Source: Alphaproteobacteria bacterium (GTDB lineage Bacteria > Pseudomonadota > Alphaproteobacteria > Micavibrionales > Micavibrionaceae). Taken from it: a DNA stretch of 64,000 nucleotides. Below the pieces are notes generated by a model that saw only the letters and a program-made list of their open reading frames with translations, made no database searches and was not told the origin of the DNA. The stretch lies in assembly GCA_021775965.1 (NCBI GenBank), contig JAJFGV010000014.1:1-64000 (forward strand), in the 5' to 3' direction. Positions within the stretch are counted from its first letter, which is position 1. The number at the start of each line of letters is the position of its first letter. Below, piece after piece: positions 1-64,000 of the stretch. The position numbers and the translations under genes are program-made.

Positions 1-557
1 TCGATAATTATGACAGCTTTACCTATAACCTCGTGCAGTATTTCGGCGATTTGGGCGTGGAAACCGCTGTATACCGTAATGACAAGGTTACGGCGCAGGA
101 GGTTATCGATATGAAGCCAGGCGGGATTGTAATTTCACCGGGGCCGAGCGATCCTAATCATGCCGGGATTTGCCTTGAGGTGGTTGAGACAGCCGCCAAT
201 GAAAATATCCCGCTGCTGGGTGTTTGTCTGGGCCATCAGGCAATCGGCCAGGTCTTTGGCGGCAAGGTTGTGAAAGCGCCGGAGCCGATGCACGGCAAAC
301 TCTCCAATGTCATTCACAAAAATCAAAGTGTGTTTGAGGGCCTCGATACGCCCTATCATGTGACGCGTTATCATTCGCTTATTGTCGAACGCGATAGCCT
401 GCCGGATGATTTGCAAATTACAGCTGAGACCGATGACGGCATTATTATGGGCCTCGCGCACAAGACCAAGCCTATCCACGGCGTACAATTCCACCCCGAA
501 AGCATTGCGACCGAGCACGGCCACGATTTGCTCAAAAACTTCGTGGGGATGTTATGA
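1..557 (+). CDS. trpG: Anthranilate synthase component II (glutamine amidotransferase), 5' truncated by window edge
   Basis: Supplies ammonia from glutamine to TrpE for anthranilate synthesis from chorismate, the first step of tryptophan synthesis. The frame is open from base 3 and begins with the family N-terminal signature DNYDSFTYNLVQ, so only a few residues lie outside the window; the GTG at 33 is internal, not a start. The class I amidotransferase triad is visible: the nucleophile Cys in LLGVCLGHQAIG and the His/Glu pair in GVQFHPESIATEHG. The stop overlaps the trpD start (ATGA), implying translational coupling. A dual-use PabA role in folate synthesis cannot be excluded from sequence, but the trpD and trpC neighbours favour the tryptophan role. 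Confidence 0.95.
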   Translation, partial: DNYDSFTYNLVQYFGDLGVETAVYRNDKVTAQEVIDMKPGGIVISPGPSDPNHAGICLEVVETAANENIPLLGVCLGHQAIGQVFGGKVVKAPEPMHGKLSNVIHKNQSVFEGLDTPYHVTRYHSLIVERDSLPDDLQITAETDDGIIMGLAHKTKPIHGVQFHPESIATEHGHDLLKNFVGML

Positions 558-1540
558 GCGCGTCCCTGTCCGAAAAAGAAATGGCCCAAACCATGCGCGC
601 TATCATGAACGGTGAGATGGCCGAAGATGATATGGCGGCGTTTCTGGTTGAGCTGGCCGAGCGGGGGGAAACGGTCGAGGAAATTACCGGCGCAGCCAAA
701 GTGATGCGCGAAAAAGCCCTGAAGATCAAAGCACCTACCGATGCTGTAGATTGCTGCGGCACGGGTGGCGATCATTCCGGCACTTATAATATTTCTACTG
801 CTGTGGCGTTGGTTAGCGCCGCCTGTGGTGTACCCGTCGCAAAACACGGTAACCGAGCTGCCAGCTCCAAATCTGGCGCGGCGGATGTGCTGGAGGCTCT
901 GGGTATTAATTTAGACGTGCCGGTGGAAAAACTCGAAGAAGCGCTAACAAAATTCAATTTTGCCTTCCTGATGGCCCCCAAACACCATAGCGCCATGAAA
1001 CATGTTGTGCCGGTGCGCAAAAAACTAGGACGGCGCACTATCTTTAATCTCCTCGGCCCGCTGGCCAATCCGGCCGGGACAAAATTCCAGCTTATCGGCG
1101 TATTTGATCCAAAATGGCTGGCGCCGATGGCTGAGACCTTATTGAGTCTGGGCACCGAGCGCGCTTGGGTTGTGCATGGCTCTGACGGGCTCGATGAAAT
1201 TACCATGACCGGCCCAACGAAAATTGCTGTGCTTGAAAATGGTGAAGTCAGTGAAAAGGAAATTACACCCGATGATTTTGGCCTGCCCGTTTCAAAGCCA
1301 GAAGATCTAACTGGTGGAGACGCACAGGAAAATGCGGAGGCTCTAAAAGATTTGCTGGAAGGCAACAAAAGTGCTTACCGTGATATTGTGCTGGCCAATA
1401 CCGCTGCTGTGCTGGTTATTCACGGCAGCGCCTCTAATCTCAAAGACGGCGTAGAAAAAGCAGCACAAGCCATTGATAGCGGATCAGCACTACATCTGCT
1501 ATATGGTTATGTGGCCTTCACGCAGGAGTACGGATCATAA
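554..1540 (+). CDS. trpD: Anthranilate phosphoribosyltransferase
   Basis: Transfers the phosphoribosyl group of PRPP to anthranilate, second step of tryptophan synthesis, cytosolic. At 328 residues it is of normal length. The glycine-rich PRPP loop CGTGGDHSGTYNIST (about residues 68-82) and the conserved KHGNRAASSKSGAADVLEALG region that follows are intact. The start ATG at 554 overlaps the trpG stop as ATGA. Its stop, TAA at 1538-1540, overlaps the apparent trpC start by three bases in an ATAA junction, which matters for how trpC is initiated. It is part of a trpGDC unit reading towards lexA. Confidence 0.97.
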   Translation: MSASLSEKEMAQTMRAIMNGEMAEDDMAAFLVELAERGETVEEITGAAKVMREKALKIKAPTDAVDCCGTGGDHSGTYNISTAVALVSAACGVPVAKHGNRAASSKSGAADVLEALGINLDVPVEKLEEALTKFNFAFLMAPKHHSAMKHVVPVRKKLGRRTIFNLLGPLANPAGTKFQLIGVFDPKWLAPMAETLLSLGTERAWVVHGSDGLDEITMTGPTKIAVLENGEVSEKEITPDDFGLPVSKPEDLTGGDAQENAEALKDLLEGNKSAYRDIVLANTAAVLVIHGSASNLKDGVEKAAQAIDSGSALHLLYGYVAFTQEYGS

Positions 1541-2316
1541 GTAAGCTTGATGAAATCTGCGCCAAAAAGCGTGAGCATATTGCCCGCCGCCGCGAAAAAC
1601 TATCGCTTGATGACCTGCAATACAAAGTCGTGGATATGAACCCGCCTTTGGGATTTATCGGCGCGCTGATGCGCAACGGGCCCCCTGCCCTGATTGCCGA
1701 AGTGAAGAAGGCCTCGCCCAGCAAAGGTGTTATCCGTGAAGACTTTAACGCCGCTGAAATCGCCAAAGCCTACGAAAATGCCGGGGCTTCCTGCATATCC
1801 GTCTTGACCGACAAACCTTTTTTTCAAGGCAGCTATGAAGACCTTAAAAACGTTAGGCAAAGCGTTTCCCTGCCTGTCCTGCGCAAAGATTTTATGTTAG
1901 ATGAATATCAGATTTATGAATCACGTGCGCTCGGTGCGGATTGTATTTTGCTGATTATGGCGGCTCTTGAAGATGCGCAGGCCAAACATCTATATGAGCT
2001 GGCCACCGAGCTGCGGATGGATGTACTCGTTGAAGTGCATGATAAGGAGGAATTACAGCGCACCCTCAAGCTCAATCCGGAAATGATCGGTGTAAATTCC
2101 CGCAATCTCAAAACGCTGGAAGTGGACATCCAGACCGCCCATGATCTGGCAGCGCTTATCCCTGATCACATCCTTAAAGTTGCCGAAAGCGGTATTGGCT
2201 CCAATCAGGACATAAAAGCCCTGCAAAATAGTGGATACAGCGCCTTTCTGGTCGGTGAAAGCCTGATGCGAGAGGAGGATATCGAAGCCGCCACGCGCAA
2301 TATTCTTACAAAATAG
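1537..2316 (+). CDS. trpC: Indole-3-glycerol phosphate synthase with apparent non-AUG start
   Basis: Converts carboxyphenylamino-deoxyribulose phosphate to indole-3-glycerol phosphate in tryptophan synthesis. The TIM-barrel motifs are intact: AEVKKASPSKGVI, PVLRKDFMLDEYQIYESRA, LVEVHDKEEL, IGVNSRNLKTLEVD, AESGI. The first canonical in-frame start is a GTG at 1630, but family homology (SKLDEICAKKREHIARRREK) continues upstream to the trpD stop, and no ATG, GTG or TTG exists in that stretch. The natural start is ATA at 1537, overlapping the trpD TAA as ATAA, with an AGGAG at 1524-1528 at proper spacing; ATC at 1534 is the alternative. From ATA the protein is 259 residues, the family norm. Starting at 1630 would lose the N-terminal helical extension. 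Function is sure; the start is not. Confidence 0.88.
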   Translation: MSKLDEICAKKREHIARRREKLSLDDLQYKVVDMNPPLGFIGALMRNGPPALIAEVKKASPSKGVIREDFNAAEIAKAYENAGASCISVLTDKPFFQGSYEDLKNVRQSVSLPVLRKDFMLDEYQIYESRALGADCILLIMAALEDAQAKHLYELATELRMDVLVEVHDKEELQRTLKLNPEMIGVNSRNLKTLEVDIQTAHDLAALIPDHILKVAESGIGSNQDIKALQNSGYSAFLVGESLMREEDIEAATRNILTK

Positions 2317-2345
2317 TTGACACAGACCATGAACTAAACTAGAAC
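2317..2345 (+). promoter_or_regulatory. lexA promoter with embedded alphaproteobacterial SOS box
   Basis: A perfect TTGACA -35 (2317-2322) is followed after 17 bases by TAGAAC (2340-2345) as -10. The -10 overlaps a direct repeat GAAC-TAAACTA-GAAC (2331-2345), exactly the GAAC-N7-GAAC (GTTC-N7-GTTC) LexA-binding consensus known for alphaproteobacteria. LexA bound here would block RNA polymerase, giving autorepression. It begins directly after the trpC stop, so lexA also has its own transcription start. Confidence 0.85.
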
Positions 2346-2409
2346 AAATAGTGTATATCTATGCAAAATAAGAACAATACGGCAACTATTTAAGGGGAAG
2401 ACAACCTAA

Positions 2410-3084
2410 ATGCTCACACGAAAACAACGCGATTTACTGCTTTTTATCCATGAACGCATGTCACAGGGCGATATTGCGCCCTCTTTCGAGGAAATGAAGG
2501 ATGCGCTGGGTTTGAAGTCAAAATCCGGCATTCACCGTTTAATCTCAGGTTTGGTGGAACGCGGTTATCTCGAGCGCCTGCCCCACCGTGCGCGCGCTCT
2601 GGAGGTTAAAAAACTTCCCGAAGGCTACAAGCCTGATGGCAGTGACCAAACTTCCGCCGCCAATGTCACGCGTAATATTACTACCGTGAGCAATGACAGC
2701 TTTGATGAAATTCCGCTTTACGGCAAAATCGCCGCCGGTACGCCAATTGAGGCTGTGCGCGACGAAGGCCAGACCATGCAGGTCCCGCCCGGCTATGTTG
2801 GTGCTGGTGAGCATTATGCCCTCAATGTCGAAGGCGATTCCATGATCAAGGCCGGGATTAATGACCATGATGTGGTGATTATCAAGCGCTGCGAAACGGC
2901 CGAGAACGGCACGATTGTCGTCGCGCTGGTCGATGACGAGGAAGTAACCCTCAAACGCCTGCGCCGCGCCGGTGGCAAGATCGTTCTCGAGCCGGAAAAT
3001 GATGATTATGAGCCGCGTATATTGGAACCCGAACGCGTGAAGATTCAGGGCAAGCTGGTGTCACTGCTCCGGACGTATCACTGA
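2410..3084 (+). CDS. lexA: LexA SOS repressor / self-cleaving serine peptidase
   Basis: Represses the DNA-damage (SOS) regulon and cleaves itself when RecA is activated. 224 residues. N-terminal winged helix-turn-helix (about 1-65, including PSFEEMKDALGLKSKSGIHR), a linker, and a C-terminal S24 peptidase fold. The cleavage bond is visible as Ala109-Gly110 in YGKIAAGTP; the catalytic Ser144 lies in EGDSMIKAGI and Lys182 in EEVTLKRLRR. Its promoter carries a matching SOS box. It follows trpC, as in many alphaproteobacteria, although the moaC and moeA genes often found between them are absent. Its 3' end overlaps comEC by 7 bases, tail to tail. Confidence 0.98.
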   Translation: MLTRKQRDLLLFIHERMSQGDIAPSFEEMKDALGLKSKSGIHRLISGLVERGYLERLPHRARALEVKKLPEGYKPDGSDQTSAANVTRNITTVSNDSFDEIPLYGKIAAGTPIEAVRDEGQTMQVPPGYVGAGEHYALNVEGDSMIKAGINDHDVVIIKRCETAENGTIVVALVDDEEVTLKRLRRAGGKIVLEPENDDYEPRILEPERVKIQGKLVSLLRTYH

Positions 3085-5234
3085 TTAAAGGCCGAGCTTA
3101 CCCATGGTCTCTTGCCACGTAATTCATCGGCGTTTTTAATGATAACGCCATTTCGCCCAAGCCAGATTGCGTGGCTGCCGCTGCGCCAGGTATCGAATTT
3201 ATCGATTACAACACTCGCATCACACTCACGTTTCTCAACCGGGTCGGGCGAGATCAAAACATCCGCCCATTCGCAATCTTCCACATAGCTCGACGGATCA
3301 CGCGAAAAGGCCACCTTCACGCCATTCATCTCAAGATAACAACCCAGCTCTCCGCAATTCAAACCCTGCGGACCTTCCTTAAATTTACCCTCTTTCGGCC
3401 ATCTGCGCGCTTCCCCTTCGGGCACAGCCAGCATCCGTTCCCAATTCTCCAGAGTAAAGCGGTCCTTGTTGCGATTGGAGGCATATAAGCTGCCCTTTTG
3501 GCCACTAAAAGCATATAATTTATTACTTGAAGAAACTAGTATATCAGGTTGTTTATAAAGTAAAATTAGCAATACAGAAAATAAAAATAACGGCAGCGCG
3601 AGCATCTTCAACCGTCCCCGCCACAAAATCAAAACAAGCCCGCTAAACACTACAAATAACAGCGCCACTGGCGGCCAGGCGGTGATATGCAGCGTCGAAC
3701 CCGGTAAGCTCGACACGTAATGCGCAATTTCCAACACACCGGTAATTCCCCAATCCATCACAGCAAGCGGCAAAAATTCCAGCCCCAATGGCATCAGTAG
3801 CAGTGCGAGTACAGCAAATGGCATGATCAGAAAGGCCATGATCGGCACAGCCACCAAATTACCAAGCAACCCATAAAATTCAAAACGCTGAAAATGAAAC
3901 ATCGCAAAAGGCGCGGTCGCCACCCCGGCGATTATACTCGTCATACAGACACCGAGAAAATACAGCGCCAGCTTTCTTTGCCAGTTTGCGCCGCGATACC
4001 ATAGTGATAAATGCGGGCGCATCCGCTCATAAAACGCGATTAAACAAGCCACGGCCGCAAAGGACATATGAAACCCCGCCCCGGTCAGGCTCTCGGGTGC
4101 AAACAGCAGAACAACCAGCGCCGCAAACGCCACCAACCGCAGCGAAAACGGCCAGCGATCCATGATAATCGCCAGAAAAACCACACCAATCATCAGCACC
4201 GCGCGCTGCGTTGTGACCGGCATACCAACCAGCATCATATATGTCGCCGCCCCGCAAAAAGCGACAACCGCGGCGTATTTCTTGATCGGGTGACGCAGGG
4301 CAAAGCCGGGGAAGCTAGCCATCAGCAGCCGCACGAAAAAGAAAATTACGCCTGACGCCAGCCCTACATGCAGCCCGGAAATCGCCAACATATGCGCGAG
4401 GCCCGATCCACGAAATGCCTCCTGATCCTCTTCACTGATGGCTTTGCGCTTACCGGCAATGAGTGCCTGCGCCACGGCTGAAGATTCTGGATTGTCTATG
4501 TTTTTTTGAAGTCGCGCGACGATCTTTTGCCGTGTACGCTCCATCGCGGCGGCACCGAACTTCTGGCCTTCGTCGTCAACAACCTCTGGCTGATAATAAA
4601 TAAACCCAACCGCGCCAATCCCCAGAAAATATGAATAACGCTGAAAATCAAAGGCACCCGGCGCGACGGGTGGTGACGGCGTGTTAAGCATGGCTAAAAC
4701 TTTTACGCGCTGGCCCGGTAAAACCCCCTCATCCTTGCGTAAACGCAAACGCACATAGCGCGGGGTTTGATCCGGTTCCAGCCGCTCGACCTCCAGATGT
4801 GAGAGCATGATACGGCTGCCCTGCCCCTCACCCATATCCTCGATACTGTGAACCGTGCCAATAATATCAACCGGCCCCAGTTTTTTCGCCAGCATCGGCG
4901 TATGCACGACCGAAGTGCGGATACAGGCCGCCGAAAACCCCGTGCTCATCAAAAACACAGCCATTACCGCCAGCCATAAAATTTTACGGCTTTGCCGCGC
5001 TGGCCAGAGAAAAAACAGCAAACCGATAGAAATAGCAACGCTCACCAGCCCCAGCGCTATCGGCGGTTCAGTCCCCAGCGAGAAATAAAACCCGATGCCA
5101 ATCGCCATAAATACCGGCGACCACAGGAACAAATGGTCCTGTTGCAGGGCGCATTCGGCGTAAAAACCCTCTTTCATCCGCCTAAAAACAGGCGGCAGCA
5201 CGAATTCGGCGCTTTTCTTTGCTATTGCAGTCAT
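3078..5234 (-). CDS. comEC: ComEC/Rec2-family DNA uptake channel
   Basis: Predicted inner-membrane channel that carries single-stranded DNA into the cytoplasm during natural transformation. An N-terminal pair of membrane helices and an OB-like (DUF4131) domain (about 30-220) precede the multi-helix competence domain, which contains the typical SGLAHMLAISGLHVGL motif. The C-terminal part is soluble and ends DVLISPDPVEKRECDASVVID, resembling a metallo-beta-lactamase remnant without the HxHxDH zinc motif, as is common in alphaproteobacteria. The start chosen is ATG at 5234, behind AAGGGA; a longer frame to 5285 would run into gltX. It is divergent from gltX and overlaps lexA tail to tail by 7 bases. 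About 718 residues. Confidence 0.9.
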   Translation of the reverse strand: MTAIAKKSAEFVLPPVFRRMKEGFYAECALQQDHLFLWSPVFMAIGIGFYFSLGTEPPIALGLVSVAISIGLLFFLWPARQSRKILWLAVMAVFLMSTGFSAACIRTSVVHTPMLAKKLGPVDIIGTVHSIEDMGEGQGSRIMLSHLEVERLEPDQTPRYVRLRLRKDEGVLPGQRVKVLAMLNTPSPPVAPGAFDFQRYSYFLGIGAVGFIYYQPEVVDDEGQKFGAAAMERTRQKIVARLQKNIDNPESSAVAQALIAGKRKAISEEDQEAFRGSGLAHMLAISGLHVGLASGVIFFFVRLLMASFPGFALRHPIKKYAAVVAFCGAATYMMLVGMPVTTQRAVLMIGVVFLAIIMDRWPFSLRLVAFAALVVLLFAPESLTGAGFHMSFAAVACLIAFYERMRPHLSLWYRGANWQRKLALYFLGVCMTSIIAGVATAPFAMFHFQRFEFYGLLGNLVAVPIMAFLIMPFAVLALLLMPLGLEFLPLAVMDWGITGVLEIAHYVSSLPGSTLHITAWPPVALLFVVFSGLVLILWRGRLKMLALPLFLFSVLLILLYKQPDILVSSSNKLYAFSGQKGSLYASNRNKDRFTLENWERMLAVPEGEARRWPKEGKFKEGPQGLNCGELGCYLEMNGVKVAFSRDPSSYVEDCEWADVLISPDPVEKRECDASVVIDKFDTWRSGSHAIWLGRNGVIIKNADELRGKRPWVSSAFNQ

Positions 5235-5284
5235 GGTATCCCTTTGATTGGTAAACAATAAACCATAAGTCAGGACCCTAAACA

Positions 5285-6709
5285 ATGAGCATCGTCACCC
5301 GCTTTCCGCCCTCGCCGACCGGTTTTATGCATATCGGCAATGCACGCACAGCCCTGTTTAACTGGCTGTTTGCGAAGCATCACGGTGGCAAATTCGTCGT
5401 ACGGATCGAAGACACCGACCGCAAACGCCATTCCGAGGAAGCGGTCGAGGCCATCATCCGTGGCCTTGAATGGCTGGAGCTCGACTGGGATGGTGAGATT
5501 ACCTCACAATTTTCGAGATTAGAACGCCATGCGGAAGTCGCTCATCAGCTGGTAAAGGACGGCAAGGCTTATTACTGTTATTGCAGCCCCGAAGATCTGG
5601 ACGAGATGCGCACCAAAGCCAAAGCGGAAGGCCGCGCAACATTTTATGATCGGCGCTGGCGCGATAAAGACCCATCCGATGCCCCGAAAGATATTACCCC
5701 TGTCGTGCGGATCAAAGCGCCGCTGGATGGCGCGTCTACAATCGAAGATCACGTACAGGGCGGCGTCACTGTTACCCATGATAATCTCGATGATTTTATT
5801 ATCCTGCGTAGTGATGGCAGCCCGACCTATATGCTCTCCGTTGTCGTTGATGATTTTGATATGGGCATCACGCATGTCATTCGCGGTGACGATCATCTGA
5901 ACAATGCGTTTCGGCAAAAAGTTATTTTCAACGCCATGGAATGGGATGTGCCGGAATTTGCCCATTGCCCGCTGATTCATGGGCCTGACGGGGCCAAATT
6001 CTCCAAACGCCACGGCGCGACAAGCGTTGAGGAATATCGTGATATGGGTTATCTGCCCGAGGCGATGCGCAATTACCTGCTGCGTCTCGGCTGGGGCCAT
6101 GGTGATGACGAGATTATCTCCACCGAGCAGGCCATCGAATGGTTCAATCTCGAAGGCATTGGCAAGGCCGCCGCAAAGTTTGATTTTGCCAAGCTAGAAA
6201 GTTTAAATGCTCATTATATCCAGCAAGCCGATAACGCGCGGCTGATTGAACTGGCCAAACCGTTTTTCGGTGTTGAGATTAATGACACCGCGCATGAACG
6301 CCTGATGCAGGGCGCAGACGAACTCAAAGAACGCGCCAAAACCCTCATCCAGTTCGCCGAAGAAGGTGCGTTCTACGCCAAAGAAATTCCATTTGATTAT
6401 GATGAAAAAGCGCAAAAGATGCTGGCGGATGCGACGGATGTTTTGGAAGCGCTCAAGACCACCTTTGAAGGCCTAAACGATTTCACCGCCGATAGCATTC
6501 AGGAAGCCTGCAAGAAAATCGCCGATGATCTCAAAGACGGCAAACTCGGCAAAGTTGCCATGCCCCTACGCGCCGCCGTAGCCGGCACAACCGTTTCCCC
6601 GTCCATCTTCCATGCCTGCGCCATTTTGGGCAAAGAGGAGGCTTGTTCCCGTATACAAGCCGCGGCGAACCATATGGCAAAAGACCATACCATCGCAGCC
6701 TCCAATTAA
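5285..6709 (+). CDS. gltX: Glutamyl-tRNA synthetase
   Basis: Charges tRNA-Glu (and, in organisms lacking GlnRS, tRNA-Gln) with glutamate. 474 residues, normal for a class I discriminating or non-discriminating GluRS. The HIGH-type motif is HIGN at residues 16-19 (PSPTGFMHIGNARTALFN) and the KMSKS-type loop is KFSKR at about 238-242. The C-terminal helical anticodon-binding domain is complete. A CxC-containing YCYCSPEDLD segment lies near residue 97. It stands alone between comEC (divergent) and gltA (same strand, 102-base gap with its own promoter). Whether it is non-discriminating cannot be judged from this window. Confidence 0.97.
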   Translation: MSIVTRFPPSPTGFMHIGNARTALFNWLFAKHHGGKFVVRIEDTDRKRHSEEAVEAIIRGLEWLELDWDGEITSQFSRLERHAEVAHQLVKDGKAYYCYCSPEDLDEMRTKAKAEGRATFYDRRWRDKDPSDAPKDITPVVRIKAPLDGASTIEDHVQGGVTVTHDNLDDFIILRSDGSPTYMLSVVVDDFDMGITHVIRGDDHLNNAFRQKVIFNAMEWDVPEFAHCPLIHGPDGAKFSKRHGATSVEEYRDMGYLPEAMRNYLLRLGWGHGDDEIISTEQAIEWFNLEGIGKAAAKFDFAKLESLNAHYIQQADNARLIELAKPFFGVEINDTAHERLMQGADELKERAKTLIQFAEEGAFYAKEIPFDYDEKAQKMLADATDVLEALKTTFEGLNDFTADSIQEACKKIADDLKDGKLGKVAMPLRAAVAGTTVSPSIFHACAILGKEEACSRIQAAANHMAKDHTIAASN

Positions 6710-6719
6710 CCTGCCTTAA

Positions 6720-6748
6720 TTGATCTTTAACCGGTTTCGTACTATCCT
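6720..6748 (+). promoter_or_regulatory. Candidate sigma-70 promoter of gltA
   Basis: TTGATC (6720-6725) and TATCCT (6743-6748) are separated by 17 bases, 64 bases upstream of the gltA ATG and just after the gltX stop. No clear terminator for gltX is seen, so read-through is also possible. Confidence 0.5.
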
Positions 6749-6811
6749 TTAGCGTAGAATTCTCGCGTAGCCTCGCACCCCTTCCTCTTATCCGCTAATG
6801 GAGCCCCTATC

Positions 6812-8128
6812 ATGGCCAAAGAAAAACCCGACGCCGCCGAAAAGACCTTTACCCTCACCAATGATGAAACCGGGGACAGCGTTAAACTCCCCGTCGTCGA
6901 GGGCACATGCGGCCCGCCGGTGATTGATGTGCGCAAGCTTTATGCCGAGACCGGGCATTTCACCTTTGATCCCAGCTTTACCGCGACGGGTAGCTGCAAA
7001 TCCCGCCTCACCTATATCGATGGCGAAGAAGGCATTTTGATGCATCGCGGCTACACGATTGAAGAACTCACGGAAAAAAGCAGCTTTCTCGAGGTGGCCT
7101 ATCTCCTGCTTTACGGCGATCTGCCCAATAAAGCCGAAAAAGAAAAATTCGATCATTCCATCACCACTCACACCATGGTGCATGAACAGATCAACTATTT
7201 CTACCGCGGTTTCCGCCGTGATGCACACCCGATGGCGATTATGTGCGGTATCGTTGGCGGCTTATCCGCGTTCTATCATGACTCGCTGGATATCTGGGAC
7301 CCCCAGCAGCGCGAGCTTTCCGCACATAGATTAATTGCCAAAATCCCAACGCTGGCGGCAATGACTTATAAATACTCGATCGGCCAGCCTTTCATGTATC
7401 CGCGCAATGATCTCAATTTTGCTGAGAACTTTCTCTATATGTGCTTTGCCTTGCCTGCCGAGCCGTACAAGGTCAATCCGGTGCTCGCCAACGCCATGGA
7501 CAAAATCTTTATTCTCCATGCCGACCACGAACAAAATGCTTCGACATCCACGGTGCGTCTTGCTGGTTCATCCCAGGCCAACCCGTTTGCCTGTATTGCG
7601 TCTGGTATTGCCTCGCTCTGGGGCCCCAGCCATGGCGGCGCCAATCAAGCGGTGCTTGAAATGCTCGATGAAATTGGCACCAAGGAAAATATCCCGGAAT
7701 TTATCAAACGCGCCAAAGACAAAGACGACCCGTTCCGCTTGATGGGCTTTGGTCACCGCGTTTACAAAAACCGTGATCCGCGCGCCGAAGTTCTTAAAAG
7801 TGCCGCCGACGAAGTGCTCGCTGATCTTGGTGTCAACGACCCAATGCTGGAAATCGCCATGGAGCTGGAAAAAATTGCGCTCGAAGACCCGTATTTCGTA
7901 GAACGCAAACTCTTTCCCAATGTTGATTTCTATTCGGGGATTATTCTGCGCGCGATGGGCTTTCCAACCTCGATGTTTACCGTCCTTTTCGCTCTCGCAA
8001 GGACTGTAGGGTGGATTTCGCAGTGGAAAGAAATGATTGAAGAACCTTCGTTGCGGATTGGACGGCCTCGGCAACTTTATACTGGCCCGGCTGAACGTCC
8101 GTATGTTCCGATTGAGAAGCGGAAGTAG
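6812..8128 (+). CDS. gltA: Citrate synthase
   Basis: Condenses acetyl-CoA and oxaloacetate to citrate, entry to the TCA cycle. 438 residues, the hexameric Gram-negative type with the N-terminal small beta domain ([18 protein letters not shown]). Catalytic regions are intact: His in [11 protein letters not shown], His in [13 protein letters not shown], and the Asp-containing region before [18 protein letters not shown]. The ending [21 protein letters not shown] is the conserved family C-terminus, so the full length to 8128 is certain. Its last 152 bases are overlapped on the other strand by the C-terminal extension of lpxB. Confidence 0.98.
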
Positions 8129-9383
8129 CGTCAGGATCTATAGGTGGCGGCGGTTCCGGAGCTGCGACGGGCTTTTCTTCCGGCTCCTCTTCTATAACCG
8201 GCCTGTCCGGTATACCGCTGGCGATAGGTTTTCCCTGCGCAACATCAAAAACAAAACGAGCTGCAATTCTGGACGAGCTTTCGTCAGTGTCGTTGTCCAG
8301 TAATTTACGCACTTTCTTGAAGGCCACCTCCTGCGCAACCGCCGCTTCTGGTTCCCGCAAAATTTTTAGAACCTCTTTGGAAATATCTTCCGGCTTGCAT
8401 TGATGTTGCAAGAATTCTGGCACAACAGTTTTCTTTAACATGATGTTGGCCAAATGCGCATGACGCACTTTAATCACGCGTTTGGCTATCTGCCAGTTCA
8501 AAGGGTTCATTTTATAGGCAATGACATGCGGAACTCCTTTGTAAGCCAGCTCCAGCGCCACTGTCCCCGAAACCGCAAGCGCCACATCACAGGCGGCAAT
8601 GGCGTTCCATTTTTGCTCTGTGCCACTTATAACAAGGTGTGGAAACTCAAAACCCCGCAAGAGTTGGTGAACTTCATACTCCAGATGTGGTAAAGTTGGA
8701 ATGACAACATAAACGTCTTTGCACTCTTCCTGTATGTACAAAAAAGTTTCTTTTAGTATACCTCCCAAACTTTGAAACTCATGATCACGGCTACCAAAAA
8801 ATAACCCTATAACCTTAACATCATCAGCTAGATCACTGGCTGCCCGAAAAAGTTTTCCATCACCAGAATCAATATCGCCTTCAACCAGTGGATGCCCTGC
8901 AAAAACCGTTTTCAAGTTATGCTTTTCAAAATATTCCGGCTCGAAAGGAAACAAACAAATGAGACCATCAAGGAACTGGGCCACTTTCTTTGCCCGGCCC
9001 GGCCGCCACGCCCATACAGTGGGCGCCACATAATGGACAATTTTTGCTTTAGTTTTCCCTCTCTTTTTAAGCGCCTTGGCAATAAAAAAGTTAAAGTCAG
9101 GAAAATCAACCGTAACAACAACATCCGGGTCCAGTCTTTCAATCTCGGCTATGATCGTCTTATAAATTTTATACAGCTTGGGTAACTTTGGAACGAGCTC
9201 AAAAAACCCCATAACCGACAGCTGGCTCATTGAAACCAGAATCTCCATGCCGGACTCTTGCATCAAGGGGCCGCCAACACCAAAAAACTCTATGGGTTCT
9301 GATTCTTGTTCCCGCAATGCGGTTATCAACTTTGCGCCAATAGAATCTCCTGACGCTTCCCCGGCTATTAAAAATACTTTCAT
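7977..9383 (-). CDS. lpxB: Lipid-A-disaccharide synthase with overprinted C-terminal extension
   Basis: Glycosyltransferase (GT19) joining UDP-2,3-diacylglucosamine to lipid X to make the lipid A disaccharide, on the cytoplasmic face of the inner membrane. The N-terminus [19 protein letters not shown] and the core (AFFGVGG-like segment, [44 protein letters not shown]) are typical. The family norm is about 380-390 residues; this frame has 468. Residues from about 386 form an acidic, proline-rich linker and then a helical tail, of which the last 49 codons are antisense to the conserved end of gltA. The core function is certain; whether the extension is functional is open. First of a run lpxB-lpxI-lpxA-fabZ-lpxD in reverse order. 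Confidence 0.95.
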
Positions 9384-9385
9384 GG

Positions 9386-10258
9386 CTACTCTGAATCTGT
9401 ACTGTGTTTATCGACATCAAGGCCGACTACAAACATCTTATTCTGATCCGCTATTTCTGCAACCTTTTGCGGGTCAATCAGCAAAGAATCTCCTGCATGA
9501 ACCGCAATGCCCGCCAAACCGGCCTCAGCTGCGTTTTTGACTGTATCCGGCCCTACAGTCGGCAAATCAAAACTTCGGTCCTGTTGTGGCTTGCAGGTCT
9601 TTACCAAAACCCCGCCAGGCCCTTTCCTTTTAAGAGCTGCGCAGCGACGGATCAGCTCATCCGTACCCTCCGCAGCCTCCACGCCCAACACAAGACCACC
9701 TTGTACAATAACCGACTGCCCAACATCCAGCGAGCCAATCCGCTGTGAAATATCAAGTCCGCGCTCTATATCAATCCAATCCGCCTTGCCGGGCTTATAT
9801 TTACCGATAACTCCTTCCGGCATCAGCAGGTCACTTACAAATTCGTGCACGCCATGCAGGGTAAAGCCATGTCTCTCCAAATCTTTACGAATGGCCGATA
9901 GCATATCGCTGTCACCCAACGCCCGCATACCAAGACGCATAATAAAACCGGCAGTAAAAAGATCGGGGCGCAATTCACTAAAATGTGGGCGACGCATCGC
10001 ACCAATGAGAACAAGGTCTTTGATATCATGAGCACGAAGCGTTTTGATGATGCTCCCGGCACCACTCATACGCCCAATCATATGCGGGCGGCCGCGCACC
10101 ACATTCATATCGGTATGGCCTTCAAACGCGACAATAAATGGCTCTATTCCAAGGGATTCACAGGCCTGCGCCAAACGCTCGGGCAACACGCCACCGCCAG
10201 CGATAATCCCAAGAGTCTTGATATCATGCGCTAGGCTGCTTTTTTTCTGGGCTGACAT
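9386..10258 (-). CDS. lpxI: UDP-2,3-diacylglucosamine pyrophosphatase LpxI (DUF1009)
   Basis: Hydrolyses UDP-2,3-diacylglucosamine to lipid X, the step before LpxB. LpxI is the alphaproteobacterial analogue of LpxH, and no LpxH is seen here. 290 residues. It begins LGIIAGGGVLPERLAQACES and contains the family segments GRMSGAGSIIKTLRAH, DLVLIGAMRRPHFSELRPD and GGVLVKTCKPQQDRSFDLPT. Its first 28 bases overlap the 3' end of lpxA and only 2 bases separate it from lpxB, so the genes are surely co-transcribed and probably translationally coupled. Confidence 0.95.
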   Translation of the reverse strand: MSAQKKSSLAHDIKTLGIIAGGGVLPERLAQACESLGIEPFIVAFEGHTDMNVVRGRPHMIGRMSGAGSIIKTLRAHDIKDLVLIGAMRRPHFSELRPDLFTAGFIMRLGMRALGDSDMLSAIRKDLERHGFTLHGVHEFVSDLLMPEGVIGKYKPGKADWIDIERGLDISQRIGSLDVGQSVIVQGGLVLGVEAAEGTDELIRRCAALKRKGPGGVLVKTCKPQQDRSFDLPTVGPDTVKNAAEAGLAGIAVHAGDSLLIDPQKVAEIADQNKMFVVGLDVDKHSTDSE

Positions 10259-11034
10259 AGTCCAAACTTGTCTTTTCCGTTGGCAAAACGAATGATTTCC
10301 ATGATCGCATCGTCGCCTTCATATTCTTTGGCCACAGCCTCCAGGCGCTGATTGAAGTTACCATCCTCACTATCGAAAAGCTGATTAAAAGCTTTTTGAA
10401 GTGTTCTTATTTGATCCTTACTAAAATTGGCGCGCTCCAGGCCTATCAAATTAAGGCCGTTTAAATATGCTTTCTCGCCTTTCGCCCGCCCATAAGGGAT
10501 GACATCATCAGCAATACCGGCCAAACCTGATATCACTGCAAAAGAGCCAATTCTTACAAATTGATGTACAGCGCAAAGTCCGCCAAGTAAAACATGGTCG
10601 CCGACGCTTACATGGCCGCCCAACGTCGCATTATTCGCCATGATGACATTATTACCAACGATACAGTCATGCGCCACATGCGCGCCCATCATGAACAGAC
10701 AGTTATCACCGACAATCGTTTTCATGCCGCCGCTTTCTGTGCCCGGGTTCATCGTCACGTGTTCGCGGATCGTATTGTTCTTGCCGATGATCAGCTCTGA
10801 ATCTTCACCACGATATTTCAAATCCTGCGGCGCCGAACCAATCGAGGCAAAAGGAAAAATAATTGTGCCTTCGCCAACATTTGTATGGCCATCAATCACC
10901 ACATGCGCCTTCAGGGTCACATCGTCCCCGAGCGTTACATACGGCCCGACAACGCAATACGGGCCGATGGTGACGTTCTCACCTATACTCGCGCCATCTT
11001 CGATAATAGCTGTTTGATGAATATTCTGACTCAT
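10231..11034 (-). CDS. lpxA: UDP-N-acetylglucosamine acyltransferase
   Basis: First enzyme of lipid A synthesis, transferring a hydroxyacyl chain from ACP to UDP-GlcNAc. A left-handed parallel beta-helix built from hexapeptide repeats (ASIGENVTIGPYCVVGPYVTL onwards), followed by a helical C-terminal domain. The catalytic His lies in MMGAHVAHDCIVG. The ATG at 11034 (MSQNIHQTAII) is chosen because it matches the family start and gives 267 residues; a TTG at 11070 would add 12 unconserved residues. It overlaps lpxI by 28 bases. Upstream, fabZ ends 78 bases away. Confidence 0.96.
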   Translation of the reverse strand: MSQNIHQTAIIEDGASIGENVTIGPYCVVGPYVTLGDDVTLKAHVVIDGHTNVGEGTIIFPFASIGSAPQDLKYRGEDSELIIGKNNTIREHVTMNPGTESGGMKTIVGDNCLFMMGAHVAHDCIVGNNVIMANNATLGGHVSVGDHVLLGGLCAVHQFVRIGSFAVISGLAGIADDVIPYGRAKGEKAYLNGLNLIGLERANFSKDQIRTLQKAFNQLFDSEDGNFNQRLEAVAKEYEGDDAIMEIIRFANGKDKFGLCQPRKKAA

Positions 11035-11111
11035 AGCTCTAATTCTAGAGATTCCGCGGCTTTGAGACAAATCACGGATTATTGCGAAACGTTACAAAGA
11101 AAGAGATATGC

Positions 11112-11573
11112 CTATCCTTTATCATCCATAATCATCGCACTGAAATTGGCTTCGGCACATAATTTATCGCCAACCATAGCCTTGCCTTCAAATTTCCAGA
11201 CGGCACCACGAGACCGTATTTTTTGCACGTGAAGCTCAAGAGCGTCACCGGGCACCACGGGCTTACGAAAACGGGCATTGTCAATCGACATAAAATAAAC
11301 CACCTGTCCTTCCGCATCCTCGCCAAGCGCCCTCACTGCCAGCACCGCTGCCGTCTGCGCCATGGTTTCGACAATCAAAACACCGGGCATCACCGGATAG
11401 TCAGGGAAGTGTCCCTGAAAATACGGCTCATCGATGGTAAGATTTTTATAACCAATCGCCGTTTCACCAGGCTCGATTTCCTTAACTTTATCAACCAGCA
11501 ACATCGGGTAGCGATGCGGAATCAGCTCCTTGATACGGTCAATATCGATTATATTTTCGTTTTCTTCACTCAT
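11112..11573 (-). CDS. fabZ: 3-hydroxyacyl-ACP dehydratase FabZ
   Basis: Dehydrates 3-hydroxyacyl-ACP in fatty acid elongation and competes with LpxA for hydroxyacyl-ACP, which is why it sits in lpx clusters. 153 residues, hot-dog fold. Catalytic His is in LIPHRYPMLLVDKV and catalytic Glu in PGVLIVETMAQTAAVLA; FQGHFPDYPVMPG is the typical loop. The start at 11573 (MSEENENIIDIDRIKEL) agrees with family length. It lies between lpxD and lpxA on the same strand with short gaps. Confidence 0.97.
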   Translation of the reverse strand: MSEENENIIDIDRIKELIPHRYPMLLVDKVKEIEPGETAIGYKNLTIDEPYFQGHFPDYPVMPGVLIVETMAQTAAVLAVRALGEDAEGQVVYFMSIDNARFRKPVVPGDALELHVQKIRSRGAVWKFEGKAMVGDKLCAEANFSAMIMDDKG

Positions 11574-11604
11574 TGCTATAACAATTCCCTATTGCATCCG
11601 TATC

Positions 11605-12633
11605 TTAAGATGCTTTTTTCTTTTCCGCCAGCCGATTCAGCGCCACGATCTGCCGTAAGACCTGCTTGCTTGGCATGGCGGGCGTTCCAGCCTGCTCTTC
11701 ACCGGGCGGAACATCCCGCATAACGCCAGCCTGCGCAGAGATTTTAGCCCCCTGCCCAATGCGCAAATGCCCGGCCACGCCGGCCTGGCCACCAAGGGCT
11801 ACAAAATCCTCTATCACGGTACTACCCGATATACCAACCTGCGATACAATCACGCAGCCCCGGCCTATCTGTGCGTTATGGCCGATCTGCACCAGATTAT
11901 CAATCCATGTCCCCTGACCGATCACCGTATCGGGCCCTGAGCCACGATCGATACAGCTATTGGCGCCGATTTCGACATGGCTACCGATTAAAACACGTCC
12001 CAGCTGCGGCACTTTTACATGTCCATGGGGATCAATCGCAAAACCAAAACCGTCCTGGCCCACACGCACACCCGGATAAAGCCGCACATGATCATCAATG
12101 ATCGCATGAGACACAGTTGCACCCGCCCCAATCCGGCAATGGCTACCAATAACAACATTCTCTCCAATGATTGCATTGGCCTCAATCCAGCAACGCTCTC
12201 CAATTTCAGCGCCAGCCGCGATCACGGCACCTGCCTCAATCACGCAACCTTTGCCGATTGTTGCCTCGGAGCTAACGATAGCAGACTCTGCAATAGATTC
12301 TTGCGGCGGCGCGTCCGGGTAAAAAGCCTGCGCGGCCAATGCGTAGGATTTATAGGGACGCGGCGTCAAAAGCAAATGAACACCCTCCGGTGCTTTTTTG
12401 TCCGCAAATTGCAGGTCAACAAAACAAGCTCCCGCTTTTGTAGCCAAAAACTGGTCCTTATATTTAATGTTGTCAAAAAAGCTAAGATCCGTTGGGCCAG
12501 CCTTATCGAGTGGCATAACGTCTTCCAGCATATATTCATTATCGGTGCCGGGGACAGTTTCACAGCCCGTCATTTCCGCCAGTTGCCCGACAGAAAACGC
12601 AGAATGCCGTTTAAAAAACCGTTTGTCAGGCAT
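11605..12633 (-). CDS. lpxD: UDP-3-O-acylglucosamine N-acyltransferase
   Basis: Adds the second (N-linked) acyl chain in lipid A synthesis. 342 residues: an N-terminal uridine-binding domain, then a hexapeptide-repeat beta-helix (ATIGKGCVIEAGAVIAAGAEIG onward), and a short helical tail containing MRDVPPGEEQAGTPAMPSK. The start follows the skp stop with no gap (skp ends at 12634), indicating tight coupling. The catalytic His region is seen as WIDNLVQIGHNAQIGRG. Confidence 0.97.
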   Translation of the reverse strand: MPDKRFFKRHSAFSVGQLAEMTGCETVPGTDNEYMLEDVMPLDKAGPTDLSFFDNIKYKDQFLATKAGACFVDLQFADKKAPEGVHLLLTPRPYKSYALAAQAFYPDAPPQESIAESAIVSSEATIGKGCVIEAGAVIAAGAEIGERCWIEANAIIGENVVIGSHCRIGAGATVSHAIIDDHVRLYPGVRVGQDGFGFAIDPHGHVKVPQLGRVLIGSHVEIGANSCIDRGSGPDTVIGQGTWIDNLVQIGHNAQIGRGCVIVSQVGISGSTVIEDFVALGGQAGVAGHLRIGQGAKISAQAGVMRDVPPGEEQAGTPAMPSKQVLRQIVALNRLAEKKKAS

Positions 12634-13179
12634 TTAAGGCGTTTCCTCTATTTCAACCTGAACTTTGGGGATTTTAGCGTTTAGCTTTTCCGTGACTTCA
12701 GCGGAAATATCCAAAGACTCATTGCTGATAAAAACATTGCCCTTTGATATCACGAGATCATATTTCTTTTCTTCCGATATATCGCCGATGATTGTCATGA
12801 TTTCTTTTTCCAGCTTCTTAAGTGCCTTGGTAAAAGCACTATCCAGCGCTGCTTTTCTTTTCTGCACAAGCCCGATGGTCTCAACACGCTTTTGTTCAAA
12901 AGCCTGACTCTGCGTTGCAAATTCTTCTTTTGAAAGAGTGGCTTGTTTTTCAATGAGCGTTTTTTGACTTTCTCTTAATTCCTTCTCAATTTTTGAAAAT
13001 TCAGCCTTAAATTTTATCCGGCGACCGTCAACCTGCGCCTGGATACTTTGGCCAGCCTTGGATTCAGCAAGGACTTTTTGTATATCGACCACGCCAATGG
13101 ACGTTTGCGCCTGCGCCGGGGTTACGGCCAGCAAAACCGCAAAAATCGAAATGCACAAAAAACTGTAAAGTGATTTCAT
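12634..13179 (-). CDS. skp: OmpH/Skp-family periplasmic chaperone
   Basis: Periplasmic holdase that carries unfolded outer-membrane proteins to the BAM complex. 181 residues with a clear signal peptide (MKSLYSFLCISIFAVLL, cleavage after AQA) and a long charged coiled coil (about 50-125) forming the tentacles. The body segment SIGVVDIQKVLAESKAG matches the family. It lies between bamA and lpxD, the standard arrangement. Gap to bamA is 89 bases. Confidence 0.93.
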   Translation of the reverse strand: MKSLYSFLCISIFAVLLAVTPAQAQTSIGVVDIQKVLAESKAGQSIQAQVDGRRIKFKAEFSKIEKELRESQKTLIEKQATLSKEEFATQSQAFEQKRVETIGLVQKRKAALDSAFTKALKKLEKEIMTIIGDISEEKKYDLVISKGNVFISNESLDISAEVTEKLNAKIPKVQVEIEETP

Positions 13180-13268
13180 GTCACGTACCTTTCATTACTA
13201 TTAGCTCAACGGTAAATCAGAATGCGCTGCTAATTGCAGCAGAATGGCTTAACAATTATCAGTGCATT

Positions 13269-15563
13269 CTAGAAGCGGGTTCCAAAATTAAACCGGAACA
13301 ACTCTTCTTCATCATAACTTTCTTCCATCACTGGCTGGGCAACATCTACCCGCACAGGACCAAACGGCGAGCGCCAGGATATTCCGGCCCCGACACTAGC
13401 ACGAACGCTAGCGTCATCGGCAATCCCGGCCCCTGAATCATCAGACTCCAGCAATGATCCGGCATCACCAAATGTGTGCCCTTTAATGCCCCACTCTTCC
13501 GGCAAGCCAAGCGGGAAGGAAACTTCCGTTGTTCCACGATAGAAATACTTACCGCCAAGGGAGTCATTTGTTGTTAAATCTCTGGGCCCAACCCCCGCGC
13601 GCTCAAATCCACGCAACGTTGTACCGCCAAGAAAGAATCTTTCATTAATCTGAACGATCTCATCGCTATAACCTTCAATCGCACCGGTTTCACCCAGCAA
13701 GTTCAGGACGACCTGATCCCAGATCGGATGGAAGAATGAAGCGCCGGTTTTTCCAGACACATATTTCGCATCACCGCCAAGCCCAGCGATCTCCGTATCC
13801 AGCCACAAGAGCCAGCCTTCCGTTGGGAATTGCTTGCTATCAACATTTTCATAGGTTGTACGCTGGGCCATGGCCGAAGTATCGCGCCGCCCTTCCTGCG
13901 CCAACACAAAACGTGAAGCCGTACTGCTCACATCTGTAATCTCGTTTCGCTCGGCGCGGTAGCTAACCGTCTGACGCCAGCGCTCTGACAAGGGATAACC
14001 AACCCTTAAAGCGCCACCAGTACGTTTCTGGTCAAAGGAGCTTTCATCCTGAAGATCGCGCGTAATATGAAACAGATCAAAACCGGCAGAAACATCGCGC
14101 CCCATGAAGAAGGGCTCGGTGAAGGAAAGATCCACCTCTGTCCGCTGCCCTGCAATTGTTGTCGCCAGCAATAGATCCTGCCCTTTACCAAGAAGGTTGC
14201 GCTCTCTGATCCGTAGATCAGCCAGCGGCCCGTCACTTGTTGAAAACCCGGCACCAATCGAAAGCTCACCAGTTGATTTTTCCGATACATCAACATCAAC
14301 GACGGTTTTATCCGGCGCTGATCCCTGGCTCACATCAACCTTAACATCCTCAAAGAAATCTAGATTGCGAATATTTTGTTCTGAACGCGCGAGTTTGGAG
14401 CGGTTATACGGGTCGCCCTCATCAAGCAGCAATTCCCGCCGTACGACTTCATCCAATGTCCGTATATTGCCATTAACGTTAATACGCTCAACAAAGACGC
14501 GCGGCGTTTCGCTCACCTGGAAAACAATATCGACGGTTTTTTCATCGCGGTTGCGGCGAATATCCGGACGCACACTGACAAAAGCATATTGCAAATCGCC
14601 CAGCGCATCGGTCAGTTTATCAACTGTTTCCTGAACCAGATCGGCGTCATACCAATCATCCGCCTCAATCTCAATAACATCGCTCAGGGTTGCCGGATCA
14701 AAATTGCGTAAATTCGCATCAATATTTGTACTTTTAATCTTGTAACGCTCACCCTCATCGACGGTAAAGGTGATGAAGAAATCATCCTTGTCGTCCGACA
14801 GCTCTGCGATAGCCGATATCAAATTATAATCGGCATAACCCTGCGCCAGATAAAACCTGCGCAAAAGCTCCTGATCAAAGGCCAGACGATCCGGATCATA
14901 GCGGTCATCGGTGGAAATAAATTTATACCAGGCACTCTCGCTGGTGGTAATCTCACTGCGCAGCTTACTGTCATCAAAATGCTTGTTACCGACAAAGCGA
15001 ATGGACCTTACATTGGTGACATCGCCTTCCTGAATTTCAAAAACCAGATTAACCCGGTTCTGATCCAGACGGATCACCTTTGGCTCAATATTAATCGAGA
15101 AGCGTCCGTTGCGGCGATAAATTTGATACAGGCGACTAACGTCAGACTGCACCTTGGTGCGTGTAAAAACCTGACGCGGACGCAGCTGAATTTCGGACAG
15201 CAGCTCCGGGTCTTCGATACGATCATTGCCTTCAAAAGCAATCTCGTTGATGACAGGATTTTCAATCAGATCAACCAGCAGGATATTACCTTGAAGATCG
15301 AGAGAAACATCGGCAAACAATCCCGTACCAAACAGGCTCTTTAGCGCCCGGTCGAGATCTTCGCGCTCGGCTGTATCGCCAACCTGCAAATCCATATAGG
15401 ACATCACAGTGGCGGGCTCAACGCGCTCCGTACCCTGGACGCGCACTTCCTTGATGGTTGCTGCTGCATAGGCTGCCCCGGAACCAAATATAGTGGGAGC
15501 AACCAAAATTGATAACGCAAACAAGCCGATAAACAGACCTAGGGCGTGTCTCATGAGTTTCAT
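13269..15563 (-). CDS. bamA: Outer membrane protein assembly factor BamA (Omp85)
   Basis: Central component of the BAM complex that inserts beta-barrels into the outer membrane. 764 residues with a signal peptide (cleavage near AAYA-A, about residue 34), POTRA domains spanning roughly 35-425, and a C-terminal 16-strand barrel. The conserved lid-lock loop motif VRGF appears as TLRGFERAGVGPRD near residue 650, and the protein ends with aromatic Phe (RFNFGTRF), the outer-membrane insertion signal. It follows rseP on the same strand with a 45-base gap. Confidence 0.97.
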   Translation of the reverse strand: MKLMRHALGLFIGLFALSILVAPTIFGSGAAYAAATIKEVRVQGTERVEPATVMSYMDLQVGDTAEREDLDRALKSLFGTGLFADVSLDLQGNILLVDLIENPVINEIAFEGNDRIEDPELLSEIQLRPRQVFTRTKVQSDVSRLYQIYRRNGRFSINIEPKVIRLDQNRVNLVFEIQEGDVTNVRSIRFVGNKHFDDSKLRSEITTSESAWYKFISTDDRYDPDRLAFDQELLRRFYLAQGYADYNLISAIAELSDDKDDFFITFTVDEGERYKIKSTNIDANLRNFDPATLSDVIEIEADDWYDADLVQETVDKLTDALGDLQYAFVSVRPDIRRNRDEKTVDIVFQVSETPRVFVERINVNGNIRTLDEVVRRELLLDEGDPYNRSKLARSEQNIRNLDFFEDVKVDVSQGSAPDKTVVDVDVSEKSTGELSIGAGFSTSDGPLADLRIRERNLLGKGQDLLLATTIAGQRTEVDLSFTEPFFMGRDVSAGFDLFHITRDLQDESSFDQKRTGGALRVGYPLSERWRQTVSYRAERNEITDVSSTASRFVLAQEGRRDTSAMAQRTTYENVDSKQFPTEGWLLWLDTEIAGLGGDAKYVSGKTGASFFHPIWDQVVLNLLGETGAIEGYSDEIVQINERFFLGGTTLRGFERAGVGPRDLTTNDSLGGKYFYRGTTEVSFPLGLPEEWGIKGHTFGDAGSLLESDDSGAGIADDASVRASVGAGISWRSPFGPVRVDVAQPVMEESYDEEELFRFNFGTRF

Positions 15564-15608
15564 AGCCTTCTTTATTGAGTAATGGATTTGGACCTTAGAC
15601 GAAAAAGA

Positions 15609-16991
15609 TTAGCGGGTGAATAAAAAAATATCACTTATGTTAGCAAATACCACGATTCCCACCAAAAAAGCTAGCCCTAAGGCAAAAGCATAGTCCTGAA
15701 ACCGTTGCGATAATGGCTTCCCTGCCACCGCCTCATAAGCTAAAAACGCAAGGTAGCCGCCATCCAGCAGCGGAATAGGAAACAAATTCACCAGCCCGAT
15801 CTGAAAAGACAAAACAGCAATAAACACCAAAAATGTGTACCAGCCGGAATCGACGGCTTTTTCCGCCGCTTGTCCCATTGTTCCGATGCCGCCAATGCTG
15901 TCCCGTCGGGCGCCGCCACTAAACACCAGCTCCATAACCTTATAAGCCTCTATAGACAGCACTTTCATCTGTTTCGCGGCAGAGACCAACGCAAAGGGCA
16001 CTCCCCGGTAAACATAGAATTTTTCCTTGCTGATCCCGGTATAGAATTTATCATAATCCTCGTCCTTTGGATCATTAAGCCCTTCATTCATGTTTGTGGG
16101 CACGCGGATCAAAAAGATATCGCTCTTGTCATCATCAAACGCAGCAACACCAAGGCGCAGCTCCTGATCAAGATGAGTTGCTATCTCCTGGCGAGCTCTG
16201 TCGATATCACCATCCACATCCACCCCGTTGACGGACGTAATATCCTTATATTCCAGCGCGCGAATATGGGTAGCCCCCAGCCGCCCATGCGCGCGGTTCA
16301 TCCCCTTTGTGTCCTTGTAATCAATAGGCCGGGACGCGGCTGTCATGGTGATCGTCTGCTCACCACGCTTCACCGTAAAATCATATTCCTGGCCGATATT
16401 GGGCTTGGTCAGCGCCCAAATATCTTCAAATCGGGTAATCTTGCGGCCGTCAATCGCTGTAATCTCGTCCAGCGGCTGAAACCCGGCCTCATAACCCGAT
16501 GTCCCCATCGCCACCGCCGTCACAATCGGCAGCGTTGAACCTTGCCCTTTGGTTGAGAAAAGGGCTGCAAGTATCAGAAATGTAAAAATAAAATTGATTA
16601 CAGGACCAGCCGCTATAATCACCGCGCGCTTCCAGAGCGCTCTGGTATAAAAAGCGACCTCCGTCTCTTCTTTCGTGAGCTTTCTGATTTTTTCCGTCTC
16701 GGCATCCCAGATTTTGGGGTCGTCACGGTTCACATCGCCAAAAATTTTGACATAGCCACCCAACGGCAACAGCGAAAGCGACCACCTCGTGCCGCGTTTG
16801 TCCGTGCGGCCATAGAGCTCATGGCCAAAGCCAATAGAGAATTTATCGATCCGCACACCAAACACCCGCGCCGCGCTGTAATGCCCCAGCTCATGCACAA
16901 AGACAACAAAGCTGATGCTGAAAAATAGCGCAAAGACATACAGAAAGACATTGCCCGCAAAAACGTCAGAAAGCTGAAAAAAGGATTCCAT
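15609..16991 (-). CDS. rseP: RseP-family site-2 zinc metalloprotease, copy 1 (bamA-proximal)
   Basis: Intramembrane protease of the M50B family, expected to cleave membrane-bound anti-sigma factors or signal peptides. 460 residues. The zinc motif HELGH is at residues 33-37 in the first membrane helix and the third ligand lies in FPIPLLDGGYL at about 405-415, so it looks active. A PDZ domain (TSGYEAGFQPLDEITAIDG) is followed by a second, weaker PDZ-like stretch. It is a paralogue of the gene at 18362-19747, with the same length and organisation but clearly diverged. The dxr-rseP-bamA order seen in relatives normally has one rseP. Confidence 0.92.
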   Translation of the reverse strand: MESFFQLSDVFAGNVFLYVFALFFSISFVVFVHELGHYSAARVFGVRIDKFSIGFGHELYGRTDKRGTRWSLSLLPLGGYVKIFGDVNRDDPKIWDAETEKIRKLTKEETEVAFYTRALWKRAVIIAAGPVINFIFTFLILAALFSTKGQGSTLPIVTAVAMGTSGYEAGFQPLDEITAIDGRKITRFEDIWALTKPNIGQEYDFTVKRGEQTITMTAASRPIDYKDTKGMNRAHGRLGATHIRALEYKDITSVNGVDVDGDIDRARQEIATHLDQELRLGVAAFDDDKSDIFLIRVPTNMNEGLNDPKDEDYDKFYTGISKEKFYVYRGVPFALVSAAKQMKVLSIEAYKVMELVFSGGARRDSIGGIGTMGQAAEKAVDSGWYTFLVFIAVLSFQIGLVNLFPIPLLDGGYLAFLAYEAVAGKPLSQRFQDYAFALGLAFLVGIVVFANISDIFLFTR

Positions 16992-17028
16992 ACCGCCCCA
17001 TCACACTTAATTATCTATCCAAAATACT

Positions 17029-17115
17029 CCCCTCTCCCTTGAGGGAGAGGGCAACGAAGCCCGGCTTTTCCGCAGGAAAAACCGCCGGCTGAGTGGGTGA
17101 GGGTTTAAAATCCCT
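17029..17115. repeat. Dispersed-type palindromic repeat (CCCTCTCCC...GGGAGAGGG)
   Basis: A near-perfect palindrome CCCTCTCCCTTGAGGGAGAG at 17030-17049 is followed by GAAGCCCGGCTTTTCCGC and a GGGTGAGGG tail. This type of sequence resembles dispersed intergenic repeats of many proteobacterial genomes. No coding potential is evident. Together with the next element it fills the 306-base gap downstream of the HTH gene and upstream of rseP copy 1. Copy number cannot be judged from one window. Confidence 0.5.
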
Positions 17116-17140
17116 GCTCTTGCCCCGCCACTATCTAATC

Positions 17141-17242
17141 GTCATCCCGGCGCCCTGTCACGCCGTAGCCCACAGGGCGTAGGCGGAAGGCCGGGACCTT
17201 ACACACACAAAGCAAGAAGATCCCGCTCTTCAGCGGGATGAC
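17141..17242. repeat. Palindromic repeat element with GTCATCCCG ends
   Basis: A 102-base element bounded by GTCATCCCG and CGGGATGAC. Inside are two nested hairpins: CGCCCTGT (17151-17158) with ACAGGGCG (17172-17179), and ATCCCGCT-CTTC-AGCGGGAT (about 17220-17239, an 8-base perfect stem). There is no T-run after it, so it is not a classical terminator. The form is that of a dispersed palindromic intergenic repeat. Confidence 0.6.
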
Positions 17243-17297
17243 ACTCTCTTAATCTTCAGTATAGCGGTTTTTTGAACGCGGTGCAGCAGCCATGTAA

Positions 17298-17939
17298 TTA
17301 TAGAGCTAGACTTTCCTCTGCGTTTTTAACCTTCCGCCCCTTATGATGATGGTGCGGCTTTTTCAACATGGCTTGTTTCTCTTTATAAAGATTAAACCGG
17401 GTTTGAAAACCCATGAGTTCTTCAGCGGTGTATTTAGAAAAGATGTTTGAAAGCTTAATTGCTACCCTGGGACTAAGAGGAGCCTTCTCTTTTGTCAGAT
17501 CGTCTAAAGTTTGCTGACAAATGTCAATTTGTAGTGCTACAGCGTGAACGTTGGTACTAGCCGCATCAATTAATTCCTTTTTAATTATCGACCCCGGATG
17601 CGGCGGCACATCCTCTGATTTTCTTTCAGTGATATCTTTTTTTGCCTGAAGCTTTTGCTTCGAATGATATTTGTATTGATTAAATCTCAATTGGAACAAA
17701 AGAAGTTCGTCTTCAGTATATTCGGAAAAATAAGCGGCAAACTTAGCAGCAATATCATTGCTTACTGGTCTTTCACATTTTACAACGTAATTAAGCATTT
17801 GACGGTTTGCTCCAATTTTGGAGGCAGCCGCATAAACACTCAGCCCTTGGCCTTTTATCACCTTAAGCATTAATGAACCCGGATGCTGTGGCAGTTTTTC
17901 TGCCACATCTCCAAATGTCATCTTATGTTCTTTTGCCAT
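17298..17939 (-). CDS. Tandem HigA-like (XRE family) helix-turn-helix protein, orphan
   Basis: 213 residues made of two copies of one module. Copy 1 (about 13-95) starts QHPGSLMLKVIKGQGLSVYA; copy 2 (about 113-193) starts PHPGSIIKKELIDAASTNVH. Each is a HigA-type XRE domain (HPGS...helices...RPVS-IA-K-A) followed by a shared YTxEELxxFQxRFNxYK tail. The C-terminus is basic and His-rich. The second helix-turn-helix is less canonical than the first. HigA proteins are antitoxins and autorepressors, but no HigB-like toxin is adjacent. A perfect inverted repeat lies in its promoter. It sits between two rseP paralogues, flanked by dispersed repeats, suggesting acquisition. Function beyond DNA binding is unknown. 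Confidence 0.75.
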   Translation of the reverse strand: MAKEHKMTFGDVAEKLPQHPGSLMLKVIKGQGLSVYAAASKIGANRQMLNYVVKCERPVSNDIAAKFAAYFSEYTEDELLLFQLRFNQYKYHSKQKLQAKKDITERKSEDVPPHPGSIIKKELIDAASTNVHAVALQIDICQQTLDDLTKEKAPLSPRVAIKLSNIFSKYTAEELMGFQTRFNLYKEKQAMLKKPHHHHKGRKVKNAEESLAL

Positions 17940-17981
17940 TATACTCTTGCTCTCATTTTTCCATAGTTCATTATTTGCCGT

Positions 17982-18010
17982 AATAAAACAGCTTTTGATG
18001 TTTTATGCAA
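17982..18010 (-). promoter_or_regulatory. Promoter and candidate operator of the tandem HTH gene
   Basis: On the minus strand TTGCAT (18005-18010) precedes TTTATT (17982-17987) by 17 bases. A perfect 8-base inverted repeat ATAAAACA-N8-TGTTTTAT (17983-18006) fills the spacer and -10, about 45 bases before the ATG at 17939. This is where an autorepressor would bind. It is inferred from symmetry and position only. Confidence 0.55.
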
Positions 18011-18078
18011 GAAAATTCTACGTCCGGAATAACAGCAGAAAAAGCCTCCGCCCCTCTGAATCTCCGCGTTTAAAACCC

Positions 18079-18107
18079 TTGACAAATTAGGATATATTTC
18101 CTATAAT
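18079..18107 (+). promoter_or_regulatory. Consensus sigma-70 promoter with palindromic operator, no intact gene downstream
   Basis: TTGACA (18079-18084), a 17-base spacer and TATAAT (18102-18107) make a perfect consensus promoter. The spacer contains TAGGATATATTTCCTA (18088-18103), an inverted repeat of the kind found at toxin-antitoxin promoters bound by XRE antitoxins. It points right, towards an ATG at 18114 whose frame soon enters a palindromic repeat. No intact plus-strand gene follows before rseP copy 2, which is on the other strand. It is probably a relic promoter. Confidence 0.65.
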
Positions 18108-18113
18108 ATCTAC

Positions 18114-18218
18114 ATGAAAAAGACATACACAAAAACATCGTCATTGCGAAGCCCTTGGGCTGAAGCAATCCAGAGCCACAAGAAAAAGGCTGGATTGCTT
18201 CGCGTTCGCTCGCAATGA
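18114..18218 (+). pseudogene. 34-codon frame interrupted by a palindromic repeat (relic reading frame)
   Basis: ATG at 18114 lies 6 bases after the -10 box of a consensus promoter and starts MKKTYTKTSS, but from codon 9 onward the frame is the palindromic element 18139-18220 and ends inside it. No Shine-Dalgarno sequence is seen. The likeliest reading is that the start of a small gene (perhaps a toxin, given the operator) was destroyed by repeat insertion. It could also be chance. Low confidence as a gene. Confidence 0.3.
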
Positions 18219-18220
18219 CG
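18139..18220. repeat. Palindromic repeat with CGTCATTGCG / CGCAATGACG ends
   Basis: An 82-base imperfect palindrome: the outer arms CGTCATTGCG and CGCAATGACG are perfect, and inner arms GAAGCAATCCAG and CTGGATTGCTTCG also pair, around an A-rich loop. Elements with these ends are widespread dispersed repeats in proteobacterial genomes, including Rickettsia and relatives. The 422-base gap between the HTH gene and rseP copy 2 holds this repeat, the promoter before it and a short gene remnant after it. Confidence 0.75.
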
Positions 18221-18334
18221 GTAAAAAGCAATATGAAAACGTGTTTTCTGCGAAACAAACTATTAAGGAGACATAACACGGGGTACCCCCACCCCAAAAT
18301 TTGCGACCGAACTAAAGGAAACGGGCTTTTTAAA

Positions 18335-18361
18335 ATGAAATCAGGAGGTTATATATACAAA
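18335..18361 (+). pseudogene. Possible 5' remnant of a GIY-YIG nuclease-like gene
   Basis: The codons at 18335 read MKSGGYIYK, closely resembling the start of small GIY-YIG family proteins (commonly MK-GGYVYI-TN...). The resemblance stops exactly where the rseP copy 2 stop codon begins (18362). An upstream leader GGGTACCCCCACCCC is also unlike coding DNA. I read it as a truncated gene end at a recombination point. Only nine codons support it. Confidence 0.3.
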
Positions 18362-19747
18362 TTACAAAATGAGCTGCATCAAATCATTCAAATTGGCAAA
18401 CACCATGATCCCCACCAAAAACGTCAGGCCCAACCGGAATGCATATTCCTGGATCTGATCCGGCACTGGCTTGCCCAAAATGACCTCAAAGGCATAGAAC
18501 AACAAATGCCCGCCATCGAGCAGCGGAATGGGAAACAGGTTAATCAACCCCAAATTGATCGAGAGCAGCGCCATAAACAAAATAATGGCAATGAGCCCCT
18601 TCTCCGCCATATCACCGGCCAGCGCGCCGATGCGGATAATCCCGCCAAGCTCTGTGGCACTGCGGCTGCCCATGATCATCTGACCGAGCGCCTCCAGCGT
18701 GCCTGTGGTAATCGAAGCAGTTTCCTTGACCGATTGAACAAAAGCACTAATCGGCCCATGCTTTACAAATATATTGGCCTCCTGCCCGGCCAGAAACAAA
18801 ATTTCGTAATTCTCATTCTCCGGATCACGCAAAGCGCCATTGTTATCACTCAACGGCTTTACCGTCAGGCTATCAATCTTTGGTCCACGCTCGATCTCAA
18901 TGACAAAACTCGTATCCAGTTTTTTCAACAAGGCGGCGCGCATAGCTTCAACGTCTGTATAAGATTTGCCCTCTATCGTTTTGATATTGCTGATCTTAAG
19001 CGCGTGGCGTGGAGAGATAAGACCCAGCAAACCACGGCTGTTCTTAAAGCCAAAACGATCCTCAATCTCAATCTTTTTTGGTGACGCATGGATATCAATG
19101 ATCTGGCCATCGCGATCAATAACAAAATGTTTCTTATCATCCAGCGCAATCATCATCTGGCGGCGGATGTCTTCAAAGCTGTTAATCTGCTTGTCATCAA
19201 TGGAGACAATAATATCATGCGGTTCAAAGCCGTTTTCAGCCGCCGCGCTCTCGCCAATAATAGCAGCGGCCATAGGTGGCGTTACCGGCTGGCCGTTATA
19301 CATATAAAGTCCAGTGAGAATAACAATCGCAAAGATGTAATTGATGGCTGGCCCGGCAAAAACCACAGCCGCGCGCTTCCACACCGGCTGATTAAAGAAC
19401 GCCTCTTTTTTCTCGGCTTCCGTGAAGGGTTTAATTTTATCACTTTTGTCATCTTTGGTGCCCTCGGCGTGCTGAGCGCTGGCCGGGTCAACATCGCCAA
19501 ACAGCTTTACATAGCCGCCCAGCGGGATCAGCGAAAACTTCCAGCGCGTGCCGTGCTTGTCTGTGCGGCCCCACAATTCCTTGCCAAAGCCAATAGAAAA
19601 CGTTTCAACCCGCACGCCACAAAGCCGCGCAACAATGTAATGGCCCCACTCATGGACAAAAACCAGGATCGAAAGAACCAGCAAAAACGTCCCGCCATAA
19701 AGCCAGATATTGCCGCTCAAGGTCTGGAAAACTTCGTAAAAATTCAT
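18362..19747 (-). CDS. rseP: RseP-family site-2 zinc metalloprotease, copy 2 (dxr-proximal)
   Basis: Second M50B intramembrane protease, 461 residues. HEWGH at residues 32-36 gives the zinc ligands and catalytic Glu; FPIPLLDGGHLLFY near the C-terminus gives the third ligand. A PDZ domain (IGESAAAENGFEPHDIIVSID) lies in the middle. The start overlaps the dxr stop as ATGA, the usual coupling in relatives, so this copy is the best candidate for the ancestral rseP. It shares N-terminal (RxxGVRxxxFSIGFGxELxGRTDKxGTRW) and C-terminal blocks with the copy at 15609-16991. Substrates are unknown. Confidence 0.93.
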   Translation of the reverse strand: MNFYEVFQTLSGNIWLYGGTFLLVLSILVFVHEWGHYIVARLCGVRVETFSIGFGKELWGRTDKHGTRWKFSLIPLGGYVKLFGDVDPASAQHAEGTKDDKSDKIKPFTEAEKKEAFFNQPVWKRAAVVFAGPAINYIFAIVILTGLYMYNGQPVTPPMAAAIIGESAAAENGFEPHDIIVSIDDKQINSFEDIRRQMMIALDDKKHFVIDRDGQIIDIHASPKKIEIEDRFGFKNSRGLLGLISPRHALKISNIKTIEGKSYTDVEAMRAALLKKLDTSFVIEIERGPKIDSLTVKPLSDNNGALRDPENENYEILFLAGQEANIFVKHGPISAFVQSVKETASITTGTLEALGQMIMGSRSATELGGIIRIGALAGDMAEKGLIAIILFMALLSINLGLINLFPIPLLDGGHLLFYAFEVILGKPVPDQIQEYAFRLGLTFLVGIMVFANLNDLMQLIL

Positions 19748-20928
19748 GATGACTGTGCCGCTTTCTTTGTAACGCCGTTTGTTATGAAGTCTTTGGTTTT
19801 GGCGCGTATTGTTTCGTCGAATTCGATGATGTCTGTAATGGTATCAAGTTTCGTGGTTTTTGTCTTACCAAGAATATGGTCTATACAATCCATAATATCA
19901 AGAAAACCTATGTTATTTGTTAAAAAAGCCTCCACAGCCACTTCATTGGCCGCATTCAGGGCAACACAAGAATGGAGGCCGCTTTCAAGGCACTGATAGG
20001 CCGTTTTCAGCGCCGGAAAACGCTCAAAATCAGGTTTTTCGAAGGTTAATTTGTTCATTTGCGTCAGATCCAGCTTTTGCCCCGGCGTTTCCATCCGCTC
20101 CGGCCAGGCAAGAACGTTGGCAATGGGCGTGCGCATATCGCTGGCTCCCATCTGCGCCAGAACCGAGCCGTCCTTATAATGAACCATTGAATGAATGACC
20201 GATTGCGGGTGTATGAGCACGTCAATCTTGTCCGGCTCTATATTAAAAAGATAATGCGCCTCGATGATTTCGAGGGCCTTGTTCATCATTGTCGCGCTGT
20301 CGACGGAGATTTTACGCCCCATAGACCAGTTGGGATGGGCGACCGCTTGATCAGGCGTTACGTTTGCCATGTCCTCAAGGCTACGGTTCAGAAACGGTCC
20401 ACCCGATGCGGTGAGGGTAATTTTCTCGATGCCATCGGAGCGCTCAAAATCAAACACCTGAAACACAGCATTGTGTTCACTATCGACAGGCAAAAGTGTT
20501 GTGCCGTGTTTTTTGGCCGCCGCCATCACGAGCGGACCAGCGGCCACCAAAGGTTCCTTATTGGCAATCGCCACGCAACTGCCCTGCTCTATCGCTTTCA
20601 TGATCGGTTTCAGGCCTGCAATACCGACAATGCCCGCAAGGATCAGATCGGCAGGTTCGGACGCAGCCTCTTCAAGTGCTTGCTCCCCGGCAGCTATTTC
20701 AATGCCCGTGCCATCCAGTTTTGATTTGAGGGTGTCGTATTTTGTTTCATCGACGATCACTGCGCGTTTGGCTTTCAGCTTTATAGCTTGCTCGGCCAGC
20801 AATTCAGCATTGGTGTTCGCCGTGACAACCTGAACATCAAACCGCTCCAGCGCTGAGAGGATAACGTCAGCTGCGCTTTTACCGATGGACCCTGTCGCCC
20901 CAAGAATGGTGACTTTCTTTTTCATCAC
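19744..20928 (-). CDS. dxr: 1-deoxy-D-xylulose 5-phosphate reductoisomerase
   Basis: Second enzyme of the MEP isoprenoid pathway, converting DXP to MEP with NADPH. 394 residues. The NADPH-binding start VTILGATGSIGKSAADVIL, the metal-binding PVDSEHNAVFQ segment and the flexible-loop and catalytic segments TASGGPFLNRS, HPNWSMGRKISVDSATMMNK are all present. The 5' end overlaps cdsA by 4 bases (ATGA) and the 3' end overlaps rseP copy 2 by 4. It supplies precursors for the UppS product made by the gene two positions upstream. Confidence 0.98.
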   Translation of the reverse strand: MMKKKVTILGATGSIGKSAADVILSALERFDVQVVTANTNAELLAEQAIKLKAKRAVIVDETKYDTLKSKLDGTGIEIAAGEQALEEAASEPADLILAGIVGIAGLKPIMKAIEQGSCVAIANKEPLVAAGPLVMAAAKKHGTTLLPVDSEHNAVFQVFDFERSDGIEKITLTASGGPFLNRSLEDMANVTPDQAVAHPNWSMGRKISVDSATMMNKALEIIEAHYLFNIEPDKIDVLIHPQSVIHSMVHYKDGSVLAQMGASDMRTPIANVLAWPERMETPGQKLDLTQMNKLTFEKPDFERFPALKTAYQCLESGLHSCVALNAANEVAVEAFLTNNIGFLDIMDCIDHILGKTKTTKLDTITDIIEFDETIRAKTKDFITNGVTKKAAQSS

Positions 20929-21617
20929 ATCACCCTTGGAATAATGTGAACAGCAACAAGAAAGGCATAGAAAATAGTAGCGGCCAACATCATGGAATCT
21001 ACTCTGTCAAGCAACCCGCCATGGCCAGGAATCAAATCTCCTGTATCCTTTACTTTCGCTGCACGTTTCGCAAATGAGACAACAAGATCACCAATTTGGC
21101 CAACCGCCCCGACAACGGCCCCAACAATAAATATTAGCTGAGGTGTAAATTTTGGACCTGCTTCATAACCGTATATATCCATTACAAAAACCAAAACTGT
21201 TCCTGCGACTGCAGGAAAAAACAGCGCTCCCCCAAATCCTGCCCAAGTTTTGTTTGGGCTTATCTTAGGCACCATCTTTGGTCCACCAAGTTTCTTTCCT
21301 GTTAAATAAGCTCCTGTATCGCTGGACCAAATCATAGCAATAAACAAAAGTCCTGTGTGAACAGGGGCAAAAGCTCCTATCATATACAAACATAAAAAAC
21401 AAAAAACTACATACGGAATCCCCAAAACTAGATACGGGATTTTGTTTTTAATCTTTAATGAAAGCTGCACCCATTCATAAAGCGCAATCGCCGCAAACCC
21501 GGCGACCATCACCGCAAACAGCCAGCCGCCATAGATGATAACCAGCACCACCAGCGGCCCGAGGATAAAACCCGAGAGAAGTCGTTTTTGCAGCTGTGAG
21601 AGATTGATTTTGCCCAA
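20925..21617 (-). CDS. cdsA: Phosphatidate cytidylyltransferase
   Basis: Makes CDP-diacylglycerol from phosphatidate and CTP for phospholipid synthesis; integral inner-membrane enzyme. The family C-terminal signature is intact: SPNKTWAGFGGA and KRAAKVKDTGDLIPGHGGLLDRVDS. Seven or so hydrophobic helices precede it. The frame is open far upstream into uppS, but the best start is TTG at 21617, 11 bases after the uppS stop with GGAAGGA and AGG upstream; it gives 230 residues, slightly short for the family. No in-frame ATG lies nearby. Confidence 0.92.
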   Translation of the reverse strand: MGKINLSQLQKRLLSGFILGPLVVLVIIYGGWLFAVMVAGFAAIALYEWVQLSLKIKNKIPYLVLGIPYVVFCFLCLYMIGAFAPVHTGLLFIAMIWSSDTGAYLTGKKLGGPKMVPKISPNKTWAGFGGALFFPAVAGTVLVFVMDIYGYEAGPKFTPQLIFIVGAVVGAVGQIGDLVVSFAKRAAKVKDTGDLIPGHGGLLDRVDSMMLAATIFYAFLVAVHIIPRVM

Positions 21618-21627
21618 AGCAGGCCTG

Positions 21628-22341
21628 CTATCCTTCCGAGCGCTTGATATCGCCGTAGCGCCGATCACGCCCTGCATATTCGGCCAACGCTGCCTCAAGG
21701 TCAGTCTTACCAAAATCCGGCCAGAGCACATCGGTAAACACAAACTCGGTATAGGCACATTGCCAGAGCAGAAAATTGCTGATGCGTTGCTCACCGCTGG
21801 TGCGGATCAATATGTCAGGATCAGGAATACCAGCCGTCATCAAGTTGCTCGTAAATTGTTCTTCTACACTTTTGGTGCTGTCCGGATTTCTTATCACTGC
21901 ATCAACGGCCTGTTTAATATCGTCACGCCCGCCGTAATTCAGCGCCATGATCATAGTGGTGCCATCATTGTCTCTGGTCAACGCTTCGGCACTGTCAATC
22001 AGATCAATGATATCGTCATCAAAACGAGCACGATCACCAATCACCCGCAGCTTCACATTATTTTCATGCAACTCGGCAGTTTCCGCGCGCAGGTAATAAC
22101 GCAAAAGCTGCATGAGATCTTTAATTTCATTTTCGGGCCGCCGCCAATTTTCCGATGAAAAACCAAAAAGAGTCAGATACTCCACCCCAAGATCACCCGC
22201 AGCCTTTACAACCCGCTTGGCCGCTTCCGTACCCTTTTTATGTCCGGCTGTGCGTGGCAGGCCACGCTTACCGGCCCAACGACCATTACCGTCCATAATG
22301 ATCGCGACATGCGTCGGTGTATTTTTGTTATTCTCAACCAT
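21628..22341 (-). CDS. uppS: Undecaprenyl pyrophosphate synthase (cis-prenyltransferase)
   Basis: Elongates farnesyl-PP to undecaprenyl-PP, the lipid carrier for peptidoglycan and other envelope polymers. 237 residues. Catalytic Asp17 lies in IIMDGNGRWAGKRGLPR; the region V-YLTLFGFSSENWRRP and the C-terminal PDILIRTSGEQRISNFLLWQ (residues about 187-206) complete the family signature. It stands in the cluster frr-uppS-cdsA-dxr, the standard bacterial order. Confidence 0.98.
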   Translation of the reverse strand: MVENNKNTPTHVAIIMDGNGRWAGKRGLPRTAGHKKGTEAAKRVVKAAGDLGVEYLTLFGFSSENWRRPENEIKDLMQLLRYYLRAETAELHENNVKLRVIGDRARFDDDIIDLIDSAEALTRDNDGTTMIMALNYGGRDDIKQAVDAVIRNPDSTKSVEEQFTSNLMTAGIPDPDILIRTSGEQRISNFLLWQCAYTEFVFTDVLWPDFGKTDLEAALAEYAGRDRRYGDIKRSEG

Positions 22342-22355
22342 TGAAAACTATTACC

Positions 22356-22913
22356 TCAAACCGTCATGATGTCTTTTTCTTTATCCGCCAGCATAGTGTC
22401 GATTTTCTTAACAACCTCATCGGTCAACTTTTGAATTTCTTCCGACATAGCTTTATGTTCATCTTCAGAAATCCCCTTATCTTTTTCCATCTTCTTCAGG
22501 CCGTCCATCCCATCCCGACGGACATTGCGAACCGAAACACGCGCTGCTTCTGCGTATTTGCCGGCCACTTTTGTAAGCTCCTGGCGACGCTCTTCATTAA
22601 GATCAGGAATAGGAATACGGATCATGTTGCCTTCGGGCTGTGGGTTCAGCCCCAAACCAGATTCACGAATGGCTTTTTCAACCGCTTTAACCTGCCCGGC
22701 ATCCCAGACCTGCACGGTAATCAGACGCGACTCAGGCACACTAACACTGCCAACCTGGTTCAGCGGCATAGAGCTCCCATAGACATCAACCTGCACGGGA
22801 TCAAGCAAACTGGCCGAAGCCCTGCCTGTCCGCAGACCACCGAATTCAGTGCTTAAAACTTCGACCGCGCCATCCATACGGCGTTTCAGGTCAGCCTTAT
22901 CGTAATCGGACAT
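22356..22913 (-). CDS. frr: Ribosome recycling factor
   Basis: With EF-G, splits post-termination ribosomes. 185 residues, exactly the family length. Typical segments: [23 protein letters not shown] near the N-terminus, the hinge region, and [20 protein letters not shown] in the helical domain. It lies 15 bases downstream of pyrH and 14 bases upstream of uppS on the minus strand. Confidence 0.98.
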
Positions 22914-22928
22914 GGCACTCGGCCTCCT

Positions 22929-23684
22929 TTAATTTGCTACAATTGTGTATTTACCCTTGGACTGCACGACTTGTGCAAAATTACCCTCTTCCTTAACAGA
23001 AAAGACAACGATCGGAATATTGTTCTCGCGTGCCAGTGAAATTGCCGTGGCATCCATAACCTTCAGATCCTTGGTCAGCACATCCATATAGCTAATACGA
23101 TCAAAATGCGTGGCCGATTTATCTGTTTCCGGGTCCGCGGAATAAACACCGTCAACTTTTGTGCCCTTGAAAATCGCGTCGCAGTTCATTTCTGAGGCGC
23201 GCAAAGCCGCCGCCGTATCAGTCGTGAAATAAGGGTTTCCCGTCCCGGCTGCAAAAATCACCACCCGGCCCTTTTGCATGTGACGGAAGGCCTTACGACG
23301 GATATAAGGCTCACAAATTGAATCCATGCGGATCGCAGACTGCACCCGAGTATAAACATCAATATGCTCCAGCGCGTTTTGCAGAGCCAGCGCATTAATC
23401 ACGATACCGAGCATGCCCATATAATCGGCCGTGGTACGATCCATCCCCTCGGCGGCACCAGAAACACCACGAAAGATATTGCCAGCGCCAACGACGACGC
23501 AAACTTCAACACCCAGATCCACAACTGCTTTGATATCTTCGGCGACGCGCTTGACGGTCTTTGAATCCAGCCCGTACTCGCTGTCACCCATCAGGACCTC
23601 GCCCGACATTTTTAGCATAATACGCTTGTATTCCGAAGCTGGCTGGATTTTCTCTTTTGTCATCTGTTTTGCGCTCATTGTCAT
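22929..23684 (-). CDS. pyrH: UMP kinase
   Basis: Phosphorylates UMP to UDP; amino-acid-kinase fold, allosterically controlled by GTP and UTP. 251 residues. Motifs: [68 protein letters not shown]. About a dozen residues precede the usual start, so initiation at the second Met (MTKEKIQ, residue 8) is possible. It sits in the conserved rpsB-tsf-pyrH-frr order. Confidence 0.97.
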
Positions 23685-23689
23685 TGCCT

Positions 23690-23747
23690 TTACTTTGTAT
23701 CCCAGAACCTTATCCCGGACAAGCTATAAGGCAAGCTGGAATAAGCT
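23690..23747. repeat. Imperfect palindromic sequence between pyrH and tsf
   Basis: The gap contains TATCCCAGAACCTTATCCCGG followed by ACAAGCTATAAGGCAAGCTGG and AATAAG, a loose inverted repeat (CTTATTCC-like and GGGATAAG-like arms on the minus strand). It resembles the TCCCGGACAAGC-type dispersed repeats of alphaproteobacteria. It could form a hairpin in the tsf-pyrH mRNA. Weakly supported. Confidence 0.3.
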
Positions 23748-24668
23748 CTAGCCGCCTGCAACAGCGGCCACTTCAGCGGCAAAATCCTCTTCTTCTCTCT
23801 CGATACCTTCACCGAGCTGGAAGCGGACAAAACCCTTCAGTTCAACAGGCGAGCCTGCCTCACTTGCGGCATTTTCGATAACTTTAGAAATCTTGGTTTC
23901 GCCGTCAATGACAAAAATCTGCTCCAGAAGGCAAACTTCCTCGTAATATTTGCGCATCCGGCCTTCCACCATCTTTTCAGCGATCTCTTCGGGCTTGCCC
24001 TCGGCCTTGGCCTGCTCGATCAGAAATTTACGCTCCTTTTCCATCTCTGCCGCATCAACGTCATCACGATTCAGGTATTTAGGGAATGCGGCGGCAACAT
24101 GCATTGCCACCTGTTTGCCAACAGCCTGAAGCGCGGCGGCATCCGCATCGGATTCAAGTGCAACCAGCACGCCGATTTTACCAAGACCGTCTTTCAAAGC
24201 GCCGTGAACATAAGGCACAACAGCCCCTTTGCTCACTTCAAGAGTCTGAGAGCGACGCAAATTCATATTTTCACCGATTGTGGCAATCAGACCTGTCAAA
24301 CTATCTTTAACCGATTTTCCATTCAGATCTGCCGCACCCAAATCTTCAACAGAGTCTCCTGCATCAAGCGCTTTTTGGGCTACAGACTCTACAAAATTCT
24401 GGAATTCTTCATTACGGCTTACGAAATCGGTTTCGGAGTTCACTTCAATGACAGCACCTTTCGTGCCCTTCGTTACAACAGCAACCAAACCTTCCGCCGC
24501 CGTACGGCTGGATTTTTTATCGGCCTTGGCCATTCCTTTTTTGCGCAACTCTTCCATTGCTTCTTCCATGCTACCGCCAGCTTCGGTTAATGCCTTTTTG
24601 GCATCCATCATACCGGCGCCTGATTTCTCGCGCAGTTCTTTCACCATTGATGCTGTAATGTCAGCCAT
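23748..24668 (-). CDS. tsf: Translation elongation factor Ts
   Basis: Nucleotide-exchange factor for EF-Tu. 306 residues, as expected. The N-terminal UBA-like domain ([20 protein letters not shown]), the TDF motif for EF-Tu contact ([14 protein letters not shown]) and the C-terminal core are present. It follows rpsB on the same strand after 25 bases. Confidence 0.98.
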
Positions 24669-24693
24669 TGCTCTTATCCTTCTTTAATGTTGT

Positions 24694-25575
24694 TTATGCT
24701 GAAGCTTGTTTCTTGGGCTCGTCGCCTTCTGCAACTGGCTCTTCCTTGGCCTTCTCTGCTTTTTTAGCGGCCGCATCAAGCTTCGCTTTCTCGCCCGGCG
24801 TCATGCTCTCTTCTTCAGGAGCCGGCGCTTTCGGCAATTCAACTTTTACATTTTCTGCGGCACCGGTATCAATACCAGCAGTCGCAACCTCAGCTTGTAA
24901 ACCATCCAAAATGGCATCAGCAAACAGATCACAATAAAGCTCAATCGCGCGCAAAGCGTCATCATTGCCTGGGATCACGTAATCAACGCCATCTGGTGTC
25001 GCATTGGTATCAACGATCGCAAAGACAGGAATACCCAGTTTGTTGGCTTCCTTAATCGCAATCTCTTCCTTGGTGGTGTCGATGATAAACAGCGCGTTCG
25101 GCTGACCACCCATTTCCTTGATACCACCGATAGATGCCTCGAGCTTGGTATGCTCGCGAGTCATCATCAGGATTTCTTTTTTGGTATAGCCTGATGTTTC
25201 GCCGGCAAAAATCTTTTCAAGCTCACGCAAACGATTGATCGATTTGGTAATCGTTTTCCAGTTGGTCATCATACCGCCAAGCCAGCGGTGGTTGACGTAG
25301 TACTGACCACAACGCTTGGCGCTCTCGGCAATTTTGCCTGCTGCCTGACGTTTGGTGCCAACGAACAAAATACGCCCGCCACCAGCAACGATATCACGCA
25401 TCGCTTTTACAGACTGCTCGAGCATCGGTGTGGTTTGTTGCAAATCAATGATGTGAACGCCATTGCGCACGCCAAAGATATAGTCGCGCATTTTAGGGTT
25501 CCAGCGTCGTGTGTGGTGACCAAAGTGAACGCCTGCTTCCAATAGCTGACGCATGGTGAATTGTGGTAGAGCCAT
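24694..25575 (-). CDS. rpsB: 30S ribosomal protein S2
   Basis: Small-subunit ribosomal protein. Family segments: [89 protein letters not shown]. At 293 residues it is longer than the roughly 240-residue norm because of a charged, alanine/lysine-rich C-terminal tail ([20 protein letters not shown]...), common in alphaproteobacteria. It is preceded by a structured leader and a promoter. Confidence 0.98.
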
Positions 25576-25603
25576 GTATTTTTCCTTTTCCGGTTATGCC
25601 TCT

Positions 25604-25667
25604 GCGGGATCTAAGTGGTTGATTTCTCAACACCGGACGGGCCTTTAAAACAAGACCCAAATCCCGC
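25604..25667 (-). promoter_or_regulatory. Structured 5' leader of rpsB, candidate autoregulatory RNA
   Basis: On the transcript strand, GCGGGAT (25667-25661) pairs with ATCCCGC (25610-25604). Enclosed is a hairpin GTTGA-GAAA-TCAAC (25631-25618) capped by a GNRA tetraloop, and a possible GGGTC/GGCCC stem lies before it. The structure lies about 30 bases upstream of the rpsB ATG, a position where ribosomal proteins often control their own mRNA. Pairing is seen in the sequence; control by S2 is inference. Confidence 0.5.
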
Positions 25668-25688
25668 ATGTGAATTTAAGTTGAACGG

Positions 25689-25717
25689 GTTTTAGCCTCT
25701 AATCCCCAGAATTGCAA
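25689..25717 (-). promoter_or_regulatory. Candidate promoter of rpsB-tsf-pyrH operon
   Basis: On the minus strand TTGCAA (25712-25717) and TAAAAC (25689-25694) are 17 bases apart. The start point would give a leader of about 105 bases that includes the hairpin region described separately. Confidence 0.5.
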
Positions 25718-25735
25718 GGGAAAAGCTTGATTTCC

Positions 25736-26083
25736 CTACCCGATAGAACATTGAGCTTTATTGTAATTCCCCTTAAAAGAAGCCTCTTTTTTAACATCAT
25801 GTCCTTTGGTCAATTGCTCAATTATTAATTTTTTTACATGTTCTCTTATATTTTTAGGGCAATTTGTTACATCAAGTGCGTCATCAATAAGACGTTTATT
25901 GTTAAACGGATTTTCTTGTCCCGTCTTAAATGGATCAAATATTGGTGTTTTTGCAATATCCTCACGCCAGTTAATATAGCTTGCGGCGCTCGCTAAATGG
26001 ATGCCTACCCTATAATTTTCTGGACCTACAGACGTGCCTATAAAATTCATTACATTCTTATTGAACTGACTCATTACATCCAT
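25736..26083 (-). CDS. Hypothetical protein (115 residues)
   Basis: No family is recognised. It is soluble, without signal peptide or membrane segment. It starts MDVMSQFNKNVMNFIGTSVG and contains a central YINWREDIAKTPIFDPF segment and a basic C-terminus. Start at 26083 behind AAGGAGT at good spacing. It has its own candidate promoter overlapping the end of dnaE. Its codon use is more AT-rich than dnaE and rpsB around it, which suggests later acquisition. Confidence 0.6.
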   Translation of the reverse strand: MDVMSQFNKNVMNFIGTSVGPENYRVGIHLASAASYINWREDIAKTPIFDPFKTGQENPFNNKRLIDDALDVTNCPKNIREHVKKLIIEQLTKGHDVKKEASFKGNYNKAQCSIG

Positions 26084-26112
26084 TTTCTTACTCCTTATTT
26101 ATGATTGTCATA

Positions 26113-26140
26113 TCTATAGCGATATTTCATAAGGATGCAA
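26113..26140 (-). promoter_or_regulatory. Candidate promoter of the 115-residue hypothetical gene
   Basis: On the minus strand TTGCAT (26135-26140) and TATAGA (26113-26118), 16 bases apart, about 30 bases before the ATG at 26083. It lies immediately after the dnaE stop. Confidence 0.45.
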
Positions 26141-26144
26141 GGCT

Positions 26145-29100
26145 TTATATTTCGGAAATATTCGTCACCCCATCCTCGCCCCGCATCGTATTCCGCGCCT
26201 GCTGGCTAAGTTTCCAACGGCCAGGCAAATCTATTTCAATGTCATGGCCATCACTATGAACGAAAATCTGGATTTTTGAACTTCCCGGCCCTTCAACATC
26301 AATAAATTCTTTGAGTTTCTTCACCGGCGCGGCGCTCTCCATATGGATATGAATTTCCCTGATTTTGCCCTCAAGCGCCTGATCAAGAGATTGCACCTTT
26401 TGCGCCGTAAAACGGATTTGATCCTCACGCTGTTCAGCGGCAACAGTCAACAGAAGTGCCTGCCCCGGCTCTAAAACATCGCGGCACTGATGGAGCAGCT
26501 CTGAAAATAAAGTGACCTCATAGATACCGCTCGGATCAGAGATTTGTAGAAAGGCATATTTGTTACCGCTTTTCTGAGCGACCCTTTCCTGCTTCTTGAG
26601 CAACACGCCAGCCATCTGCACACGGACAGCACTAATGTGATTGAGCTTTTCTTCCACGCTGGCAAAGCTGGAAATACCCATGCGCTCCAACTGCCCCAAA
26701 CGCGTATCAAGCGGATGCGCCGACAAATAAAACCCAACCGCGCCAAATTCACGACTCAATTTTTCCAGCGGGTCCCATTCAGGGACATTCGGCAAGTCCG
26801 GCATACCAAGCGCATTATCATCGCCCTCGCCAAAAAGACTGACCTGGCCGGAATCTCGCTCTGCCGCCTGCGCCTGACCGTAACGCAGAACCGTTTCGGT
26901 GCCGCCATGAACCTGCGCTCTGTTTTTATTCAGAGATTCAAACGCACCGGCACAAGCCAGATGTTCGAACTGTCGTTTGTTCATCGCTTTGGGATCGACA
27001 CGCATCGAAAAATCTTCCAGGGATTTAAACTTACCGCCCGTTTTTCTTTCACTCACAATCTGTTCCATCGCTGCCTCGCCAACACCTTTTAACGCTGCGA
27101 GCGCATAACGGATCGTCCCATCCTGCACGGCAAAGTCCGGCCATGATTCATTAATGTCCGGTGAATGAAGTTTGATATCCATCCGATCAAGATCTTGCTT
27201 AAAAATACTCAGCTTGTCAGTATTACCAAGATCAAGCGTCATCGATGCCGCCATAAACTGCACCGGGTGATTGGCTTTTAACCAGCCCGTCCAATACGCG
27301 ATCAACGCATACGCCGCCGCGTGCGATTTGTTAAAGCCGTACCCGGCGAATTTGGCAATCTGATCAAAAATATGATTGGCCTGATTGGCTGGCACATTGT
27401 TATGTTCCTTTGCACCATCCATAAACATTTGGCGCTGCGCATCCATCTCGGCCTTAATCTTTTTACCCATCGCGCGGCGAAGCAAATCGGCACCACCCAG
27501 CGTATAACCCGCCAGCTCCTGCGCAGCTTGCATCACCTGCTCCTGATAAATCATGATGCCGTAGGTTTCTTCTAGGAACGGCTTCAGCTTTGGGTGCAGA
27601 TAATCTGGCTCTTCATTACCAGCTTTTGTGCTAATATATTTCGGGATGTTGTCCATCGGACCCGGACGATAAAGCGCCACCAGCGCAATAATATCTTCAA
27701 AACGGTTCGGTTTCATCTTGCGCAAAACATCGCGCATGCCAGAACTCTCCAGTTGGAACACCCCAACCGTATTACCGCTGGCCAAAAGGTCATATGTTTT
27801 TTGATCATCGAGCGGGATTTGAAGATAATCTATTTTCTCTCCAGCGCGCTCAATCAATTGAATTGTTTTGTGAATGACCGTCATGGTTTTCAAACCAAGA
27901 AAATCAAACTTCACCAGCCCGGCCTGCTCAACATATTTCATGTTGAACTGCGTCACTGGCATATCGGAGCGCGGATCACGATAAAGCGGCACCAACTCAT
28001 GAAGCGCCCGATCACCAATCACCAGCCCCGCGGCGTGGGTGGAAGCATGCCGATAAAGCCCCTCCAGCTTCAGCGCCATATTGATCAGTTTCTTACTGGT
28101 ATCATCCTTGTTGCGTTCATTGCGCAGCTCTTCGTCCTGCGCCAGCGCTTCGCCCAGAGTCATCGGTGCCGCCGGATTGTTCGGAATCATTTTGGCAATA
28201 CGATCAACCTGGCCATAGGGCATTTGCAACACGCGACCAACATCACGCACCACGGCACGCGCCTGCAACTTACCAAAGGTAATAATCTGCGCGACATGGT
28301 CATAGCCGTATCGCTCCTGCACATAACGGATCACTTCATCGCGGCGTTCCTGACAAAAGTCGATATCAAAGTCGGGCATCGACACACGTTCGGGGTTCAA
28401 CATCCGTTCAAACAGCAAACCGAACTGCAGCGGATTCAGATCGGTAATCTTGAGCGCCCAAGACACAACCGAACCGGCACCAGAGCCCCTGCCCGGGCCA
28501 ACAGGAATATCCTGATCTTTCGCCCATATAATAAAGTCGGACACGATAAGAAAATACCCGGCAAAGCCCATCTGATTGATAACGCCTAGCTCGTAATCCA
28601 GCCGGTCCCAATAGGGCTTATGATCCTCATCGGCGGCAAACTTCTCTAGCCTCCACTCAAGACCCTTTTTCGCCTGCGCTTGTAATTCCTCTTCCTCGGA
28701 ATGCCCGCCTTCCGTTTTAAATGGTGGCAGGATCGGTTGAATGGTCTGCAACAGGAATGAACAACGCTGCGCTATCACGCCTGTGTTTTGAATAGCTTCG
28801 GGCACATCTTCAAACAGCGCCACCATTTCTTTGGCTGATTTAAAATAATGCTGATCCGTGACCGTGCGGCGATCAGACTCGGTGATATAACGTCCGCCTG
28901 CAATACAAAGCAGCGCGTCATGCGCTTCGTGGTCCGAGATTTGATCAAAATAACAATCATTGGTGGCGACAAGAGGAATGTCATGCTTATAGGCCAGATC
29001 AATCAGCTTGTCTTCGCTTGCCTCCTCCTCCGCCCAGCCATGACGTTGCAGCTCTATATAAAACCGATCCCCAAATATTTTTTTGAAGGCAAGCAGAGTT

Positions 29101-29543
29101 TCTTCGGCTTTGTCATCCTGATGATGGACAAGGTTTTGAGGAATTGGCCCTTTCGATCCTCCACTCAGACAAATCAACCCATCTGCATGCGCAGCGAGCT
29201 CTTCCATACTCGCACTGGCGGCTTCCTGATCTTCACCGCCGAGATAAGCATCACTGATCAGCTTGCATAAATTACGATAACCGACTTCATTTTGAACCAG
29301 CAGGACGATCTGGTGATCGTTCTCACCAATACTGACCTGACAGCCAATAATCGGTTGGACACCAGCTTTGGCTGCTTCCGCAGCAAATTCCATCGCGCCA
29401 AAGAGATTATTGGTGTCGGTCACCGCCACGGCGGGCATCTTTTGCTGGCGGCATATCGCCACCAAATCCTTGACCGTAATCGCCCCTTCCGCCAGGGAAT
29501 AGGCAGAATGAGTGTGCAAATGGATATACGCAGGGTGATTCAT
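26145..29543 (-). CDS. dnaE: DNA polymerase III alpha subunit
   Basis: Catalytic subunit of the replicative polymerase. 1132 residues, DnaE1 type. N-terminal PHP domain (YIHLHTHSAYSLAEGAI, residues about 6-22), then the C-family polymerase domain with the catalytic PDFDIDFCQERRDEV near residue 390 and VALYRPGPMDNIP in the fingers region, helix-hairpin-helix, and a C-terminal OB fold (VQMAGVLLKKQERVAQKSG). Located next to lolD, as in many alphaproteobacteria. No proofreading exonuclease (DnaQ) motif is in the chain. Confidence 0.98.
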   Translation of the reverse strand: MNHPAYIHLHTHSAYSLAEGAITVKDLVAICRQQKMPAVAVTDTNNLFGAMEFAAEAAKAGVQPIIGCQVSIGENDHQIVLLVQNEVGYRNLCKLISDAYLGGEDQEAASASMEELAAHADGLICLSGGSKGPIPQNLVHHQDDKAEETLLAFKKIFGDRFYIELQRHGWAEEEASEDKLIDLAYKHDIPLVATNDCYFDQISDHEAHDALLCIAGGRYITESDRRTVTDQHYFKSAKEMVALFEDVPEAIQNTGVIAQRCSFLLQTIQPILPPFKTEGGHSEEEELQAQAKKGLEWRLEKFAADEDHKPYWDRLDYELGVINQMGFAGYFLIVSDFIIWAKDQDIPVGPGRGSGAGSVVSWALKITDLNPLQFGLLFERMLNPERVSMPDFDIDFCQERRDEVIRYVQERYGYDHVAQIITFGKLQARAVVRDVGRVLQMPYGQVDRIAKMIPNNPAAPMTLGEALAQDEELRNERNKDDTSKKLINMALKLEGLYRHASTHAAGLVIGDRALHELVPLYRDPRSDMPVTQFNMKYVEQAGLVKFDFLGLKTMTVIHKTIQLIERAGEKIDYLQIPLDDQKTYDLLASGNTVGVFQLESSGMRDVLRKMKPNRFEDIIALVALYRPGPMDNIPKYISTKAGNEEPDYLHPKLKPFLEETYGIMIYQEQVMQAAQELAGYTLGGADLLRRAMGKKIKAEMDAQRQMFMDGAKEHNNVPANQANHIFDQIAKFAGYGFNKSHAAAYALIAYWTGWLKANHPVQFMAASMTLDLGNTDKLSIFKQDLDRMDIKLHSPDINESWPDFAVQDGTIRYALAALKGVGEAAMEQIVSERKTGGKFKSLEDFSMRVDPKAMNKRQFEHLACAGAFESLNKNRAQVHGGTETVLRYGQAQAAERDSGQVSLFGEGDDNALGMPDLPNVPEWDPLEKLSREFGAVGFYLSAHPLDTRLGQLERMGISSFASVEEKLNHISAVRVQMAGVLLKKQERVAQKSGNKYAFLQISDPSGIYEVTLFSELLHQCRDVLEPGQALLLTVAAEQREDQIRFTAQKVQSLDQALEGKIREIHIHMESAAPVKKLKEFIDVEGPGSSKIQIFVHSDGHDIEIDLPGRWKLSQQARNTMRGEDGVTNISEI

Positions 29544-29564
29544 TTTTGAAATATAGCAGTCTGG

Positions 29565-30296
29565 CTAGAACGGCACAATTCTACCGGCCTTCAATTCAAG
29601 AACTCGATCCATTTGCTCCGCTAATTCCATATTGTGAGTGGCGATCAGGGCGCCAATACCGCGCTCGCGCACCTGCTCCAGAAGCACATCAAACACCTCT
29701 TCCGAGGTTTTCAGGTCCAGATTTCCTGTCGGCTCATCAGCAAACAGCAATGTCGGATCATTGGCCAGCGCCCGCGCAATCGCCACGCGTTGCTGCTCAC
29801 CACCGGATAATTTACCGGGACGGTGGGTTAGTCTCTCGCCGAGCCCAAGACTAGTCAGCAGCTCACCTGCCTTTTTATGCGCCACCTTTTTAGATTTCCC
29901 GGCAATAATTTGCGGCAGCCCCACATTCTCGACAGCCGTAAATTCCGGCAGCAGATGATGGAACTGATAAACAAAACCAATATAATCCAGCCGTAATTTC
30001 GTCCGCGCGGCGTCACCCATTTTTTCGGTCTGATGACCATTGATAAAAATCTTTCCCGATGTCGGACTGTCGAGCAGCCCGGCAATCTGCATCAGAGTCG
30101 ATTTCCCCGATCCGCTCGGCCCGACCAGAGCGACAATTTCCCCCGCCGCAATCCGCATCGAAAGATTTTGCAAAACTTCAAGCGTATTTCCCGCCTGTTT
30201 GAAAGTTTTGTTCAAACCATCAATCTTCAGCAGCGTTTCGCCTTCGACCGGCTGCGACCTTGGTTCGTCCTTGAATGCGCCCTGCAAATTATTCAT
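29565..30296 (-). CDS. lolD: Lipoprotein-releasing system ATP-binding protein
   Basis: ABC ATPase that powers release of lipoproteins from the inner membrane to LolA. Walker A LVGPSGSGKSTLMQIAG, signature LSGGEQQRVAIARAL, Walker B TLLFADEPTGNLD and the H-loop THNMELAEQMD are all intact. ATG at 30296 (MNNLQGAFKDEP) is chosen, 243 residues; the upstream frame only reads back into lolC. The start overlaps the lolC stop by 8 bases, so the two are translationally coupled. Confidence 0.97.
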   Translation of the reverse strand: MNNLQGAFKDEPRSQPVEGETLLKIDGLNKTFKQAGNTLEVLQNLSMRIAAGEIVALVGPSGSGKSTLMQIAGLLDSPTSGKIFINGHQTEKMGDAARTKLRLDYIGFVYQFHHLLPEFTAVENVGLPQIIAGKSKKVAHKKAGELLTSLGLGERLTHRPGKLSGGEQQRVAIARALANDPTLLFADEPTGNLDLKTSEEVFDVLLEQVRERGIGALIATHNMELAEQMDRVLELKAGRIVPF

Positions 30297-31530
30297 AACG
30301 CAGCGCCTCCACCGGATCGAGCCGCGCCGCACGCCATGCCGGATATAATGTGGCCAGCATCGACAGCACAAACGCCATTGCAATCACCGTAGCCACCTCC
30401 GTCCAGTCAACAACAGCCGGGAGTTTCGAAAGAAAGTAAATTTCCTCGGCGAACAATTCCGTATCTGTCAGGCCCTCCAGGCCCTCCTTTATCGTGTCAA
30501 TATTCAGAGCGACAGCAATCCCGACCGCCGCGCCGACAACCGTGCCGATAAACCCGATACTCGCCCCGGTTAGCATAAATATTTTTAGCATCGAGGAACG
30601 CTTCGCCCCCATCGTGCGCATAATCGCGATGTCGTGCCCCTTGTCTTTGACCAGCATAATCATCGAAGAAATAATATTAAACGCCGCGACAATAATAATC
30701 AGCGTCAGAATAAGAAACATCACATTGCGCTCAACCTGCAGCGCGTTAAAGAAACTCTGATTGGTATCACGCCAATCGTAAACCCCGGCGCGGCCTTCAA
30801 TCTCCAGCGCCACTGATTTTCGAATGACATCCAGATCATCCGGGTCACTGATAAACACCTCCAGCCCCGTCACGGCCTTGGGATATTGAAAAAACACCTG
30901 CGCCGCCTCCAGTGGCATAAAAATAAAGCCACTATTATATTCATACATGCCAACATCGAAGACCATGCCGATCTCATAGGTTCGCTGCCGCGGGATAGAA
31001 CCAAACGGCGTGGACTTTACCTTGGGCGAGGTCAGCGTCACCTTATCGCCCGGCACCACCTTTAGTTTGGCCGCCAACACCTTCCCCAGCGCCACCTTAT
31101 GACCGTTAAAATCAGCCAGCACCCCCTGAACAACGGAATCGTGCAAAACCTGACGGCCCATAAAATCAGCGGGTTTAATTCCGCGCACCAAAATACCGCT
31201 CGACTTGCCCTGAAACGAGACTAGCGACTGGCCTTCAACCATTGGTGTGACTTCCGTAATGCCCTCAATCGGCAAAAGACTGGCGCGCAAATCTTCGTAA
31301 TATTCCAGCTGCCCGTCATAGGCATAAACATTCATATGACCGTTGAGGCCAAGAATGCGGCTGAACAGCTCCTGCCGGAAACCGTTCATCACCGACATGA
31401 CGATAATCAGCGTCGCGACGCCGAGCATAATCCCGGCAAAGGAAAACCCGGCAATAACCGACACAAAGCCTTCCGCTTTTTTAGAGCGAAGATACCGCCA
31501 GGCAACCATGCGTTCGAAAGGTGAGAACAT
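30289..31530 (-). CDS. lolC: Lipoprotein-releasing ABC transporter permease (LolC/LolE family)
   Basis: Inner-membrane permease of the lipoprotein release complex. 413 residues: an N-terminal membrane helix (MFSPFERMVAWRYLRSKKAEGFVSVIAGFS), a large periplasmic domain (about 45-265), then three membrane helices with conserved KDKGHDIAIMRTMGAKRSSMLKIF between the first two. Alphaproteobacteria generally have one LolC/E homodimer gene, as here. Clusters with lolD downstream and proS upstream beyond two small genes. Confidence 0.95.
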   Translation of the reverse strand: MFSPFERMVAWRYLRSKKAEGFVSVIAGFSFAGIMLGVATLIIVMSVMNGFRQELFSRILGLNGHMNVYAYDGQLEYYEDLRASLLPIEGITEVTPMVEGQSLVSFQGKSSGILVRGIKPADFMGRQVLHDSVVQGVLADFNGHKVALGKVLAAKLKVVPGDKVTLTSPKVKSTPFGSIPRQRTYEIGMVFDVGMYEYNSGFIFMPLEAAQVFFQYPKAVTGLEVFISDPDDLDVIRKSVALEIEGRAGVYDWRDTNQSFFNALQVERNVMFLILTLIIIVAAFNIISSMIMLVKDKGHDIAIMRTMGAKRSSMLKIFMLTGASIGFIGTVVGAAVGIAVALNIDTIKEGLEGLTDTELFAEEIYFLSKLPAVVDWTEVATVIAMAFVLSMLATLYPAWRAARLDPVEALRYE

Positions 31531-31576
31531 AACTCCTAGCTTCTCAGAAAATGCGGTTTGGTTCTATAGGAAAGTT

Positions 31577-32140
31577 CTATGCAGGGGCTAGAAGTCGGGG
31601 AACATACCCTGTAGTATTAGCAGCAACCCTAATAGCGCCAGAAACCTTAGCAGAAGCGACAGCAGCCTCTTCAGCAGTCGCCATACCTATTTTTGAAGGC
31701 TTTTCCCAATCCTGGTTTGCTTTCTCAAGCCTCTGTAACCATTCTGTTGCTTTAGGCAATTCATCACCATAGGTCACCATATAGGCTGTACCCTCATGTT
31801 TTACAACAACACGGATGCCTGTTTCTTCACGGATCTTAAACGCCAATTCTTTAAGATCAAAGAGAGTTGCCCCAGGCACAGAAAGAACAAATGCTGTTTG
31901 TCTTTCCCTCTCCTTATGATCTCTAGGCTGAGTTGTATATAACATTGATCTACCCTGTGGATCTTCGAAAGGTGGCGCCATCAAAACAAGAACTGCCCCA
32001 CTTTTAGGATCCTCCTGTTTATAATTGGCCCCAAGAAAATCAAATGTGCGCCCATTAAGCCTTATAGCACCATTTTTAAAACTAGTTGCCGCAAGCAGAA
32101 ACAAGTCAGAAACATCTGTGGTTATAGTTGTTGCAGTCAT
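31577..32140 (-). CDS. Hypothetical protein (187 residues)
   Basis: No family recognised. Soluble, no signal peptide, starts MTATTITTDVSDLFLLAATS. The middle part (about 40-130) looks like a folded alpha/beta domain with AVLVLMAPPFEDPQGRSMLY, and the C-terminal third is helical and alanine-rich (KIGMATAEEAAVASAKVSGA). Start at 32140 is behind AGAGGA. The region upstream is AT-rich with a possible TTGCAC / TATAAA promoter. It lies between lolC and another small gene on the same strand and could be transcribed with proS. Confidence 0.6.
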   Translation of the reverse strand: MTATTITTDVSDLFLLAATSFKNGAIRLNGRTFDFLGANYKQEDPKSGAVLVLMAPPFEDPQGRSMLYTTQPRDHKERERQTAFVLSVPGATLFDLKELAFKIREETGIRVVVKHEGTAYMVTYGDELPKATEWLQRLEKANQDWEKPSKIGMATAEEAAVASAKVSGAIRVAANTTGYVPRLLAPA

Positions 32141-32221
32141 AAAATCCTCTTACGCAATTACATTATTCAAAAACTGAGATTTGTTTTATAGAAAATATAA
32201 AAAGAGTGCAAGAAAAATTAG

Positions 32222-32527
32222 CTACTTCTCTAGCTTTTTTGAGATTTCCTCAAGGATTTCAATGGTTTTCTGCTGATTTTCGATACTTTTAGCAAGCATA
32301 TCATGGTTCTTTTGAAACATATCCTTGTTGTGCTGTAATACTTTTCTCTGCTGTCTCTTGGCAAAAGCAATCACAAACAACAAAAAGAGAAGCAGAACCC
32401 CAAGCAATATAAAATCCTGATAGAGATACCAATGATTTGTCCATGTATCAGGAGGAGCATCGTAAACAGGTGAATCGACATACAACCCATCCAACATTTC
32501 TTTTACGTCTGTTGTTGGTTCTGCCAT
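32222..32527 (-). CDS. Hypothetical single-pass membrane protein with coiled-coil tail (101 residues)
   Basis: An acidic N-terminal segment (about 1-38), one strong membrane helix (DFILLGVLLLFLLFVIAFA, about 39-57), then a basic stretch (KRQQRKV) and a helical coiled coil to the end. Positive charges after the helix place the tail in the cytoplasm. No family recognised. It begins 14 bases after the proS stop and is probably transcribed with it. Confidence 0.6.
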   Translation of the reverse strand: MAEPTTDVKEMLDGLYVDSPVYDAPPDTWTNHWYLYQDFILLGVLLLFLLFVIAFAKRQQRKVLQHNKDMFQKNHDMLAKSIENQQKTIEILEEISKKLEK

Positions 32528-32541
32528 ATCAATACGCTTCC

Positions 32542-33855
32542 CTACGCCGCCATTCTTTCAACGACAGATTCCAGCGACAACTCCTGCTTTTCGCCCGTCT
32601 TGCGGTTTTTAAGCTCAGCCATTCCTTTTTCTGCGCTTCTTGGACCAATAACAACCTGCCAGGGCAATCCAATCAAATCCATATCGGCAAATTTACCCCC
32701 GGCCTGTGTATCCCGGTCATCATAAAGCACATCCTTGCCCTGCTCTTTAAGCTTCTCATAAAGATCATCGCAAGCCTTGCTACAGGCCTCATCACGAGGC
32801 TTCAGGTTAATCAAGCCAATATCGAACGGGGAAACGCTTTCCGGCCAGACAATACCGTTATCATCATGGTTTGCCTCAATAATGCCACCAACCAAACGTG
32901 AAACACCGATACCATAGGACCCCATTTCGACAGGAACTATTTCCCCTTCTTTATTTTGAACGGTGGCATTCATGGCCTCTGAATACTTGGTGCCAAAATA
33001 GAAAATATGACCAACCTCTATACCCCGTGCCTTTATAAGATCGCCCTCGGGACAAGCAGAAGCATCATGCATTTCATCAGTCGCAGCATACAAAGATGTC
33101 ATCTCCTCAAAAAACTCACCTATCTTTTCTTTATCATCATAAGACAAGCCGCCTGCCGTCGTATCCTTTTCCATCCAGTCTTTATGCGCATAAACTTCAC
33201 TCTCTCCGGTTTCAGCCAGAATAATAAATTCATGGCTCAACTTACCGCCAATCGGCCCGGTATCGGCACGCATCGGAATAGCCCGCAGCCCCATACGCCG
33301 AAACGTGCGCAGATACGCCAAAAACATCCGCTGATAAGCGTGACGCGCATCATCCGCGGTCAAATCAAAAGAATAAGCATCCTTCATCAAAAATTCCCGG
33401 CCACGCATCACACCAAAGCGCGGGCGAATTTCATCTCGGAATTTCCATTGAATGTGATAGAGGTTCTTCGGTAAATCTTTGTAAGAGCGGACAGACGAGC
33501 GAAAGATGTCTGTGATCATCTCCTCGTTGGTCGGCCCATAAAGCAAATCTCTATCGCCACGATCTTTGATCCGCAGCATTTCTTCGCCATAGTCATCATA
33601 GCGTCCACTTTCCCGCCAAAGATCAGCCGATTGCAGAGTCGGCATCAGCAACTCTTGTGCGCCGGCTTTATCCTGCTCCTCACGAACAATCTGTTCAATT
33701 TTCTTGAGAACCTTATGTCCCAATGGCAACCAGGCATAAATCCCGGCGCTGGTTTGCTTGATCATGCCCGCACGCAACATCAAACGATGCGAAACAATTT
33801 CCGCTTCCTTTGGATTCTCTTTTAAGGTCGGAAGAAAATAATGCGACATACGCAT
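32542..33855 (-). CDS. proS: Prolyl-tRNA synthetase, short (alphaproteobacterial) type
   Basis: Charges tRNA-Pro. 437 residues, matching the ProS type that lacks the large editing insertion domain between motifs 2 and 3. Class II motifs are seen: motif 1/2 region [20 protein letters not shown] and [21 protein letters not shown], motif 3 near [18 protein letters not shown]. Start [18 protein letters not shown] at 33855. Editing of Ala-tRNA-Pro would need a separate factor (YbaK/ProX), not seen here. Confidence 0.97.
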
Positions 33856-33873
33856 AGTAATAACTCTCGCTTT

Positions 33874-34374
33874 CTAGGGATATTGGCCTTCAATTATACC
33901 GTCAGAGGTTAAGTTATCGCTGGCGGCCTGTCCACTCTCGATTGGCGCTTGTTCCGGGCCCTGCACCGGTTTTTCTCCCTTGCCGCAAAGATAATAAGCC
34001 TGATCCGACACATCCTGGTCATTATATTCAACCCGGCCATCGGCATGAATACGCATCGTCGCCACAGTTGGCTCCAAATTAACGGCAGCCGGCACTTGCC
34101 CCGGGACGTTCAAATTAAAATACTGAACCAGATCAACTTCAATCGGAATAACCACGGGCTGCATAATTGGCTTTAAAGGCGTACCAACATCAGCAGCAAT
34201 CACAGGATTGCCATTCACATCAATTCCGGCCAGATATTGCACGCCATCCGTAGGTTTTGCGGCCACAGGCTTATGCTCGGGCAAGAGCTGGCACAGCGCT
34301 TCCTGACTCGCCTCCTGCGCCTGAACCGGAAGAAAAATCATAGATAACACCAATATCGATAGTATTTTTTTCAA
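33874..34374 (-). CDS. Hypothetical secreted protein (166 residues)
   Basis: N-terminal signal peptide (KKILSILVLSMIFLP, cleavage after VQA) and a periplasmic mature part with two Cys (C28 region and C131 region), acidic C-terminus. No family recognised. Start codon is TTG at 34374, two bases after the DUF1467 gene stop, which suggests coupling. It lies in the proS-DUF1467-rnj neighbourhood. The mature part is low in catalytic-type motifs, so an envelope structural role is possible but unproven. Confidence 0.65.
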   Translation of the reverse strand: MKKILSILVLSMIFLPVQAQEASQEALCQLLPEHKPVAAKPTDGVQYLAGIDVNGNPVIAADVGTPLKPIMQPVVIPIEVDLVQYFNLNVPGQVPAAVNLEPTVATMRIHADGRVEYNDQDVSDQAYYLCGKGEKPVQGPEQAPIESGQAASDNLTSDGIIEGQYP

Positions 34375-34376
34375 AG

Positions 34377-34619
34377 TTAACCCGCCTCTTGCGCTTTTAC
34401 AGTGGCCATCTCCCGGAAACTTAAGATGTCCGCATCAATAAGTAAATACATAACACCCCATATGACGGTAGAAATGGCCGTTGTTATCAGGATAACCCGC
34501 CCCATATGGGCTTTTTCAGGCGTGCCGGTCTTGTCCCGCTTCAGGCCAAAAGGCAGCACACAAAAGATCACCACCCACCAGGTGAGCAAAAAGACAATAA
34601 TACCGGTGAACCAATCCAT
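34377..34619 (-). CDS. DUF1467 family membrane protein
   Basis: 80 residues with two membrane helices (about 5-25 and 43-62), containing the family pattern WWVVIFCVLPFGLKRD and GTPEKAHMGRVILITTAIS. This small protein family is a regular neighbour of rnj and proS in alphaproteobacteria; its function is unknown. ATG at 34619. The secreted protein gene follows after 2 bases. Confidence 0.85.
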   Translation of the reverse strand: MDWFTGIIVFLLTWWVVIFCVLPFGLKRDKTGTPEKAHMGRVILITTAISTVIWGVMYLLIDADILSFREMATVKAQEAG

Positions 34620-34630
34620 TTACGTAATCC

Positions 34631-34659
34631 TTGACAGAGTTGTGATTTCTATGATAAAA
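34631..34659 (+). promoter_or_regulatory. Candidate promoter of the 159-residue gene
   Basis: TTGACA (34631-34636), 17-base spacer, ATAAAA (34654-34659), followed by a TGAATAACACGGAG leader and the ATG at 34691. It drives a plus-strand gene placed between two minus-strand units. Confidence 0.5.
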
Positions 34660-34690
34660 CCTAATTCACTGAATAACACGGAGAAATAAT

Positions 34691-35170
34691 ATGGGCCTCG
34701 AAAAAGGAATATCGCATCAGATTCCAGAAAAACAACCTTTTGATCCGCTGGAAGAGCCAGAGGAAACGGTTCCGCTCAAAAAAAGTCCAAAATGGCTTAA
34801 ACCTGCAATAAAAACCCTATCAGATCAGGAAGAAAGCGTAATGCATTTGCAACGCGCCTTTAATCAATATATGGGAGACTCCCACCCTGACTTTCGCTCT
34901 TCTTGTAATAATCTCCAGGCACTTATTGACATACCTATGGTGTTAAATAAAAAAATGTACTGCCAATATAAGGACCTGCTGGCGGATGTTGAACATTCTA
35001 CACCTGAAGAGCTTGCAGATGAACTTTACAAAATTTCTCTTTATGTTCCGGAACCAAGAGAAGTATACTTGGTATCTATCAATAGTATTCTTAGATCTAT
35101 CGATTGCAGAATTTTGAGCGCTCCCAACCTAGGCATTCCTGACGAGCCTAAACCCCCAACAATGTCCTAA
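34691..35170 (+). CDS. Hypothetical protein (159 residues)
   Basis: No family recognised. Soluble, rich in Pro, Glu and Lys at both ends, with a helical middle (about 45-120; MHLQRAFNQYMGDSHPDFRS). No signal peptide. GGAG Shine-Dalgarno 7 bases before ATG. Runs against the direction of all neighbours; its stop overlaps the rnj stop by 4 bases tail to tail. Its leader resembles those of two other plus-strand small genes in this window. Confidence 0.6.
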   Translation: MGLEKGISHQIPEKQPFDPLEEPEETVPLKKSPKWLKPAIKTLSDQEESVMHLQRAFNQYMGDSHPDFRSSCNNLQALIDIPMVLNKKMYCQYKDLLADVEHSTPEELADELYKISLYVPEPREVYLVSINSILRSIDCRILSAPNLGIPDEPKPPTMS

Positions 35171-36831
35171 ACCCGCACCACATGAACATTGGCAGCAGGT
35201 TTGATGCCGAGGAAGTGATAGCAAAATCTTCGCACGCCGTTGCGCAGCTCTTCCGTCACAAAATGATCGTCGTTTAGCTTTTCCTGCGACAAATCATCCA
35301 GCAAATCCAAAATCTCTTCATATAGGTTACCTAAAAACTGCTCTTCGGCCATATCGTCGGGATCAATCAACCCGATTGTATTTACCTTCGGGTCCGCTTT
35401 TAAATCCCCCCGATCATCCAGCACCACTGTCACATGCACCGCGCCGGTATATTGCAGCTTACGGCGCTGGGTGATCGACAAATGATCCGCCGGAATAATC
35501 CGTTTTTGATCCACGGCCAGCAGCGCCGTGACAACATGATCTTCCAATGCAGGCTTACCCGGCGCCAACTTTATCACCGAACCGTTCTTCGGCAGGATCA
35601 CATGCGGCACCTGGCACTCATGGGCAAAATCCGCATGCGCCTGCAGCTGCGTATGTTCACCATGGACCGGCACAACAATTTCCGGCCGCAGCCATTGAAA
35701 CATCTCGGCAATCTCATCGCGGCACGGATGGCCGGAAACATGAATGGTGTTATCCGTATCGGATGGCGAAATGACGTTGATACCGGCGGCACTAAAATTA
35801 TTTTTAACCTCGTTAATCTTGATTTCATTGCCCGGAATATTACGCGCCGAAAAAATCACCGTATCTGTTTTCTTGGACGATACCGCCGGAAAATCTCCAC
35901 GCGCAATTCGCGCTGTAGCCGCCCTGCTCTCACCCTGCGACCCCGTGGCAATAATAACAATTTCTTCATCAGGGTAATTATCAAGATCACCTTCCTGAAT
36001 AAAAACCGGCACATCATCCATATAACCGCAATGAAAAGCCACCCCGATCATGCGGTGCATTGAACGACCAACAACGCAAGCCTTACGGCCCGCCTGCTCT
36101 GCCGCCCGTGCAATAGAAATCAGCCGTCCAACATTCGAAGCAAAAGTCGTGACAATAATACGGCCCGGACATTTCTTGAACTCTTCCGCCAGACCCTTTT
36201 CAACATCGCGCTCGGACCCGGCGCGGCCATTAACATTGGCATTGGTAGAATCTCCGACATAAGCAAGAATACCTTTCTTGCCGGCGGCTTTAAAATTCTT
36301 GGCATCAGTCTTATATCCAATCACGGGGTTTGGATCTAAATTCCAGTCACCGCTATGCAGCACACGACCATACTTGGTTTCGATGACCAGCGCGCAAGTA
36401 TCAGGCACGGAATGCGACACCGGCAAAGGCTCAACGGTAAAAGGTCCGGTTTGTAACTTATCCAGCGGCTCAATGACATTCACTTCAACATCCCTGAGCC
36501 CGGCCTCTTCCAGCTTCTTCTCCATAACCACAGCCGTAAACGGCGTGCAGTATATTGGGCAACGAAACCGATCCCACAGATAAGCCACGCCGCCAATATG
36601 ATCCTCATGCGCATGCGTGATAATAAGCCCCTCGAGATTATCACGGTTGTCTTCAAGAAAAGATGGATCAGGCAACAGCAGATCAATGCCAGGATAATGC
36701 TCATCCGCGAACCCCATGCCGCAATCAACAGCCAGGAGTTTACCGTCACATATATATACGTTTAAGTTGGCACCGAATTGCTCACTACCGCCCAGCGGAA
36801 TGAAATAAAGGCCGTCTTTGTCAATGTCCAT
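35167..36831 (-). CDS. rnj: Ribonuclease J
   Basis: Metallo-beta-lactamase/beta-CASP nuclease with endo- and 5'-3' exonuclease activity in RNA decay and rRNA maturation. 554 residues. The zinc motif HAHEDH lies at 73-78, followed by further ligands HSGDWN and the beta-CASP motifs (STNANVNGRAGSE, TFASNVGRLISI, VHVSGHPCRDE-like). The nuoN-birA-coaX-rnj order is the normal alphaproteobacterial one. Confidence 0.96.
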   Translation of the reverse strand: MDIDKDGLYFIPLGGSEQFGANLNVYICDGKLLAVDCGMGFADEHYPGIDLLLPDPSFLEDNRDNLEGLIITHAHEDHIGGVAYLWDRFRCPIYCTPFTAVVMEKKLEEAGLRDVEVNVIEPLDKLQTGPFTVEPLPVSHSVPDTCALVIETKYGRVLHSGDWNLDPNPVIGYKTDAKNFKAAGKKGILAYVGDSTNANVNGRAGSERDVEKGLAEEFKKCPGRIIVTTFASNVGRLISIARAAEQAGRKACVVGRSMHRMIGVAFHCGYMDDVPVFIQEGDLDNYPDEEIVIIATGSQGESRAATARIARGDFPAVSSKKTDTVIFSARNIPGNEIKINEVKNNFSAAGINVISPSDTDNTIHVSGHPCRDEIAEMFQWLRPEIVVPVHGEHTQLQAHADFAHECQVPHVILPKNGSVIKLAPGKPALEDHVVTALLAVDQKRIIPADHLSITQRRKLQYTGAVHVTVVLDDRGDLKADPKVNTIGLIDPDDMAEEQFLGNLYEEILDLLDDLSQEKLNDDHFVTEELRNGVRRFCYHFLGIKPAANVHVVRV

Positions 36832-36834
36832 GGA

Positions 36835-37572
36835 TTACGCTGCTTCTTCTTTGTTGTTCTTTTGAGCCTGATAGATGCGCAGCAAACCCTTTAATGTCAA
36901 CTCTTCATCGACTTTTTCGATCAAATCAATCGCTGGAGCAAACAAAGGCGCCAGCCCTCCCGTGGCGAGAACAAAGGGCTTCGCACCCATTTCTTCCGTA
37001 ATTTTTTCAATCAAACCCTCAATGAGCCCGACATACCCCCAATAAATACCAGACTGGATGGCATCAATGGTATTCTTACCAATTACTTGCGGCGGCTTCT
37101 TAATATCAACTTTTGGCAGTTTGGCCGCTGCCCGCTCCAACGCTTCTACTGACAAATTCACCCCCGGCGCAATCACGCCACCTTTATAGTGTCCCTGCTC
37201 ATCAATCACATCAAAAGTTGTCGCCGTGCCAAAATCAACGACGATGGCGGGCGCTTTATAATCCTGAACAACTGCCACGGCATTCACGAGTCGATCAGCG
37301 CCAATCTCTTCCGGCTTGTCGAGATCAACTTTTAAGCCCGCTATTTCTGCCGTAACAAAGACTGGTTCAACAGAAAAATTCTTGCGGCAAAATTCCTGTA
37401 GCTTTTTGTCTTCATCAGGCACAACAGAGCTTACAATAACATCAGAAATATTTTCCTTCGGAATATCATAAGCACCCACGCCTGTCTCTATGCGCCACGA
37501 ACGGATAAGTGCCTCACCCTCAAAAAGGGCAAGCACCGTATTCGTATTACCAATATCAATAGCCAAAAGCAT
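36835..37572 (-). CDS. coaX: Type III pantothenate kinase
   Basis: First step of coenzyme A synthesis, ATP-dependent and insensitive to CoA feedback. 245 residues, ASKHA fold. Phosphate loop LLAIDIGNTNTVLALFEG, the conserved GADRLVNAVAV and VVDFGTATTFDVID, and IAPGVNLSVEALERAAAKLP are visible. Adjacent to birA, 10 bases upstream, and rnj, 3 bases downstream. Confidence 0.96.
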   Translation of the reverse strand: MLLAIDIGNTNTVLALFEGEALIRSWRIETGVGAYDIPKENISDVIVSSVVPDEDKKLQEFCRKNFSVEPVFVTAEIAGLKVDLDKPEEIGADRLVNAVAVVQDYKAPAIVVDFGTATTFDVIDEQGHYKGGVIAPGVNLSVEALERAAAKLPKVDIKKPPQVIGKNTIDAIQSGIYWGYVGLIEGLIEKITEEMGAKPFVLATGGLAPLFAPAIDLIEKVDEELTLKGLLRIYQAQKNNKEEAA

Positions 37573-37582
37573 TTATCTATCC

Positions 37583-38299
37583 TTAAGCAAAATAAACATC
37601 GCCGGCGCTGATGGTGTGGATTTCGTCATCTTCACCGCGCAACAGCAAATTGCCAGCTTCATCAATATCATGGAAATAGCCCGCTTCCTCCCGATTTCCA
37701 AGCTTTATCTGTAATTTTGTGCCGGGCTTATGGGCATGTTTCAGCCATAAACCCCTAACTTCACTGAACTCTTTTTCCTTATAGGAAGAAAGATGAGCGA
37801 GGAAATGATCTCTGAATTCCTCAAGATTAATTTCCTGCTCGGTGTAATCTTGTACAGCCACCCCAATATCCGGCGCAGAAACAATATTGATACCAACACC
37901 CAGCACCAGCCATTCAACATCGCCGGATTCATTCAATTCCGTTTCCAGCAAAATCCCGGCGCATTTTTTACCATCCAGAAAAACATCATTGGGCCATTTT
38001 AAAACTTTCATGGATTTATCAGTTATATATTCATCTATGGTTTGAGAGACTGCGAGCGCTGCAGCAAAAGAAAGCTGCGCCGCTTCAGAGGCAGAGCATT
38101 CCGGCCCCAACAAAATTGAAAGATAAAGATTTCCCTTGGGGGAGACCCACTCACGGCCATGACGGCCCTTGCCGCCGCTTTGCTCCAGCGCCTGAGCCAC
38201 CAGCCCTTCAGCTTCACCATCCACAGCGCGCTGTTTGACTAACTCCTGCGTGCTCTCAAGCGTATCAAAACTTTCAATGCGCCAATCCACGGTCATCAC
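37583..38299 (-). CDS. birA: Biotin-protein ligase (BirA class I, no repressor domain)
   Basis: Attaches biotin to carrier proteins such as acetyl-CoA carboxylase BCCP. 238 residues. Biotin/ATP loop SGGKGRHGREWVSPKGNLYLS, catalytic Lys in VLKWPNDVFLDGKKCAGIL. No N-terminal DNA-binding domain, so no repressor function. Its ATG overlaps the nuoN stop as ATGA. The C-terminal SH3-like part ends LLLRGEDDEIHTISAGDVYFA. Confidence 0.95.
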   Translation of the reverse strand: MMTVDWRIESFDTLESTQELVKQRAVDGEAEGLVAQALEQSGGKGRHGREWVSPKGNLYLSILLGPECSASEAAQLSFAAALAVSQTIDEYITDKSMKVLKWPNDVFLDGKKCAGILLETELNESGDVEWLVLGVGINIVSAPDIGVAVQDYTEQEINLEEFRDHFLAHLSSYKEKEFSEVRGLWLKHAHKPGTKLQIKLGNREEAGYFHDIDEAGNLLLRGEDDEIHTISAGDVYFA

Positions 38300-39735
38300 G
38301 TAAACAGGACGGCCGCCGCATTCTGAGCGCTTTCAACAATCGCATCGGGACGCAGAACAAAGAGCAACAGAAAGACAACAGAAACAAACAAAACAACCCG
38401 CCGCGCAAAAGGAATGCCTTTGTCAAAAGCTTCAATCGATTCATCAAAGAACATCACCTTGATAATCTTCAGGTAGTAATACGCTGCCACAACCGAGGTC
38501 ATGATCCCAAGCGTTGCCAGCACATAAAACTCCGCCGACACAGCGGCCTGGAAAATAAACAACTTACCGAAAAACCCGGCCAGCGGCGGAATACCACTCA
38601 TCGAAAACATAAAGATCGCCATGGAATAAGCCAGAACCGGGTTGGTTTTAGACAGTCCCGACAGATCAGAGATTTGCTCCGCCGCAATACCGTCACGCCG
38701 CATACCAAGAACAATCGCAAACACACCAGCCGTCATCACCATATAAATCAAAATATAAAGAACAACCGCCCCGGCCCCTTCCGGCGTACCGACGACAATG
38801 CCAATCAACGCATACCCCATATTACCGATCGAGCTATAAGCCAGCAGGCGTTTGATATTGGCCTGCGCAATCGCTGCAAAAGCCCCCAGCGTCATCGAGC
38901 CCAGCGATACAAAATACATGATCTGCATCCATTGATCGTGCATCGCCATAAACGGATCGAACAACAGCCTCATCAGCAAACCAATAGCGGCGACCTTCGG
39001 CACAATGGCAAACAACGCCGTCACACAGGTCGGCGCGCCCTGATAAACATCCGGCGTCCACATATGGAACGGCACGGCAGAGATTTTAAACGCCAGCCCG
39101 GCCAATATAAAGACCAATCCAAATGTCACCCCGAAAGGAATGGTCTCAAGCCCCACCAGTGCGCTCCCAATCACGCCAAAATCAATCGAACCGGTAAAGC
39201 CATAAATCAGCGATATACCGAACAGCAACATCCCTGAAGACAGCGCACCAAGCACAAAATACTTGATCCCGGCCTCTGCGGAACGCAGAGAATTGCGGTT
39301 AAATGCTGCCAGTATGTAAAGGCTCAGCGATTGCAGCTCCAGCCCCATATACAGCGCGAGCAGATTACTGGCCGAGACCATCATCATCATGCCGATGCCG
39401 GCCAGCACAATCAAAACGGGGTATTCAAACCGCGCAATCCGCTCCTGCTCCAGATATTTTACCGACAGAGCCAGCGTCGTGATCAAACCAAGAATGATCA
39501 ATAACTTCATAAAGCCTGCAAAATTGTCAAAAACAAACATACCGTTCAGGACAATTTGCTTTTCCCAGCTCAGACCAAACAACAGCAAAGACGCAATCAC
39601 AAGCGCCGCAGCACAGGCCCAGCATATGACCGGCGTGACACTATTGCCATGCGCCACACCAACGATGAGAAGCCCCATAGCTGCCATAGCCAAAAACAAT
39701 TCGGGAAGCAGTGGCACAAGATTAAAATCAATCAT
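38296..39735 (-). CDS. nuoN: NADH-quinone oxidoreductase subunit N
   Basis: Antiporter-like proton-pumping subunit of complex I in the inner membrane. About 14 membrane helices over 479 residues. Conserved region [11 protein letters not shown] appears as [20 protein letters not shown] and the broken-helix Lys region [13 protein letters not shown] is present. ATG at 39735 ([17 protein letters not shown]) is chosen; a frame extending to 39798 only overlaps nuoM. Its start overlaps the nuoM stop by 8 bases. Last nuo gene before birA. Confidence 0.97.
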
Positions 39736-41338
39736 GGCTTTCACCCTCCTCTTTTTCTTCTTCTGCAGGCACGGCATCAGGCAGAATATCGGGAACAACT
39801 ATAACGTCCTTCAGAATAACCTCTTCTTCTATTATCTCTTCCGGCACCGGCTCGCGGTTAATATGCGCCTGATAGTTACCAACAAGCCTATCAACCGACG
39901 GCGTAATCCGATCCATCACTGCGCCTGGGAAAACACCCAAATAAAGCACCAGCAAAGCCAGCGGCACCAAAATACCGATTTCCCTTGGGTTAAGGTCCGT
40001 CATCGCTGCTGCGTCATTATTAGCCTGCGGTCCAAAAATCACCCGACGATAAAGCAGCAACATATAAGTTGCGCCCAGCACCACGCCGGTCGTCGCAAAA
40101 GCCGCAACAATCGTATCAACCTTAAATGCTCCCAGCAGAGCCAGAAATTCGCCAACAAAGCCGCTGGTCCCCGGCAAACCGACAGAGCCCAGCATAAAGA
40201 TCATAAACACGGTCGCATAGCGCGGCATGTTATTCACCAACCCGCCATAACGACCAATCTCGCGCGTATGTAGCCGGTCATAAACCACACCAACACACAG
40301 GAATAGCGCCGCAGAAATCAGGCCATGGGAAAGCATTTGAAAAATCCCGCCGGCAATGCCCTGCGTGGTCATTGTAAATATCCCCAGCGTGACAAATCCC
40401 ATATGCGCGACAGAAGAATAAGCAATCAGCTTCTTCATATCCTCCTGCACCAACGCCACCAGCGAGGTATAGATAATCGCAATCACACTCAGCCAAAACA
40501 CCAGCGGCGCAAAAAACAGGCTCGCATCAGGCAACATCGGCAGAGAAAAACGCAAGAACCCATACCCGCCCATCTTCAAAAGCACCCCGGCCAGAATAAC
40601 CGAGCCCGCCGTCGGCGCTTCCACATGCGCATCCGGCAGCCACGTATGCACCGGCCACATCGGCATTTTAACGGCAAAACTGGCGAAAAACGCCAGCCAC
40701 AGCCAAATTTGTATGTTCACGGCCACCGGATTTTCCATGAGAGTCGGAATATCAGTTGTGCCGGTTTGCGCATACAACGTCAGCAGCGCAACAAGCATCA
40801 ACACGGAGCCAAGCAATGTATAAAGAAAAAACTTGTAAGCTGCGTAAACCCGCCTTGGGCCGCCCCAGATACCGATAATTAGAAACATAGGGATCAGGAC
40901 CGCTTCAAAAAAGACATAGAACAGCACACTATCGAGCGCACAAAATGTACCGACCATAAAGCTTTCCAGCACAAGAAACGCAATCATGTATTCCTTGACC
41001 CGGGTTTTGATGGCATCCCAACTCGCCAAAATACAAAGCGGCGTCAGAAATACCGAGAGCAAGACAAAGAAAACTGAAATCCCATCAACACCCATATGGT
41101 AGCTAAAGCCAGAGGAAGAAAACCACTCAACCTTTTCAACAAACTGAAATTCGGCGCTCGATCCGTCGAAGCCTTTGAAGAGAAACAAACCAAAAGCCAG
41201 CGCAAACAATGACGTGTAAAGCGCCATATGCTTGACATTGCGCTCAACATCCTCGGCATCGCCACGGATCATCAAAATGATGGCCACGCCCGCCAGCGGC
41301 AAAAACGTCATAATCGATAAAACTGGAAAATCAACCAT
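39728..41338 (-). CDS. nuoM: NADH-quinone oxidoreductase subunit M
   Basis: Second antiporter-like subunit of complex I. 536 residues, about 14 helices, with the conserved Glu helix ([28 protein letters not shown]) and [23 protein letters not shown] motif. A strongly acidic C-terminal tail of about 45 residues ([20 protein letters not shown]...) goes beyond the usual end; it would lie in the cytoplasm or periplasm depending on helix count. Coupled with nuoN by an 8-base overlap. Confidence 0.97.
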
Positions 41339-41346
41339 GCCTGCCC

Positions 41347-43446
41347 CTATAACCCGTTGCCGCTACGAAACACAAACCACGACAAAATGCCAATCACCGC
41401 AATCATCATGACCAGAGCATATTGATAGACATAGCCACTTTGGAATCGGCTCAGGATTCCAGCCGCCCTTAAAGTCTTATGCGCAATACCGTCAGGACCC
41501 AGCCTGTCTATCGTGTTCTGATCGCCCTTCACCCAGAACACGTTGCCGATTTTAAACGCCGGCTTCACGAACAGGCGGTCATACAGTTCATCAAAGAACC
41601 ATTTGTTGAACAGCAGAGTATGAACGGGCCGGAACATTTTTACGATAACCGCCGGAACACCGGTGAAGAACATATAAGCCAGATAGGCAAAGCCAATGCC
41701 GATCAAACCAACCAGCAACGGCAGTTTTTTCACCCAGAACGGCGCGCCATGCGCCGCATCGACCGTGTCATTTTCATCTTTGACGAATAGTGACTTGCCC
41801 CAAAACCCCTCTTTGTTCCAAATTTTATTTACACTCACAGGCCCCTCTGGAGCAGAATTCATGTCTTCTTCCGCATGAACCCCTTCTTTGGTAACGACAA
41901 AAGTTGTCCGATGAGCCCCTTCTTCTTCATGATGCTCCTGCGCTACTTCTGCATGGCCAGATTCTGCGCCATGATGACCGCCACCAACAAAACCGCCATA
42001 AAACACAAACCCGGCCAGCACCGCCCCGGTTGCCAATACAAAAAGCGGCACCAACATCACGCCAGGCGATTCATGAACATGCTTCATCACCTTTTGATGC
42101 GCACGCGGCTGCCCGTGAAATGTCATGATAATAAGCCGCCAGCTGTAAAACGCCGTCATCAGCGCCGCGGCAATTCCCATCCAATACGCATAATTTCCAA
42201 ACCATGTATGATCGGCCCACGCCGCCTCCAGCACAATATCCTTCGAGAAATACCCGGCAAATGGCGGAATACCCGCCAGCGCCAGCGACCCAATCCACAT
42301 CAGCGCATAAGTCACAGGAATTTTCTTGTAAATACCGCCCATCTTGCGCATATCCTGCTCATCGCTCATTGCGTGAATGACCGAGCCCGCGCCAAGAAAC
42401 AACAGCGCCTTGAAAAACGCATGGGTCATGAGGTGAAAAATCGCGGCGCTATAAGCCGACACACCAAGCGCAAAAAACATATAGCCGAGCTGGCTCATTG
42501 TGGAATAGGCAATGACGCGCTTGATATCAAACTGCGTCATACCGATCGTTGCGGCGACAAAGGCTGTAGATGCCCCAACAACTGCAACCACCATCAACGC
42601 ATCGGGCGCATATTCAAACACCGGCGACATCCGCGCCACCAAAAACACCCCAGCTGTTACCATTGTCGCCGCATGGATCAGCGCCGACACAGGCGTCGGA
42701 CCCTCCATCGCGTCAGGCAACCATGTATGCAGCCCCAATTGTGCGGATTTTCCCATCGCCCCCATAAACAGCAGCAAACACACCAACGTCAGCGCATGCA
42801 GCTCAAAGCCAAAAAACTCAATCGTATTTTCCGCCACTGCGCTGGCCTGTTCAAACATCACATCAAATTCAACAGAGCCAAACACCACAAATGCGGCCAT
42901 CGTCCCGAGCGCCAGCCCGAAATCACCGATCCGATTGACGACAAAAGCCTTCACGGCCGCTGCATTGGCGCTGTGTTTGTGGTTCCAGAAGCCAATCAGC
43001 AAATAAGAACAAACCCCCACGCCCTCCCAGCCAAAGAAAAGCTGGAGCAAATTATCCGACGTCACCAGCATCAGCATGGCAAAGGTAAACAGGCTTAGAT
43101 ACGCCATGAAGCGTGCCTTGTGATCGTCATGGCTCATATAGCCAACCGAATAAACATGCACGCAGGCCGAAACGATATTGACCACGCACATCATCACGAC
43201 TGAGAGCTGATCAATCCGCAGCGCCCATGACACAGTGAAATCGCCCGAGGTAATCCACTCGCTCAAGACCGTCGTATATGGATGGCTGGCCAAAATAACA
43301 GTAAAAAACAACGAGCAAGCCGCCAGCGCCGCAATGATCATCCCGGCGCAGGTGACAAACTGCGCACCCTTGTCACCGATCTGCTTGCCAAACAAAGCGG
43401 CAATCAAAAATCCGAGTAAAGGCGGGAATACGGCTAAAAGCTCCAT
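41347..43446 (-). CDS. nuoL: NADH-quinone oxidoreductase subunit L
   Basis: Distal antiporter-like subunit of complex I with the lateral helix. 699 residues, longer than the usual 610-650. The core ([65 protein letters not shown]) is standard. Extra length comes from a His/Glu-rich loop near residues 480-540 and another loop near 550-575, between the late helices. Ordered between nuoK and nuoM with short gaps. Confidence 0.97.
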
Positions 43447-43453
43447 GTGTCTT

Positions 43454-43765
43454 TTACCCTCTCATCGCTGAAATATCTTCCACGGCAATTGAGCCTTTAT
43501 TGCGGAAGAAGGTGACCAGAATGGCCAGACCAATCGCGGCCTCGGCCGCGGCCACGGTTAAAATAAACATCGTAAAGACCTGCCCGGTTAAATCACCCAG
43601 ATACGCCGAGAACGCCACGAAATTGATATTCACAGCCAGCAGCATCAGCTCAATCGACATCAAAATCACAATCACATTCTTACGGTTGAGGAAAATCCCG
43701 AACACGCCAATGGTGAACAGCAGCGCCGCCAGCGTCAGATAATGCGACAATCCGATCTCAATCAT
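43454..43765 (-). CDS. nuoK: NADH-quinone oxidoreductase subunit K
   Basis: Three-helix membrane subunit of complex I, 103 residues, exact family length. The buried Glu residues needed for pumping lie in [17 protein letters not shown] and [19 protein letters not shown]. Two bases separate it from nuoJ and eight from nuoL. Confidence 0.97.
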
Positions 43766-43766
43766 C

Positions 43767-44381
43767 CTACACCCCCGTCTTTGGCGTTATTTTTTGTATT
43801 TCTAGCACATCCGCTGGGTTGCGCGCCTGTTGATCCGAAACAGACTGTTTCCGCACCCCCGCCCGCGTTCTATGGGTCAAAACAATCGCCCCGATCATCG
43901 CCACAAACAAAATCAGCCCGGCCGTCTGGAACGCAAAGATATAATCGGTATAGATCAGCTGCCCCAGCGCCTCGGTATTGTTCTGCCCTTCAAACGCGGC
44001 TACGGGGTCTGCTATATTTTGTTTGCGCCCCGGCACGAACTGCCAGGTGCCGTAGAGCATAATCAGCTCGGTCAGCAATACAGCCCCAATCAGCATCCCA
44101 ATCGGCACGTACTGCATCGCCCCTTTGCGCATATCCGAAAAATTGATATCCAGCATCATCACGACAAACAAGAACAGTACCGCCACCGCACCGACATAAA
44201 CGATCACCAGAATAAGCGCGATAAACTCCGCCCCCAGCATCACAAACAGCCCGGCAGCATTAAAAAACGCCAGCACCAAAAAAAGAACAGAATGAACGGG
44301 ATTACGCGCGGTAATAACCATAAGCGCACTGAGCGTCAGGATACCTGCGAAAAGATAAAAGGCGAATGCCTGCACTATCAT
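43767..44381 (-). CDS. nuoJ: NADH-quinone oxidoreductase subunit J
   Basis: Membrane subunit of complex I with five helices. Motif [20 protein letters not shown] and the flexible helix [22 protein letters not shown] are present. ATG at 44381 ([13 protein letters not shown]) is chosen over one 45 bases upstream because it matches the family start; 204 residues. First gene of the JKLMN block, separated from nuoI by an opposite-strand gene, so it probably needs its own promoter in the 217-base gap before it. Confidence 0.96.
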
Positions 44382-44536
44382 GAAAAATCTCTGTTTTTGA
44401 ACGGCTTCTGCCACAAACTTACCCATATTTTTTAGTCTTTTCTGCCGATTCCCGCAAGGCTTGAGCGCGAAATAATCCCCCCTTTCTTTTCGGTTGATTT
44501 TACTGGCCAGAATGTCAAAATGGAGCTATCTGTATT

Positions 44537-44553
44537 TCCGCAAATCATGCGGA
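44537..44553. promoter_or_regulatory. Short palindrome in the nuoJ / PagL-like intergenic region
   Basis: TCCGCA-AATCA-TGCGGA is a perfect 6-base inverted repeat around 5 bases, in the 217-base divergent region and 45 bases upstream of the PagL-like GTG start. It could be an operator or a leader hairpin. No other feature is clear in this gap beyond A/T-rich stretches that could be promoters. Confidence 0.4.
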
Positions 44554-44598
44554 GCATTTAAGCCCAAGGTAACAGCCTTAAAAACAAGGAAACACACA

Positions 44599-45111
44599 GT
44601 GAAGAACATATTTTTGATGAGCGCCATCGCGCTATTGGTCACCGGATACAACACACAGGCGCAGGCACAGGACGCTGATGATACCGACTACCTCAGCCTT
44701 GGGGTTGGTTACTATGATATTGGGGACGATGATGGCGCCGCTGATTTCCGCCTCGAGTATCGTGATGGCCATAACTATTTCTGGGACATCAAACCATGGG
44801 CCGGACTTGAAGTAACGTCCGATGCCTCCATCTGGGTTGGCGTCGGCGTGCTAGGTGATTGGGAAGTTTCTCCGCAGGTTTATGTGGTCCCCAGCTTTGG
44901 CGCAGGCTTTTACGAAGAAGGCGACAGCGACAAAGACCTCGATTATTTCATCGAGTTCCGCTCACAGATTGAACTGGCCTATGAATTTCAGAACCAGCAG
45001 CGCCTCGGCGTCGCCTTCGGCCATATTTCCAATGCCAGCCTAGGCGACAAAAACCCCGGCACAGAAATCCTGAACCTGTACTACCACGTTCCAATTGACG
45101 GGTTATTTTAG
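44599..45111 (+). CDS. PagL-like outer-membrane lipid A deacylase (acyloxyacyl hydrolase family)
   Basis: 170 residues from GTG at 44599, with AAGGA 8 bases upstream. Signal peptide (VKNIFLMSAIALLVTG, cleavage near AQA-Q), then an eight-strand beta-barrel pattern. The C-terminal FGHISNASLGDKNPGTEI contains the PagL-type catalytic His and Ser (H-x-S-N) and a downstream Glu spaced as in the family; NPG is also conserved. PagL removes a 3-O acyl chain from lipid A in the outer membrane. It lies on the plus strand between nuoI and nuoJ, breaking the operon. The rest of the lipid A pathway is encoded some 35 kb away in the same window. Confidence 0.75.
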   Translation: MKNIFLMSAIALLVTGYNTQAQAQDADDTDYLSLGVGYYDIGDDDGAADFRLEYRDGHNYFWDIKPWAGLEVTSDASIWVGVGVLGDWEVSPQVYVVPSFGAGFYEEGDSDKDLDYFIEFRSQIELAYEFQNQQRLGVAFGHISNASLGDKNPGTEILNLYYHVPIDGLF

Positions 45112-45117
45112 GGTAAA

Positions 45118-45606
45118 TTAACGATAAGGCGCATCGGCCAGCAAATTCGCGGCAATCTGTGCTTCCCAGCGATCACCGTTCTCTAACAACTTATCCTTGT
45201 TGTAATACAGCTCTTCCCGCGTCTCGGTGGCGAATTCAAAATTCGGCCCTTCGACAATCGCATCAACCGGACAGGCCTCCTCGCACAGCCCGCAATAAAT
45301 ACATTTGGTCATATCGATATCGTAGCGCGTCGTACGGCGCGAACCATCGTCACGCGGCTCGGATTCAATCGTAATCGCCAGCGCCGGGCAAATCGCCTCA
45401 CAGAGTTTACAGGCAATGCAGCGCTCCTCACCATTGGGGTAACGGCGCAGCGCATGCTCGCCACGAAAGCGTGGGCTGATTGGTCCCTTTTCATACGGGT
45501 AATTGATCGTCACACGCGGCATAAAGAACATGTATTTCAGGGTCAGAAGAAACCCCTTCACAATCTCGGTCAGTAAAAATGCACGTGCGTAATTGTCAAA
45601 AGCCAT
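45118..45606 (-). CDS. nuoI: NADH-quinone oxidoreductase subunit I
   Basis: Carries the N6a and N6b [4Fe-4S] clusters between the NADH arm and NuoB. 162 residues. Both ferredoxin motifs are complete: [16 protein letters not shown] and [16 protein letters not shown], the latter followed by P-N-FE. ATG at 45606 ([18 protein letters not shown]) matches the family start. Isolated from the rest of the nuo genes: an opposite-strand gene lies on each side, so it may be transcribed alone. Confidence 0.97.
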
Positions 45607-45616
45607 GCTCTTTTTT

Positions 45617-45720
45617 ACCACGAAGCCCCAAAGACACGAAGAGAAAACATAGGCCACATACATTGACATATGTTAAAGAGGAGACTAAAGATAACCTCTT
45701 ATTTTTGAGTAACCACGGAG
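45617..45720. repeat. ACCACGAAG / ACCACGGAG-type sequence relic
   Basis: ACCACGAAGCCCCAAAGACA followed by CGAAG at 45617-45641, and AACCACGGAG at 45711-45720. Such ACCACGAAG and ACCACGGAG strings resemble widespread short intergenic sequences in many bacterial genomes. The second supplies the Shine-Dalgarno of the following gene. A weak AGAGG...CCTCT hairpin (about 45676-45699) followed by TATTTTT lies between them. Confidence 0.3.
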
Positions 45721-45726
45721 CGTAAA

Positions 45727-46068
45727 ATGCCGCCAAGAAAATTACCTCTATGGGTGACATTACCCGTCACTTTTAGTCTCGGGCTCTTATTTGGCTATTT
45801 TTCACAAGATGGCCCCAAAGACCGTATTGAAACAGCCCTCACAGATGTCGCGCGGCCAATGATGAAGTATAAAACTGAACCCAGCTTTAAGAAATTTGAG
45901 CTCTTAAACTATTCGGGCAACCCTTTTATTGCAGCAGTTTCCTATCGTGCCCCCAACGGTACATGCGTAATCTTTAACGTGAACTCACGACCAATGAACG
46001 ACAACCAAGAAAATGCCTCCGACATGAAACACAATGGCCTGATAATGCAGGTGTGCCCGGACCTCTAA
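45727..46068 (+). CDS. Hypothetical membrane-anchored protein (113 residues)
   Basis: Basic N-terminus, one membrane helix or uncleaved signal (LWVTLPVTFSLGLLFGYF, about 8-25), and an extracytoplasmic domain of about 85 residues containing two Cys (NGTCVIF and MQVCPDL) that could form a disulfide. No family recognised. GGAG lies 7 bases before ATG. It is opposite in strand to the nuo genes and its end overlaps the lipoprotein gene by 4 bases tail to tail. Confidence 0.6.
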   Translation: MPPRKLPLWVTLPVTFSLGLLFGYFSQDGPKDRIETALTDVARPMMKYKTEPSFKKFELLNYSGNPFIAAVSYRAPNGTCVIFNVNSRPMNDNQENASDMKHNGLIMQVCPDL

Positions 46069-46721
46069 AAAACCTTCTCGCTGATCAATTCAGCGCAACG
46101 TTTCGACTGTCTATAAATATAACGCTTCATCAGCCGCGAGTTATCTTTCAACAATTTATACTTCGTTGGCGCCTCGGCCAGCGGCAGGCTTGACGTATTC
46201 CCCAGACAAACATGACGCGCCAACACCGTACCCTGCTCCAGATCATATAAATTCATCAACGCCCGCACCTTCACAATATAACGCGTGCGGCTTTTCGGGT
46301 GCGGGGCAATTCCCCAATCCATGGTCTCAACATCAAGAACAATCCCTTCTTCATAACCATTTTCTGCCGCCCACACCAAAATATCGTCCGGCTTCTCCTG
46401 GTCTTTAAAAGAAATCGTCTCAGGCTTGGCGCTTACTTCATATATCTTTTTTAAATCATCAACCAAAGCACGTTCGATAATTTCTGACGGCGCACGGAGC
46501 TTATCGGTCTTCGATTCTTCTTCCCCCACATTACCAACATCCACAAGCGTGTTCAGCATATCCTTGCCCGACACAAAATAATGCGCCTCAACAACATCTT
46601 CCTTCACCAGATAAATTTTCTTGCTGGTCAGATCGACTTGCTCCTCCTGTTCAAGTTTAACAGATGGCAACGACTCACAAGACGCTAGAATTAACAATGT
46701 AAAACACAATAAAAACCGCAT
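46065..46721 (-). CDS. Putative lipoprotein (218 residues)
   Basis: Signal peptide MRFLLCFTLLILASC with a lipobox LASC, so Cys15 is the predicted acylated residue; next residue Glu allows outer-membrane sorting. The mature part is alpha/beta with EGIVLDVETMDWGIAPHPKS and a basic C-terminus. No family recognised with certainty; it recalls small lipoproteins of unknown function. ATG at 46721 follows the nuoH stop by one base, so it is very likely co-translated with nuoH. Confidence 0.75.
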   Translation of the reverse strand: MRFLLCFTLLILASCESLPSVKLEQEEQVDLTSKKIYLVKEDVVEAHYFVSGKDMLNTLVDVGNVGEEESKTDKLRAPSEIIERALVDDLKKIYEVSAKPETISFKDQEKPDDILVWAAENGYEEGIVLDVETMDWGIAPHPKSRTRYIVKVRALMNLYDLEQGTVLARHVCLGNTSSLPLAEAPTKYKLLKDNSRLMKRYIYRQSKRCAELISEKVF

Positions 46722-46722
46722 A

Positions 46723-47880
46723 CTATTCTCCACTAGTGGCCCCGTCATCAACCTCGTCATCAGCCGGGTCAGACACACTTTCAATAGCGCGTAGAATTTC
46801 TTCACCGCCCTCGATCAAACTTTCGACGCTGCGTTCAACTGGGGCCAGCAGATTTGCCTTTTCTTTTTGTCCCGGCAGCGCATCAAGCGACAGCAACGTT
46901 CCCGACACAATAACAACCCAAACCAATGTCAGCGGTAAAAATATTTTCCAGCCCAGCCGCATCAATTGATCATAGCGAAACCGTGGCAATGTCGCCCGTG
47001 ACCATAGGAAGAAAAACAACACGCCTGCCGTTTTGAACGCGAACCAGACAATCCCCGGCACGAACGCCAAAAACGTCATCCCAAATGGCGGCAACCAGCC
47101 ACCGAGAAACAAAATCACGGTCATAGCGCTCATCAAAATCATATTGGCGTATTCACCCAGGAAGAACAGCGCATAGGTCATGGCCGAATATTCAACCATA
47201 AACCCGCCGGTAATCTCCGACTCGCCCTCGGGCAAATCAAACGGCGCGCGGTTGGTTTCGGCCAGAATAGACACAAGGAATACGATAAACATCGGGAACA
47301 GCAAAACCTGCATCCAGATTGGCCGCGGCGCCAGCACAATTTCCTGCATATTCAGCGAACCGGTACAAAGCAGCACACAAACAATAATCAGCCCCATAGA
47401 CACTTCGTATGACACCATCTGCGAAGCGCTGCGCAATCCGCCCAAAAATGCATAGCGCGAATTCGACGCCCAACCGGCCATGATAATGCCGTAAACCCCC
47501 ATCGATGAAATTGCAACGAGATACAAAATCCCAACATTGATATTGGCCAGCACCCAGCCCTTATCGAACGGGATCACCGCCCACGCCACCAACGACAACG
47601 CAAACAACATCATCGGCGCCAGCAAAAACACCACACGGTGCGCCTGGCTTGGAATAATGGTTTCCTTGGAAAAAAGTTTGATCCCGTCGGCAATCGGCTG
47701 CAATAAGCCGAACGGCCCGACCGTCATCGGCCCCTGCCTGCGCTGCATACCACCCAGAACCTTACGCTCAGCATAAGTCAAATACGCCACAGACAACATC
47801 ACCCCACCGATGATCAGCATGATGTATAACAACGTCCACGCCGTCCAGATTCCGTATGTTTGCCAGAGTTCCTGTATCAT
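46723..47880 (-). CDS. nuoH: NADH-quinone oxidoreductase subunit H
   Basis: Quinone-proximal membrane subunit of complex I, eight helices. Family motifs [48 protein letters not shown]-like [28 protein letters not shown] and the C-terminal [18 protein letters not shown] are all intact. 385 residues with an acidic C-terminal extension of about 45 residues beyond the usual end. Its ATG overlaps the upstream four-helix gene stop as ATGA. Confidence 0.98.
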
Positions 47881-48269
47881 GCGCTTATTCTATCTTTCTT
47901 CTGGCTTCTTACAAACACCCATCCCCCTATGCCAGATGCGGTTACAAAGAATAGGCTAATAATTACCACTCCTACAAAAAAATACACTAGCATTCCTGTA
48001 AAAAAAGCCATCGTAATATTAACTAAAGATGCTAACCCACCCAGCAATAAAGCATTTAAAAGAGGCGCTTTATCGCAAGCCATTTTAGCCGTAACATAGC
48101 CAGCCATCATTAAAACAACAAAAGAGATCAATAAAAAAATTATTATACTACCCCCACCTACAGGAAAAAAGGGCATCATAATAAGCTTAAGAAACAAAAG
48201 AGAAAAACTAAGTACAATTAAAAAAAATAACCCTCCCAAAATTGCCTTTATATCTATCTGTTTAAGCAT
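47877..48269 (-). CDS. Hypothetical four-helix membrane protein (130 residues)
   Basis: Four hydrophobic segments (about 9-32, 36-58, 68-90, 95-120) with little soluble sequence; no family recognised. It starts [20 protein letters not shown] directly after the MazG-like stop and its own stop overlaps nuoH as ATGA. The codon use is more AT-rich than nuoH and nuoG. The tight junctions place it inside the nuoG-nuoH transcript. A role in complex I assembly is possible but not shown. Confidence 0.7.
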
Positions 48270-48674
48270 CTAAGCAGCCTTATCTTTTTTATCTATAAAC
48301 TTCGCGAGGTCAGGCTTCCAGTAATTCGGCCCCTTGAGAACTTTACCATCACTCTCACGCCGGATCGGATTGCCATCCTCACCAAGCTTGCTCATATTCG
48401 ACGCATGCACCTCGTCAAACGCCGCAGCTTTCACGCCATGCAGGCCAAACGACAAATACGCCCCATCCAGCACATATTGCAAATCGGTGAGCGCATCAAG
48501 CACCTCAACCATATCACCGTCCTTCAGCGCATCCTGTAATTCTTCCAATTCCTCAGCCAATAAATTAATCCGCAGCGCATTAGTTTTTTCATCCGAAATA
48601 TCTGGCGTATCCTTCACCGGCAACCCATAGGTCTCATGAAATTCCTGAACCTGTTCTAACGTGTTTTTACTCAT
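48270..48674 (-). CDS. MazG-like nucleotide pyrophosphohydrolase
   Basis: 134 residues, all-alpha NTP pyrophosphohydrolase fold (MazG / PRA-PH superfamily). The metal-binding pattern EELEELQDALKDGDMVEVLD with Asp in ALTDLQYVLDG is clear. These enzymes hydrolyse non-canonical or excess NTPs to NMP and PPi; the exact substrate cannot be read. The start overlaps the nuoG stop as ATGA and the next gene starts at the stop. Its presence in a nuo transcript is unusual. Confidence 0.85.
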   Translation of the reverse strand: MSKNTLEQVQEFHETYGLPVKDTPDISDEKTNALRINLLAEELEELQDALKDGDMVEVLDALTDLQYVLDGAYLSFGLHGVKAAAFDEVHASNMSKLGEDGNPIRRESDGKVLKGPNYWKPDLAKFIDKKDKAA

Positions 48675-50737
48675 TCGGCGGCCTCCAATACTTTACTCTC
48701 TTCAGTTACAAAATTCTTGGTACATTCGCCCATCGTTTCCGATGCGCGACAAATCGGATTGGTTAAATAATAATGTGTGACGGGCGAGCGGAAAGGCTCG
48801 CTCAAAAACTTACCCTTCACACCAAAGCTTTCCCAATGCGAAGCCCGCAGCACATCAATATCGGCAATATGCGGCCAGTCGGTTTTGATCCGCTCACGCA
48901 ATTGTATCAGCGTGTCATACGGCAGCACATGACCTACCCGCTCAGAGATCGCGCGGATAATTTTCCAGTCTTCGCGCGCCTGCCCCGGCGGTGCCACGGC
49001 CTTTTTACCAAGCTGCGCCCGCCCTTCGGTGTTCACGTACGTGCCGTCTTTTTCGGTGTAAGCACTACCCGGCAAAATTACATCGGCGCGCTGCGCCCCG
49101 CGGTCACCGTGATGGCCCTGATAAATCACAAAGCTCTGCCAGCCAATCGCGGCCTTGGCATCAAATTCATCGGCACCAAGCAAATAAAGAACCTCAACCG
49201 ATCCGTCTTTGGTCCCGGCGATAATATCATGAAACCCTTTGCCACCCGTTTGCGGTACAAAACCAATATCCAGCGCACCAACACGCGACGCTGCATTGTG
49301 TAGCACGTTAAATCCATTCCAGCCCTCTTTAATACAACCAAGCTGCTCCGCCGCTTCATACAGGGCCGCGTGAATCGCCGCGCCATCTTCACGCACAAAA
49401 ACACCGGCCCCGGCAATAATCATAGGCTTCTCGGCCTTCACATTCTTTGCGTAATCCTTGGCCAACTTCACCAGATCATCCGGTCCCGTTCCCGCATGAT
49501 GATACGGATAAGTCAGATCAGCCGCCTCACCAATCAACGCAATCGGAATGCGCTTCTCCAGCCAGGCTTTACGAATACGCGCATTGACCATCGTCGCCTC
49601 TGCCCGCGGGTTGGTGCCAACCAGCAAAATCGCGTCAGCCTCTTCAATCCCGGCAATGCCGCTGCCGAATATATAACCGCGGCGCACAGACGTATCAAAA
49701 CGCCCGCCATCGGTGCGACAATCCATATGAGGTGATCCCAGCCGTTCCATCAAATCCTTTAGTGCCACCATTGATTCCAGATCACATAAATCCCCGGCCA
49801 ACGCCGCGATGTTCTCACCTTTCACGCCCTTGGTCTTCTCCGCGATAAACGCCAGCGCTTCACCCCAGCTTGCTTCCTCCAGCTTGCCGCTATCTTCATT
49901 GCGGATATAGGGCCGGTCGAGCCGCGCCCTATTCAACCCGTCATAAGAAAACCGCGTGCGATCGGAAATCCATTCCTCATTCACATCTTCATGCAAACGC
50001 GGCAGCACCCGCATCACCTCGCGGCCACGGCTATCAACACGGATATTGCTGCCAACCGCATCATGGACGTCAATGCTCTCGGTTTTCTTCAGCTCCCAAG
50101 ACCGCGCGCCAAACGCATAAGGCTTCGACGTCAACGCCCCAACCGGGCAAATATCAATGAGATTGCCCGAAAGCTCTGTCTCCACCAGTTTCTCGATAAA
50201 CGTGCCAATTTCCGCATCTTCGCCGCGATGAAACTGTCCCAGCACCGGCGTGCCGGCAATCTCCTCGGCAAAACGAACGCAGCGCGTACAATTGATACAA
50301 CGCGTCATGACGGTTTTCACCAGCGGTCCAAGTTCTTTATCCGGCATGGCGCGTTTGTTTTCTTCAAAGCGCGAGCGATCAAACCCATAAGCCACAGCCT
50401 GGTCCTGCAAATCACATTCGCCGCCCTGATCACAAATCGGGCAATCGAGCGGGTGATTAATGAGAAGCATCTCCATCACGCCCTTGCGGGCCTTTTTGAC
50501 CATCTCAGATTCGGTGTTTACCACCATGCCGTCACCGCAGGCCATCGCACAGCTTGCGGCCGGTTTCGGCGGGCCGCCTTCAACCTCGACCAGGCACATA
50601 CGGCAATTGGCCGGCACAGTTAATTTGTCATGATAGCAAAAACGTGGGATTTCGACGCCAATCTGTTCGGCGGCCTGCAGGATACTGGTGCCCTGCTCGA
50701 CTTCGACTTCCAGCCCGTTGATGGTTAGTTTTGGCAT
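48671..50737 (-). CDS. nuoG: NADH-quinone oxidoreductase subunit G
   Basis: Iron-sulfur subunit of the NADH-oxidising arm. 688 residues. N-terminal [2Fe-2S] N1b cluster (CYHDKLTVPANCRMCLVEVE...C), the His-Cys N5 ligand set (HPLDCPICDQGGECDLQD), and two [4Fe-4S] sets (CINCTRCVRFAEEI and DICPVGALT). The molybdopterin-oxidoreductase-like C-terminal domain follows. ATG at 50737 (MPKLTINGLEVEVEQ) is used. It is the first gene of the second nuo block and is divergent from purSL, so it must have its own promoter in the 106-base gap; none is clear. Confidence 0.97.
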   Translation of the reverse strand: MPKLTINGLEVEVEQGTSILQAAEQIGVEIPRFCYHDKLTVPANCRMCLVEVEGGPPKPAASCAMACGDGMVVNTESEMVKKARKGVMEMLLINHPLDCPICDQGGECDLQDQAVAYGFDRSRFEENKRAMPDKELGPLVKTVMTRCINCTRCVRFAEEIAGTPVLGQFHRGEDAEIGTFIEKLVETELSGNLIDICPVGALTSKPYAFGARSWELKKTESIDVHDAVGSNIRVDSRGREVMRVLPRLHEDVNEEWISDRTRFSYDGLNRARLDRPYIRNEDSGKLEEASWGEALAFIAEKTKGVKGENIAALAGDLCDLESMVALKDLMERLGSPHMDCRTDGGRFDTSVRRGYIFGSGIAGIEEADAILLVGTNPRAEATMVNARIRKAWLEKRIPIALIGEAADLTYPYHHAGTGPDDLVKLAKDYAKNVKAEKPMIIAGAGVFVREDGAAIHAALYEAAEQLGCIKEGWNGFNVLHNAASRVGALDIGFVPQTGGKGFHDIIAGTKDGSVEVLYLLGADEFDAKAAIGWQSFVIYQGHHGDRGAQRADVILPGSAYTEKDGTYVNTEGRAQLGKKAVAPPGQAREDWKIIRAISERVGHVLPYDTLIQLRERIKTDWPHIADIDVLRASHWESFGVKGKFLSEPFRSPVTHYYLTNPICRASETMGECTKNFVTEESKVLEAAE

Positions 50738-50843
50738 GCTGATTGAGTACCGCTGTAGAATTCCACACTCATTTAACAACAGAGCATAGCCTGAAAACAG
50801 AGTTTTTTCTTTATTTTTTTGTTTTTCCCTTTAAAAAAGGCCT

Positions 50844-53738
50844 ATGCCGCGTATCGAAATATTATCACATGAAGATGATGGCCGCGCCCGCCAGATAGAG
50901 CAGGCCCTAAAGGCCAAGGGCAAGGCCGCATCCGTGCGTGTGGTTGACGTCTATACTTCGGAAAACCCCAAAGCGCAAAGCGCTGAATTCATTGGCAGCC
51001 TCACGAATCCTGTGACACAAAAATCGGATCAAATGCCGGATGATTTCGACTGGGCCCTCGAAATCGGCTACCTGCCCGGTGTTACGGATAATGTTGGCCA
51101 TACGGCCTCGGAGCTTCTGGAGCTAGCAGGCGCTCAAAACGACAATGAATGCTATTCCGCCCGCCTTTACCTAATCAAAGGAAAGCTCAGCAAAACCGAT
51201 ATTGAATCACTGGCGGGTGAGCTGTCCAACAAACTCATCCAGCGCGCCTCGATCAAAAGCCATGACGACTTCACCAAAGATGGCGGCATGGACGTTGTTG
51301 TCCCGAAAGTCTCCCTCGATAACAAAGGCGCGGTTGCTGACGACATTGATCTCAACGTCTCCGACGAAGAACTGAAAATCATCGGCACGCAGGGCATAGA
51401 AGATGCCGACGGCACGCGGCGCGGCCCCCTCGGTATGTCACTTCTTTATATGCATGCCGTCAAAGATTACTTCGCCAAAGAAGGCCGCCCCGCCAAAGAC
51501 ATCGAGCTGGAAACGCTCGCGCAAACATGGTCGGAACATTGCAAGCACACCATCTTCGCCTCACCTATCGATGATGTAAAAGATGGAATTTTCAAACATT
51601 ACATCAGACGCGCGACCGCAGACATTCGTAAAAAGCGTGGCAAAGATGACATCTGCGTTTCCGTCTTTTCCGATGACTCGGGCGGCATTATATTTGATGA
51701 TAAATACCTCATCACGCACAAGGTAGAGACACACAACTCCCCTTCCGCGCTTGATCCGTTCGGCGGCTCTATCACAGGCATAGTCGGCGTGAACCGCGAC
51801 TGTATCGCTTTTGGTATGGGCGCCAAGCCGGTGATTAATATCTACGGGTTTTGCCTCGCTGACCCGCGCACCAAGCCCGAATATTACCGCGATAAAGCCA
51901 TGACCAATTCCATCCTCTCACCAGAGACCATCATGAATGGCGTTGTACGTGGCGTCGAAGTCGGCGGCAATTGCTCCGGTATTCCAACACCGCAGGGCTT
52001 CGTCTATTTTGATGATCGCTTTGTCGGCAAACCTCTCGTGTTTGTCGGAACAGTCGGCCTCATCCCGCGCGAAATCAACGACAAACCCAGCCATGAAAAA
52101 GGCACACGGCCTGGCGATAAAATTCTTATGGTCGGCGGCCGCGTTGGGCGCGACGGGATTCATGGTGCGACGTTCTCGTCCGTCGTTCTTGATGAAAATT
52201 CTCCGGCCACCGCTGTGCAAATCGGCGACCCGATCACACAGAAAAAACTCTCCGATGTCATCATCAAGGAAATCCGTGATCAGGGCCTCTACACAGCCAT
52301 GACAGATAACGGCGCAGGCGGGCTATCGTCTTCGGTTGGGGAGCTGGCAGAAGGCTCAGGTGGACTTCATATAGAGCTGGATAAAGTGCCATTGAAATAC
52401 CCCGGCATGGCCCCATGGGAAATCTGGATCTCGGAATCACAAGAACGCATGAGCATTGCCGTACCGCCCGAAAACACCGACAAGATGATTAAGCTATTCG
52501 CCGCTCGAGGCGTCGAAGCCACTGTTGTCGGCGAATTCACCAATACCGGCCGCGCTCATGCGACATGGCACGGTGAAACGGTGATGGATATGGATATGGA
52601 TTTCCTCCATGGCGGTCTGCCGGAAACGCCATTAAAGACAACTTACACCCAAGGCGGCGAAACAGAACCCGACTTACCCGAGCCAAAAGATTACGGCCAA
52701 ACCCTCAAAGACATGCTCTCCCGCCCCAACATCTGCTCCAAAGAATTCATTTCCACGCAATACGATCACAATGTCCAAGGCAGCGCCGTTCTTGGACCAC
52801 TTCAGGGGCCGGGCCGCGTCTACGCCGATGCGTCCGTTACCAAGCCGTTGCTGGACAACCCACGCGGCGTAGCTCTCTCGCAAGGCCTCGCCCCGCGCTA
52901 CAGCGATATTGACACCGGCGCGATGGCGTCAGCCGCGCTGGATATGGCTGTCAGAAATACCGTAGCCGCAGGCGCCGACTTCCACCACATCGCCATTCTC
53001 GATAATTTCTGCTGGTGCTCTTCCGATGAACCCGAACGGCTGGGCCAGCTCAAACGTGCCGCCGAAGCCATCTATGATTTATCCGTGCTCTTTGAGACGC
53101 CATTTATTTCCGGCAAAGATTCGATGTTCAATGACTTCAAGGGTTACGACGCGGACGGCAAAGAAGTTAAAATCTCTGTGCCGCCGACACTGCTCGTCTC
53201 CTCCATCGGTGTTATCCCCGATGTAGAACAATCAATCTCTCTCGCCCCCAAAGCGCCGGGCGACCTTATATATATTCTCAGCGAAACCAAAGACGAACTC
53301 GGCGCGTCCGAATATTACGATATGAACGGCACTTTGGGCCAAAACGTCCCGCAGATCGACGGCGCAAGAAATCTGGAACTCTACAAACTCTATTCCCAAG
53401 CCGCCCGGCAAAACCTCATCGCCTCCGCCTTAAGTATTAACCTCGGCGGCCTCGGTGTGGCTCTGGCCAAAAAAGCCATCGCCGGACAAATGGGCATGAA
53501 TATTGATTTAAGCGGTTTTGATTTGCGTGCCGACAAACTCCTGTTCTCTGAAAGCCTTGGCCGCATTTTGGTCACAGTCACCCCCGCGAACCAAAAAGAA
53601 TTTGAAAAGCACTTCGGTCACTCCGCCCAGCAGATTGGACAAATCACTGATAGCAATAAACTAAATATAAACAATATATTAGAAGTATATATTAAAGCAC
53701 TGGAAGAGGCATACAAAGCGCCTCTCAAGGATTACTGA
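50844..53738 (+). CDS. purL: Phosphoribosylformylglycinamidine synthase, fused PurS-PurL type
   Basis: Converts FGAR to FGAM in purine synthesis, using ammonia from PurQ. 964 residues. The first ~220 residues form PurS-like halves (IEILSHEDDGRARQIEQALK and ARLYLIKGKLSKTDIESLAG) around a linker with DFDWALEIGYLPGVTDNVG. The PurL core then begins SEHCKHTIF and includes ETHNSPSALDPFGGSITGIV, DNGAGGLSSSVGELAEGSGG and ISESQERMSIAV. Most alphaproteobacteria have separate purS and a ~740-residue purL; this fused form resembles, from memory, that of deltaproteobacteria. It overlaps purQ (ATGA-type) and lies against the nuo direction, so transfer is likely. Confidence 0.93.
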   Translation: MPRIEILSHEDDGRARQIEQALKAKGKAASVRVVDVYTSENPKAQSAEFIGSLTNPVTQKSDQMPDDFDWALEIGYLPGVTDNVGHTASELLELAGAQNDNECYSARLYLIKGKLSKTDIESLAGELSNKLIQRASIKSHDDFTKDGGMDVVVPKVSLDNKGAVADDIDLNVSDEELKIIGTQGIEDADGTRRGPLGMSLLYMHAVKDYFAKEGRPAKDIELETLAQTWSEHCKHTIFASPIDDVKDGIFKHYIRRATADIRKKRGKDDICVSVFSDDSGGIIFDDKYLITHKVETHNSPSALDPFGGSITGIVGVNRDCIAFGMGAKPVINIYGFCLADPRTKPEYYRDKAMTNSILSPETIMNGVVRGVEVGGNCSGIPTPQGFVYFDDRFVGKPLVFVGTVGLIPREINDKPSHEKGTRPGDKILMVGGRVGRDGIHGATFSSVVLDENSPATAVQIGDPITQKKLSDVIIKEIRDQGLYTAMTDNGAGGLSSSVGELAEGSGGLHIELDKVPLKYPGMAPWEIWISESQERMSIAVPPENTDKMIKLFAARGVEATVVGEFTNTGRAHATWHGETVMDMDMDFLHGGLPETPLKTTYTQGGETEPDLPEPKDYGQTLKDMLSRPNICSKEFISTQYDHNVQGSAVLGPLQGPGRVYADASVTKPLLDNPRGVALSQGLAPRYSDIDTGAMASAALDMAVRNTVAAGADFHHIAILDNFCWCSSDEPERLGQLKRAAEAIYDLSVLFETPFISGKDSMFNDFKGYDADGKEVKISVPPTLLVSSIGVIPDVEQSISLAPKAPGDLIYILSETKDELGASEYYDMNGTLGQNVPQIDGARNLELYKLYSQAARQNLIASALSINLGGLGVALAKKAIAGQMGMNIDLSGFDLRADKLLFSESLGRILVTVTPANQKEFEKHFGHSAQQIGQITDSNKLNINNILEVYIKALEEAYKAPLKDY

Positions 53739-54556
53739 TGAGCGCAAAAGCACTCATACTCAGTGGCTACGGCCTGAACTGCGAAGAAGAAACGCTCTTC
53801 GCCTTTGAACATGTCGGCCTGACGGGCTCCATCCGCCACATCAACGACCTGATCGACAACCCTAAAGAGCTCGACGAAATCCAAATCCTCGTTGTGCCCG
53901 GCGGGTTTTCCTATGGTGATGACACCGGCTCCGGCAATGCCTTTGCCCAAAAAATGCGGCTATCGCTCTGGGACTCCCTACGGGAGTTCGTTTCAAGGGA
54001 TACGCTCACTCTCGGAATTTGCAATGGCTGTCAGATCCTCACAAATCTCGGCCTCGCTCCGGCGCTTGACGATAATTACGGTGAGCGCATTGTCGCTGTC
54101 ACCCATAACCTCACCGCACGCTATCAGTGCCGCTGGGTGGATTTAAAAGTCGGCGCGTCAAACTCTCCATGGCTAAATGGCATTGATACCATGCACATCC
54201 CCGTCGCCCATGGCGAAGGCCGCTTTATGATGGACGGGCAAACAATGGACGCCATTAAAGACCAGATCGCCCTCACCTACACAAAACCCGACCAATCACC
54301 CGCCAATAACGAATTCCCGTTTAATCCCAATGGATCGATGAATGATATCGCCGGCATTACGGACCAGAGCGGCCGCGTCCTCGCCCTGATGCCCCACCCG
54401 GAGCGCGGCATGTTCACCTGGCAACGTGATGATTACGACCACCTGAAAGACAAGACGCAGCGCGAAGGCGCTCAATTACCCGAAGAATCCGACGGCATGG
54501 CACTATTCAAAAACGCCGCTGAATATTTTGAAGTTGCTAAAAGAAAGACTGCATAG
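53738..54556 (+). CDS. purQ: Phosphoribosylformylglycinamidine synthase glutaminase subunit
   Basis: Provides ammonia to PurL. 272 residues, longer than the ~220 of the common alphaproteobacterial PurQ and matching the type paired with fused PurSL. Class I amidotransferase: GGFSYGDDTGSGNAFAQKM, nucleophile Cys in LGICNGCQILTNLGL, and His/Glu in MPHPERGMFTW. Its ATG overlaps the purSL stop, implying coupling and a complex of matched stoichiometry. Confidence 0.96.
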   Translation: MSAKALILSGYGLNCEEETLFAFEHVGLTGSIRHINDLIDNPKELDEIQILVVPGGFSYGDDTGSGNAFAQKMRLSLWDSLREFVSRDTLTLGICNGCQILTNLGLAPALDDNYGERIVAVTHNLTARYQCRWVDLKVGASNSPWLNGIDTMHIPVAHGEGRFMMDGQTMDAIKDQIALTYTKPDQSPANNEFPFNPNGSMNDIAGITDQSGRVLALMPHPERGMFTWQRDDYDHLKDKTQREGAQLPEESDGMALFKNAAEYFEVAKRKTA

Positions 54557-54565
54557 AATAAGTTG

Positions 54566-55150
54566 CTATATCGCAAACTCTGGATGCTCTTTTCTGGTCG
54601 TCTCAACAATATAATCTTCAATATCAGCAAGAGGAATAGTTACAAATCTGTTATCAGAAATCTCTGCCTTATAAGACTTACGAATACGATCCCATGGTGT
54701 CTCAGGTTGCGTCATGCCACTAAAAAGCATCTCCCCACTGATCCCTTTATATAAACCCCATATCTCTGTTAACTGTTGCCTGTCATGTTGAGAGAGAAGT
54801 GGCTGAATATTGTCAATGTAAGGAGGAATAGGGTCATTCCCATACTTTCCTGCATATGCTTGAAATAATGATTGAAGTCTAGGCCCGTATTTAGAGGCAT
54901 AAAAACTCTCACTTAGAAGAACAGCGGGAGAATCTTGACGGTCTTTAATGCTTCCATGCATTCGGTATTCATGAAGCAATGAAAACGCTTGAGCATAAAA
55001 TAAAAGGCCGATTAGCTGCATCAAATTTATACCTCTATTTTCACCAACAGGCTCTTGATTGGAGAGATAAATAAGGTGCCCGGCTAAAGAAAGCGTTCTC
55101 AGCTTTTCGTCTTCGGTAACAGTTGAGTACTGGGGTATAAGTGAGTTCAT
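54566..55150 (-). CDS. Panacea-domain (DUF4065, SocA-like) protein, putative orphan antitoxin
   Basis: 194 residues, soluble. The pattern matches the Panacea/SocA family: LLFYAQAFSLLHEYRM, SKYGPRLQSLFQAYAGKYGN, a central QLTEIWGLYKGISGEMLFSG, then MTQPETPWDRIRKSYKAEIS, and a C-terminal IPLADIEDYIV. The family includes the SocA protease adaptor and many toxin-neutralising antitoxins, usually next to a toxin. Here the neighbours are purQ (convergent) and nuoF, so no toxin is seen. Promoter TTGACA-16-TATTCT holds a palindrome. Start at 55150 behind AGGAGA. Family assignment is from sequence pattern, so moderately sure. Confidence 0.65.
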   Translation of the reverse strand: MNSLIPQYSTVTEDEKLRTLSLAGHLIYLSNQEPVGENRGINLMQLIGLLFYAQAFSLLHEYRMHGSIKDRQDSPAVLLSESFYASKYGPRLQSLFQAYAGKYGNDPIPPYIDNIQPLLSQHDRQQLTEIWGLYKGISGEMLFSGMTQPETPWDRIRKSYKAEISDNRFVTIPLADIEDYIVETTRKEHPEFAI

Positions 55151-55174
55151 GGTTTACGCTCTCCTAAAAAACGC

Positions 55175-55202
55175 AGAATAGCAAAGTTTTAACTTATGTC
55201 AA
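55175..55202 (-). promoter_or_regulatory. Promoter and operator of the Panacea gene
   Basis: On the minus strand TTGACA (55197-55202), 16 bases, TATTCT (55175-55180). The spacer contains AAGTT-AA-AACTT (55184-55195), a perfect 5-base inverted repeat, well placed for a repressor. AGGAGA precedes the start codon. Confidence 0.55.
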
Positions 55203-55236
55203 TACGTAACGCCGTGCAGGGTTAAATTTAGAAGCT

Positions 55237-56517
55237 TTAAGCCGCAGCCTTCCTGTACTCCATGATCCGCACTTCCATCTCATCACGAAAGTGCCGGATC
55301 AACCCCTGGATCGGCCAGGCGGCGGCATCACCAAGCGCACAGATCGTATGGCCTTCGATCTCCTTAGTCACATCCCAGAGCATATCAATCTCTTCAACCG
55401 TCGCATTACCCGCCACCATACGCCGCATCACGCGCCACAGCCAACCAGTGCCCTCGCGGCATGGCGTACACTGGCCACAACTTTCATGCATATAAAATTG
55501 CGACAGCCTGCAAATCGCGTAAATGAGATCCGTCGATTTATCCATGACAATCACCCCGGCGGTACCAAGTCCACTCCCCGCCTCGCGCAGATTGTCAAAA
55601 TCCATCGGAATCGAATCGCACACATCCTTCGGCAGCATCGGCGTTGACGAACCGCCAGGAATAACGGCTTTCAAATTCTCCCAGCCGCCACGCACGCCGC
55701 CACAATGTTTCTCGATCAGCTCCTTCAGCGGAATGCCCATCTCTTCTTCAACATTGCAGGGCTGCTCCACATGGCCGGAAATACAAAACAGTTTCGTGCC
55801 TGCATTCTTTTCATCCAACCCCAGCCCGGCAAACCAGCCCGCTCCACGCCGTAAAATCGTCGGTGCCACAGCAATCGTTTCAACATTGTTCACCGTTGTT
55901 GGGCACGAATACAACCCGGCCATCGCCGGAAAAGGTGGCTTGTTGCGCGGCTGGCCTTTTTTTCCCTCCAGTGATTCAATCAGCGCGGTTTCCTCACCGC
56001 AGATATACGCCCCGGCGCCACGGTGTACGATGACATCAAAATCCCAGCCCGACCCGGCGGCGTTCTTACCAAGCAGCCCGGCATCATAAGCTTCATGCAC
56101 CGCCTTCCAAAGATTAGAACCCTCATTGTAAAACTCACCGCGAATATAAATATACGCAGCATGCGCGCCCATCGCGAACCCGGCAATCAACGCCCCCTCG
56201 ATCAATTTATGCGGATCATAGCGCATGATCTCGCGGTCCTTGCACGTGCCCGGCTCGGATTCATCGGCATTGATGACAAGATAATGCGGACGGCCATCGG
56301 ATTCTTTCGGCATAAACGACCATTTCATCCCGGTGGGAAATCCAGCGCCGCCGCGACCGCGCAGACCCGAGGCTTTCATTTCCTCGATAATCCACTCACG
56401 GCCTTTTTTAATGATCGCCTTGGTGCCATCCCAGTCGCCACGCTTCTTCGCCGCGGCAAGACCAAAGTCCTCCCAGCCATATAAATTCGTAAATATGCGG
56501 TCTTCGTCGTTAAGCAT
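55237..56517 (-). CDS. nuoF: NADH-quinone oxidoreductase subunit F
   Basis: NADH- and FMN-binding subunit of complex I. 426 residues. NADH/FMN region [41 protein letters not shown], and the N3 [4Fe-4S] ligands in [10 protein letters not shown] with the distal C in [16 protein letters not shown] at 56517 abuts the nuoE stop. It is the last gene of the first nuo block; the next gene on the strand is the Panacea gene, 86 bases away. Confidence 0.97.
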
Positions 56518-57177
56518 CTAAGCCACTCCCGCTTTCTTCGCACGATCTTCCAGGGACGTCGGACCAGACATTGCCATCGAGCCTTTGCGTCCGCGCTGCG
56601 AGCCAATATTGGGCTTCATATCCTCGGCCAGAAGATCCAGCACTTCCTTGATGGTATCCGACGTCAAATCTTCAAAATAATCATCATTGATCTGCACCAT
56701 CGGTGCATTCACACAGGCACCAAGGCATTCCACTTCCATGAGAGAAAACTTTCCGTCCTTCGTCGTTTCACCCATGCCAATGCCAAGATGTTTCTTGCAT
56801 GTCTTCACAATATCATCGCTACCACACAGCCAGCACGGCGTCGTTGTACAAAGCTGCACCAGATATTTCCCGACCGGCGCCATGTTATACATCGAATAAA
56901 AACTCGCGACCTCGTAAACCTTCACCTTCTCCATGCCCAAAACTTCCGCGATATGATCCATTGCCGCGCGCGGGATCCAGCCACCATAAGGCGGATCGGC
57001 CTTCGCACCCTCTTCCGCGACCTGACGCTGCGCCAGATCAAGCAGTGGCATCACCGCGCTTTGCTGCCGTCCCGGTGGGTACAGCGCAATCAACTCACCA
57101 GCCTTCTTTTTACAAGCCTTGTTAAACACAAAGCTCTCCGGCTGGTAATCGGCATTCAAATCAAATGGTTTTTTCAT
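56518..57177 (-). CDS. nuoE: NADH-quinone oxidoreductase subunit E
   Basis: Thioredoxin-like [2Fe-2S] subunit (N1a) of the NADH arm. 219 residues. Ligands are CTTTPCWLCGS and VECLGACVNAPMVQIN; the extra Cys in WLCGS is also visible. The last ~50 residues are a basic, low-complexity tail (SQRGRKGSMAMSGPTS) beyond the fold. Its ATG overlaps the upstream secreted-protein stop (ATGA) and its stop abuts nuoF. Confidence 0.96.
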   Translation of the reverse strand: MKKPFDLNADYQPESFVFNKACKKKAGELIALYPPGRQQSAVMPLLDLAQRQVAEEGAKADPPYGGWIPRAAMDHIAEVLGMEKVKVYEVASFYSMYNMAPVGKYLVQLCTTTPCWLCGSDDIVKTCKKHLGIGMGETTKDGKFSLMEVECLGACVNAPMVQINDDYFEDLTSDTIKEVLDLLAEDMKPNIGSQRGRKGSMAMSGPTSLEDRAKKAGVA

Positions 57178-57794
57178 TGCTCTAATAACTTTGGCTGTTT
57201 AGAAACTTTATTAATCATGCTAATACCCCCAATTAAATTTCCATACGTCCAATATGAATATTCTCTGCCCGCTTTATTAGTTTCAGGAGCAGAACAAAAA
57301 ATTCGCAATAAATTTCTCTGGCCATCTATTGAAAATACATGCAACACATGAGCCTTCTTGCCTTTATGCACAGTTGGATCCTGAGCATAAATTTCTATAC
57401 CCAAATAGTCTCTATCATCAGGAGACTTAATAACAGTAATTGGAATATCTATACTTTTATAAAAATCAACGATTCCATAAACAGCATATTCTAATATCGT
57501 ATACGCCCTGTCGGCACTATCAATAGCCTTGCCAACAAAAGAATTTTTGAAATCTTTTGTATGCATAAAGCTACATTCAGCTTTAACACCATGTTTGTTT
57601 TTAAAATCTAGCACATGCAAAAAAGTGATTTCGCCTGTATTTTTATTATATCTATATTGTTCAAGGGTTTCAGCTTCCTGCCATTGATCTGGTATTGGAA
57701 TACGCACAAAATCATTCTCGAATGCATATGATGCAGATGAAAACAGCAAAGAAATAGCAAGAAGACTGAATATAATTATACTTCGGATCATCAT
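57174..57794 (-). CDS. Hypothetical secreted protein within the nuo operon (206 residues)
   Basis: Signal peptide ([23 protein letters not shown]) and a mature periplasmic domain of about 180 residues starting [20 protein letters not shown], with two Cys (ECSFMH and IFCSAPE) that could form a disulfide. No family recognised. It overlaps nuoD at its start and nuoE at its stop (both ATGA), so it is translated from the nuo mRNA. Its bases are clearly more AT-rich than nuoD and nuoE, pointing to a foreign origin. Confidence 0.7.
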
Positions 57795-58999
57795 CGATCA
57801 ATTTCTCCAAACACAATGTCCAGAGAGCCGATATTACTCACCGTATCGGCCAGCTGGTGCCCCTTGGACAAAAACTCCAGCGCCTGCAAATGGGGAAAGC
57901 CCGGCGCACGAATGTGGCAGCGATACGGTCGGTTCGACCCATCGGACACCAGATAAACTCCAAACTCACCTTTCGGCGCCTCGACAGCCGTATAAGTTTC
58001 CCCCGCCGGCACATGATAGCCTTCGGTATATAATTTGAAATGATGGATGAGCGCTTCCATCGAAGTTTTCATCTCTGCGCGTGGCGGCGGTGAAACTTTA
58101 TAATCATCCACCTTGATCAGGCCTTCGGGTATTTTTTCAATGCACTGCCTCATAATCTTGATTGATTCATACATCTCGGCCATGCGCACCAGATAGCGCG
58201 CGTAACAATCACCGGTCTTGCCAACCGGAATATCAAAATCCATTTCTTCGTACACATCATAAGGCTGCGACTTGCGCAAATCCCACGCCACATTCGAGCC
58301 ACGCAACATCGGCCCCGTAAATCCCCAATCCATCGCCTCTTCTGCGCTCGCCACACCGATATCAACCGTGCGTTGTTTGAAAATGCGGTTGTTGGTGAGT
58401 AAATTATCAATGTCGCCAAGAAAGTTCGGCAGGCCATCACACCACTCCAAAATATCATCCGTCAAACCATCCGGCATATCCTGATGCACGCCGCCGGGAC
58501 GAATATAATTCGCATGCAGCCGCGCGCCGCTAACCCGCTCGTAAAACTCCATACCTTTTTCGCGCTCTTCAAATCCCCACAGCGCCGGGGTGATCGCACC
58601 AACATCCAGAGCAAAGGTCGTGATATTCATGATGTGATTCAGCACCCGCCCAATTTCACAAAACAACACGCGGATATATTGCGCACGTTTCGGCGGTGTA
58701 ATCCCCAGCAGCTTTTCCGTCGCCAATGCAAACGCATGCTCCTGGTTCATCGGCGCAACGTAATCCAGCCGGTCAAAATACGGCACCGCTTGCACATAGG
58801 TTTTATATTCAATGAGTTTTTCGGTGCCACGATGAAGCAAACCAATATGCGGATCGGCGCGCTCGATAATCTCGCCTTCCATCTCCAGCACAAGGCGCAA
58901 CACGCCATGCGCCGCCGGATGCTGCGGCCCGAAATTCATGGTAAAGGGACGGATCTGCGTCTCTTCGCCCATATCTAAATTTTCTGCTGCATCACCCAT
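57791..58999 (-). CDS. nuoD: NADH-quinone oxidoreductase subunit D
   Basis: 49-kDa subunit at the quinone site of complex I. 402 residues. Family signature [94 protein letters not shown] are all present. Start at 58999 abuts the nuoC stop. The stop overlaps the secreted gene as ATGA. Confidence 0.97.
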
Positions 59000-59662
59000 T
59001 TAGCTTGCCTTACTGTCTTTCCAGCCAAACTCCGGCTTCGTCCCTTTTTCATCGCCGGGCAGTTGAATATCCGTCATCCCCTCCCACGGCGAGAGATAAT
59101 CAAAACTCCGAAAATCCTGCGAAAGCTGCACCGGCTCATAAACCACGCGCTTTAATTCCTCATCATAACGCAGCTCAACATAGCCCGTCAGCGGAAAATC
59201 CTTACGCTGAGGATGGCCTTCAAAACCGTAATCCGTCAGTATCCGCCGCAGATCCGGATTACCTTCAAACATCACCCCGTACATATCCCACACTTCACGC
59301 TCATACCAACCGGCCGCGCTGAATATCCCGGTCGCGGTTGGCACCAATACATTTTCGGCAACCGCCACCTTTACCCGCACGCGGTGGTTTTGTCGCATCG
59401 ATAGCAATTGATAAACAACTTCGAACCGTTCCGGCCGTTCCGGATAATCAACCCCACAAATATCAATTAAAACCTGACAACCACATTCCTTGTTGTCCCT
59501 TAAAAACTGCAGGGTTTTGCACACGCCTTCCGGCTTAACATTAATAATCAGCTCATCCTGAATAAATTCAAACCCTTGCGAAACCTCACCCAGTTTCTCA
59601 ACGATAAATTCAGCCAGATCTTTAATGGCATCACCGGGCTCGCCGTTTTTCTTATCTGGCAA
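59000..59662 (-). CDS. nuoC: NADH-quinone oxidoreductase subunit C
   Basis: 30-kDa subunit of the quinone module. 220 residues from TTG at 59662 with GGAGG 9 bases upstream. Motifs [50 protein letters not shown] and [25 protein letters not shown] are typical. An ATG at 59731 would add 23 residues made from the duplicated nuoB-nuoC junction; I prefer TTG. The start region repeats sequence from the end of nuoB. Confidence 0.93.
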
Positions 59663-59769
59663 TGCGTGTGTCCTCCCGCAAAGCAAACAGAAGGTTTGTT
59701 TGTAAACTAAAAAAGCAGCTACGCTGATCATACATTATGATATTATCTAGCAATCCTGGTATCCTCCCG
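59652..59769 (-). repeat. Duplicated nuoB-nuoC junction (two copies 91 bases apart)
   Basis: The 27 bases ending nuoB (59743-59769, coding REDTRIAR and stop) recur at 59652-59678 just before nuoC, where they again read REDTRIAR and stop in another frame. 22 of 27 bases match and all five differences are synonymous. Both copies carry GGGAGG and a TTG. The 64 bases between show no gene. Confidence 0.7.
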
Positions 59770-60318
59770 CTGAATTTTCTTCTGAAGCTGCAGCAAGCCA
59801 TACACCAGCGCCTCAGCCGTCGGCGGGCAACCCGGCACATAAATATCAACCGGCACAATCCGATCACATCCGCGCACAACCGAATAAGAATAATGGTAAT
59901 ACCCGCCACCATTGGCACAACTACCCATCGACACCACCCAGCGCGGCTCCGGCATCTGGTCGTACACGCGGCGCAAAGCCGGCGCCATCTTATTGGTCAG
60001 CGTCCCGGCGACAATCATCACGTCAGACTGACGTGGGGACGGGCGCGGAATAATCCCAAAGCGATCCAGATCATAACGGCTCATATAGGCATGGATCATC
60101 TCCACCGCACAGCACGCCAACCCAAACGTCATCGGCCACATCGAACCGGTACGCGCCCAGTCAAACAAATTATCGGCGCTGGTCAAAAGAAAACCCTTCT
60201 CATGCAGCGTTTTTGAAATCGCAGCGGGAATAACGTCCTGCTCGCTGGCGGGCGGCAGCGGAACATTCGTGCGCAGCTCGTAATCCGGCGCGGTGATAAC
60301 TTTTTTATCGTGGCCCAT
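59743..60318 (-). CDS. nuoB: NADH-quinone oxidoreductase subunit B
   Basis: Carries cluster N2, the electron donor to quinone. 191 residues from ATG at 60318 ([12 protein letters not shown]). The four Cys ligands lie in [28 protein letters not shown] and [15 protein letters not shown]. Its ATG overlaps the preceding small membrane gene by 14 bases. The C-terminus REDTRIAR is repeated downstream as a stray copy. Confidence 0.97.
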
Positions 60319-60535
60319 TATAATCTTCTTTTTTAATTCTGTATCCTGCCGCCAAAGCGTATCCGACTGTTCCTCCAAGTAATACACCAGGAATAAATCC
60401 AGAAATAGCTGTTCCAAAACCTGCTATACCAAAGCCGCTCCCGACGAACCCCATAATAAGCGCAAAGGCCACTGTCCAAACAAACTTCTTTGATCTTAGC
60501 ATTCTTAAAAAATTGTTTTCTAAAACCTTTTTCAT
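60305..60535 (-). CDS. Small hypothetical membrane protein between nuoA and nuoB (76 residues)
   Basis: A basic N-terminus ([18 protein letters not shown]) and two glycine-rich membrane segments (about 20-38 and 42-62), ending KKEDYNGPR. No family recognised. ATG at 60535 lies 5 bases after the nuoA stop, with GGGAG at the nuoA end as ribosome site; its end overlaps nuoB by 14 bases. nuoA and nuoB are normally adjacent, so this is an insertion into a conserved pair. Confidence 0.6.
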
Positions 60536-60539
60536 AGCT

Positions 60540-60911
60540 TTACTCCCATTCCAACCCGCCCTTCTTCCACTCATAAATAAACCCGACGGTCAAAACCCCA
60601 AGAAAAACCATCATCGACCAAAACCCGAACACGCCGATATCACCCAGCGCAATCGCCCAGGGAAACAAAAACGCAATCTCGAGATCGAAAATAATAAACA
60701 GCAACGTCACCAGATAAAACCGCACATCAAACTTGCTGCGCGCATCGGAAAACGCATCAAAGCCACATTCATAGGCTGAGAGCTTCTCCGCATCAGGCTT
60801 TCGTGGCCCGGCCAATATGGACCCAGCAATCATCGCCACCGACACCACACTGGCGACACCCATGAAGATAAGAATTGGAAGATACGCGATCAGAAAATCT
60901 TGAGATGCCAT
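60540..60911 (-). CDS. nuoA: NADH-quinone oxidoreductase subunit A
   Basis: Three-helix membrane subunit of complex I, 123 residues, normal. Motifs [40 protein letters not shown] with the conserved Glu. First gene of the nuo block. The 206 bases upstream, shared with a divergent gene, contain no clear consensus promoter; a stem ATCGT-TATCAT-ACGAT (about 60995-61010) is visible. Confidence 0.97.
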
Positions 60912-61117
60912 AAGAAAACCTTTGGGGCTGGCCTTTTGGATATGTTGCTTATCCGTTTTACCAGCTTGGTGAATTGAAAGGAACAGCTATTGCATCGTTA
61001 TCATACGATAAAGTGTTTGGGGCCTGTATAACCTCAACACTTTTCATTAACATAAATATTGACCTTCAGCCACAAACCGGTTTAGCCTACCTCAAATTAA
61101 ACATAAGGAAGCATTTG

Positions 61118-61510
61118 ATGCCTAAACTTGCCCGCAAAAAGCCTGTGACGACCAACCCCACGTCTGGGCCTCCACAAATAATGTACCTGGCACTAAATCA
61201 AGAAAGCATTAATGCTTTGACAGCCAAATATGCCAATTTGAATCCTAAACCCGTTAATATAAAACAGGGAGACACGAAAACAGCAGGCATAGAAATTAAA
61301 GTTAAGCAAGAAGATGTTCGCACTTTTATCAAACGCACTAGCAGGGAACGCACTGTAATCTTTCCTAATGGGCTAACATACAAAATGGGTAAAGCCACAA
61401 GAGCCTTCAACGATAACGGTCGCCTTACCTTAATCCCTATTAACTCTCCTAAATTCACCACAACTAAGGCAGAGCCGTTACCTGCCCCTACGATCACCTC
61501 TTTCGAATAA
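61118..61510 (+). CDS. Hypothetical protein (130 residues)
   Basis: ATG at 61118 with AAGGAA 7 bases upstream gives 130 residues; a longer frame from 60974 has no ribosome site and is rejected. Basic N-terminus (MPKLARKKPVTTNPTSG), a middle alpha/beta part (IEIKVKQEDVRTFIKRTSRE) and a proline-rich tail. No family, signal or membrane helix. Divergent from nuoA, next to the TerB-domain gene. Confidence 0.6.
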   Translation: MPKLARKKPVTTNPTSGPPQIMYLALNQESINALTAKYANLNPKPVNIKQGDTKTAGIEIKVKQEDVRTFIKRTSRERTVIFPNGLTYKMGKATRAFNDNGRLTLIPINSPKFTTTKAEPLPAPTITSFE

Positions 61511-61516
61511 CCAACG

Positions 61517-61547
61517 CCTGTTATTATCTCCCGAGCCCTGTTATTAT
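61517..61547 (+). repeat. 20-base spaced direct repeat upstream of the TerB gene
   Basis: CCTGTTATTAT occurs at 61517-61527 and again at 61537-61547, a 20-base period, 30-60 bases before the ATG at 61579. About two helical turns apart, so two molecules of a regulator could bind the same face. The second copy includes TATTAT as a possible -10. Confidence 0.4.
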
Positions 61548-61578
61548 GAACTTTGAGTAACCTTACGGAGGAACACCC

Positions 61579-62184
61579 ATGCTCGGCGCGAACAAAATGA
61601 TGATAGGCCTGCTGCTCTGTGTTTTCGGAGTGCTGGTGATTGTAACCACACACTACACCAGCATGCCTGACCTTGTGAACCTGATCGCCTATGGCACCAT
61701 TGCGGTTGGCGGCATTTTATTTGTTCTTGGCCTTCTTTATTCCATGCTCCATCACGGCACCGGCAAAAAAAAGGGTGTTCACCAGGATGACACCGCCATC
61801 TCGGCCACGGCGCTTATTCGCTGCATGATTGCCACCTCGATCGCCGATGGCCATCTCCATGACAACGAAGTCACGACAATCGCAAAAATTTATACGCAAC
61901 TGACCGGATCACCTATGGATGAAAACACAATCCGGGAAACGGCGGACCATATGGAAGAGGAAGGCTCTGATATTCTAACTGAGCTGGCGAATATTAAAGG
62001 TATCCTGGACGATAATCTGAAGAACAAAATCCTGAAAGCCTCGCTGTTCATTCTGGCCGCTGACGGCGTTGTCGAGAAAGACGAGGAAGTCATCCTCGGG
62101 GCAATCCGCAAGGGTCTCGGCATCTCCAAAGGCAAACTCAAAAGCGCCCGCAAGAAAATATTGACGGCGAAGGGCTTGTCTTAA
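61579..62184 (+). CDS. TerB-domain membrane protein
   Basis: 201 residues: two N-terminal membrane helices (about 8-25 and 36-56), a lysine-rich link, and a TerB-like all-helical domain (about 72-200) with acidic metal-binding style loops ATSIADGHLHDNEVTTIAKI and LAADGVVEKDEEVILGAI in twofold repeat. TerB domains occur in tellurite-resistance and stress-sensing membrane systems; a sensor or scaffold role is possible. GGAGG lies 8 bases before ATG, in a leader shared with other small genes. No ter cluster partners are seen. Confidence 0.75.
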   Translation: MLGANKMMIGLLLCVFGVLVIVTTHYTSMPDLVNLIAYGTIAVGGILFVLGLLYSMLHHGTGKKKGVHQDDTAISATALIRCMIATSIADGHLHDNEVTTIAKIYTQLTGSPMDENTIRETADHMEEEGSDILTELANIKGILDDNLKNKILKASLFILAADGVVEKDEEVILGAIRKGLGISKGKLKSARKKILTAKGLS

Positions 62185-62192
62185 GATAAAAA

Positions 62193-62315
62193 TTACTTCT
62201 CTAAAGGCTCTGGCTCTGGACTGGGAAGCGGAAGGCCTTCAGGGTCGCAGGGCTCAAAAGGCGCTTTATCTGCGCGCGCACCAGAAAAAATTTCAAGTAA
62301 TGACGAACCGGACAT
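62193..62315 (-). CDS. Small ORF, 40 residues, downstream of tRNA-Asp
   Basis: ATG at 62315 with AGGAG 9 bases before; reads MSGSSLLEIFSGARADKAPF and then a Pro/Glu/Leu-rich tail. It starts 30 bases after the tRNA-Asp 3' end on the same strand, so it could be expressed by read-through. No family recognised and it may be chance, but the ribosome site is good. Confidence 0.4.
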   Translation of the reverse strand: MSGSSLLEIFSGARADKAPFEPCDPEGLPLPSPEPEPLEK

Positions 62316-62345
62316 GAATATGTACTCCTAACTCAAAAAGTAAAA

Positions 62346-62422
62346 TGGCGCGAGTGACGAGACTTGAACTCGCGGCCTCCGCCGTGACAGGGCGGCGCTC
62401 TAACCAACTGAGCTACACCCGC
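62346..62422 (-). tRNA. tRNA-Asp (anticodon GUC)
   Basis: A complete cloverleaf on the minus strand: acceptor GCGGGTG (62422-62416) pairs with CACTCGC, the D-arm TAGCTCAGTTGG, anticodon loop CTGTCAC giving GUC (Asp), T-loop GTTCAAGTC. Discriminator G and CCA are encoded (62349-62346). Length 77 including CCA. Located between the small ORF and ald. Confidence 0.97.
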
Positions 62423-62486
62423 GCAAGGGTGATGGTTGTTAGTTTCTAATAACTAGCGCCTTAAAAATCAAGCAAAAAAGCGCTGA

Positions 62487-63608
62487 TTAAGCCGCCAAAG
62501 CCTCCGGATCACCGTTAAACGGCAAATCAAGCGATTCCGCCACCGCTTCATGTGTGATCTCACCTTTGCAGACATTAAGCCCCGGACGGAAGCCCGGAAT
62601 ATCCTGCAACGCCTGCTGCCAGCCCTTATCGGCCAACGCCAGCGCATAAGGCAACACAGAATGGTTCAGCGCCAATGCTGACGTCAACGGAACAGCGCCC
62701 GGCATATTGGCCACACAATAATGCACGACATTATCAACAACATAAGTTGGCTTATCATGCGTCGTTGCCTTACTGGTCTCGAAACACCCGCCCTGATCAA
62801 TCGCGATATCAACCATCACAGTGCCAGGAATCAGATCCTTCAGCATCGCTTTAGAGATCAGCTTCGGTGCCGACGCCCCAGGGATCAAAACAGCGCCAAC
62901 AATCAAATCCGCCTGCATCGCTGCTTTTTCCAGCGTATCCATATTCGAATAAACGATATTCGCACGACCATGGAAATAATCATCCAGATAGCGCATACGA
63001 TCATTGGACCGCTCAAGAATAATAACATTCGCGCCCAAGCCAGTGGCCATCTGCGCCGCATGGAAACCGGCAACACCGCCACCAATCACCAAAACATTGG
63101 CCGGCTTCACGCCGGGAACGCCACTGATCAAACGCCCTGTGCCGCCATTATGTTTCTGCAAATTGGTCGCACCAACCATCACAGACAACCGCCCGGCAAT
63201 CTCACTCATCGGCTCAAGCAATGGCAAGCCACGCCCGTCTCTACCCGTCACCGTTTCATAAGCAATCGCCACACAACCTGATTCCATCAAGGCTTCGGTC
63301 TGTGGTTTGTCTGCCGCCAGATGAAGATATGTGAACAGGATCTGATCTTTGCGGAGCATTTTGCATTCGCCCGGCTGTGGTTCCTTAACCTTGACAATCA
63401 TCTCGGCTTTTTCGAAAACCTCTTCGGCGCTGGCCGCTATCGTAGCGCCAGCCTCCTGATAATCCTTATCGGCAAAATTGATCGCTGACCCGGCCCCGGT
63501 CTCAACCAGAACCTCATGGCCGCGTGTTGTGAATTCTTTGACAGATGATGGAACCAACCCAACGCGGTGTTCCAGTGTCTTAATTTCCTTCGGTACGCCT
63601 ATCAGCAT
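62487..63608 (-). CDS. ald: Alanine dehydrogenase
   Basis: NAD-dependent interconversion of L-alanine with pyruvate and ammonia. 373 residues from ATG at 63608 (MLIGVPKEIKTLEHRVGL), behind GGGAG; an upstream frame adds unconserved residues. Catalytic His in FTYLHLAADK, the NAD-binding fold VLVIGGGVAGFHAAQMA (about 168-184) and the Asp in VMVDIAIDQGGCFETSKATTHDKP are visible. Single-gene unit; tRNA-Asp is downstream. Confidence 0.97.
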   Translation of the reverse strand: MLIGVPKEIKTLEHRVGLVPSSVKEFTTRGHEVLVETGAGSAINFADKDYQEAGATIAASAEEVFEKAEMIVKVKEPQPGECKMLRKDQILFTYLHLAADKPQTEALMESGCVAIAYETVTGRDGRGLPLLEPMSEIAGRLSVMVGATNLQKHNGGTGRLISGVPGVKPANVLVIGGGVAGFHAAQMATGLGANVIILERSNDRMRYLDDYFHGRANIVYSNMDTLEKAAMQADLIVGAVLIPGASAPKLISKAMLKDLIPGTVMVDIAIDQGGCFETSKATTHDKPTYVVDNVVHYCVANMPGAVPLTSALALNHSVLPYALALADKGWQQALQDIPGFRPGLNVCKGEITHEAVAESLDLPFNGDPEALAA

Positions 63609-63693
63609 GATCAAACTCCCTTTCATTGAAAAACGCGACAATATGGCCTGATTTTCATGGAAACGCAAGGATTGTAACGATAACTCTAAAAAA

Positions 63694-63722
63694 TTGACAT
63701 AACAGTAAAAATAGCCTATAAA
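63694..63722 (+). promoter_or_regulatory. Near-consensus promoter for the last gene in the window
   Basis: TTGACA (63694-63699), 17-base spacer, TATAAA (63717-63722), about 33 bases before the ATG at 63755. Confidence 0.65.
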
Positions 63723-63754
63723 TCCTATAACCTTTAAATAACTGAGAACTAATT

Positions 63755-64000
63755 ATGCTTTATGCGATATTTCAAAGGAGCAGCACAGATAAAGAACCAA
63801 GCTTTCGCAGGAGAGAAAAGCGGGAAACTGATAGTCCTGCTGATGCCTTGCACCAATGCTTTGAAACTATAGGTCTAACAAAAGCTGCTGAAGGAAGTAA
63901 AGAGCTTGGCCCTACTGAGTTTAGGATGGTTGCAGAGACGTCATCGTATGCAACAGCGAAAACATGTAATGACGCATGGCTGGCAGAACCTTTTAACCTT
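63755..64000 (+). CDS. Hypothetical protein, 3' truncated by window edge
   Basis: Open from ATG at 63755 to the end of the window, at least 82 codons. It starts MLYAIFQRSSTDKEPSFRRR, charged and soluble, without signal peptide. No clear Shine-Dalgarno, but a near-consensus promoter precedes it. No family can be assigned from the visible part. Confidence 0.55.
   Translation, partial: MLYAIFQRSSTDKEPSFRRREKRETDSPADALHQCFETIGLTKAAEGSKELGPTEFRMVAETSSYATAKTCNDAWLAEPFNL

Follow-up and report, generated by a model that had tools for sequence, protein, structure and literature searches.

A toxin-less tandem HigA-like gene from the Micavibrionaceae encoding a putative DNA-binding regulator

The locus and its HigA-like gene

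The window, that is the whole stretch of 64,000 nucleotides analysed (contig JAJFGV010000014.1, Micavibrionaceae), carries a gene for a two-module HigA-like protein, here termed P0001. It sits in a 1.37-kb gap between tandem rseP-like genes, within a gene order that, from the sequence, we take to be pyrH, frr, uppS, cdsA, dxr, rseP, the P0001 gene, rseP, bamA, skp and lpxD. HExxH is present in both of the flanking proteases.

18362..19747, minus strand: rseP-like M50 protease, copy 1, upstream flank (Pfam)
17298..17939, minus strand: gene P0001, two-module HigA-like protein, 213 aa, ATG start
15609..16991, minus strand: rseP-like M50 protease, copy 2, downstream flank, sharing 37% identity with copy 1

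In the related genomes G002 and G003 just 70-75 bp or so separate the two rseP genes, and the simplest account of the 1.37-kb gap is therefore that this lineage gained an insertion. It is low in G+C and rich in dispersed repeats, and the P0001 gene itself has a G+C content of 39.7% against 49.4% across the window. G002, G003, G007, G008, G027 and G030 likewise have a second rseP-like gene next to the first, and G001 has a single rseP match.

The original prediction, that two HigA-type modules are joined in one chain, is borne out by searches with TIGR02607 (antidote_HigA; curated cut-off 47.7 bits), the sole NCBIfam family matched by P0001. Two TIGR02607 stretches lie in a single frame and the whole protein scores 80.5 bits, above the cut-off; taken alone, the C half also lies above it (about 48.6-48.7 bits) and the N half under it (about 35.1-35.5 bits). 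The two copies align as helix-turn-helix (HTH) modules, a failure to do so having been set beforehand as a possible refutation. Both keep the HPG start and the HigA-type helices, and the 213-codon reading frame is unbroken and retains the HTH and the dimerisation helix of each module. Other collections return the family less directly: Pfam HTH_3 reaches 17.7 bits, short of its cut-off of 23, the PHROGs match is the counterpart phage family phrog_1381 (78.7 bits), and the PDB sequences of PaHigA, GraA and E. coli HigA match the C half weakly (best E 0.00064).

17691..17891, minus strand: N-terminal HigA module, TIGR02607 positions 4-70, E 2.6e-8
17775..17837, minus strand: HTH of the N module, residues 35-55
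17670..17720, minus strand: repeated tail, copy 1, start of the N-module dimerisation helix, residues 74-90
17373..17606, minus strand: C-terminal HigA module, TIGR02607 positions 4-80, E 1.4e-12
17490..17549, minus strand: HTH of the C module, residues 131-150
17382..17432, minus strand: repeated tail, copy 2, C-module dimerisation helix, residues 170-186

A repeated tail had also been claimed, and it is present in both copies, as YTEDELLLFQLRFNQYK (74-90) and YTAEELMGFQTRFNLYK (170-186), with 11 of 17 residues identical; the motif proposed for it was slightly off, reading YTxEEL where the sequence has YTx[DE]EL. The further suggestion that the tail is a separate repeated module has to be given up, as it is instead the ordinary C-terminal helix (helix 5) of HigA, and in the alignment the YTxEELxxFQxRFNxYK tail sits where many canonical HigA rows have W-L-x-x-Q-x-x-Y-D-L. 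PaHigA is described as dimerising via helices 4 and 5 (PMC6987408). What both copies of P0001 have kept is what a HigA pair needs, and no new module.

The absence of an adjacent HigB, likewise part of the original prediction, is confirmed for the gap between the rseP genes, where no toxin-like ORF was found in the ORF list, by Pfam or by translation. Six-frame translation of 17930-18400 and 16985-17305 gave no toxin, nor did Pfam on 18070-18297, and the sole Rfam match was a tRNA. A decayed toxin operon behind the plus-strand promoter at 18079 was considered and rejected, this promoter being a copy of a dispersed element (see below). Genome-wide, toxins were sought with the PF05015 (HigB) profile, which matches at two places in this genome, each adjoining another HigA match. 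At C12 a HigB scoring 34.2 bits forms a higBA pair with its HigA, and at C120 a HigB-like sequence scoring 24.6 bits, below the cut-off of 27, adjoins a frame of 380 aa that has a HigA-like match. PF05015 matches HigB in three of the four genomes of the genus.

Predicted fold and origin of the modules

Modelled alone, without an alignment, P0001 gave an unusable AlphaFold model (pLDDT 40.8). The model made with an alignment has a mean pLDDT of 79.1, about 95 for the C module and about 73 for the N module; the 15 rows of this alignment, including 14 HigA sequences from viral contigs, span the C half only, so that the N module was predicted without relatives. Five helices are modelled in each module, those of the N module at residues 20-30, 35-42, 46-55, 61-70 and 76-109, the last being a long helix that takes in the dimerisation helix of the N module and extends into the linker. 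The pTM of 0.50 leaves the placement of the modules relative to each other tentative. HigA/GraA structures take the top Foldseek and VIA-align ranks for the C module (Foldseek E 2.9e-4), and VIA-align matches model residues 110-204 to the HigA chains 3trb/3cec with Z up to 14.5 over 90 residues (rmsd 3.1). The VIA-align rows cover almost only residues 110-204 and barely probe the N module, for which one PDB row is found among those listed, the HTH protein 3pxp (Z 8.3 over 17-98). The C module is predicted to have the five-helix XRE-type HigA fold; for the N module five helices are predicted too, with a weaker case for the HigA fold than in the C module.

The two halves are 38% identical over 84 columns, against 31-32% for the next best, and one-sequence profiles of the halves are reciprocal best matches at 51.8 and 52.3 bits, the runners-up scoring 39.7 and 30.5. 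They are sisters in a tree (support 94/87) from which a broken row (L003), a row cut by a contig end (L004) and a near-copy of L063 (L064) had been removed, and they remain sisters when the genes of sister species are omitted (94/95). Since the halves are closest to each other by identity, by reciprocal score (about 52 bits) and by tree position, P0001 appears to have arisen through internal duplication of one HigA module, and a fusion of two unrelated HigAs was rejected for the same reason. With an end branch of 4.2, the N module has diverged strongly. Identity between the C module and the HigA of C12 is 32%, and this HigA falls outside the N module's eight closest rows.

Single HigA-like genes without an adjoining toxin ORF occur in two sister species, L005 in G001 and L008 in G003 (Micavibrio sp. 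DHS20C02), with TIGR02607 scores of 64.3 and 39.9 bits, respectively. A one-residue insertion before the dimerisation helix is found in four of 28 alignment rows, namely the two modules of P0001 and these toxin-less genes, and extra residues are present at the same site in five of 14 viral HigA rows. The P0001 modules group with the toxin-less genes in two trees (support 74/83 and 85/79, the latter, like the 94/95 tree, made without L140), and the grouping is lost once long branches are removed (10% of bootstraps). A kinship is suggested by these alignments, though it is not robust. The A2 profile was made from the same four sequences (G000, which is this genome, G001 and G003), whose high scores follow by construction, and in a search of 104 genomes it found nothing above 55 bits beyond these three sources. 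Judged by their sequences, L005 and L008 show that toxin-less HigA-like genes persist in the genus; as single genes in G001 and G003 they are at best candidate orthologs of P0001 and would be its putative cases of conservation across species.

A second tandem HigA was not found in any collection searched. TIGR02607 matches 42 of 142 genomes of the order and P0001 itself matches 33 of 385 genomes of the class, with both halves spanned in this genome only; a comparison of P0001 with 58 relatives gave no further tandem. None of the 83 stretches retrieved from genome contigs of the species collection is a relative, nor is any of the 18 from viral contigs, and tblastn against phages returned two records, both of a single module. 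Among 107 plasmid records found by tblastn none covers 80% of P0001, and in the best of them (76% coverage) both pieces fall in one 249-bp stretch, so that, judging by the coordinates, one HigA was matched twice. Two adjacent TIGR02607 rows at C37 of this genome were rejected as one broken HigA copy in two frames; L003 (C37:2313-2562) is a decaying HigA gene with a stop/frameshift, downstream of a heavy-metal-ATPase-like frame. The genome collections yielded no ortholog of P0001, and the titles and abstracts retrieved on HigA, on orphan, solitary or domesticated antitoxins and on Micavibrio toxin-antitoxin systems mention no tandem HigA. Protein-pattern scans of this kind reach close relatives only, and divergent tandems could escape them.

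The upstream palindrome and the dispersed element

Two features lie upstream of the P0001 gene, a palindrome and a dispersed promoter element.

17983..18006: palindrome ATAAAACA-N8-TGTTTTAT, candidate (auto)operator, 44-67 bp upstream of the ATG
18068..18343, plus strand: dispersed element, head-to-head with the P0001 gene, promoter 18079-18107, leaderless ATG 18114

The promoter repeat claimed at the outset is present, exactly as given. At up to two mismatches this particular sequence is expected by chance 0.06 times per window. A fairer null allows any perfect arm of at least 8 with a spacer of 4-16 bp in dinucleotide shuffles of the 129 bp of upstream DNA, and here a comparable inverted repeat arose in 103 of 3000 shuffles; the whole 1.37-kb gap has eight such repeats, two of them forming one overlapping site. 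The palindrome is genuine, but it stands out from chance expectation only by a small margin. No second exact copy was found in the four genus genomes, near-matches (up to two mismatches) in this genome number five as against five in the reversed control, and no minus-strand sigma-70-like promoter was found at the scan threshold.

The centres of the two palindrome arms lie 16 bp, or about 1.5 turns, from each other, a spacing unlike that of the TTAACGTTAA-type sites described for PaHigA and GraA (PMC6987408, PMC6393540), the HTHs of a GraA dimer being reported to lie 35 Å apart, about one turn (PMC6393540). By analogy, this spacing would weigh against a simple built-in dimer on the palindrome at 17983-18006. 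The predicted recognition helices also appear to weigh against it. PaHigA is reported to depend on T40, D43 and R49 for specific binding (PMC6987408). In the alignment the N module replaces T40 by M48, D43 by Y51 and R46 by K54 and keeps R49 as R57, and the C module keeps T40 as T144 and D43 as D147 and replaces R46 by K150 and R49 by A153 (R57 and A153 lie just beyond the HTH coordinates listed above). Two of the three base-reading residues of PaHigA are lost in the N module and one in the C module. The two HTHs, with M, Y, R and T, D, A at these positions, are therefore not equivalent, and non-equivalent HTHs are not what a symmetric palindrome calls for.

The element beside the gene includes an inserted palindromic repeat and a remnant 3' module. 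Its promoter is of the sigma-70 type (TTGACA-17-TATAAT, 12/12) with TAGGA-N6-TCCTA in the spacer, and carries TAGGATATATTTCCTA. Copies of the pattern with at most one mismatch number 30 in this genome, 26 in G001, 25 in G003 and 10 in G002 (control 0), and exact matches occur in 36 of 104 family genomes (control 0). A stricter pattern, applied to the species collection, was found only in Micavibrio sp. DHS20C02 (10 of 11 stretches) and in the alphaproteobacterial MAG OFTM66. The consensus is TTGACA-N4-AGGA-N6-TCCT-ATAAT, a near-consensus promoter with a leaderless ATG that is enriched in the genus (loci L022-L051 and L071-L100 in G000, G001, G002 and G003; L168-L171 outside the genus). At three of the four loci read outside the genus (L168, L169 and L171) the element begins a leaderless two-gene unit encoding a protein of 136-176 aa and one of 109-137 aa with an STGPKT..GK..S..NA.KHG-like motif, neither with a Pfam family above cut-off. 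The copies within the genus look decayed and have palindromic repeats inserted. Some of them adjoin one particular gene in more than one species, two or three within the genus (L071, L088 and L044; L073, L095 and L027; L079 and L093; L166, L140 and L008), so that these copies are old and positionally conserved; the genes are presumably hemF, pheS, dus and ispG, respectively, as named from sequence. The element is directed into the gene at hemF and is antisense to the end of the gene at ispG.

A HigA-like gene stands head-to-head with the element here and at the ispG locus of G003 and G001; at ispG in this genome the element is kept and the HigA-like gene is absent. The ispG genes of the two sister species, L140 1147-1455 (G001; 20.7 bits to TIGR02607) and L008 1492-1842 (G003), are different and very divergent, a pattern suggestive of fast turnover, at a single locus, of HigA-like genes lacking a toxin. 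A small gene at L089 1550-1867 (G001 C19), XRE-like by a look at its sequence (106 aa), ends beside an element copy. HTH_3 and element positions were compared by eye in the four genus genomes, and a link between HigA-like genes and the element is a lead.

Possible roles and comparison with known systems

HigA repressors act as pairs of dimers. The reading that we favour is that P0001 is an intact, toxin-less member of the XRE-fold HigA family, internally duplicated, which would act as a DNA-binding repressor independent of any toxin and would probably repress itself; we see this reading as evenly poised between right and wrong. Each module would end in a HigA dimerisation helix, with a short helical linker tying the two together, so that a single chain would provide the pair of HTHs present in an ordinary HigA dimer. 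Alternatively, two chains would supply four, the number that two GraA or PaHigA dimers are reported to place on their operators (PMC6393540, PMC6987408). The targets of repression by P0001 would probably be its own promoter, the site of the candidate palindrome, and perhaps a small number of further genes. PaHigA is described as acting beyond higBA, on mvfR (PMC6987408), and so offers a precedent for a regulon of the HigA type.

Rather than having lost its antitoxin role, as the favoured reading supposes, P0001 might still neutralise a HigB/RelE-type toxin encoded elsewhere, possibly as an anti-addiction factor against higBA plasmids or phages. Such a role in trans seems rather unlikely to us. 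Both modules retain the HPG start and helices of the HigA type, C12 of this genome does encode a higBA pair and C120 a HigB-like gene of lower score, and orphan HigA genes are reported to be common in marine genomes (PMC12654330), but each of the HigB-like genes already has a HigA match alongside, and the HigA of C12 is 32% identical to the C module and absent from the eight rows closest to the N module. A further possibility is that P0001 is a remnant, a higBA locus minus its toxin that was brought with repeats between the rseP genes and is now drifting. The insertion is missing from the compared sister genomes G002 and G003, it is poor in G+C and full of dispersed repeats, and the N module has diverged far; a lineage-specific gene that is low in G+C and adjoined by repeats could have been gained recently and neutrally. 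Against this, drift is not expected to leave two modules at 38% identity without stops, and an intact 213-codon frame in which both HTHs and dimerisation helices are kept would argue for selection rather than decay. We consider the remnant, too, improbable.

P0001 might instead regulate the neighbouring element, a HigA pair binding TAGGA-N6-TCCTA in the promoter spacer. The half-sites are 10 bp apart, which would fit one dimer of the GraA type (35 Å; PMC6393540), the motif exceeds its control by far in all four genus genomes, and the head-to-head arrangement recurs at ispG. However, the two ispG cases represent one ancestral locus and the association was noticed post hoc. Moreover, G002 has ten copies of the motif although the sole HigA match found there is paired with a toxin, the motif occurs in 36 of 104 family genomes whereas A2-profile matches above 55 bits are confined to G000, G001 and G003, and L005, the higher-scoring HigA-like gene of G001, has no adjoining element. 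This leaves the proposal with a slim prospect. The prospect is slimmer still for its broadest form, in which a HigA module was duplicated into a toxin-free single-chain pseudo-dimer and recruited, genus-wide, as the repressor of some 10-30 dispersed near-consensus promoters per genome, each with AGGA-N6-TCCT in its -35/-10 spacer and one of them head-to-head with the P0001 gene.

Antitoxins have often been proposed as raw material for ordinary regulators. If P0001 is a natural, toxin-free covalent HigA pair, it would allow a direct test of whether linked modules can replace dimerisation, and would bear in the same way on the divergence of recognition helices (at PaHigA positions 40, 43 and 49) and on whether repression persists after toxin loss. 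The wider meaning is limited because this is one gene in one species, with a putative function.

Among known systems, P0001 most resembles the HigA of type II HigBA modules (TIGR02607; PaHigA 6jpi, GraA 6f8h, Proteus vulgaris HigA 6chv), with which it shares the five-helix module, the N-terminal HPG, the XRE HTH, the C-terminal dimerisation helix and a whole-protein score above the family cut-off. It differs from them in having two modules in 213 aa rather than one in about 100 aa, in having no HigB beside it and in carrying other residues at the base-reading positions of PaHigA. In lacking a partner toxin it is like the orphan HigA antitoxins, HigA-1 being reported as one of the most frequent orphan antitoxins in marine MAGs (PMC12654330), but those orphan genes are mostly 200-500 bp long and the available text of that source mentions no tandem fusion. 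L005 and L008 share with it the HigA family, the lack of an adjoining toxin and the one-residue insertion, but are single modules at other loci. From its sequence, the P0001 gene is best regarded as a tandem HigA that lacks a toxin, an atypical form within a widespread family, and most likely encodes a self-contained DNA-binding regulator.
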